Source of the DNA: a virus | DNA length: 27,838 bases | Virus record (IMG/VR): IMGVR_UViG_3300017708_002972 | Coordinates: 1-27,838 of that record | Reading direction: 5' to 3' (one strand) | Shown: in pieces, positions 1 to 27,838 of the stretch | How positions within the stretch are numbered: position 1 is the stretch's first letter | Layout: each line of letters begins with the position of its first letter | Made by a program: the position numbers and the translations under genes | The notes under the pieces: model-generated | The model's input: only the letters and a program-made list of their open reading frames with translations | Database searches by the model: none | Told to the model about the DNA's origin: nothing

Positions 1-2
1 AG

Positions 3-50
3 AGGGTCATGACTACAAAATACATCAGAGATCCTTATCAGATACAGTGA
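3..50 (+). CDS. C-terminal end of an unidentified ORF (partial)
   Basis: An open frame enters from the left edge and ends at a TGA at 48-50. Only about 15 codons are visible, ending in residues KYIRDPYQIQ. The short piece has no recognisable motif. An ATG lies in this frame at 9, but a 13-codon gene is less likely than the tail of a gene that starts outside the window. The next gene begins 27 bases downstream in the same direction, so it would be the preceding member of the same run of small genes. Confidence 0.4.
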   Translation, partial: RVMTTKYIRDPYQIQ

Positions 51-77
51 GCACACACAAGGAAATTGTGATAGAAT

Positions 78-323
78 ATGGGTATAAACAAGAGAAACCT
101 GATGCCTGAAGAAAGAATTTGGACAGTCATGAACAATCTTGAGCAATCATTTTCCCGTATTTCTACGATAGAATTTATGTTAGATGAATTGCAAGAGGCT
201 GTAGATGAAAAAAATCAAATGAAAATTGTTGATATTTGTTATGCATTAAATTCCTTCCTTCCAGTATATACTGAAAACTGGGATAAAAACTTTAAGAAAG
301 CATGGAAACAGGTTGTAGTATGA
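78..323 (+). CDS. Hypothetical small protein, 81 aa
   Basis: I do not recognise this protein. It is 81 residues, mostly helical in character, with an acidic stretch (residues 35-50) followed by an aromatic and basic C-terminus (ENWDKNFKKAWKQ). No signal peptide or membrane segment is visible. An AAGGAA at 59-64 could serve as a rather distant ribosome-binding site for the ATG at 78; a second ATG at 102 is possible. Its stop codon overlaps the start of the next gene as ATGA, which suggests translational coupling in a run of small genes. Confidence 0.7.
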   Translation: MGINKRNLMPEERIWTVMNNLEQSFSRISTIEFMLDELQEAVDEKNQMKIVDICYALNSFLPVYTENWDKNFKKAWKQVVV

Positions 324-526
324 TACCAGTTTTTGTTGACGATCCTAATACCTGGACAAAAATAGAAGTCCCACAAGAGATTGTGAGAACCTGTAAGGAT
401 TTTACATTAGTTGACCCTTATAATGATGATAATACAGTCAGTGAAGAATTGAGATTGATTGATTGTTATTGGTATAATATGGGGTATTATGATACTCCTC
501 CCCCTCTTTTTCCTTTATTTAAATAA
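320..526 (+). CDS. Hypothetical small protein, 68 aa
   Basis: The ATG at 320 is preferred over one at 302 because it forms the ATGA overlap with the upstream stop, a junction used repeatedly in this region. The product is 68 residues, acidic, with many Asp and Tyr, and ends in a proline-rich tail (DTPPPLFPLFK). No domain is recognised. It ends directly before the next ORF, so the two are probably co-transcribed and coupled in translation. Confidence 0.65.
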   Translation: MIPVFVDDPNTWTKIEVPQEIVRTCKDFTLVDPYNDDNTVSEELRLIDCYWYNMGYYDTPPPLFPLFK

Positions 527-527
527 C

Positions 528-755
528 ATGATTAATTCAATTTATTATGAAGAAAACTCTATAGTAGAATACATAGGATGTTCTAAAGAACAAATAAGGT
601 GGGGGAATAATGATGATCCTACTTCCCATCTCACAGTTGGTCAAGAATATGTGATTGAGAAAGTAGATGTTCATTCTCAACATACAAAAATAAAACTTTA
701 TAATAATATAGGGTGGTTTAACTCTGTATGCTTTAGTAAAATTAAAAAAATATGA
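528..755 (+). CDS. Hypothetical small protein, 75 aa
   Basis: The ATG at 528 lies one base after the previous stop. The frame is open further upstream to 459, but that part overlaps the previous gene and is probably not translated. The 75-residue product has alternating strands around LTVGQEYVIEKV and IKLYNN-GWFNSVCF. This resembles the small SH3-like beta-barrels frequent in phage genomes, where a Gly-x-x-Tyr strand is followed by an aromatic C-terminal strand. That is a fold guess only. It overlaps the next gene by ATGA. Confidence 0.65.
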   Translation: MINSIYYEENSIVEYIGCSKEQIRWGNNDDPTSHLTVGQEYVIEKVDVHSQHTKIKLYNNIGWFNSVCFSKIKKI

Positions 756-991
756 ACCCAGTAAATTTAACTATAATTACAATTTTTGCAATTATCTCAT
801 ACTTAATAATTATTGATGACAATGTAGCAAAATACATCAGTTTACAATTGCAAGTCATTCAAGTAAACATTAAAAGATATTATATGATGGCAAAAATTCA
901 TCCAAAGAACCCGATTACAAACTGGATAATGAATCGAAAGTATGCTAAGATGGAAAGAGAGTTGCGTAAGAAACTGAAGATGGATGAATAG
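752..991 (+). CDS. Small membrane-anchored protein, 79 aa
   Basis: The start is the ATGA overlap at 752. The N-terminus (about residues 5-22) is a run of Leu, Ile and Ala that looks like one membrane segment. It is followed by a basic amphipathic region and a very basic C-terminus rich in Lys and Arg. The likely topology is a single-pass inner-membrane protein with a positive cytoplasmic tail. No family is recognised. It overlaps the next gene by 8 bases. Confidence 0.65.
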   Translation: MNPVNLTIITIFAIISYLIIIDDNVAKYISLQLQVIQVNIKRYYMMAKIHPKNPITNWIMNRKYAKMERELRKKLKMDE

Positions 992-1232
992 ATTTTTTTT
1001 ATCATTTGAAGATTATACAATCATTCTGAATGCCCTTCATTACTATAAAAAAGTAGAAAAAAAGGGATCTTTTAAGCAGTATAATGATGATCGAGTCAAT
1101 GCCGTTAGAGATAAAATGGCATTACAAATTACCGGAGAGGAAACTGATAAAGAAAAGAAAGACCTTAAAGTTTCTGTAGTTCTTTCTTTACTTATGAATG
1201 TAGGACTTATCTTGTATATTTTAATTTTTTAA
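984..1232 (+). CDS. Small tail-anchored membrane protein, 82 aa
   Basis: The 82-residue product has a soluble charged N-terminal two thirds and a hydrophobic C-terminus (about residues 63-82, VSVVLSLLMNVGLILYILIF), so it looks like a C-tail-anchored membrane protein. Its start overlaps the upstream gene by 8 bases. It follows another single-pass protein, so the two could act as a pair at the membrane; this is inference from order only. No family is recognised. Confidence 0.65.
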   Translation: MNRFFLSFEDYTIILNALHYYKKVEKKGSFKQYNDDRVNAVRDKMALQITGEETDKEKKDLKVSVVLSLLMNVGLILYILIF

Positions 1233-1252
1233 TCACTATCAATTATAATACT

Positions 1253-1489
1253 ATGACCTTTGTAGTTTATTCTAAAGACGGATGTCCTTTTTGTACTAAA
1301 ATTCAAAAAGTTCTTGAGATTTCTGAACAAAAACATGTTATCTATAAATTAGATGAGGACTTTACACGAACTCAGTTTTATGATAAGTTTGAACAAGGAT
1401 CAACATTTCCTCAAGTTGTATTAAACGAGATTAATCTTGGTGGATGCACTGAAACAGTAAGGTATTTAAGAAATAATAATTTATTTTAA
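1253..1489 (+). CDS. Glutaredoxin
   Basis: This is a 78-residue glutaredoxin-fold thiol oxidoreductase, expected to pass electrons from glutathione to disulfides such as that of ribonucleotide reductase. The active site CPFC is near residues 11-14 after a short first strand (TFVVYSKDG). The cis-proline motif TFPQV is near 51-55 and the glutathione-contacting GGC is near 63-65. The length matches small phage glutaredoxins. Cyanophages often carry one to support dNTP synthesis; no reductase gene lies in this window, but thyX is downstream. A TATAAT at 1244-1249 is too close to the ATG to be its promoter. Confidence 0.93.
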   Translation: MTFVVYSKDGCPFCTKIQKVLEISEQKHVIYKLDEDFTRTQFYDKFEQGSTFPQVVLNEINLGGCTETVRYLRNNNLF

Positions 1490-1537
1490 TAAGGAAAGAT
1501 TAAAAATCATACTAAATAATAATAGAATGGAGGGGTA

Positions 1538-1579
1538 CTAAAAAACGGTTAGTTTTTAGATGTTCCTTTTTTTGGAGCA
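1538..1579 (+). other. Two adjacent hairpins in the 123-bp gap before the next gene
   Basis: CTAAAAA at 1538-1544 can pair with TTTTTAG at 1553-1559. Directly after it, TGTTCC at 1561-1566 can pair with GGAGCA at 1574-1579 (one G-T pair) around a loop of seven T. The first is AT-only with no adjacent T-run, so neither is a classic intrinsic terminator. A CTAAATA motif at 1512-1518, a possible phage promoter element, lies just before. The region could be a structured leader for the gene at 1613; the function is unknown. Confidence 0.45.
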
Positions 1580-1612
1580 TTTTATTTCAGAAGGTAACTC
1601 TCGGAGAAAAAA

Positions 1613-1840
1613 ATGGAACAAGCATTCATACTCACCATCTCTATAATGATGACATTGCTATTCTTTGTTGTCGGTGGTATAGTAGGTTGGATAGCATATA
1701 GGACGTTTTTGGAAAACCAACCAATTAACCTTCACCCCGAATTTTTTGATAATGATGGAAATGTTATTCCAGATGAAGTAATTGCTGTAAGATTTGAAAA
1801 TGAAAATGACTATGACAAACACGAAGACGACGAAGACTAA
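1613..1840 (+). CDS. Single-pass membrane protein with acidic tail, 75 aa
   Basis: The N-terminal ~28 residues are a hydrophobic segment (FILTISIMMTLLFFVVGGIVGWIAY) that should span the membrane. A soluble region with a distinctive EFFDNDGNVIPDEVIAVRF stretch follows, then a strongly acidic C-terminus (DYDKHEDDED). A GGAG sits 9 bases before the ATG. Small anchored proteins of this layout are common in T4-like cyanophages, but I cannot name a function. Its 3' end overlaps the next gene by about 29 bases in another frame. Confidence 0.75.
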   Translation: MEQAFILTISIMMTLLFFVVGGIVGWIAYRTFLENQPINLHPEFFDNDGNVIPDEVIAVRFENENDYDKHEDDED

Positions 1841-2393
1841 AAAAACCACTCTCCCAAAGTTAGATAGGAATTGCTTTCAGCATGAAATTCTTGAACTTGC
1901 ATCAAAGCAAAGAAGTAAAGCAAAAAAAGTAGAAGTTCTTAAAGAGTATCGTAATGATGCTATAATTTCTATTGTTATGTGGAACTTTGATGATAGTATC
2001 GTTTCACTTTTACCTGAAGGAGAAGTTCCTTTTGCAGATGTTCGTGAAATGACTGCAACTGGTGGAACTTTAAGTTCAGATTTAAATAGTAAACTAACTG
2101 GTGATCGTTCCATTTCTTATAATGGTGCGGAGGAAGACATGAAAACAGGTAAAACATCTCTTCGGTCAGAGTATAACAAATTGTATAATTTTATTCGAAA
2201 AGGAAATCGTTACGGAAATCCTTCTTTGTCTTCTATTCGCCGTGAAACAATGTTTATTAACATTCTTCAAGGTCTTCATCCAAAAGAAGCCGAAATTTTA
2301 ATACTTACGAAAGATAAAATACTAACTGATGTGTATAAAATTACCTTTGAAAATGTAAAAGAAGCATACCCTGATATTAAGTGGGGAGTTTAA
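1812..2393 (+). CDS. Conserved T4-like phage protein, probably DUF6433 family
   Basis: The product is about 193 residues from the ATG at 1812; in-frame starts at 1800 and 1806 are equally possible, since no clear ribosome-binding site decides. The C-terminal half (SIRRETMFINILQGLHPKEAEI, then EAYPDIKW) resembles a conserved cyanophage family I recall as DUF6433. The family name is from memory and the function is unknown. The protein looks soluble and helical with a Lys/Thr-rich N-terminus. It overlaps the membrane-protein gene upstream and is followed 6 bases later by another small ORF. Confidence 0.8.
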   Translation: MTNTKTTKTKKTTLPKLDRNCFQHEILELASKQRSKAKKVEVLKEYRNDAIISIVMWNFDDSIVSLLPEGEVPFADVREMTATGGTLSSDLNSKLTGDRSISYNGAEEDMKTGKTSLRSEYNKLYNFIRKGNRYGNPSLSSIRRETMFINILQGLHPKEAEILILTKDKILTDVYKITFENVKEAYPDIKWGV

Positions 2394-2399
2394 TTTTTT

Positions 2400-2666
2400 A
2401 TGTCAAAAGATATTAAAGTAATTCAAGAAGATTGTGATCCAAGTATCTCTGAAGATAAATCATTACCAACTAATGCATTTCTTGTTGAGTATCTTCAAGG
2501 GGGATCTACTCATTTTGATATTGTAACTTGCCAAAAACAAGTAGAGATTTTTGATGAGTATTGGGACAAGTATAAGAAAGATTTAATTAACATTACCCAA
2601 ACACAAGGAAGAATTAATCCAAAACTTTGGGGATATAAAGCACCAGAAGATAAGAAAAAAAGATGA
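2400..2666 (+). CDS. Hypothetical protein, 88 aa
   Basis: An 88-residue soluble protein with no recognised family. It has an acidic N-terminus, a central region with hydrophobic strands around AFLVEYLQGG and a helix with aromatic residues (EIFDEYWDKYKKDL), and ends in a basic KKKR tail. It begins 6 bases after the previous stop and overlaps the next ORF by the ATGA junction at 2663, so it is part of the same transcription unit. Cyanophages have many conserved small proteins of this kind. Confidence 0.7.
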   Translation: MSKDIKVIQEDCDPSISEDKSLPTNAFLVEYLQGGSTHFDIVTCQKQVEIFDEYWDKYKKDLINITQTQGRINPKLWGYKAPEDKKKR

Positions 2667-2857
2667 GTGAAGGATTTGGTAAGGAAAAAGTTGAACTTAA
2701 AATTAACATTAATCAAGACGAAGTTGATGTACTTTTAAAAAAGTACAAGAAAATCAAGAGGTATATGAAGACACCAATCTATAACATTAAAGTTATGGAT
2801 GGTACTGAAAATTATGTAACTAAACTTGTTGAGGAAGGGACTCAAAACCAAAATTGA
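2663..2857 (+). CDS. Hypothetical protein, 64 aa
   Basis: A 64-residue basic protein starting at an ATGA overlap. It has a predicted strand-helix pattern (KVELKININQDEVDVLLKKY) and no known motif. It is the last gene of the first run of small ORFs. Its TGA stop at 2855-2857 lies within a TTGACT (2854-2859), the -35 hexamer used by promoters elsewhere in the window, but the -10 position 17 bases on (TCGATA) is poor, so I do not call a promoter there. Confidence 0.65.
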   Translation: MSEGFGKEKVELKININQDEVDVLLKKYKKIKRYMKTPIYNIKVMDGTENYVTKLVEEGTQNQN

Positions 2858-2950
2858 CTTTTAATTCCATTTTTGGTCGATAAAAATCTCGGCAATTTTT
2901 TTGGTCTGTAGGGTCGATTATAAAATTGTCACACCACTCCTTGAATGATG

Positions 2951-2979
2951 TTGACTAAATACAGTATAGGGTCTATTAT
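2951..2979 (+). promoter_or_regulatory. Sigma70-type promoter (TTGACT-17-TATTAT)
   Basis: TTGACT at 2951-2956 and TATTAT at 2974-2979 are separated by exactly 17 bases. It lies in the 216-bp gap upstream of the two tiny ORFs at 3074 and 3276, leaving a leader of roughly 90 bases. The form matches the host-type early promoters of T4-like cyanophages. The -10 hexamer lies inside an inverted repeat, so the promoter may be regulated. Confidence 0.65.
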
Positions 2980-2987
2980 AGACCTAT
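2966..2987. promoter_or_regulatory. Inverted repeat over the -10 box (operator-like)
   Basis: GGTCTA (2970-2975) and TAGACC (2979-2984) form a perfect 6-bp dyad around TTA. With one bulged G it extends by three more pairs (ATA at 2966-2968 with TAT at 2985-2987). The dyad covers the -10 hexamer of the promoter at 2951-2979, where a dimeric repressor would act. It could instead be an RNA hairpin, but no T-run follows, so it is not a terminator. Confidence 0.45.
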
Positions 2988-3036
2988 CGTTCATCCAAGT
3001 GGTAGTTTTTATGCTCATAGCATATAAAGACTCTAC

Positions 3037-3073
3037 AGGACGCAAGTAAGTCGCGGAACGGAGCGTTCATCCC
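3037..3073 (+). other. GC-rich structured leader upstream of a tiny ORF
   Basis: The 37 bases before the ATG at 3074 are clearly richer in G+C than the surrounding DNA and are not coding. Within them GAACG (3056-3060) pairs with CGTTC (3064-3068) around GAG. A separate stem, TATGCT/AGCATA, lies just upstream at 3010-3024. I have a weak memory of similar leaders in other cyanophages but cannot confirm it. It may be a structured 5' leader controlling translation of the tiny ORF. Confidence 0.4.
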
Positions 3074-3235
3074 ATGTTAGAACTATTATTCTACACAACT
3101 CTCACCTGTCAGCAAACTGATGCTATCATTTTGCGTATGCAGAAAAATGAGAACATTAGTAATGCTTTTAAGATTGAGTTGGTTGAGACAATGAAGGAGT
3201 CAAATCCTGAATGTTATTGGGACGCAAACGACTAA
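3074..3235 (+). CDS. Small conserved cyanophage-type protein, 53 aa
   Basis: This short ORF runs from ATG 3074 to TAA 3233-3235. The product is 53 residues: a hydrophobic N-terminus (LELLFYTTLTC), a charged helix with KIELVETMKES, and an acidic end NPECYWDAND. The two Cys could be structural. The pattern of an N-terminal LLFYT-LTC and C-terminal EC-WDAND fits a small protein I recall from several cyanophages, with no known function. It has its own promoter at 2951 and a GC-rich leader, and is followed 40 bases later by the DUF4278-like ORF. Confidence 0.7.
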   Translation: MLELLFYTTLTCQQTDAIILRMQKNENISNAFKIELVETMKESNPECYWDAND

Positions 3236-3275
3236 AGGAACGGGCCTAAAAATCCAACTACTTTAGGAGTAAAAA

Positions 3276-3443
3276 ATGAACACACTTAACATCATCAAGA
3301 AGCAGATCAATAAAGCATCTGCACTACATGACGCACAGATTACTCATACCGCTTATCGTGGTGTTGATTATAATACACGTTGTGTAGAATCGAAAGAAAC
3401 TCACGGTACATTCTGTTATCGTGGTCGTTCTTATACTAAGTGA
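3276..3443 (+). CDS. DUF4278-like small protein, 55 aa
   Basis: The frame runs from ATG 3276 to TGA 3441-3443 with a good ribosome-binding site (TAGGAG at 3264-3269). The 55-residue basic product contains two copies of the YRGxxY motif (AYRGVDY near residues 27-33 and CYRGRSY near 47-53), the hallmark of DUF4278, a family of short proteins in cyanobacteria and their phages with unknown role. CTAAAG at 3232-3237 can pair with CTTTAG at 3261-3266 and partly hide the ribosome-binding site, so its translation may depend on ribosomes reaching the end of the upstream ORF. Confidence 0.75.
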   Translation: MNTLNIIKKQINKASALHDAQITHTAYRGVDYNTRCVESKETHGTFCYRGRSYTK

Positions 3444-3472
3444 AATAAACTTACTTTAAAATAAACTTTAAC

Positions 3473-3498
3473 GGGGGATTGACTATCCTCCTTTTTTT
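3473..3498 (+). terminator. Rho-independent terminator after the DUF4278-like ORF
   Basis: GGGGGAT (3473-3479) pairs with ATCCTCC (3485-3491), with one G-T pair, around the loop TGACT, and seven T follow at 3492-3498. This is a standard intrinsic terminator placed 30 bases after the stop of the DUF4278-like ORF. Its loop forms part of the -35 hexamer of the next promoter. Confidence 0.85.
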
Positions 3499-3507
3499 GT
3501 GTAAAAT
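3479..3507 (+). promoter_or_regulatory. Sigma70-type promoter (TTGACT-17-TAAAAT)
   Basis: TTGACT at 3479-3484 and TAAAAT at 3502-3507 are 17 bases apart, 21 bases before the ATG at 3528. The -35 hexamer is the last stem base plus the loop of the preceding terminator. It would start the operon containing the two small ORFs, thyX and possibly phoH and the nuclease gene. Confidence 0.6.
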
Positions 3508-3527
3508 GGATATAGTGGATTGACTTT

Positions 3528-3692
3528 ATGGACGTAAAAAAAGTAAAACTTATTGTTCGCAACATGGAATCATTAGTCAATCTTCTCAAAATTGAGATTG
3601 GTGAAGAAACTAATGTAGTTAAACTTGATGAACTTATTTCTGGAATGAAAGAAGACAAAAGTTATGAACCTGATTATTATGAGGAACCATAA
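3528..3692 (+). CDS. Hypothetical small protein, 54 aa
   Basis: A 54-codon frame from ATG 3528 to TAA 3690-3692, directly downstream of the promoter at 3479-3507. The product is helical with a heptad-like hydrophobic pattern (VKLIVRNMESLVNLLKIEI) and an acidic, Tyr-rich end (SYEPDYYEEP). No family is recognised. Its stop overlaps the next start as TAATG, so the two are coupled. Confidence 0.65.
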   Translation: MDVKKVKLIVRNMESLVNLLKIEIGEETNVVKLDELISGMKEDKSYEPDYYEEP

Positions 3693-3874
3693 TGTATGAA
3701 GAATTAAATTGCTTTGAGGAAGCACTCAAACATTTTGGGACAAGAGTTGAAATTATCACTGCTATGGAAATGTCTAAACGCATTAATGCTGAAGACGCAT
3801 ACCAGATGATTAAAGATGAACTGAAAGAAGTTAAAAAGTGTCGTAAATTTTTCAAGAAAGAGATCCAAGAATGA
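3692..3874 (+). CDS. Hypothetical small protein, 60 aa
   Basis: A 60-residue helical, charged protein beginning MYEELNCFEEALKHFG and ending in a Lys-rich amphipathic helix (DELKEVKKCRKFFKKEIQE). It starts at a TAATG overlap with the gene before and ends in an ATGA overlap with thyX, so it sits in the thyX operon. I do not recognise the family; a role in nucleotide metabolism cannot be inferred from the sequence itself. Confidence 0.7.
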   Translation: MYEELNCFEEALKHFGTRVEIITAMEMSKRINAEDAYQMIKDELKEVKKCRKFFKKEIQE

Positions 3875-4626
3875 AACCAGTAAAATCAAAAGATCTCCTT
3901 GAGATGGATAAAAATCTTAAGGTTGTAAAACTTGGAGCAATTCCAAATCCTCAACAGATTGTATGGTATGCAGGAAAACAAGATTACTCAGAACATCCAA
4001 TTTATACAAAAACACCTCCAGATGAAGAAAAAGCAGGGAAGTGGGTTGTAGAGCAACTTCTTGCAAATGATAGGGGTCATTATGGTCCTTTGGAACATCC
4101 TGGATTGATTATGAATGTAAGTGGTTATGTTCATAATGTAATGGTTCAGGCAAGAACTCATCGTGTTGGTGTAAGTTTTGATGTGCAGTCACAACGATAC
4201 ACTGGGAAACGTGTTCTTAAGGTTGCAGAAGGTGAACTAAGTCCTGAAGATGTCTTCTACGTGCGTCCTGCGGGGTTCTATACCAATCGTAAGGGTAAGA
4301 AGTATGATTGGACAGAAGAAAATCGTCAAAGGAAACTAGGACTTGCTCTCGCTGCATGTAAAGAGTATGCAAATGATTATCACGAAATAGGAGCCTCTGA
4401 AGAACACATCCGTGATTATCTTCCGCAAGCAATTCGACAGGACTTTGTAATTTCATTCAATCTTCGTTCTGTGTTACATTTCCTTGATCTTCGTTCAAAA
4501 CTTGATGCACAAATTGAAATTCAGGCACTCTGCGAACAGATGTGTCCCATTATCAAAGAATGGGCACCAGAAGTATGGGAGTATTATGAAACCAAGCGTC
4601 TTCACAGGGCAAAACTTAGCCCATAA
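3871..4626 (+). CDS. thyX: FAD-dependent thymidylate synthase ThyX
   Basis: ThyX makes dTMP from dUMP using methylene-tetrahydrofolate, FAD and NADPH, supplying thymidine for phage DNA replication. The 251-residue length is normal. The ThyX signature region is at about residues 95-110 (RTHRVGVSFDVQSQRY). It matches the RHRxxSxNxxSxRY motif with one extra residue between the HR and the first Ser. The C-terminal SFNLRSVLHFLDLRSKLDAQ supplies the second conserved Arg-rich segment that binds dUMP. The gene begins at an ATGA overlap, so translation is coupled to the small ORF before it. Confidence 0.95.
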   Translation: MKPVKSKDLLEMDKNLKVVKLGAIPNPQQIVWYAGKQDYSEHPIYTKTPPDEEKAGKWVVEQLLANDRGHYGPLEHPGLIMNVSGYVHNVMVQARTHRVGVSFDVQSQRYTGKRVLKVAEGELSPEDVFYVRPAGFYTNRKGKKYDWTEENRQRKLGLALAACKEYANDYHEIGASEEHIRDYLPQAIRQDFVISFNLRSVLHFLDLRSKLDAQIEIQALCEQMCPIIKEWAPEVWEYYETKRLHRAKLSP

Positions 4627-4629
4627 ATA
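4622..4629 (+). promoter_or_regulatory. Possible late promoter (CATAAATA)
   Basis: CATAAATA fits the NATAAATA late-promoter pattern of T4-like phages and lies 42 bases before the TTG at 4671, overlapping the thyX stop. In DNA this AT-rich such an octamer occurs by chance, so this is only a candidate. Confidence 0.3.
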
Positions 4630-4670
4630 AATTATCCTGTTACAAATACATCATTTAGGAGGTGAGAAAT

Positions 4671-4919
4671 TTGGCAACATACCCAATTATTAATAAAGAA
4701 ACTGGAGAACAAAAGGAAGTAGTTCTAAGTGTTCATGAATGGCCAAAATGGTGTAATAATAATCCTGAATGGACACGAGACTGGTCAGATCCTTCTACGG
4801 CACCTATGGCAACTGATGTTGGAGAATGGAGAGATAAACTAGTTAATAAGCATCCAGGATGGAATGAAGTTCTAGATAGAGCAAATAAAATGCCCGGTTC
4901 CAGAGTCAAAAAAATCTAA
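4671..4919 (+). CDS. Conserved cyanophage hypothetical protein, 82 aa
   Basis: The TTG at 4671 is preferred to a GTG at 4662 because AGGAGG at 4657-4662 is 8 bases before it and would overlap the GTG. The product begins MATYPIINKETGEQKEV and is rich in Trp (HEWPKW, WTRDW, GEWRDK, HPGW). The start resembles FmdB-like zinc-ribbon proteins, but only one Cys is present, so a zinc site is not supported. The core DWSDPSTAP is probably family-specific. It lies between thyX and phoH; the function is unknown. Confidence 0.75.
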   Translation: MATYPIINKETGEQKEVVLSVHEWPKWCNNNPEWTRDWSDPSTAPMATDVGEWRDKLVNKHPGWNEVLDRANKMPGSRVKKI

Positions 4920-4933
4920 TCTACTTAAATTAT

Positions 4934-5707
4934 ATGGCAAGAAAAAAGTCAACAGGTATTAGTACAAGCACAGTTCCATTTGGTATGAGTAATCGTGTCA
5001 TGAAAAGAAAAAAACCAATTAATCTAGATTTTGTTAAAAAAATTGATCCATTAACTGATAATCAAGAACTCTTATTTAATAAGTATAAACTGGATCAGAA
5101 CATTGTTGCTTATGGTGCTGCTGGTACAGGTAAGACTTTTATCACACTCTATAACGCACTGTTAGATGTTCTTGATGTAAAGACACCTTATGAAAAAATT
5201 TACATTGTAAGGTCTCTTGTTGCTACTAGGGAAATTGGTTTTCTTCCTGGAGATCATGAAGATAAATCATCTCTTTATCAAATTCCTTACAAGAACATGG
5301 TAAAGTACATGTTTGAGATGTCAGATGAAGCATCAGCAGAAATGCTTTATGCTAATTTAAAAACACAAGGAACAATCTCTTTTTGGAGCACATCTTTTAT
5401 TCGTGGCACTACACTCGACAAAGCAATCATTATTGTAGATGAATTTCAGAATTTGAATTTTCATGAACTTGATTCTATTATTACTCGTGTTGGTGAAGAT
5501 TCTAAGATTATGTTCTGTGGAGATGCAACTCAAACAGACCTTATAAAGGAGAGAGAAAAGAATGGCATTATTGATTTTATGAGAATTCTACAATCAATGC
5601 CTTCAGTTGACATTATTGAATTTGGTGTCGAAGACATCGTTCGTTCTGGTCTCTGTAAAGAATACTTGGTTGCAAAAGAAGAACTTAAAACACAATTAGA
5701 AATATGA
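4934..5707 (+). CDS. phoH: PhoH-like P-loop ATPase
   Basis: A 257-residue PhoH-family protein. The Walker A motif GAAGTGKT is at residues 61-68, the Walker B IIIVDE at about 165-170, followed by FQN, and the sensor-like GDATQ at 196-200. PhoH-like proteins are among the commonest cyanophage genes; their biochemical role is unsettled, with proposals of an RNA helicase or NTPase linked to phosphate stress in the host. The basic N-terminus (MARKKS, MKRKKP) may bind nucleic acid. The stop overlaps the nuclease start by ATGA. Confidence 0.93.
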   Translation: MARKKSTGISTSTVPFGMSNRVMKRKKPINLDFVKKIDPLTDNQELLFNKYKLDQNIVAYGAAGTGKTFITLYNALLDVLDVKTPYEKIYIVRSLVATREIGFLPGDHEDKSSLYQIPYKNMVKYMFEMSDEASAEMLYANLKTQGTISFWSTSFIRGTTLDKAIIIVDEFQNLNFHELDSIITRVGEDSKIMFCGDATQTDLIKEREKNGIIDFMRILQSMPSVDIIEFGVEDIVRSGLCKEYLVAKEELKTQLEI

Positions 5708-6372
5708 TTTTTGAGCATGTTGATTTGAATCTCCCTACACTTGATAGGGAGAATATTGATGGACTTCGTTTTTATACAGTAAAAAACGGCGAAAAAGTCC
5801 AAAAACTTGTATCCATTACTTCTGTTATTAGTCATTATAAAAAAGACTTTTTTATAAACTGGAGAAAAAGAGTTGGTGTAGAAAAAGCAAATAGGATTAC
5901 AAAGAGAGCAACCAGCCGCGGCACTGATACGCATCTTTGTATTGAACATTATCTTAAAAATAAAGAGCAACCTCCAACAAAGCCACTTCCGGAAATGCTC
6001 TTTAAAATTTCCAAACCTGCTCTGAGTCGTATAAATAAGATTCATACTCTAGAAGGAGCATTATACAGTATTGCTCTTGGTATTGCTGGTACTGTAGATT
6101 GTATTGCTGAGTTTGATGGAGAACTTGCAATTATTGACTTTAAGACATCAGCAGAACCAAAACCAAGAGATTGGATTGATGGTTACTTCGTCCAGTGCTG
6201 TGCTTATGCATGTATGCTCCATGAATTGACTGGACTTTCGGTTAAAAAATTTGTGATTATTATGACCTGTGAAAATGGAGAAGTAGAAATATATGAAGAA
6301 AGAGATAAGAAAAAATATCTTCGTATGTTAATTGAATATATTGAAAAATTTGTAAATGATAAAACTTCTTGA
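5704..6372 (+). CDS. PD-(D/E)XK nuclease family protein (RecB/MGME1-like)
   Basis: A 222-residue single-domain nuclease. The motifs run in the family order: a SRGTDTH segment with His77, an acidic helix with Glu81 and Glu117, GTVD with Asp132, the catalytic DFK at Asp145-Lys147, and QCCAYA with Gln164. This layout matches Cas4/RecB/MGME1-type exonucleases that act on DNA ends. A role in replication or recombination is likely from its position between phoH and the gp33-gp59 genes. Its TGA stop lies inside the -35 hexamer of the next promoter. Confidence 0.85.
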   Translation: MIFEHVDLNLPTLDRENIDGLRFYTVKNGEKVQKLVSITSVISHYKKDFFINWRKRVGVEKANRITKRATSRGTDTHLCIEHYLKNKEQPPTKPLPEMLFKISKPALSRINKIHTLEGALYSIALGIAGTVDCIAEFDGELAIIDFKTSAEPKPRDWIDGYFVQCCAYACMLHELTGLSVKKFVIIMTCENGEVEIYEERDKKKYLRMLIEYIEKFVNDKTS

Positions 6373-6397
6373 CCTAAGTACTTAATTATGGTAACAT
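6369..6397 (+). promoter_or_regulatory. Sigma70-type promoter (TTGACC-17-TAACAT)
   Basis: TTGACC at 6369-6374 and TAACAT at 6392-6397 are 17 bases apart, 24 bases before the TTG of gp33. The -35 hexamer contains the TGA stop of the nuclease gene. It is suited to drive gp33-gp59-DUF1825. Confidence 0.55.
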
Positions 6398-6421
6398 TTG
6401 ATTAAATTATAGAGAAACATT

Positions 6422-6712
6422 TTGCCAATCAATTTAATAAAATTAATGGAAATAGATTACAAAAAAGAATTATCAAAAGAGATTGAGTCAAAGTTTCTTT
6501 GCCCTTCAAAATTTGCACAAGAAATTGAAGATATTGTTAAGGATGAAAGTGTAAATTACATTGATGCTATAATTTTCTTCTGTGAAAAGAATAAAATTGA
6601 TTTAGATTCAATTCCTAAGTTAATTCCTAAACCACTTAAAGAAAAAATTAAATGTGAAGCAATTGACTTAAATTTCTTAAAAAGAACTTCTAGAGCCAAA
6701 TTAAAATTTTGA
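6422..6712 (+). CDS. 33: Late promoter transcription accessory protein gp33
   Basis: The 96-residue product aligns by eye with T4 gp33 over its core. YIDAIIFFCEKNKI followed by IPKLIPKPLKEKIKCEAIDLNFL corresponds to T4 YLEATTAFLEENSI and FAKFIPSGIIEKIQSEAIDENLL. In T4, gp33 bridges RNA polymerase to the gp45 clamp to activate late promoters. The start is taken as TTG 6422; an in-frame ATG at 6446 would give a shorter form. The gene is under a sigma70-type promoter, as expected for a protein needed before late transcription, and its stop overlaps gp59. Confidence 0.88.
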   Translation: MPINLIKLMEIDYKKELSKEIESKFLCPSKFAQEIEDIVKDESVNYIDAIIFFCEKNKIDLDSIPKLIPKPLKEKIKCEAIDLNFLKRTSRAKLKF

Positions 6713-7305
6713 AATTGGATCCTCATAATTGTTATAAAACATACTTAGCATTAAAAAATCATTTTACGAAAGATACTTATGACTATCATAAGTATCAGGG
6801 TAAGACTAGATCATCAATTCAATCATTTTATAAGAGAAAAGATAGATTTTTCTTTGAGAAGATGAGTCGCCAGAAAAATGATCAAGAAATTTTAGAGTTT
6901 TTTATATCTAGTTTTGCATCTTGTGATGATCCACAATCTCTCTGGATAGGAGAAATTATTAAAACTGGTGAATCTTCTTATATTAAATGGAAGAAAAAAA
7001 TTCAGGAACTTTCACATGTTTTTAAGTCTGATATCTATCAATTGTTTTCTGATAATGACATCCATAAAATATTTGAAACTAATGGATCTTCTCATCCATT
7101 AATTGTTAAAAAGTTTCTAAGAAAAGAAATTACTTTGGAGACTTTAATCATTTTAGATAAACTTTTGGACCTTAGAAAAACTTATGATGAAAAAATGAAA
7201 GATCCTATTTGGGATTTTATTTCTATGAGAATTCGTAAATACTCTCCATTTATAAAAATTGATAAATTTAAATATAAAAAAATTTTAAAGGAGTGCGTAA
7301 ATTGA
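6709..7305 (+). CDS. 59: Loader of gp41 DNA helicase, gp59
   Basis: A 198-residue, basic, mostly helical protein matching T4 gp59 in layout. It has an N-terminal YKTYLALKNHF segment, a KRKDRFFFEKMS stretch like T4 KRRDKYFFQKLS, a SLWIGEI segment like T4 DAWIGDI, and a C-terminal domain with LETLIILDKLL (T4 FETFILLDSFL). gp59 loads the replicative helicase on gp32-coated forked DNA. The start is a TTG inside a TTGA overlap with the gp33 stop. The genes gp33, gp59, DUF1825 and gp32 are consecutive, which fits one replication and late-transcription cluster. Confidence 0.9.
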   Translation: MKLDPHNCYKTYLALKNHFTKDTYDYHKYQGKTRSSIQSFYKRKDRFFFEKMSRQKNDQEILEFFISSFASCDDPQSLWIGEIIKTGESSYIKWKKKIQELSHVFKSDIYQLFSDNDIHKIFETNGSSHPLIVKKFLRKEITLETLIILDKLLDLRKTYDEKMKDPIWDFISMRIRKYSPFIKIDKFKYKKILKECVN

Positions 7306-7637
7306 ATTTCTTTGATTCTGAAATGGTAAGATCAGAACTTACAAAAATCTCTGAACTGCAAGAAGACATTTACAGGAACGTTTTTACGTTCTATGAAATG
7401 GATAAAGATGCTAAAATTAATCATGTCAATCTTTTACAAGAACTTCTTGAGAAACAAAGAGTTCTTTATACTCGCATGAGTCTTTCTGATGATCCTGAAG
7501 CAAAAGAAATGAAGGATAGAATTATAGACTCCGCTAAGATGATGGGTCTTGAAGAAGGAATGGACATTTCATACATGTTCGGAAACATGGAAAAACTTTT
7601 AGAATCATTGAAAGAGGAGATTGACAAGCAGTCATAA
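7302..7637 (+). CDS. DUF1825 family protein
   Basis: A 111-residue helical protein starting MNFFDSEMVRSELTKISELQE. This matches DUF1825, a family in cyanobacteria and their phages with an N-terminal FFDSE motif and unknown function. The TTG at 7302 is chosen because AAAGGAG ends 8 bases earlier and because it makes a TTGA overlap with the gp59 stop; a GTG at 7293 is the alternative. A likely acquisition from the host is inferred from the family's distribution. The promoter of gp32 begins inside its last codons. Confidence 0.82.
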   Translation: MNFFDSEMVRSELTKISELQEDIYRNVFTFYEMDKDAKINHVNLLQELLEKQRVLYTRMSLSDDPEAKEMKDRIIDSAKMMGLEEGMDISYMFGNMEKLLESLKEEIDKQS

Positions 7638-7649
7638 GTAGACTATAAT
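7621..7649 (+). promoter_or_regulatory. Consensus sigma70 promoter for gp32 (TTGACA-17-TATAAT)
   Basis: Perfect -35 (TTGACA, 7621-7626) and -10 (TATAAT, 7644-7649) hexamers with a 17-base spacer form the strongest promoter in the window. It lies 72 bases before the gp32 ATG and would allow abundant gp32 early in infection, in addition to read-through from the gp33 operon. Confidence 0.88.
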
Positions 7650-7656
7650 GACTTCA

Positions 7657-7687
7657 GCGGCTAGGGAACCCGCACCAAAGCTAACCC
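7657..7687 (+). promoter_or_regulatory. gp32 leader hairpin, possible pseudoknot
   Basis: In the gp32 leader GCGG (7657-7660) pairs with CCGC (7670-7673) around a 9-base loop that contains GGG (7664-7666). CCC at 7685-7687 could pair with that loop to make an H-type pseudoknot, but the second stem is only 3 bp. T4 gp32 represses its own translation by binding from a leader pseudoknot, so a similar element would be expected here; the support is modest. Confidence 0.35.
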
Positions 7688-7721
7688 ACACAGGCCAAAC
7701 ATAAAAAAAGGTAAAAAACAA

Positions 7722-8708
7722 ATGTCTTTCGCAGATCTTAAGAAAAAATCTAGACTCGGTTCTCTCACTGAAAAACTTGTAAAGGAAGTAGAGAAGGGTA
7801 CAGGATCAAAAACTGTCGATGAACGTTTCTGGAAACCAGAAATGGGTAAAGGTGGAACTGGAAGCGCAGTTATTCGTTTTCTTCCCGCTATTGAAGGAGA
7901 GGATGTTCCTTGGGTCAAACTTTTCAATCACGCTTTCCAGGATGTTGGAGGTTGGTACATTGAAAATTCTCGTACATCTATTGGACAGAAAGACCCAGTA
8001 AGTGATTTAAATCGCAGTCTTGTTAATGAGCACGGTGGTGATTTTAAGAGATGTCCTCAGAAAGTTCAAGATATTGTTCGCGACCGTAAGCGTAAGTTGT
8101 CTTACTACTCTAACATCTATGTGGTAAAGGATCCCTTGCATCCTGAAAATGAGGGTAAAGTATTCCTTTTCAAGTATGGTAAGAAAATCTTTGATAAAAT
8201 TCTTACTGCAATGCAACCTGAGTTTGAGGATGAAGAAGCAATCAATCCTTTTGACTTTTGGGAAGGTGCAAACTTCAAGCTGAAGATTGTGAAGAAGGAT
8301 GGTTATTGGAATTATGATAATTCTGAGTTTGCTAGTCCTGCTCCTATTCTAGAAGATGATGAAGTTATTGAAGCATTATGGAATAAAGAGCATTCTCTTA
8401 CTGCAATTGTCAATGCAGATCAATTCAAGTCTTATGAAGATCTTGAAAAGCGTATGAACATGGTTCTTGGTATTGGAAAAGTTGCTCCTAAGACTTCATC
8501 TTATGATCAAGAGGAAGAGTATGAGTCTTATGTTCCAAAGCGCACTAAAGAAGATAGTGTTGTAGAAGAACTGGAGGCATCTTATCAGAAGAGTAAAAAT
8601 ACTTCTGAACTTCCTGATACTATGAAAAAGGAACTTGATAATCTTAGTTCAAGTTCTGATGATGATGATGAAATCATGTCAAAGTTCCAAGGACTTATGG
8701 ATGATTAA
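7722..8708 (+). CDS. 32: Single-stranded DNA-binding protein gp32
   Basis: A 328-residue gp32 that coats ssDNA during replication, recombination and repair. The basic N-terminus (LKKKSRLGSL) fits the self-interaction domain. The core shows GSAVIRFLP, FNHAF, GGWYIE, SYYSNIYVVKDP and PENEGKVFLFKYGKKIFDK, all close to T4 gp32. The C-terminus is acidic (SSSSDDDDE near 305-318) and should contact gp59 and the polymerase. The T4 zinc ligands (His64, Cys77, Cys87, Cys90) are not preserved; one Cys, Cys111, remains in that region. A strong promoter and structured leader precede it, and a terminator follows inside the opposing gp53 gene. Confidence 0.95.
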   Translation: MSFADLKKKSRLGSLTEKLVKEVEKGTGSKTVDERFWKPEMGKGGTGSAVIRFLPAIEGEDVPWVKLFNHAFQDVGGWYIENSRTSIGQKDPVSDLNRSLVNEHGGDFKRCPQKVQDIVRDRKRKLSYYSNIYVVKDPLHPENEGKVFLFKYGKKIFDKILTAMQPEFEDEEAINPFDFWEGANFKLKIVKKDGYWNYDNSEFASPAPILEDDEVIEALWNKEHSLTAIVNADQFKSYEDLEKRMNMVLGIGKVAPKTSSYDQEEEYESYVPKRTKEDSVVEELEASYQKSKNTSELPDTMKKELDNLSSSSDDDDEIMSKFQGLMDD

Positions 8709-9461
8709 TCAACCATAAAGTTTGATGTTATCTCCTTGCTTTAAGGTGTCACTCAGAAATTGAGTGGCACCTTTTTTGTATTTCATAATTCTATCAAGAT
8801 CATCAAAAATTATAGGTACATATTCTTTTTTTAGGAGATAAATTTGTCTTTTTTGATTTTCTTTTCTTTCTTCTACTTCCTTAAATGTAATTGGGTTTGT
8901 AATGTTTGAAACGAGAACATCATTTCCAGTACCCTCATCATAGAATTCTATAAAGTAAGGAACTGTGTTTTCAAAATCTGGGTTTGTAGAGTATCCACCA
9001 TCTACATTAACAATTAATTTGCGATAATCGATGACTAGATTTGATGAAAGAAGAGTACCTTTAGGTATAATGACTTTTCCAACTGAATTTTTTACTTCTT
9101 CAGTTTCATAATGAGAAATAGAGTTTAATTCTTCATAAGAACCATATTTTTCAAGCATAATGTTATCAAAGTTTTCATTTGACATTGGCCACTCATTATA
9201 AAAATTAAGAATGTTATTAGATAATAGAATTAACCAATCTAATTTAGGATCATTATATATTTTATTTGCAACATTATCCGGTCTTTCATCACCTATAATT
9301 GAATACAAACTAAAGAAGTTTAAGTCTTCAAAAATTTCATCACGAAGTTTAACTCTTTTAAATAAATTTTTTACTTCTGTGAAATTACCAATGCTTTTAC
9401 TATTGTAATTTCTATCAACATAATTGAAATTAGGAACTTGTCTGAAATATTGTCTTGCCAT
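8709..9461 (-). CDS. 53: Baseplate wedge protein gp53
   Basis: A 250-residue gp53, a wedge component that joins wedges around the hub. The N-terminal MARQYFRQVPNFNYVDR and the segment DPKLDWLILLSNNILNFYNEWP are characteristic. The family has an N-terminal domain followed by a LysM-like region, and PKGTLL near residue 133 fits the later part. It is the last gene of the minus-strand gp4-gp48-gp53 cassette, 1 base after gp48, and it ends immediately next to the gp32 stop, with no intergenic base. Confidence 0.9.
   Translation of the reverse strand: MARQYFRQVPNFNYVDRNYNSKSIGNFTEVKNLFKRVKLRDEIFEDLNFFSLYSIIGDERPDNVANKIYNDPKLDWLILLSNNILNFYNEWPMSNENFDNIMLEKYGSYEELNSISHYETEEVKNSVGKVIIPKGTLLSSNLVIDYRKLIVNVDGGYSTNPDFENTVPYFIEFYDEGTGNDVLVSNITNPITFKEVEERKENQKRQIYLLKKEYVPIIFDDLDRIMKYKKGATQFLSDTLKQGDNIKLYG
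8743..8777 (+). terminator. Strong terminator for gp32 inside the 3' end of gp53
   Basis: GGTGTCACTCA (8745-8755) pairs with TGAGTGGCACC (8761-8771), 11 bp with one G-T pair and a 5-base loop, followed by six T. On the plus strand it is a classic intrinsic terminator starting 35 bases after the gp32 stop. These bases also code for about residues 231-239 of gp53 on the minus strand, where no U-run follows the hairpin. Confidence 0.9.
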
Positions 9462-9462
9462 T

Positions 9463-10758
9463 TTAATATCCTATTGAGTGGTCTTCTACAAGTTCGTCTT
9501 CATAATCACTTTGATATAGTGGAGTGATTTCACTGAATGCAAATTGTAGATCGTATTGCACCATTGTGCATTTTTCATCATCATAAGTCATGTATGTTCC
9601 TAAAGGAGTGTAATTTACATTAAAAGTTTGTAAAGCACATGCTTTACGTTTTATTTTACCTGGAGCAATTAGATTTAATGATTCGTGAGTTTCTCCAGTT
9701 CCCTTTTGATATTCAATCCAAAATACATCTGGTGCTTTTAGAAATAAATCACCACTTTTTCCTTTTACTGCCATGTGATACTTAAAGTATTTGATAATTT
9801 TTTTAATATTTTCTGCTTCCGTATCATTTCTTGCAGACATTTTGAAGGAAAAAGCAAATTGTCTAAGTTTTGGTTCTTTGAAGATGAGTTCTAAACTTGG
9901 ATTGAATACTTGTTGCGTTGCTCTTGTAAATAAATCCGGGTTATTAGCAGCCTTAGATGCTGTAAGATTTGTAATATTACCTTTTAATTGACTTAATTCT
10001 TTTTTAACACTTCCTTCTGCGTTAGAAGTATCACCATCAATAAGACCTGATGCAACATCAAATAGAACAGCATCAGTAGGACTTAATTTACTATCACCCC
10101 ATCCAACTACATTTGAATCTGAAATTGGTCCTTGAATAGAGACATAAACATTTCCACCAACTGATTTATATTCAAGTGGATTTTTAATTGTTCTTTTTGT
10201 CAAAGATACTGCTGTAAATTTAATCCTATCTTGTTGATTACTTTTTATGTCGTCTGGATAAGTAATTACAGTTCCTACTTCAATTGGAGTTTTTTTAGAA
10301 ATATCCTCGGTGTCAAATTCTATTATTTTACCTGGATCAATGCCTGGATCTTGTTCTTCAGTATTTGACCCTGATTTATATTCCTTTGTTTCTTTTAATT
10401 GTTCTTTTTCTTCTGGCGTAGATGCTTTTTCTATAACAAATAATGCTTGTCTTTTTGATGTATTTTGTGCTTTTTTTAATGCTTCATTTCCTCCCTGTGT
10501 TCTTTTGAAATCATCAAGATTTCTTTGAGTTTGTTGATTTGGAGGAACTATACTTCCATCTGCATTTGTTGTTTGTAATAATGACCTTGAGTTTATTCCG
10601 AGAATGCCAGGACTTACAAAATATAGTTGTCTTTGCCCAGTAGAAGCATTTACTACGACAGCATACCTTTTCCCATCCTGAACAAATTCGGAAGAGTATT
10701 CTTCAGGTTTATTTAAATTTGGCGTACTCCAACCTGGTATAATTGGTCTCTGTGCCAT
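9463..10758 (-). CDS. 48: Baseplate tail-tube cap protein gp48
   Basis: A 431-residue protein of the gp48/gp54 type, which caps the baseplate and starts the tail tube. The tube-fold core is in the C-terminal half. It includes NPSLELIFKEPKLRQFAFSF, ARNDTEAENIKKIIKYFKYHM and FNVNYTPLGTYMTYDDEKCT, ending in FAFSEITPLYQSDY. The N-terminal half, with a Lys/Glu-rich middle, is more divergent and makes it longer than T4 gp48. I call gp48 rather than gp54 because gp48 is the one usually kept in cyanophages. A perfect TATAAATA lies upstream on this strand. Confidence 0.85.
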   Translation of the reverse strand: MAQRPIIPGWSTPNLNKPEEYSSEFVQDGKRYAVVVNASTGQRQLYFVSPGILGINSRSLLQTTNADGSIVPPNQQTQRNLDDFKRTQGGNEALKKAQNTSKRQALFVIEKASTPEEKEQLKETKEYKSGSNTEEQDPGIDPGKIIEFDTEDISKKTPIEVGTVITYPDDIKSNQQDRIKFTAVSLTKRTIKNPLEYKSVGGNVYVSIQGPISDSNVVGWGDSKLSPTDAVLFDVASGLIDGDTSNAEGSVKKELSQLKGNITNLTASKAANNPDLFTRATQQVFNPSLELIFKEPKLRQFAFSFKMSARNDTEAENIKKIIKYFKYHMAVKGKSGDLFLKAPDVFWIEYQKGTGETHESLNLIAPGKIKRKACALQTFNVNYTPLGTYMTYDDEKCTMVQYDLQFAFSEITPLYQSDYEDELVEDHSIGY

Positions 10759-10771
10759 AGCATTTTTTAGT

Positions 10772-10779
10772 TATTTATA
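10772..10779 (-). promoter_or_regulatory. T4-type late promoter for gp48 (TATAAATA)
   Basis: The minus strand reads TATAAATA from 10779 to 10772, 13 bases before the gp48 ATG and overlapping the gp4 stop. It is an exact match to the T4 late consensus, in the right strand and place. Confidence 0.55.
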
Positions 10780-11224
10780 GACCTAATTCATCTTCTGTAA
10801 TTATCTTAAATTCTATCAATCTATCTTCACACCATTCTTGGGCTGCTTTCCACTTGGCAAGATTTTTATTATAGGTAACAACTTCATTAATGTAGGTTCT
10901 TTTTTTCTTACCTTTTGATTGTTTTGGTATAACTGTTTGTCTTTTTGGTTTGACTTCTATTAAATATTTTTTGATTGCTCCACTACTTTCTTTTATTTTC
11001 ATAATAAAATCTGGAAAGTACCTACGAACTTTATTTGTTGTTGGGTCAAAATAGGGAATAAAAAACTCTTCTGATCCCCATTCTAAAATATTATCATTAC
11101 GATCACAGTATCTCATAAATTTTAGTTCCCAAGAAGATCTATAGATAATGTTTCTTGAGTCACCTTTGTATTTGTTAGGAAATCTTGGATGAAATCTTCC
11201 TTGATGATATTTCCCTTCTCGCAT
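10775..11224 (-). CDS. 4: Head completion protein gp4
   Basis: A 149-residue protein matching T4 gp4 (also called gp50/65). Shared features are NIIYRSSWELKFMRYCDRN, ILEWGSEEFFIPY, RRYFPDFIMK, LIEVKPKRQT, AKWKAAQEWC and a C-terminal TEDEL. The fold is nuclease-like: the FPDF Asp and the EVKPK Glu-Lys resemble PD-(D/E)XK active sites. In T4 it is needed for filled heads to accept tails. It leads the minus-strand cassette and is divergent from the 323-residue tail gene. Confidence 0.92.
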   Translation of the reverse strand: MREGKYHQGRFHPRFPNKYKGDSRNIIYRSSWELKFMRYCDRNDNILEWGSEEFFIPYFDPTTNKVRRYFPDFIMKIKESSGAIKKYLIEVKPKRQTVIPKQSKGKKKRTYINEVVTYNKNLAKWKAAQEWCEDRLIEFKIITEDELGL

Positions 11225-11248
11225 ACATAATATATAAGAACCAAAAAG

Positions 11249-11256
11249 TATTTATA
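11249..11256 (-). promoter_or_regulatory. T4-type late promoter for gp4-gp48-gp53 (TATAAATA)
   Basis: The minus strand reads TATAAATA from 11256 to 11249, 24 bases before the gp4 ATG in the 35-bp divergent gap. It is an exact match to the T4 late consensus and should drive the whole minus-strand cassette. Confidence 0.65.
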
Positions 11257-11259
11257 GAA

Positions 11260-12231
11260 ATGTCAAATTCATTTCCAAGAACTGGACTTCCCACTAATTT
11301 CGACATTCCTACCGAAAGAATTTTTAATACAGAAATTGATAACGATTTATTGAATGCAAATTTGTTTACTTCTAATGTTACATTACCAGCAAGTAACTTT
11401 GATAATACTCTAAGAGAAAGTTCAAAATCATCATCTGCTCCTAGTCCTAGAAGAACTGCTGCTTCTACAATCAAAGAGAAGTTACTGAAACCTGCTCATA
11501 CTTCTCACTTTGAATGTCATTTTAACCCACCCAATGATGTGGTTTCTTGGTTGTCTAATAGGAATTTGAATCCTCAAGATCCAAATAATCAAAGGTTGAT
11601 AACTCTTTCTTGCACTGAAACTTCACTTCCAGGGTCTAGAATGGCAACAAATACACTTCAAGATAATCATCATGGAGTAACTGAAAGACATGCTTATCGT
11701 CGCCAATTTGATGACACTGCATCTTTCACATTTTATGTTGATGCTCCAAAATCAGGTTCTGAACATGGATATAAATTAATTTGGTTTTTTGAGCAATGGA
11801 AGTCTTTTATAATGAATGAAGAAGATCGTGATATTTCTCTTGATGCCTATAATTGGTATTATAGAGCAAAATTCCCAGAAACATACATGACAAACATTTT
11901 TATTACTAAATTTGAGAGAGATATTGATTTGGTTACTATTAATCCATCTAAATCTACTAAGAAATATTTGGAGTATATGTTTTTGCAGGCATTTCCGATT
12001 TCTATTAATACCATGCCTGTTTCTTATGATCAATCTCAGGTACTTAAGTGTACAGTTTCTTTTGCATTTAGTAGATACATTTTAAAAAGAAAGACGGGAA
12101 TTTCTGAAGGTGATGCATCACAAAACTCTAAAAATCCATTTGATTTAGATTTTACTGATCCTTTTCAAAGACCTTTAAGTCCCACTCAAAGAAGTCCTAT
12201 CCCCCTTGAAGTGATACCATTTAGACCTTAA
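11260..12231 (+). CDS. Tail tube-fold virion protein (possible gp54 counterpart)
   Basis: The ATG at 11260 gives 323 residues; the frame is open further upstream but into gp4. The N-terminus (1-85) looks disordered and Ser/Asn-rich. The core (about 90-285) has features of gp19-type tube proteins: LITLSCTETSLPGSRMAT, a RQFDDTASFTFYVD strand pair, KLIWFFEQWKSFI, and YMFLQAFPISINTMPVSY. A Pro-rich tail closes it. It precedes gp26 and the giant tail proteins, so it may be a tube-initiating baseplate protein like T4 gp54; this is inference from fold and place. Confidence 0.75.
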   Translation: MSNSFPRTGLPTNFDIPTERIFNTEIDNDLLNANLFTSNVTLPASNFDNTLRESSKSSSAPSPRRTAASTIKEKLLKPAHTSHFECHFNPPNDVVSWLSNRNLNPQDPNNQRLITLSCTETSLPGSRMATNTLQDNHHGVTERHAYRRQFDDTASFTFYVDAPKSGSEHGYKLIWFFEQWKSFIMNEEDRDISLDAYNWYYRAKFPETYMTNIFITKFERDIDLVTINPSKSTKKYLEYMFLQAFPISINTMPVSYDQSQVLKCTVSFAFSRYILKRKTGISEGDASQNSKNPFDLDFTDPFQRPLSPTQRSPIPLEVIPFRP

Positions 12232-12239
12232 ATAGATGT

Positions 12240-12247
12240 AATAAATA
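12240..12247 (+). promoter_or_regulatory. Late promoter upstream of gp26 (AATAAATA)
   Basis: AATAAATA fits the NATAAATA late pattern of cyanophages and lies 28 bases before the gp26 ATG, in the 44-bp gap after the tube-fold gene. It probably opens transcription of the tail module. Confidence 0.5.
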
Positions 12248-12275
12248 AAGTATCTGAATACATTATTGGATAATT

Positions 12276-12995
12276 ATGCCACTACCTAAAATTGTTACGC
12301 CAACTTATGAGTTAGTGTTACCTTCTACCGGCAAAACAATTAAATACAGACCTTTTCTTGTCAAAGAAGAAAAAGTTCTCGTAATCGCTATGGAATCTGA
12401 GGATACAAAACAAATTACAAATGCGGTTAAAACTGTTATAAAAAATTGTATTGAAACCAGAGGAATTAAAGTCGAAACGTTGCCTACATTTGATATTGAA
12501 TATCTTTTCTTAAACATCAGATCTAAATCTGTTGGAGAAGAAATTGATGTGAATATTATTTGCCCTGATGATGGAAAAACTGAAGTTCCTGTTACTATTA
12601 ATGTTGATGAAATTCAAGTAATCAAAAACGATAAACATAATAACCGCATTAAACTTGATGATAATGTAATGATGGAAATGAAATATCCATCTCTCGATCA
12701 GTTTATTAAGAATAATTTTGATATTTCTAATAACACTAACATCGACCAGTCGTTTGATTTGATTGCATCTTGTATTGATAAGATTTTTACGGAAGAAGAA
12801 GTTTGGACATCATCTGATGTAACTAAAAAAGAACTTGTTGATTTTCTTGACCAGATGAATACAAATCAATTTAAAGAAATTGAGGAATTTTTCAATACGA
12901 TGCCTAAGTTAACTCACAAGTTTAATGTCAGTAATCCAAAGACTGGTATTGAGTCTGAAGTTGTATTGGAGGGACTGGCAAGTTTTTTCGGCTAG
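12276..12995 (+). CDS. 26: Baseplate hub/tail assembly protein gp26
   Basis: A 239-residue protein of the T4 gp26 (T4 baseplate) family. The N-terminal LPKIVTPTYELVLPSTGKTIKYRPFLVKEEKVL and the following IVIAMES-type helix are typical. A beta-rich middle (VNIICPDDGKTEVPVTINVDEIQV) is followed by a helical C-terminus with KKELVDFLDQMNTNQF. It is thought to act in hub assembly rather than as a main structural part. The last codons AGT TTT TTC contain a -1 slippery heptamer, so a fraction of ribosomes may make a longer fusion of about 305 residues with the next ORF. Confidence 0.88.
   Translation: MPLPKIVTPTYELVLPSTGKTIKYRPFLVKEEKVLVIAMESEDTKQITNAVKTVIKNCIETRGIKVETLPTFDIEYLFLNIRSKSVGEEIDVNIICPDDGKTEVPVTINVDEIQVIKNDKHNNRIKLDDNVMMEMKYPSLDQFIKNNFDISNNTNIDQSFDLIASCIDKIFTEEEVWTSSDVTKKELVDFLDQMNTNQFKEIEEFFNTMPKLTHKFNVSNPKTGIESEVVLEGLASFFG
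12983..12989 (+). other. Candidate -1 programmed frameshift site (T TTT TTC)
   Basis: In the gp26 frame the end reads AGT TTT TTC GGC TAG. T TTT TTC at 12983-12989 fits the X XXY YYZ slippery pattern. After a -1 slip the frame continues CGG CTA GGA ATG, which is exactly the frame of the ORF at 12998, with no stop between. A weak stem TCTCA (13001-13005) with TGAGA (13015-13019) lies 11 bases downstream. The place, between a tube-fold gene and tape-measure-like genes, is where lambda-like phages keep their gpG/gpGT frameshift. Confidence 0.65.
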
Positions 12996-12997
12996 GA

Positions 12998-13192
12998 ATG
13001 TCTCACATGAGTCTTGAGAATTATTTAAAACTAAATTTTTCTTTAATGCAGTACCATAAATACTCATTAACAGAAATTGAAAACATGATGCCATGGGAAC
13101 GAGACATTTATGTTATTCTTCTTAAAAATCACTTAGAGGAAGAAGAAGAAAAGATCAAACTGAGAGAAAACCAAAGAAGAGCAAATGGCTAG
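12998..13192 (+). CDS. Small tail-assembly ORF in the -1 frame of gp26
   Basis: The ORF has 64 residues from the ATG at 12998, 2 bases after the gp26 stop. A second in-frame ATG at 13007 has a better-placed TAGGA (spacing 9). The product LKLNFSLMQYHKYSLTEIENMMPWERDIYVILLKNHLEEEEE resembles the second half of tail-assembly chaperone pairs: a short helical domain with a MPWE-type turn and an acidic end. It may be made alone, as a gp26 fusion through the slippery site at 12983-12989, or both. Its last 8 bases overlap the next gene. Confidence 0.75.
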   Translation: MSHMSLENYLKLNFSLMQYHKYSLTEIENMMPWERDIYVILLKNHLEEEEEKIKLRENQRRANG

Positions 13193-16100
13193 TAAAGCAG
13201 AAAGACTAAGAAAAGTATACGAAGTTAAAATTGGCAAGAAAATTGTCGATAAACTTTCTGATAAGCAAATTAAAATTCTTTCTGCATTTTATAATTCTTT
13301 AGGTGATAAAGAACAAAGTGATTTGGATAGCCAAATTGTAATGGGACGAAATAATACCGAATTGCATGAAATGGCAATTGGTATGATTGAAGAAGAAGAA
13401 AATACTGAAGATAAAATACCAGAAGGTCTTGATGATCTTTTGAATGAGATTTCTGGAAATAAAAAGACTGCAACTAAAACAAAGAGAAAAAGAGGAAGAC
13501 CTAAAAAGAAAGCATCATCTACGCTTCCAGGAAAACTTACTGAGTATTCAAAAACTGAAGACGTAGATTCTAGAATACTTCAACTGCTTGGACTTGATGA
13601 TGTTTTTGACTTAGACTATGATGATTATGCAAACTTATTGAAAGAAAAACTTATAGAAGTTAGTAAAGGTACTGATGATTCCTCTACTGAAGATGCTATG
13701 CTTCTTCGTGAGGAACTGAAGAAAGCGAGAGGAAATAAAGGAAAAGGTGCTTTTAAGATAAAGAAAAAAATAAGTAAGGATAGTTTTACAAATTTTAATG
13801 TTGGTAGACCAAAGAAAGATACTGCTCAGACAAAAAAACCTGCTTATGCTCTTCTTCAAGGGAAAAAAATAAATGAACAATCTCAAAAAGTCGAGGATTT
13901 AAAAAGTAAAGAAAATAAAGAAAATAAAGAAAGTAAGCAAAGTGATAAACAAATCCTAAAGAGTATAAGTAAATCACTTGATAGGATTATTGGAATACTT
14001 TCAAAGCAATTAAAATTTGACAAAAAACAGACAGAAAAGCAGAGAAAACTTGAAGAAAAGGGAAAGAGAAAAGATAAAGAAAATAAAATGGAGAGTACAT
14101 TCTCCAAAGGAATTAAATCATTAGCAAAAGTTGCTAGTAAAATCTTTTCTCCACTTCAAGATCTTTTTGGTAGAATTGTAAGATTTTTAACTATTATTTT
14201 TCTTGGAAAAGTAGTTAAGAAGTTTGTTGATTGGTTTACTAATCCTAAAAATCAAAGTAAAGTAGAAACATTAGGACGATTACTTAAGACATTTTGGCCT
14301 GCAATACTTGCTGGACTTATATTTTTAAATCCTCTTGGTAGACTGATTACTAAGGCAGTTTTTATAATTGGTAAAGGTGTTGCTAGATTATTAAAAGTTG
14401 CGATACCTTCTTTACTTAAGTTTGCTAGAAGAAATCCAAAACTAGCAGCAGCTACTGCATTATTTACTGCAGGTGCAACAATTCCAATGATATTTCCTGG
14501 AACTGTTGATGAACAAGAAAGAAAAACTGGAAAAGAAGTAAGTGAAAAGGGTGAGAACAGGACAAGAAAAGAATTAGAGAGAAAGGCAAATGAACCTAAT
14601 TTTTACGAAAGATTAACAGGTCAAGATTCCGAAGCAAAAGAACAATTATACAAACTGGATACTGGAGAAACAAAAAGTTATAAACGTGGTGGAAAAATTA
14701 CTACTGAAAGTGGTAAAGACATTAAAGGTGCTGGAGTAGATACTCAATTAATTGCTGCAAGACCAGGTGAAATTGTTATTAATAAAGAAACAGTGAATGC
14801 TGTTGGTGCTGATCATTTTCTTGGATTAAATAAGCAGTATGGTGGTGCTAATGCAAATAAACCAAAGACTGTAAGAGGTGTTCAAACAGCATCTGGTGGA
14901 GGTTTGGTTCTTCCTGCTTTTGCTAATGGTGGTAGGATTGGTGAAGGTCCTGAAGAATCTAGACTTCAAAAACGTAGAAAACCATCAACACCGGAAGATA
15001 TTGCAGCAGGTTTAGATAGTAATCTTGTTGAATGGGCAAAAGCAAATCCTACTCTTGCTCGTGCTTTGAAAGCAGGAGATATTGGATATAAAGAGGCTCA
15101 GAAAGCAATTGATTATGGAAGTAATGTCGTTCAACAAATTCCTAAAGTAGCACAACCAGCAATTGATTATGGAAGTAATGTCGTTCAACAAATTCCTAAA
15201 GTAGCACAACCAGCAATTGATTATGGAAGTAATGTTGTTGAAGGTATTTCTAAAATTCCTTCAAAAATAGAAGAAAACATCCCATCAGTTCAGGGATTTG
15301 CTGATGCTGGTGCAGAAGCTTTACCTGCAATTTTATCTGGATTTTTGGGTATTAAAAGAACAGATAGAAGTATCTCTAGAAACATGCAGAGAGCGATGCT
15401 TCATGCTCAGAAAACTGCAACTGAAAAGGGTAGGGATTTTATCGAGTATGAGGATTATTCTGATACTGCAGGTGGTATTGCTGGAAAATATACTATGGGA
15501 AGAGTTGCAGATTCTGAATTTACGAGGGATGCACAAGGCAGAATTATTGGAATGTCTCAAGCGTATGATACAAATAGACCTGCAGATGAATCTATGGCAC
15601 AGGCTTGGGCAAAATCTAAGAAATTTTTAGGTATTGATAATAGTAAAGACATTGAAAAATTTAATAGATTAGTTAGGAATAGAATGTCTTCTGAAGGTGC
15701 ATCTGAAGAGGAAATTCAGAAAAACCTTATAGTTTCTGGTGGTGAAAGGGGTCAAATGGGAGATTTGAAAACAGCAATTTATAAACCATTTGAAGCATTG
15801 TTGGATATTAGTCAAAAAATGCATGGAGGTAAAGGTTCTACTACACATGAAATTATTTTTGACAAAGATGTTCTTGGATTTGATCCTGTAGAAGTGGCAC
15901 CAGCACCTATAACATCAGCACAAATTGGATCTTCAACACAGAAATTTGATAAAGGAGATTATTCTGGAGCGACTAAAGCATTAGGCGGTGATCTATCTAA
16001 ACCTGTTCCTATTCCTCAAATTACTCAGGGAGCAATCCCAAAACCAAAAACAAATCAACAAAAACTGATTGAGAAGAGGCCATGGTATGATAAATTTGGA

Positions 16101-16748
16101 TTGTTTGGTGGTGCTTCTAGACTTCAGAAGAAAGAAGGTGGTGGAATAATTAATGGTTCTACTGAAAAGGGTGGTGGATTTAATCTACTAAATCCAGCAT
16201 CTTGGTTTAGTGGTGACGCACAGAAAGCAACTAGAGGTGAATTAGGTTCTGTTAATGATAATTCTCTTGCAGGGAAACTATACAATAAAAGAAGAAAACA
16301 AGAAGAGATGATGAAGGAGTTGGGTTACCAAAGTGGTGGTTATATTAAAGAAAATAGTGGAATGAATGTTCTTGGTGGTGCTGATAGACAAAAAATTATA
16401 ACTCAACCTGGAGAGTATGTTCTTCCTGTTGATACTGTAATGGACTTAGGCGGACCTCAAAAAATTGATAGGATTGTTGCTGATACTGATTCTAATTCTA
16501 GTCCAGCAAAGATGGGTCTTAGAAACAAAGATATTTCTGAGGGAATATTACCTTATGAAACACAGGGTTCTGGTGGAATTGACATAGAAACTCTTCCATT
16601 ATCTGGTCTCGGTGGAATGGGAGGATCATCTGGTGGATTAAATAGTCCTAATGGAACACAAGATGAATTTTTCTCTCCGATTTCTTCGGCAGGATTGTCT
16701 GAAAGGCAACGTTTTATGGACACGATAGGTATTTCTGCATTCGGATAA
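13185..16748 (+). CDS. Giant tail protein, tape-measure-like, 1187 aa
   Basis: The N-terminal 300 residues are charged and helical, with two AT-hook-like motifs (KRKRGRPKKK at 100-109, VGRPKK near 206) and a Lys/Glu coiled-coil segment (KKQTEKQRKLEEKGKRK near 280). A hydrophobic block follows (about 315-440). Two PGE modules occur (near residues 527 and 1075: PGEIVINKETV and PGEYVLPVDTV), a pattern seen in tape-measure proteins. The middle has repeats of AIDYGSNVVQQIPKVAQP. Size and place between gp26 and the hub suggest a tape-measure or tail-lumen protein. The ATG overlaps the previous gene by 8 bases. Confidence 0.75.
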   Translation: MASKAERLRKVYEVKIGKKIVDKLSDKQIKILSAFYNSLGDKEQSDLDSQIVMGRNNTELHEMAIGMIEEEENTEDKIPEGLDDLLNEISGNKKTATKTKRKRGRPKKKASSTLPGKLTEYSKTEDVDSRILQLLGLDDVFDLDYDDYANLLKEKLIEVSKGTDDSSTEDAMLLREELKKARGNKGKGAFKIKKKISKDSFTNFNVGRPKKDTAQTKKPAYALLQGKKINEQSQKVEDLKSKENKENKESKQSDKQILKSISKSLDRIIGILSKQLKFDKKQTEKQRKLEEKGKRKDKENKMESTFSKGIKSLAKVASKIFSPLQDLFGRIVRFLTIIFLGKVVKKFVDWFTNPKNQSKVETLGRLLKTFWPAILAGLIFLNPLGRLITKAVFIIGKGVARLLKVAIPSLLKFARRNPKLAAATALFTAGATIPMIFPGTVDEQERKTGKEVSEKGENRTRKELERKANEPNFYERLTGQDSEAKEQLYKLDTGETKSYKRGGKITTESGKDIKGAGVDTQLIAARPGEIVINKETVNAVGADHFLGLNKQYGGANANKPKTVRGVQTASGGGLVLPAFANGGRIGEGPEESRLQKRRKPSTPEDIAAGLDSNLVEWAKANPTLARALKAGDIGYKEAQKAIDYGSNVVQQIPKVAQPAIDYGSNVVQQIPKVAQPAIDYGSNVVEGISKIPSKIEENIPSVQGFADAGAEALPAILSGFLGIKRTDRSISRNMQRAMLHAQKTATEKGRDFIEYEDYSDTAGGIAGKYTMGRVADSEFTRDAQGRIIGMSQAYDTNRPADESMAQAWAKSKKFLGIDNSKDIEKFNRLVRNRMSSEGASEEEIQKNLIVSGGERGQMGDLKTAIYKPFEALLDISQKMHGGKGSTTHEIIFDKDVLGFDPVEVAPAPITSAQIGSSTQKFDKGDYSGATKALGGDLSKPVPIPQITQGAIPKPKTNQQKLIEKRPWYDKFGLFGGASRLQKKEGGGIINGSTEKGGGFNLLNPASWFSGDAQKATRGELGSVNDNSLAGKLYNKRRKQEEMMKELGYQSGGYIKENSGMNVLGGADRQKIITQPGEYVLPVDTVMDLGGPQKIDRIVADTDSNSSPAKMGLRNKDISEGILPYETQGSGGIDIETLPLSGLGGMGGSSGGLNSPNGTQDEFFSPISSAGLSERQRFMDTIGISAFG
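15105..15236 (+). repeat. 54-bp direct repeat, two copies plus a partial third
   Basis: Copies at 15105-15158 and 15159-15212 are identical, and a third starts at 15213 and diverges after about 24 bases. Each unit encodes 18 residues (AIDYGSNVVQQIPKVAQP). Identity at the DNA level points to a recent tandem duplication within the giant tail gene. Confidence 0.9.
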
Positions 16749-16753
16749 AATAA

Positions 16754-19700
16754 ATGGCATTACCAGCATTACTTTCAGGATTAGGAAGACAACTAGTAGT
16801 TCAAGGTGCTAAAGGTGCTGCTAAAGGTGCTGCTAAAAAAATGCTTTCTGGTAAAGCAAAAGAACGAAATAATAATTTTATAGTAAAACGACAAGAAAGT
16901 CCTAAAGTAGGATATAAAAAATCTTCTGCTTTAGTTCCAGTAAGTAAATCAATAAATTTTGATTCTCCTACATCTTCACCAGAAGTATCATCTTCCACTA
17001 AAGATGCTGATGGTACTTTATTGACTATTAAAGAGAAAGTTATAAGGATTGAAAATCTCTTAGGGGAGCAATATAAGAATAGAAAGAAACAGGCAGAGAA
17101 ACAAAGAAAACTTTCCGAGAGAGCAGGTAGAAAAGAAAAAGAAGAATTATTAGAAAAAACTCCTCAAGAAAAAAAGAATAAGGGTAAATTTAACATACCC
17201 ATACCTGGAAAGGGATTATTTGATAACCTTATGTCAAGGGTATTTAATTTCTTATTTTGGGTTGCTATAGGAAAAATGCTTCCCACAATTATAAAATTCC
17301 TTCCTCAGATAATGGGGTTCTTAAAAGTTATTGGGAAGGTGATGGATGCCGTTATTAATGTGGCAGGATTTATATTAGATGGATTTATAACTTTTGTTGA
17401 TTTTGGATTTAAAGTTTATGATAAAATTAGGGGATTTGCTGGTGCTATTGGTGGAGAAGGATTAGTAAAAGTCCTTGATGGATTTACTAGTGCAGTCGAA
17501 ACATTATTGAACTTATTATTCATCATTTCAATGGCCAGTGCTGTTGGTGGAGGTTTTGGCGGCGGCAAAGGTGGTCGTAAAGGTGGTGGACAAACGCCAG
17601 GAACTAGACCAGGACAAGGATTGAGACCTAAGGTAACAACAACTGGTGGTAGAGGTCTGAATAGACCTGATATCAGAAATCCTCTGAGGGATCGTCCTAA
17701 TGTTAGTGTTAGTGGTGGTGGAACTGCAGGAAGACCCGACATTAGGAATCCTCTGAGAGATCGTCCTAATGTTAGTGTTAGTGGTGGTGGAACTGCAGGA
17801 AGACCCGACATTAGGAATCCTTTAAGAACAAGACCTAACATTACTACTGGTGCAGGTAAAGCATTAGCAGGCGAAGCGGCAGAAAAGATCACTAAAAAAA
17901 CTGCTTTTTTAGCAGCTGGGAAGTTTATTCAACCTTTTACAAAAAGGATACCAATTTTTGGTCCTATTGTAGATTTTGTTATAAGTGTTGCATTGGGGGA
18001 AAGTGTTGGTAGAGCAGCTGCGAGAGCAATTGGTGCTGGTCTTGGGTCATGGGCTGGTGGATCAATTGGTTTGTTTCTTGCTGGTGCTGTTGGAAGTATT
18101 GTTCCCATTGCTGGAACTTTGCTTGGTGGAACAATAGGAGGTGCTATTGGGACTATTATTGGAGGTTTGCTTGGAGATTATGTTGGTGGGTGGTTGTATG
18201 ACACGGTAGTTGGAGGAAATGATACTTCAAATACACCAAGTCCTAAAACTAATAAAAAAGAAACAGAAACGCAAAAATTACAAGAAGGTGGAACAGTTCA
18301 AGAAGAAGATAAAAATCTTGAATATGATCCAATATCAGGTAAGATTAAAAAAAGAAAAATTCAAATACAAGATATTTCTCAAACTGCCAAGGATAATAAA
18401 AATGTCGCCAAAGTTTATACTAAAGAGGGAGCAAAGAAAATTATTGATTTGGCGAATTCCATAAAGGATGTGCCAATCATTGGTAGTTCTATGTTTTCTG
18501 CATTAAACATTGCTTTGGGTAATAAACCTGATCAAATGTTGACAAAGGCTATTGCTTATGATTTAATGTCATTTTCTAATTTAGATTCTTTTGAGAATCT
18601 TTCTGGATCTTTTAGTAAATTGAATTCTCTTGTGGCTATGGAAGGAGGCGGTGAAGTTAAGAGATTAATTTCTTCAAAGGATTCTGATTTTGAAACTTCT
18701 GCTCAAACGTTATCAATTTTCTTGGATCAGAAAATTAACAATGAAGAAGTTAAAAAAATAACAGAGCAAGATAAAAAAGAAGCATCTAAAAATTCTTGGT
18801 GGGATCCTCTTGGGTTATTTGCTAACACCAGTGCCAGTCCCACTGCAACTAGTAGTCCTGGTGGTCCTGGTCCTGGTGGTCCTGGTCCTGGTGGTCCTGG
18901 TCCTGATAGTCCTGGTCCTGGTGGTCCTGGTGCTGGTGGTCCTGGTCCTGGTGCTGGTGGGGGTATTGTTGGTGGACCAGGAACACCTGAACAAAAAGCA
19001 CTTTTAGACTCAATTTCATTCGCAGAAGGAACATCAAAAAGTTATGGAACTGTCTATGGCGGAAAAGTAATACCAGAACTTGAAAGGGGCGAGATGACAG
19101 TTGCTCAAGTTCTAGAAATGCAAAAAACTGGAACTTTCAATGGAATACAATATATTCCTCCAAACGGATATGACTCTGATGCGACTGGTAGATATCAGTT
19201 TATGTCTTATACTTTGAAAGAGGAAATTCAAAAACAAGGTGTTCCTATGGACGCTAAATTTACTCCTGCCCTTCAAGATAAATTGATTCTTGGGAGACTT
19301 GCCCGTTATAGAGGAGTTACACCAGAACTTTTATCTAAAGAAGGATTAAGTACAAATGTTCTTGATAAACTTGCTCCAGAATTTGCATCTTTTCCATATT
19401 CTCCAAAAGGAAATCAAAGTTATTATGGGCAACCGGTAAAATCTCCCGAATCTATTCGTAACTCTTTTAATGATGCTCTGGGTAGAAGAAAAGAAGAAGA
19501 AAAATCTACTCAAACTACACCAATTTCTCAACAAGAACTTCCTGGACCAACACAAACAGCACCAACAGAATCATCTTCTAATAACAGGGGAAATGGGTCT
19601 AAACTTGCTGGTGAACTTGGAAGATTCTTAGATTCTAAAGGTCTTGGGAATTGGGGTTCAGGTACTCATCAGCATCCAGAACATCCACCTTGGCCAAAAG

Positions 19701-20170
19701 AAAGTGGACACTCTGAGAATTCTTTACATTACGAATCTCAAGGAGCAAGGGCAATTGATATTGGAGGTTGGGGACCAAAATTATTCAAAAGAAATGGTGA
19801 AAGTGGAACTGACGATCAAACAAAAATTCTCGCAGGGATTAATGAGTTTAATTCAAGCAAAGGGGTATCACCAGTACAATTGCTTGCAGAATATAATGAA
19901 CCAGGTGGACACTCTGATCATGTTCACGTTGCCTATCAAGGTGGTGGATTAATTCGTCCTAGAAGTTCAATGAGTGTTCCAAATTCCTTTACATCCTATA
20001 ATAATCCATCTGCAAATACAAAAGTAGTTATGGTTCCTATTGCTGTTCCAGTTTCTAAACCTCAAATGAGTCCATCTCTTGAAAATTCAATGGGAGGATT
20101 TGTTCAATTTAGTGAGGTAAATAGTATGAGTAGTCGTATGAACCCAATACATCAAACAAGTAGGTCTTAA
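16754..20170 (+). CDS. Giant tail protein with lysozyme-like and M15-like domains, 1138 aa
   Basis: Residues 112-130 carry a Lys-rich coil (KKQAEKQRKLSERAGRK) like that of the upstream giant protein. Hydrophobic blocks lie near 156-270 and 372-483, the second Gly-zipper-like. After a collagen-like Gly-Pro linker (702-737) comes a GH104/lambda-lysozyme-like domain (about 744-895) with Glu758 in FAEGT and the TGRYQF turn at 811-816. The C-terminal domain (about 947-1063) has GHSENSLH with His986/His992, AIDI with Asp1002, and HVH at 1056-1058, as in zinc M15/LAS peptidases. It probably opens the cell wall during injection. Possibly a second tape-measure protein. Confidence 0.78.
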   Translation: MALPALLSGLGRQLVVQGAKGAAKGAAKKMLSGKAKERNNNFIVKRQESPKVGYKKSSALVPVSKSINFDSPTSSPEVSSSTKDADGTLLTIKEKVIRIENLLGEQYKNRKKQAEKQRKLSERAGRKEKEELLEKTPQEKKNKGKFNIPIPGKGLFDNLMSRVFNFLFWVAIGKMLPTIIKFLPQIMGFLKVIGKVMDAVINVAGFILDGFITFVDFGFKVYDKIRGFAGAIGGEGLVKVLDGFTSAVETLLNLLFIISMASAVGGGFGGGKGGRKGGGQTPGTRPGQGLRPKVTTTGGRGLNRPDIRNPLRDRPNVSVSGGGTAGRPDIRNPLRDRPNVSVSGGGTAGRPDIRNPLRTRPNITTGAGKALAGEAAEKITKKTAFLAAGKFIQPFTKRIPIFGPIVDFVISVALGESVGRAAARAIGAGLGSWAGGSIGLFLAGAVGSIVPIAGTLLGGTIGGAIGTIIGGLLGDYVGGWLYDTVVGGNDTSNTPSPKTNKKETETQKLQEGGTVQEEDKNLEYDPISGKIKKRKIQIQDISQTAKDNKNVAKVYTKEGAKKIIDLANSIKDVPIIGSSMFSALNIALGNKPDQMLTKAIAYDLMSFSNLDSFENLSGSFSKLNSLVAMEGGGEVKRLISSKDSDFETSAQTLSIFLDQKINNEEVKKITEQDKKEASKNSWWDPLGLFANTSASPTATSSPGGPGPGGPGPGGPGPDSPGPGGPGAGGPGPGAGGGIVGGPGTPEQKALLDSISFAEGTSKSYGTVYGGKVIPELERGEMTVAQVLEMQKTGTFNGIQYIPPNGYDSDATGRYQFMSYTLKEEIQKQGVPMDAKFTPALQDKLILGRLARYRGVTPELLSKEGLSTNVLDKLAPEFASFPYSPKGNQSYYGQPVKSPESIRNSFNDALGRRKEEEKSTQTTPISQQELPGPTQTAPTESSSNNRGNGSKLAGELGRFLDSKGLGNWGSGTHQHPEHPPWPKESGHSENSLHYESQGARAIDIGGWGPKLFKRNGESGTDDQTKILAGINEFNSSKGVSPVQLLAEYNEPGGHSDHVHVAYQGGGLIRPRSSMSVPNSFTSYNNPSANTKVVMVPIAVPVSKPQMSPSLENSMGGFVQFSEVNSMSSRMNPIHQTSRS
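17663..17830 (+). repeat. 69-bp direct repeat, two copies plus a partial third
   Basis: Units at 17663-17731 and 17732-17800, with a partial third from 17801, encode RPDIRNPLRDRPNVSVSGGG plus TAG (23 residues). The copies differ by a few silent changes. They form a Pro/Gly-rich flexible linker between the hydrophobic blocks of the second giant tail protein. Confidence 0.85.
18857..18962 (+). repeat. Collagen-like Gly-Pro repeat tract
   Basis: A run of GGTCCT-type units encodes about 35 residues of GGP and GPG triplets (residues 702-737 of the second giant tail protein). It separates the structural part from the enzymatic domains, as a linker or a short collagen-like trimer stem. Confidence 0.8.
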
Positions 20171-20171
20171 G

Positions 20172-21512
20172 ATGGGAGTTAGGTATCACACAGAAGCAGG
20201 TAATTCAAATATTGATCTGTTTAAAATTACTTCAAACTATGGACCAACAGAAAACTTTGGTCCAAGATGTCCTGAGTTAGTCTTGTATGAAAGTTTATTT
20301 GATTCTACGGTAAGAGCATCTGCAAAATTGGTTGATGCTGGTTATAATCCAAGTGATATGACTGCAGAAGATGAAGAATATAACTTAACTAGTGGAGAAA
20401 AAGCAGAATTAAAGATTACTGATTCTTATGAAAATGAGTTAGACTTAACTGGTGATTATCAGTTAAGAATAAGAAAGCATCAGAGAGAACAATTTACTTC
20501 TCCTAAAACTACTTATGTAAATTATTTTACTGATTTCTATTCAAAGGAATCAATGGAAAATCATCTTGTTTCTAAGAGAGCAACTAGAAAGTATGATGGA
20601 TTTCCTCATGACCACATTAAAACATTACTTGCTGAAGATTTAGGAACTTCAAAGGTAATAGAAGTTGATAATACAATTATTCCTTATAACTTCTTGGGTT
20701 ATTCCGAGAAAGTTTTTCATCATTGTGTGAATTTGTGTAATAAAGGATGTCCTGAATTCGAAGGAAATCCTGGAATTCTTGCTGGATACTTATTCTATGA
20801 AGTTTTTAAGGGAACAAACTCTGTAGGTGGATATCGTTATAAGTCTATAGATCTTTTATTTAAAGAAGAAGTCAAGAAGAAATACATTCATACAAATACG
20901 GATGAAGTGCCTGAAGGTTATGATTCTATGGTAATTAACTATTATGAAAACATTTCAACAAATTCCGAATCTGAAATTTTAAGTGGTGCTACTTTTAAAA
21001 GAGAACTTAGGAGATGGGATCCTTACTTAAAACAATGGGAACAGGATGACTTTGATTATAAGAGTCAAGAAAAAGAAGATAATAATGCAGGAAAAGAATT
21101 TCATAAAATTGCTAGTGATTTGAAACTCCAAGAACAGGCAACAAGGTATTCTACGAGGATGTGGGATGCTAGTACTCTACCAAAAGGATCTAATTGGAAA
21201 GCACAAAAACCATTTTCTAAGATAAAAAAAGGGAATGGAAATTACAACATAGATGAACTAGTAAGACAATCAGCTGATAGATTTAATCAGTTGTTTGGAA
21301 TACAAATTACTATTTTAATTCCTATGGATTTAAGTTTGCATGTTGGAGATTTGATTTTTGTTGATTTTCCTCAGATAGATCCTGAAAAAAAGGAGATAAA
21401 TAAAAATAGGAGTGGAAATTATATGATTATGGATTTGGGGCATAGAATAACTCCAAGTACAACTTATACATCATTACATCTATCAAGAGATTCCACAATT
21501 TATAGAAAGTAA
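20172..21512 (+). CDS. Baseplate hub protein, gp27-like (inferred)
   Basis: A 446-residue protein starting 1 base after the giant tail gene. It is beta-rich, with strands such as SGEKAELKITDSYENELDLTG and LHVGDLIFVDFP, and ends in GHRITPSTTYTSLHLSRD. The ending is typical of phage hub proteins (gp27, gpD, gp44-type), whose last barrel finishes with a YxTxLxLxR-like strand. Place supports this: tape measure, hub, then gp5 spike is the common order. I cannot align it with T4 gp27 confidently. Confidence 0.7.
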   Translation: MGVRYHTEAGNSNIDLFKITSNYGPTENFGPRCPELVLYESLFDSTVRASAKLVDAGYNPSDMTAEDEEYNLTSGEKAELKITDSYENELDLTGDYQLRIRKHQREQFTSPKTTYVNYFTDFYSKESMENHLVSKRATRKYDGFPHDHIKTLLAEDLGTSKVIEVDNTIIPYNFLGYSEKVFHHCVNLCNKGCPEFEGNPGILAGYLFYEVFKGTNSVGGYRYKSIDLLFKEEVKKKYIHTNTDEVPEGYDSMVINYYENISTNSESEILSGATFKRELRRWDPYLKQWEQDDFDYKSQEKEDNNAGKEFHKIASDLKLQEQATRYSTRMWDASTLPKGSNWKAQKPFSKIKKGNGNYNIDELVRQSADRFNQLFGIQITILIPMDLSLHVGDLIFVDFPQIDPEKKEINKNRSGNYMIMDLGHRITPSTTYTSLHLSRDSTIYRK

Positions 21513-21516
21513 AATT

Positions 21517-21735
21517 ATGTCAGATAGAACTATACAACAACATATTAATTCGGATAAAGATGAATTAGATAATCCTAATCTAAGTCCACAGCGTCGTCGT
21601 CACATTGAGTCAGAACTTGGTGACTTGGAGCAATATCAAATGAATCACCCTGATGAAGATCATGATCCCAATCCATTAGAAATTTATTGTGACATGAATC
21701 CAGAATCTGATGAATGTAGAATTTACGAAGATTAA
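21517..21735 (+). CDS. Small acidic protein between hub and spike, 72 aa
   Basis: A 72-residue very acidic protein with a helical N-terminal half (LDNPNLSPQRRRHIESELGDLEQYQ) and a C-terminal segment holding two Cys (YCDMNPESDECRIYED), which could form a disulfide. It begins 4 bases after the hub stop and ends 5 bases before gp5, so it is co-expressed with both. It may help hub-spike assembly; this is inference from place only. Confidence 0.7.
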   Translation: MSDRTIQQHINSDKDELDNPNLSPQRRRHIESELGDLEQYQMNHPDEDHDPNPLEIYCDMNPESDECRIYED

Positions 21736-21740
21736 TTAAA

Positions 21741-24479
21741 ATGCAAGGAGACTTATTTCATTCTGAACACCTTGGTCGAAGCAAGTCATACTTTTGGTAT
21801 GGTATGGTTGTTGGTGGTTCTGAGTGGGAAGATAATCAAAAAGATGATTCAATAAAATCTCATAAAATACACACCAGGGATGATGTTGCTGGATGGGGTT
21901 ATCGCTGTAAAGTTGCGATTATGGGATATGATCCACAATTAGTAGAAGGAAATGGAGTTAAAAACTCTGAGTTGGTAATGGCAGAAGTGGGTCTTCCTCC
22001 TACTGGAGGAACTGGACTGGGTGGTCCAGTAAATACTCCTACAATACCAAATAATTCTTTTGTGATTGGTACTTATAAGGATGGGGTAAGCGCAAGAGAA
22101 CCTGTTATTATTTGCACTTTACCAAATGTTTCTCAGAGTAGAGTAAAACCTTACGATTTTTCTGAAACACAAAGATACATTGCTTCCACTGGATATAAAC
22201 CAACAGATCCTGTTGCAAATGATGGATTGTGGGCAGAAGGTGGTGCAGAAGGTCAGACACCTACTATGGAAGCAGGAGAGTCAGCAAGAGTTGATACTGT
22301 AATGATTCATGCACAAAAAGCTGATGGATCTAGAAAATTTATGATGCCCCAAACACTTAACTGTAAGAGAAAATCAAGTGGTGCATTGAGTGGTATTCAA
22401 ATTATCATTCAGGAGGTAATGAATCTTATCAACTTATCTAAGGTTTCTGATTTTGTTTCTAGAGCATCTGATGCATTAAAGAACTTTAGATCTATTATAA
22501 CAACCGCACAAAATGCAATTTCTGGTTTTGTTCGTGAAATAATGGCGGATGCAAGAAATACTGCTCTTAACTTGATGAATAAGGCTTTAGATAAAGTACT
22601 GGGTCTTCTTCCAGGAAATCTTAAAAGTCTTGCTAGTAATAATCTTGTTAGTGGAGCTCTGAATGCACTTTCTTGTGCTTTTAATAAAATAATGGGAACA
22701 GTAAAGGGATTTGTTGGAAACTTTTTAACTAATGTGGTAGGAGGTTCAGTAAATTCATTATTCTCAACTGCATCCTCTATGATGGGTTCTTTTTTGACTG
22801 GAAGTTTGGGTGGTATTGCCAGTGCAATTAATGGAGGATTAGATGCTGCAGAAGGTATATTATCTACAGCATCTAATTTAATGACTGCTGGAGGTCTTAC
22901 TGATCTCACTAGTGGACTTCTTGATGGATTACTTGGTAATGTTGGCGGAGGAATATCTGGAGCACTCGACATACTTACTGGAATTTTGTCACTGTTCTCT
23001 TGTGAAGAAGAAGCATCTTGTGCAACAGTTAATTGTTGGACTTTTCTTTATGGTGATGTTTGTGCTAGTGGTGCGTCTGCTTCATCTAGTATGAGTGATT
23101 CCTTTAAAGGACAATTCAGTAATTCATTTTCCAATGAAAATCAAAGTGGAACTGGTACTGGTGATAATTTAGAAGAAGTTTACGGTAATGTTAGGTTAGA
23201 ATCTGGACCTATTCTTTCTGGTCCACCTATAGTATCGACTATCGGTGGTGGTAGAGGTGAAGTTATGGGTATTGGAAATCCAATTATTAGTGCAAGTGGA
23301 GAACTTTTAGCAATTGATTTGAGCACTGGTGGTACTGGAACTGGTGCTGGAACTGGTGGTACTGGTGCTGGAACTGGGACTGGTGCTGGTACTGGTGGTA
23401 CTGGTGCTGGAACTGGAACTGGTGCTGGAACTGGTGGTACTGGTGCTGGAACTGGTGCTGGTATTAAATTTACGAGTTCTCCTACTATTGTAATTTCTGA
23501 TCAATCTGGAAGTGGTATTGGTGCAGTTGCAATTGCAGTTTTGGAAGATGGTAATACTATTCCGTTCAATAAAGATGGAGGTGGAAAACCTAATTTTAAT
23601 CTAAAATATCCATTAATCAATGAATTGATACCACCAGTTTCTAGTAAAAATGTATTTGATTTTACTGATCCTTTCTATGAAACAGAAGGTCTTGGCGGTT
23701 CAGGGCCTGATGGGGCACTTTCTTCTGGTATAGATATTAATCCTACAGTAGGAAGAAAAATAGATAAGGTTATTATTGTAGATTCTGGAATTGGTTATCT
23801 TCCGACACCTGATGGTAGTACTGGAGCAGGAGGAAGAAAGTTCTCAGGTCCTAAGGATACAATCATTTATTCTGGTGGATATAATGTTTATCCCCCATGT
23901 AGTAATGTTCCTGTATTAAAAGGAGATTTAATTTTCTCTCCATTAGGAGAACAAGTAGAAATCTATAAGGTATCAGATGGTGAATTATTACAAACAATTA
24001 TTGGTAAAGGTTCAGTAAATGGTATAGAAGTTAAAGAGTCTGGAACTTTAGCAACTTATTGTCCCACAGAAGAAGTAGATACTCCTACTTTTACTCCAAG
24101 TAATACATATAATGTTGTGTTGGAAATTGGTGATGTTTACATTGAAAATACGGGATTCAATTACTCACCAGATGATCAAATTATTATAGAACCTTCAAAT
24201 GGGGCTGAATTAGAACCTAAGTATGATGATACCGGAAGATTGATTAGAGTTAACATACTAAATCCAGGAATAGGATTTGTAGAGTTCCCTCAAATCTTTA
24301 TAAATTCCAATACTGGAGTTAATGCAAACATTATTCCTGTCTTTAATATAATAAGACTTACTGAAAATGGAGATGGTGATGTATTACCTGAAATTCCACA
24401 AGGAACTCCATTGATTAATGTAGTTGATTGTGTGGGAGTTCAACCACCAAAAAAAGAATTTGATGTTGTACCTCAATAA
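21741..24479 (+). CDS. 5: Baseplate central spike protein gp5 (OB-fold, no lysozyme seen)
   Basis: A 912-residue gp5 homologue. Residues 15-130 form the OB-fold domain: FWYGMVVGG, GWGYRCKVAIMGYDP, and NNSFVIGTYKDG before PVIICTLPN, matching T4 gp5 in order. No T4-type lysozyme motif follows. Instead there is a long Ala/Gly/Ser helical region (about 210-450), a GTG-type low-complexity tract (532-574), and C-terminal beta modules with IENTGFNYSPDDQIIIEP and LNPGIGFVEFPQIFI repeats. It should form the membrane-piercing centre with the separate beta-helix protein downstream. Confidence 0.85.
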   Translation: MQGDLFHSEHLGRSKSYFWYGMVVGGSEWEDNQKDDSIKSHKIHTRDDVAGWGYRCKVAIMGYDPQLVEGNGVKNSELVMAEVGLPPTGGTGLGGPVNTPTIPNNSFVIGTYKDGVSAREPVIICTLPNVSQSRVKPYDFSETQRYIASTGYKPTDPVANDGLWAEGGAEGQTPTMEAGESARVDTVMIHAQKADGSRKFMMPQTLNCKRKSSGALSGIQIIIQEVMNLINLSKVSDFVSRASDALKNFRSIITTAQNAISGFVREIMADARNTALNLMNKALDKVLGLLPGNLKSLASNNLVSGALNALSCAFNKIMGTVKGFVGNFLTNVVGGSVNSLFSTASSMMGSFLTGSLGGIASAINGGLDAAEGILSTASNLMTAGGLTDLTSGLLDGLLGNVGGGISGALDILTGILSLFSCEEEASCATVNCWTFLYGDVCASGASASSSMSDSFKGQFSNSFSNENQSGTGTGDNLEEVYGNVRLESGPILSGPPIVSTIGGGRGEVMGIGNPIISASGELLAIDLSTGGTGTGAGTGGTGAGTGTGAGTGGTGAGTGTGAGTGGTGAGTGAGIKFTSSPTIVISDQSGSGIGAVAIAVLEDGNTIPFNKDGGGKPNFNLKYPLINELIPPVSSKNVFDFTDPFYETEGLGGSGPDGALSSGIDINPTVGRKIDKVIIVDSGIGYLPTPDGSTGAGGRKFSGPKDTIIYSGGYNVYPPCSNVPVLKGDLIFSPLGEQVEIYKVSDGELLQTIIGKGSVNGIEVKESGTLATYCPTEEVDTPTFTPSNTYNVVLEIGDVYIENTGFNYSPDDQIIIEPSNGAELEPKYDDTGRLIRVNILNPGIGFVEFPQIFINSNTGVNANIIPVFNIIRLTENGDGDVLPEIPQGTPLINVVDCVGVQPPKKEFDVVPQ
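23334..23462 (+). repeat. 39-bp Gly-Thr-Ala repeat in gp5, three copies plus part
   Basis: Units at 23334-23372, 23373-23411 and 23412-23450 encode TGTGAGTGGTGAG, followed by a partial TGAG to 23462. Differences between copies are mainly GGA/GGG/GGT changes at third positions. This is a flexible linker and a likely hot spot for length variation. Confidence 0.85.
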
Positions 24480-24485
24480 AAAATT

Positions 24486-25091
24486 ATGAGTAAAAAAGAA
24501 GAAAGGACTAATCATGTAACTGGTCACCGTTCAAAGGGAACGATTAAGTTTGGGCACCTTTGGTTAGATGATGAAGGAGATTTGGGAACTACTGTTCAAT
24601 CTGGTGTAATGCTTCAAGCATTTGATGCTCGTCATTATCATTCTTTAGATATTAATGGTGTAAGAAAAGGATGGACCACTAGTAGGTGTCCTGGAACTTA
24701 TCAAGTTATTTGTGGAACTGATTTAAAACCAGATGATCTTGGATTTCTAGTATATTCAGAAATGGGAGATATTATTTTAAAATCTCCCAATGGAAAACTA
24801 AGGTTAGAAGCACAAGACATTGAATTAATTGCAAATGGAACTAATAATACAAGGGGAATTGTTGAGATAAATTCAAATACTGCAGTAAACATACAAACAC
24901 AGAATGTTAAAGTTATTGGAAAAGCAGGAATTGATATTTTTACTCCATTCACATTAAAATTGAGAGCTAATGGTGCGATTAATTTTACCTCAAATTTTAT
25001 TCAGGGATTATCTTCCGCATCTTCATTTGCACCAGATAAAGCAAATCCATTATCGACTGTAGATTATTTTAAAAATCAAGGTTATGCTTGA
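24486..25091 (+). CDS. Spike tip protein with beta-helix repeats (gp5 C-terminus-like)
   Basis: A 201-residue protein 6 bases after gp5. The centre has short repeating strands (GDIILKSPNGKLRLEAQDIE, then TAVNIQTQNVKVIGKAGIDIF, LKLRANGAINF), the pattern of the triangular beta-helix that forms the needle of T4 gp5. The N-terminus (VTGHRSKGTIKFGHLWLDDEGDLG) may dock on gp5. So the spike seems split into two chains here. Its TGA stop overlaps the -35 box of the next promoter. Confidence 0.75.
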   Translation: MSKKEERTNHVTGHRSKGTIKFGHLWLDDEGDLGTTVQSGVMLQAFDARHYHSLDINGVRKGWTTSRCPGTYQVICGTDLKPDDLGFLVYSEMGDIILKSPNGKLRLEAQDIELIANGTNNTRGIVEINSNTAVNIQTQNVKVIGKAGIDIFTPFTLKLRANGAINFTSNFIQGLSSASSFAPDKANPLSTVDYFKNQGYA

Positions 25092-25116
25092 TTATTTTCA
25101 TTTTATAGTCTATAAT
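25088..25116 (+). promoter_or_regulatory. Sigma70-type promoter (TTGATT-17-TATAAT)
   Basis: TTGATT at 25088-25093 and a perfect TATAAT at 25111-25116 are 17 bases apart in the gap before the fibre-like gene at 25139. The -35 box contains the TGA stop of the spike-tip gene. Confidence 0.6.
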
Positions 25117-25138
25117 AAGAATGTAGAGTAACATAAAA

Positions 25139-25981
25139 ATGTCATTTAACGTAGATACTCTTTCATCGAGTCATCATCTAATTCATGGGATAGGATTTCC
25201 CATTACCGTTATGGGAACTGGTCCTACTGCAGTTAGGGGAAGTTCTTATATTGAAGGACCATCTGTTTTTGGTGCTCCTATTTTCCCAAACACTTGGGCA
25301 TCTGTAATGATTGGTCCAATGATCAATACAGACGCTACACCACCATTTATTCCTGGTGGATTTTGTTATGGTCCACCAGCAAATCCATTTTCCCTGGCAA
25401 CTATTGGTAGTGTTGGTATTCTGGGTGATCTTAATGTTGCCACTAATGCAGTCGTAGGTGCTAATGTTCTAGCACAAGGCATGGTTATAGGTAGTTGTGG
25501 AAGACATGTTCTTGCACTCAAAAAAGACTTACCTTTTGACATGCCCCATCCAAATAAAAAAGGATGGAGATTAAGACATGTTTGCATTGAAGGTCCAGAA
25601 ATTGCAGTTTATTGTAGGGGGAGAATCCCTAAAGATGGTATAATTAATCTTCCAACCTTTTGGGATGGTCTCATAAAACCTGGAGATTTATCTATAAATA
25701 TTACTCCAATTGGTTCATGGCAAGAACTTTATATAAAAGAAATTACTGATAAACAAATTAAGGTCAGTAATAATTCTTCTGGGCAAATTAATGGCGATTA
25801 TCATATTGTTGCTCGTAGAATAGACGATGACTTGATCGTTGAATATGAAGGAGAATCTCATGAAGATTATCCAAATGGAAATGAAGGATACTCATTTAAC
25901 TTCGAGCATAACTATGTTGAAGGATTAATTCGAGACATGGTAAGCGAAACTGTTGTAAACATTGATAAGGACAAAAACTAA
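25139..25981 (+). CDS. Tail fibre-like virion protein, 280 aa
   Basis: The N-terminal 90 residues are Gly/Pro-rich, with short hydrophobic strands. A shaft-like segment (TIGSVGILGDLNVATNAVVGANV) leads to a C-terminal module (about 134-225) with DMPHPNKKGWRLRHVCIEGPE, VYCRGRIP and SINITPIG. The module is shared with the next gene and is, from memory, frequent in cyanophage fibre proteins. A role at the tail tip or in host recognition is likely from the order (spike, then fibres). The start ATG is 23 bases after a sigma70-type promoter. Confidence 0.75.
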   Translation: MSFNVDTLSSSHHLIHGIGFPITVMGTGPTAVRGSSYIEGPSVFGAPIFPNTWASVMIGPMINTDATPPFIPGGFCYGPPANPFSLATIGSVGILGDLNVATNAVVGANVLAQGMVIGSCGRHVLALKKDLPFDMPHPNKKGWRLRHVCIEGPEIAVYCRGRIPKDGIINLPTFWDGLIKPGDLSINITPIGSWQELYIKEITDKQIKVSNNSSGQINGDYHIVARRIDDDLIVEYEGESHEDYPNGNEGYSFNFEHNYVEGLIRDMVSETVVNIDKDKN

Positions 25982-26622
25982 TGGCAGAAATACCAGCATT
26001 TACACCAGGAAATAGACCTCCTGGTCCTGATTGTACTGATAGAGCAGTTTGGGGAACGCCTTCGACTTTATATTCTTATATTGGAAAACTGAATAATGGT
26101 TTTACGGAAGAAGATTATCCACCAGATGCTTGTAAACCTAGGTATCATAGCAATGCTAAAATTGATAACATTTTAGTAACTGCTAATACTACAACTGCAA
26201 CTTTATCTACGGGAGAAATTACTGGAACAACTGCTAATTTTAGTGGAAATGTAACTGCATCTACTCTTGTAGCAACTAACCTCAAAACATTTAATATTCC
26301 ACATCCAACTAAAGAAAATAAAAGATTAGTTTATTCTTCTTTGGAGGGTCCAGAAGCAGGAGTTTATGTTCGTGGAAGAGTGAGAAACACGACTGAAATC
26401 ATTCTCCCTGATTACTGGGAAGGACTTGTAGATAAAAAAACTATTACTGTAAACTTAACACCAATTGGTGCTCATCAGGATGTAATTGTAAAGGGATGGA
26501 GTTTGGAGTCAATTCAATTGCAATCTAAAGGTGGAATGCCTATTGATTGTTTTTACACCGTTTATGGTGAGAGAAAAGACATTCCATCTCTCGTAGTTGA
26601 ACAGGATGAAGTAGTTGACTAA
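25981..26622 (+). CDS. Tail fibre-like virion protein, 213 aa (paralogue)
   Basis: The ATG shares its A with the TAA of the previous gene. Residues 60-103 hold shaft-like repeats (TTATLSTGEITGTTANFSGNVTAST split over several strands). Residues 104-200 hold the module NIPHPTKENKRLVYSSLEGPE, VYVRGRV, DYWEGLV and VNLTPIGAHQDVIVKG, clearly related to the preceding protein. The N-terminus (PGNRPPGPDCTDRAVWG) differs and could be the attachment site. Likely a second fibre or adhesin subunit. Confidence 0.75.
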   Translation: MAEIPAFTPGNRPPGPDCTDRAVWGTPSTLYSYIGKLNNGFTEEDYPPDACKPRYHSNAKIDNILVTANTTTATLSTGEITGTTANFSGNVTASTLVATNLKTFNIPHPTKENKRLVYSSLEGPEAGVYVRGRVRNTTEIILPDYWEGLVDKKTITVNLTPIGAHQDVIVKGWSLESIQLQSKGGMPIDCFYTVYGERKDIPSLVVEQDEVVD

Positions 26623-26643
26623 AAATTAATTATCTAGTACAAT
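26615..26643 (+). promoter_or_regulatory. Sigma70-type promoter (TTGACT-17-TACAAT)
   Basis: TTGACT at 26615-26620 and TACAAT at 26638-26643 are 17 bases apart, 23 bases before the ATG at 26667. It overlaps the stop of the fibre gene and would restart host-type transcription after the late tail module. Confidence 0.6.
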
Positions 26644-26666
26644 TAAAATTGATACATAAAAAAACT

Positions 26667-26888
26667 ATGGAACAACAACAACAACACCTTAAAGATTTAA
26701 TTGAGCGTCGTAATAGTATTCAAAAAGAACTTGAAGGACTACAGGTTCAAATGACATCTAAGAGAGAACTCTTTCTGAAACTACAAGGTATTATCGAATA
26801 TCTTACTGAAATTGGTGTTACTCTACCTAAAGAACCAGTAACTGAACCAGTAACTGAACCAGTAGAGGAAGTGTCCACTGAGGGTTGA
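26667..26888 (+). CDS. Small coiled-coil protein, 73 aa
   Basis: The ATG at 26667 is preferred over an upstream in-frame TTG at 26649, which has no ribosome-binding site. The product is mostly one long charged helix with heptad spacing (LKDLIERRNSIQKELEGLQVQM) that could form a coiled coil, then an acidic tail with EPVTEPVTEPV repeats. No family is recognised. It has its own promoter, and its TGA stop lies in the -35 hexamer of the next. Confidence 0.7.
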   Translation: MEQQQQHLKDLIERRNSIQKELEGLQVQMTSKRELFLKLQGIIEYLTEIGVTLPKEPVTEPVTEPVEEVSTEG

Positions 26889-26913
26889 CTTACTACATCA
26901 AATCAACTATATT
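26885..26913 (+). promoter_or_regulatory. Sigma70-type promoter (TTGACT-17-TATATT)
   Basis: TTGACT at 26885-26890 and TATATT at 26908-26913 are 17 bases apart, 26 bases before the ATG at 26940. The -35 hexamer contains the TGA stop of the coiled-coil gene. Confidence 0.55.
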
Positions 26914-26939
26914 GACAAAGTAATCAACCGAACACACTA

Positions 26940-27140
26940 ATGAACGATCAAGAGTATGTGACTCGATGTGTAGCAGATCCACTCTACAAAACAATTCGTA
27001 TCTATTCTAATGAAGGTACGGAACAAGAATTAGTTTGTGATACTGCTGATGAGTTCATTAATGTTGTAAAGTTTATTCGTTCTACAGTTGATGATAATCT
27101 TCTAGATAACGATCAGTTTATTTACGCTAGTCCTGTGTGA
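26940..27140 (+). CDS. Hypothetical small protein, 66 aa
   Basis: A 66-residue soluble acidic protein with strand-like segments (YKTIRIYSNEGTEQELVCD) and a helix with NVVKFIRSTVDDN. No known domain. It lies alone between a sigma70-type promoter and the secreted glycine-zipper gene. Small early proteins of this type in phages often bind host factors, but nothing in the sequence says which. Confidence 0.65.
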   Translation: MNDQEYVTRCVADPLYKTIRIYSNEGTEQELVCDTADEFINVVKFIRSTVDDNLLDNDQFIYASPV

Positions 27141-27186
27141 AAATATCACAAATACCAAAATTTATTCAAATCTCTTAATCAGAAAA

Positions 27187-27573
27187 ATGAAAACACTTCT
27201 AGCATTTTTTTTAATTATCACTCCAACATCAGCACTTGCTGAAGTCACTCATTATCAACGTGGAGGTGTTACTGAAAATAAATGCTACCGTACAAATTAT
27301 AGAGAAGAGTATGTTCCAGGAAATTCCAAGAGACCTGGTTATGTAAAGTCTTATCGTGATAAAGTTGAAATACCTTGCAGAAGAAATTACAAGCACTATA
27401 ATGATCATAATTCCTCTGTAGACGATAACTCTTGTATTGAAGGTAGTATTCTTGGTGGTATTGCTGGAGGAGGTGCAGGTGCTGCTCTCTCTCGTGGAGA
27501 TGGTCGTATCTGGGCAATTCCTTTAGGTATTGTGGGTGGAGCATTAGCAGGTTGTCAAATTGATGGAGGTTAA
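27187..27573 (+). CDS. Secreted protein with glycine-zipper segment, 128 aa
   Basis: The N-terminus MKTLLAFFLIITPTSALA is a convincing signal peptide with cleavage after ALA (about residue 18). The mature part is basic, with four Cys. A C-terminal hydrophobic Gly-zipper follows (GSILGGIAGGGAGAALSRGDG, then IWAIPLGIVGGALAG, about residues 87-124), like the two-helix hairpin of glycine-zipper 2TM proteins. It should act in the periplasm or the outer membrane. A host-derived gene or a role in envelope change or lysis is possible, but the sequence does not settle it. Confidence 0.8.
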   Translation: MKTLLAFFLIITPTSALAEVTHYQRGGVTENKCYRTNYREEYVPGNSKRPGYVKSYRDKVEIPCRRNYKHYNDHNSSVDDNSCIEGSILGGIAGGGAGAALSRGDGRIWAIPLGIVGGALAGCQIDGG

Positions 27574-27747
27574 ATGGAAGTTTTTACCCTGAAAGAATGG
27601 GAAGACAATTTTGATAAACTTATGGTAAGAGTCGAAAACGGTGAAACTATAGGTATTGTAAGAGAAGATGGTAAGGCAGCAGTAATGATGCCTGCTGATG
27701 ATGAAATTCTACGAATACATACTGAGCAAAACAACGAAGCTCAGTAG
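27574..27747 (+). CDS. Phd/YefM antitoxin-like small protein, 57 aa
   Basis: The frame runs from ATG 27574, directly after the previous stop, to TAG 27745-27747. The product begins MEVFTLKEWEDNFDKLMVRVENGETIGI and continues EDGKAAVMMPADDE. This matches the N-terminal fold of Phd/YefM antitoxins: a first strand, a helix, V-x-NGE, a strand, a second strand ending in P. No toxin gene is visible before the window ends, and the C-terminal toxin-binding part is short, so it may be a stand-alone regulator. Confidence 0.65.
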   Translation: MEVFTLKEWEDNFDKLMVRVENGETIGIVREDGKAAVMMPADDEILRIHTEQNNEAQ

Positions 27748-27755
27748 TTCATCAT

Positions 27756-27838
27756 CTGCTCGTGAGACTTGGTAGTCAGGGGAGTTTTATAAACTCTTTG
27801 CACCCGATTAGTGCCTTTGAGATGGTTCGAATCCATCC
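27756..27838 (+). tRNA. tRNA gene cut by the window edge, isotype unresolved
   Basis: A perfect T-arm (GATGG, TTCGAAT, CCATC at 27821-27837) and a D-arm (GAC, TTGGTA, GTC at 27766-27777) are present. An anticodon-like arm GGAGT/ACTCT (27781-27797) has the loop TTTATAA, giving anticodon TAT (27788-27790). GCAC/GTGC at 27800-27814 looks like a long variable arm, as in Leu, Ser or Tyr tRNAs, which does not fit an Ile anticodon. Spacing around the D-arm is also irregular. The 3' acceptor strand is missing, so identity and function cannot be decided. Confidence 0.6.

Follow-up and report, generated by a model that had tools for sequence, protein, structure and literature searches.

The window analysed here is the whole stretch of 27,838 nucleotides of IMG/VR record IMGVR_UViG_3300017708_002972 (positions 1 to 27,838). 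It belongs to an ocean virus of cyanobacteria, and T4-like cyanophages are among the most abundant marine viruses. Gene 26 occupies positions 12276 to 12995 of the plus strand and encodes a protein of 239 residues ending in SFFG before the stop, which we annotate from Pfam, PHROG and an AlphaFold2 model as a putative short tail-assembly chaperone (TAC-N). The 3′ end of the gene reads GCA AGT TTT TTC GGC TAG. It contains the heptamer T TTT TTC (12983 to 12989, plus strand), which stands in the X XXY YYZ phase relative to the gp26 frame and is a candidate site for a -1 slip of two Phe tRNAs, as judged from the sequence itself, its relatives and a tree. The zero-frame stop of gp26 (12993 to 12995, plus strand) follows one codon past the heptamer. 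In the -1 frame the sequence continues as TTT TTT CGG CTA GGA ATG, with no stop, into an open reading frame of 64 codons (12998 to 13192, plus strand) that usually appears in annotations as its own gene, 51 (baseplate hub assembly catalyst), and whose ATG is not conserved. The complete -1 extension (12983 to 13192, plus strand; FFRLGMSHMSLENY...) represents a predicted TAC-C domain, the cyanophage "gp51", on the basis of its stop-free passage, its matches to phrog_634 and phrog_150 and its alignment to T4 gp51. Together with gp26 it would form a long chaperone (TAC-NC) of 238 + 3 + 64 = 305 residues. A sequence-only reading of the window had proposed this slip; on re-reading the sequence, its heptamer position, phase and stop-free passage proved correct to the base, and its residue counts (with RLG as the three joining residues) and junction peptide, ASFFRLGM, were also right.

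The neighbouring genes are those of a tail module. Upstream lies a tail-tube-like gene (11254 to 12231, plus strand; phrog_45 tail tube, 3.6e-28; Pfam Phage_TTP_2, 6.1e-12), and the phrog_45 match makes its tube-like character clear. Downstream, a large gene (13185 to 16748, plus strand) is weakly assigned as tape-measure-like (phrog_35029, of unknown function, 2.4e-56; tape measure phrog_4372, 0.01), and a second large gene (16754 to 20170, plus strand) is tape-measure- or tail-lysin-like (phrog_1047 tail associated lysin, 2.1e-18; phrog_794 tape measure, 4.6e-09). The gene order is tube-like, 26, 51, tape-measure-like, with a clear tube match and weak matches to tape-measure families. Both of the adjacent large genes have tape-measure- or tail-lysin-like matches, which vary in strength, and either could be the tape measure. 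Further upstream, the minus strand encodes a gp4-like head-closure protein (10775 to 11224) with matches to phrog_218 (head closure, 8.5e-60) and to the Pfam TnsA endonuclease N-terminal domain (1.9e-22).

Taken by itself, the window does not make a compelling case. Its larger open reading frames have some in-frame XXXYYYZ heptamer at 53 of their 7016 codons, and the next open reading frame would stand in the -1 relation by chance one time in three. A chance origin of the site, judged from the window alone, is therefore not negligible. We compared the window with its 80 closest IMG/VR relatives (the close set, 81 loci) and, after further searches and the addition of named phages, with a wide set of 334 loci with an intact gp26 end. 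Extra queries with gp26 of KVP40 and of Kuja returned only 2 and 1 further loci, respectively. Dereplicated subsets were used for the tree (182 loci) and for codon counts (142 cyanophage representatives).

The heptamer was in frame and exactly 10 nt upstream of the gp26 stop in 81/81 close relatives, all of which had an open -1 frame (two were cut by contig ends). Within the wide set, 330 of the 334 loci displayed an in-frame TTTTTTN near the gp26 end (312 with C, 17 with T and 1 with G), and the -1 frame was open in 334/334, four of these being cut by a contig end within about 45 nt. This set extends past the cyanophages, including Sinorhizobium phages phiM7 and phiN3, Stenotrophomonas phage Moby, Acidovorax phage ACP17, Vibrio phage KVP40 and Rhizobium phage N34. 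In S-N03 a -1 frame stop lies immediately 5′ of the heptamer; therefore, its -1 frame can be entered only at the heptamer. Chance is excluded because the heptamer and the open -1 frame are conserved across relatives, and the predicted frameshift arrangement is deeply conserved. The sequence-only reading had named loss of the heptamer, where gp26 and the open reading frame are kept, as the observation that would speak against it; we found the opposite, an essentially invariant heptamer and a -1 passage that is always open.

One alternative is that gene 51 is simply a small gene of its own, whose ATG (12998 or 13007) is used by ribosomes that re-initiate past the nearby gp26 stop, while the heptamer is a by-product of a conserved Phe-Phe C-terminus. 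The codon usage of the site speaks against the second half of this proposal. In the tree of 182 loci, the third bases of the codon before the Phe pair (codon 0), of F237 and of F238 changed 0, 0 and 6 times, respectively, against a median of 53 third-base changes for other gp26 codons and 17-59 for other conserved Phe columns. The first two bases of codon 0 changed 37 and 38 times. This codon is free to change its amino acid, yet it ends in T in every one of the 142 cyanophage representatives. The Phe pair itself is TTT in 142/142 representatives followed by TTC in 142/142, whereas in the rest of gp26 TTC accounts for 26% of the Phe codons and TTTTTC for only 4/166 of the Phe-Phe pairs. Recent common ancestry is inadequate to explain these frozen bases because neighbouring third positions are highly variable. 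The counts indicate that selection acts on the nucleotides, beyond Phe-Phe itself, and a by-product of the protein sequence leaves the frozen synonymous bases unexplained.

The first half of the proposal concerns the start of the open reading frame. In the window, an ATG does begin 3 nt past the gp26 stop, the ATG at 13007 could use TAGGA as its Shine-Dalgarno sequence, and public records annotate gp26 and gp51 separately. Nevertheless, the start is missing in many relatives. The ATG at the position of 12998 is absent from 32/81 close relatives, two of which also lack the next ATG, and 35/142 representatives (116/330 loci), mostly S-RIM12-like, contain none of the starts ATG, GTG and TTG among the first 13 -1 frame codons. 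Independent translation is very unlikely in these start-less representatives because they have no such codon there. The -1 passage is alike in all clades, the start-less ones included, and no conserved start codon of the open reading frame was found among the 142 cyanophage representatives. Pairing with the anti-Shine-Dalgarno before the ATG at +15 is also weak, with 0/74 at or below -6 kcal/mol, and 25% reach -6 before the ATG at +24. We rejected a separate start for the open reading frame on the loss of the ATG in 32/81 and the lack of an early start in 35/142, and we consider an independently started gene 51 very improbable.

Public records treat this region in several ways. The C-terminal domain starts internally in the records of S-RIM12 (L093) and C48C1 (L099), the record of ACP17 (L086) has no CDS at this domain, between 3262 and 3416, and none of the public records examined annotates a joined CDS at gp26.

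Homology to phage T4 provided insights into what the joined product may be. The gp26 of the window matches Pfam T4_baseplate at 3.3e-77 (259.5 bits, against a cut-off of 24.5). The -1 product matches phrog_634 (2.5e-28), as do 64 of 65 sampled -1 extensions. In phrog_150 the two products are contiguous, with gp26 at positions 5-232 and the -1 product at 231-280. Meanwhile, T4 gp51 is a protein of 249 residues that matches Pfam T4_baseplate over residues 1-201 (3.9e-52). In profile comparisons, gp26 aligned to residues 62-201 of T4 gp51 (E 3e-10) and the -1 product to residues 200-245 (E 2.6e-6). By these alignments T4 gp51 is one continuous chain in which a gp26-like domain is followed, without a gap, by the domain of the open reading frame, and the predicted frameshifted product would run on past gp26 just as the one-piece T4 gp51 does past its gp26-like domain. 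The gp51 of cyanophages has been described as having about 20% of the usual length and as lacking the first ~200 residues (Sullivan et al. 2010, PMC3037559); under the frameshift it would be short because the slip supplies the missing ~200 residues from gp26. The gp26 domain is shared by T4 gp26 and T4 gp51, and the C-terminal end of gp51 is the domain of the open reading frame, as in the cyanophage fusion. In T4 the two forms come from separate, divergently transcribed genes, in contrast to the slip proposed for the cyanophages. By sequence comparison, T4 appears to have exchanged the slip for two genes, 26 for the short form and 51 for the long form. Vladimirov and colleagues reportedly found that several T4-like groups retain frameshifting and that in T4 genes 26 and 51 are separate.

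The 26+51 arrangement also bears on the function of these proteins. T4 gp51 is needed for assembly and absent from the virion, and T4 gp26 and gp51 have been listed among the hub assembly chaperones (PMC3004832). Our AlphaFold2 model of gp26 had a pLDDT of 86.7. Among the Foldseek matches listed against the PDB, the tail assembly chaperone of HK97 (gp13, 2OB9) ranked highest, with probabilities of 0.80 and 0.63, at E = 1.1 and over only 62-90 columns; YqbN (3KLU) had a probability of 0.21. The predicted model is thus suggestive of a resemblance to the HK97 chaperone fold. No chaperone was present among the 50 fold matches listed for a T4-type gp51 model, and no solved structure that matched by sequence was found. 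The best reading is that gp26 is a short chaperone (TAC-N) and that gp26 joined to the open reading frame is its frameshifted long form (TAC-NC). The comparison with gpG and gpGT of lambda, made earlier from the sequence, is supported by the single chain of T4 gp51, the gene order and the weak match to the HK97 chaperone fold.

We identified two candidate stimulators of the slip. The first is the Shine-Dalgarno-like GGAGGGA (12968 to 12974, plus strand), located in Leu-Glu-Gly codons of gp26 and considered a likely -1 stimulator from its codon bias, anti-Shine-Dalgarno pairing and spacing. Its GGAGG (12968-12972) sits 10 nt 5′ of the heptamer, and Shine-Dalgarno stimulators of -1 shifts act with a spacing of 9-14 nt (PMC5009743, a review). 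The Glu codon of the element is GAG in 110/142 representatives, versus 29% elsewhere in gp26. The predicted pairing with the 3′ end of 16S rRNA, in the 24 nt upstream, averaged -8.4 kcal/mol versus -6.6 in synonymous recodings, a z of -11.6 with the representatives treated as independent. This pairing is far stronger than that before the start of gp26 itself or before the ATGs of the open reading frame, and the element lies too far upstream of either ATG to serve their initiation. Outside the cyanophages, about half carry GAGG. The GAGG element is under synonymous selection and has the spacing of -1 stimulators, and a stimulator role for it is likely.

The second candidate is a small 3′ hairpin of 5 bp with a 4-nt loop (13000 to 13013, plus strand), suggested by covariation in the clade of the window. 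The window itself forms four of the five pairs, with one mismatch. Within this clade 84.8% of the hairpin cells were paired, versus 78.2% in shuffled data, and 40 cells were changed on both sides versus 14.2 in shuffles; 0/500 shuffles were as high for either value. The S-RIM12-like and P-SSM2-like clades, the other two among these cyanophages, do not form the hairpin, so it cannot be essential. When single sequences 3′ of the slip (+12 to +61) were folded, the result was only mildly below shuffled values (mean z -1.8). The hairpin is a possible stimulator in the clade of the window; as a general stimulator it was rejected, being restricted to that clade.

A different route to the same fusion would be a frame change in the mRNA, if the RNA polymerase slipped on the T run and dropped a base from a fraction of the transcripts. 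In favour of this, the site is a run of a single base (T6, in occasional loci longer), and bacterial transcription is known to slip on runs of A or T. Several features point away from it: the heptamer is six Ts followed by C in 312/330 loci, while reviewed bacterial cases use runs of about nine (PMC5009743); the X XXY YYZ codon phase is kept, although polymerase slippage needs no fixed phase; and a Shine-Dalgarno-like element works on translating ribosomes, not on RNA polymerase. We regard polymerase slippage as extremely improbable.

Based on the observed signals, their selective conservation and the unbroken homology to T4 gp51, we propose that gene 26 yields a tail-assembly chaperone in a short and a long form, through a -1 slip of the ribosome into the region annotated as gene 51, with roles like those of gpG and gpGT, and we assign this reading a probability of about 93%. 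From these observations we infer the slip itself, its frequency and the binding of the two forms, as follows. Most ribosomes would read to the TAG at 12993 and release the TAC-N of 239 residues. A minority would slip one base back on U UUU UUC, where both Phe tRNAs can re-pair with UUU, aided by the GGAGGGA 10 nt upstream and perhaps by the small downstream hairpin. The slipped ribosomes would then read CGG CUA GGA into the gene 51 region and produce the TAC-NC of 305 residues. By analogy with lambda gpG and gpGT, TAC-N would coat the tape-measure protein, a few copies of TAC-NC would recruit tail-tube subunits, and both forms would leave before tail completion. Lambda makes its long form at a constant low ratio of about 1 in 30. 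In E. coli, A AAA AAG is a shiftier heptamer than U UUU UUA or U UUU UUU (PMC5009743), a point against the slip proposed here. Judged by titles and counts, the papers found for cyanophages and ribosome profiling mention either term only in passing.

Systems of this kind are known in other phages. In lambda, the genes of gpG and gpGT lie between the tube and tape-measure genes, and the long form adds a C-terminal domain; we claim no sequence similarity to them, and the cyanophage heptamer is T TTT TTC instead of that of lambda. Frameshifting of the G-T type has been called widespread "except T4" (PMC5009743). The Pseudomonas phage Adele (Vandenendeviridae/Andersonviridae) has a TAC-N gene in which the poly-T -1 slip is conserved and the -1 extension, free of stops, is misannotated as a separate gene (PMC12846349), although it belongs to other phage families and slips on GTTTTT, not on T TTT TTC. 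That 2025 paper credits Vladimirov, Gautam & Davidson 2022 (Virology 566:9-15) with the poly-T -1 frameshift signals in "TAC-N genes of T4-like phages". The TAC-N and TAC-NC of T4-like phages (Vladimirov et al. 2022) reportedly involve the same genes, 26 and 51, and the same proposed role. The frameshifted chaperone system of T4-like phages is already known, and the idea, for which the sequence-only reading knew of no description, had been published earlier. The present analysis adds the breadth of conservation, the lack of start codons, the alignment to T4 gp51 without a gap and the candidate stimulators, the last of which are new to our knowledge.

The predicted site resembles the cassette of E. 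coli dnaX, which shares the upstream Shine-Dalgarno stimulator, the homopolymeric heptamer and the downstream hairpin (PMC5009743); dnaX differs in being a cellular gene with A AAA AAG, about 50% efficient, where the slip shortens the product. We would give even odds to a bolder proposal, in which the site is a tuned cassette of three parts (GGAGGGA, U UUU UUC and the clade-specific hairpin) where pairing with cyanobacterial 16S rRNA sets the ratio of the chaperone forms, an architecture perhaps undescribed for this gene family, and in which T4 lost the device by gene duplication. The site offers a compact, testable -1 cassette. Annotations generally either list cyanophage "gene 51" as a short gene in its own right or overlook it, and a single frameshifted 26+51 chaperone would correct this annotation and explain the relation of T4 gp26 to gp51.

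A few loci displayed variant arrangements. In Vibrio phages K361 (L087) and Kuja (L089/L340) and Erwinia phage Bue1 (L096), which belong to the Ackermannviridae (Kuja and Bue1) or are similar but unclassified (K361), the C-terminal domain is open in the -1 frame of gp26 without a canonical heptamer. The sites in this group are CTT TTC, CTT TTT and ATT TTC, which suggests a slip of one tRNA or another way of joining. Meanwhile, in the marine phages L291, L310, L311, L313, L325 and L265 the zero-frame stop lies 31 nt past the heptamer start (gp26 ends QDFFVSASPTNP or similar), so that the overlap between the zero and -1 frames is longer than usual.
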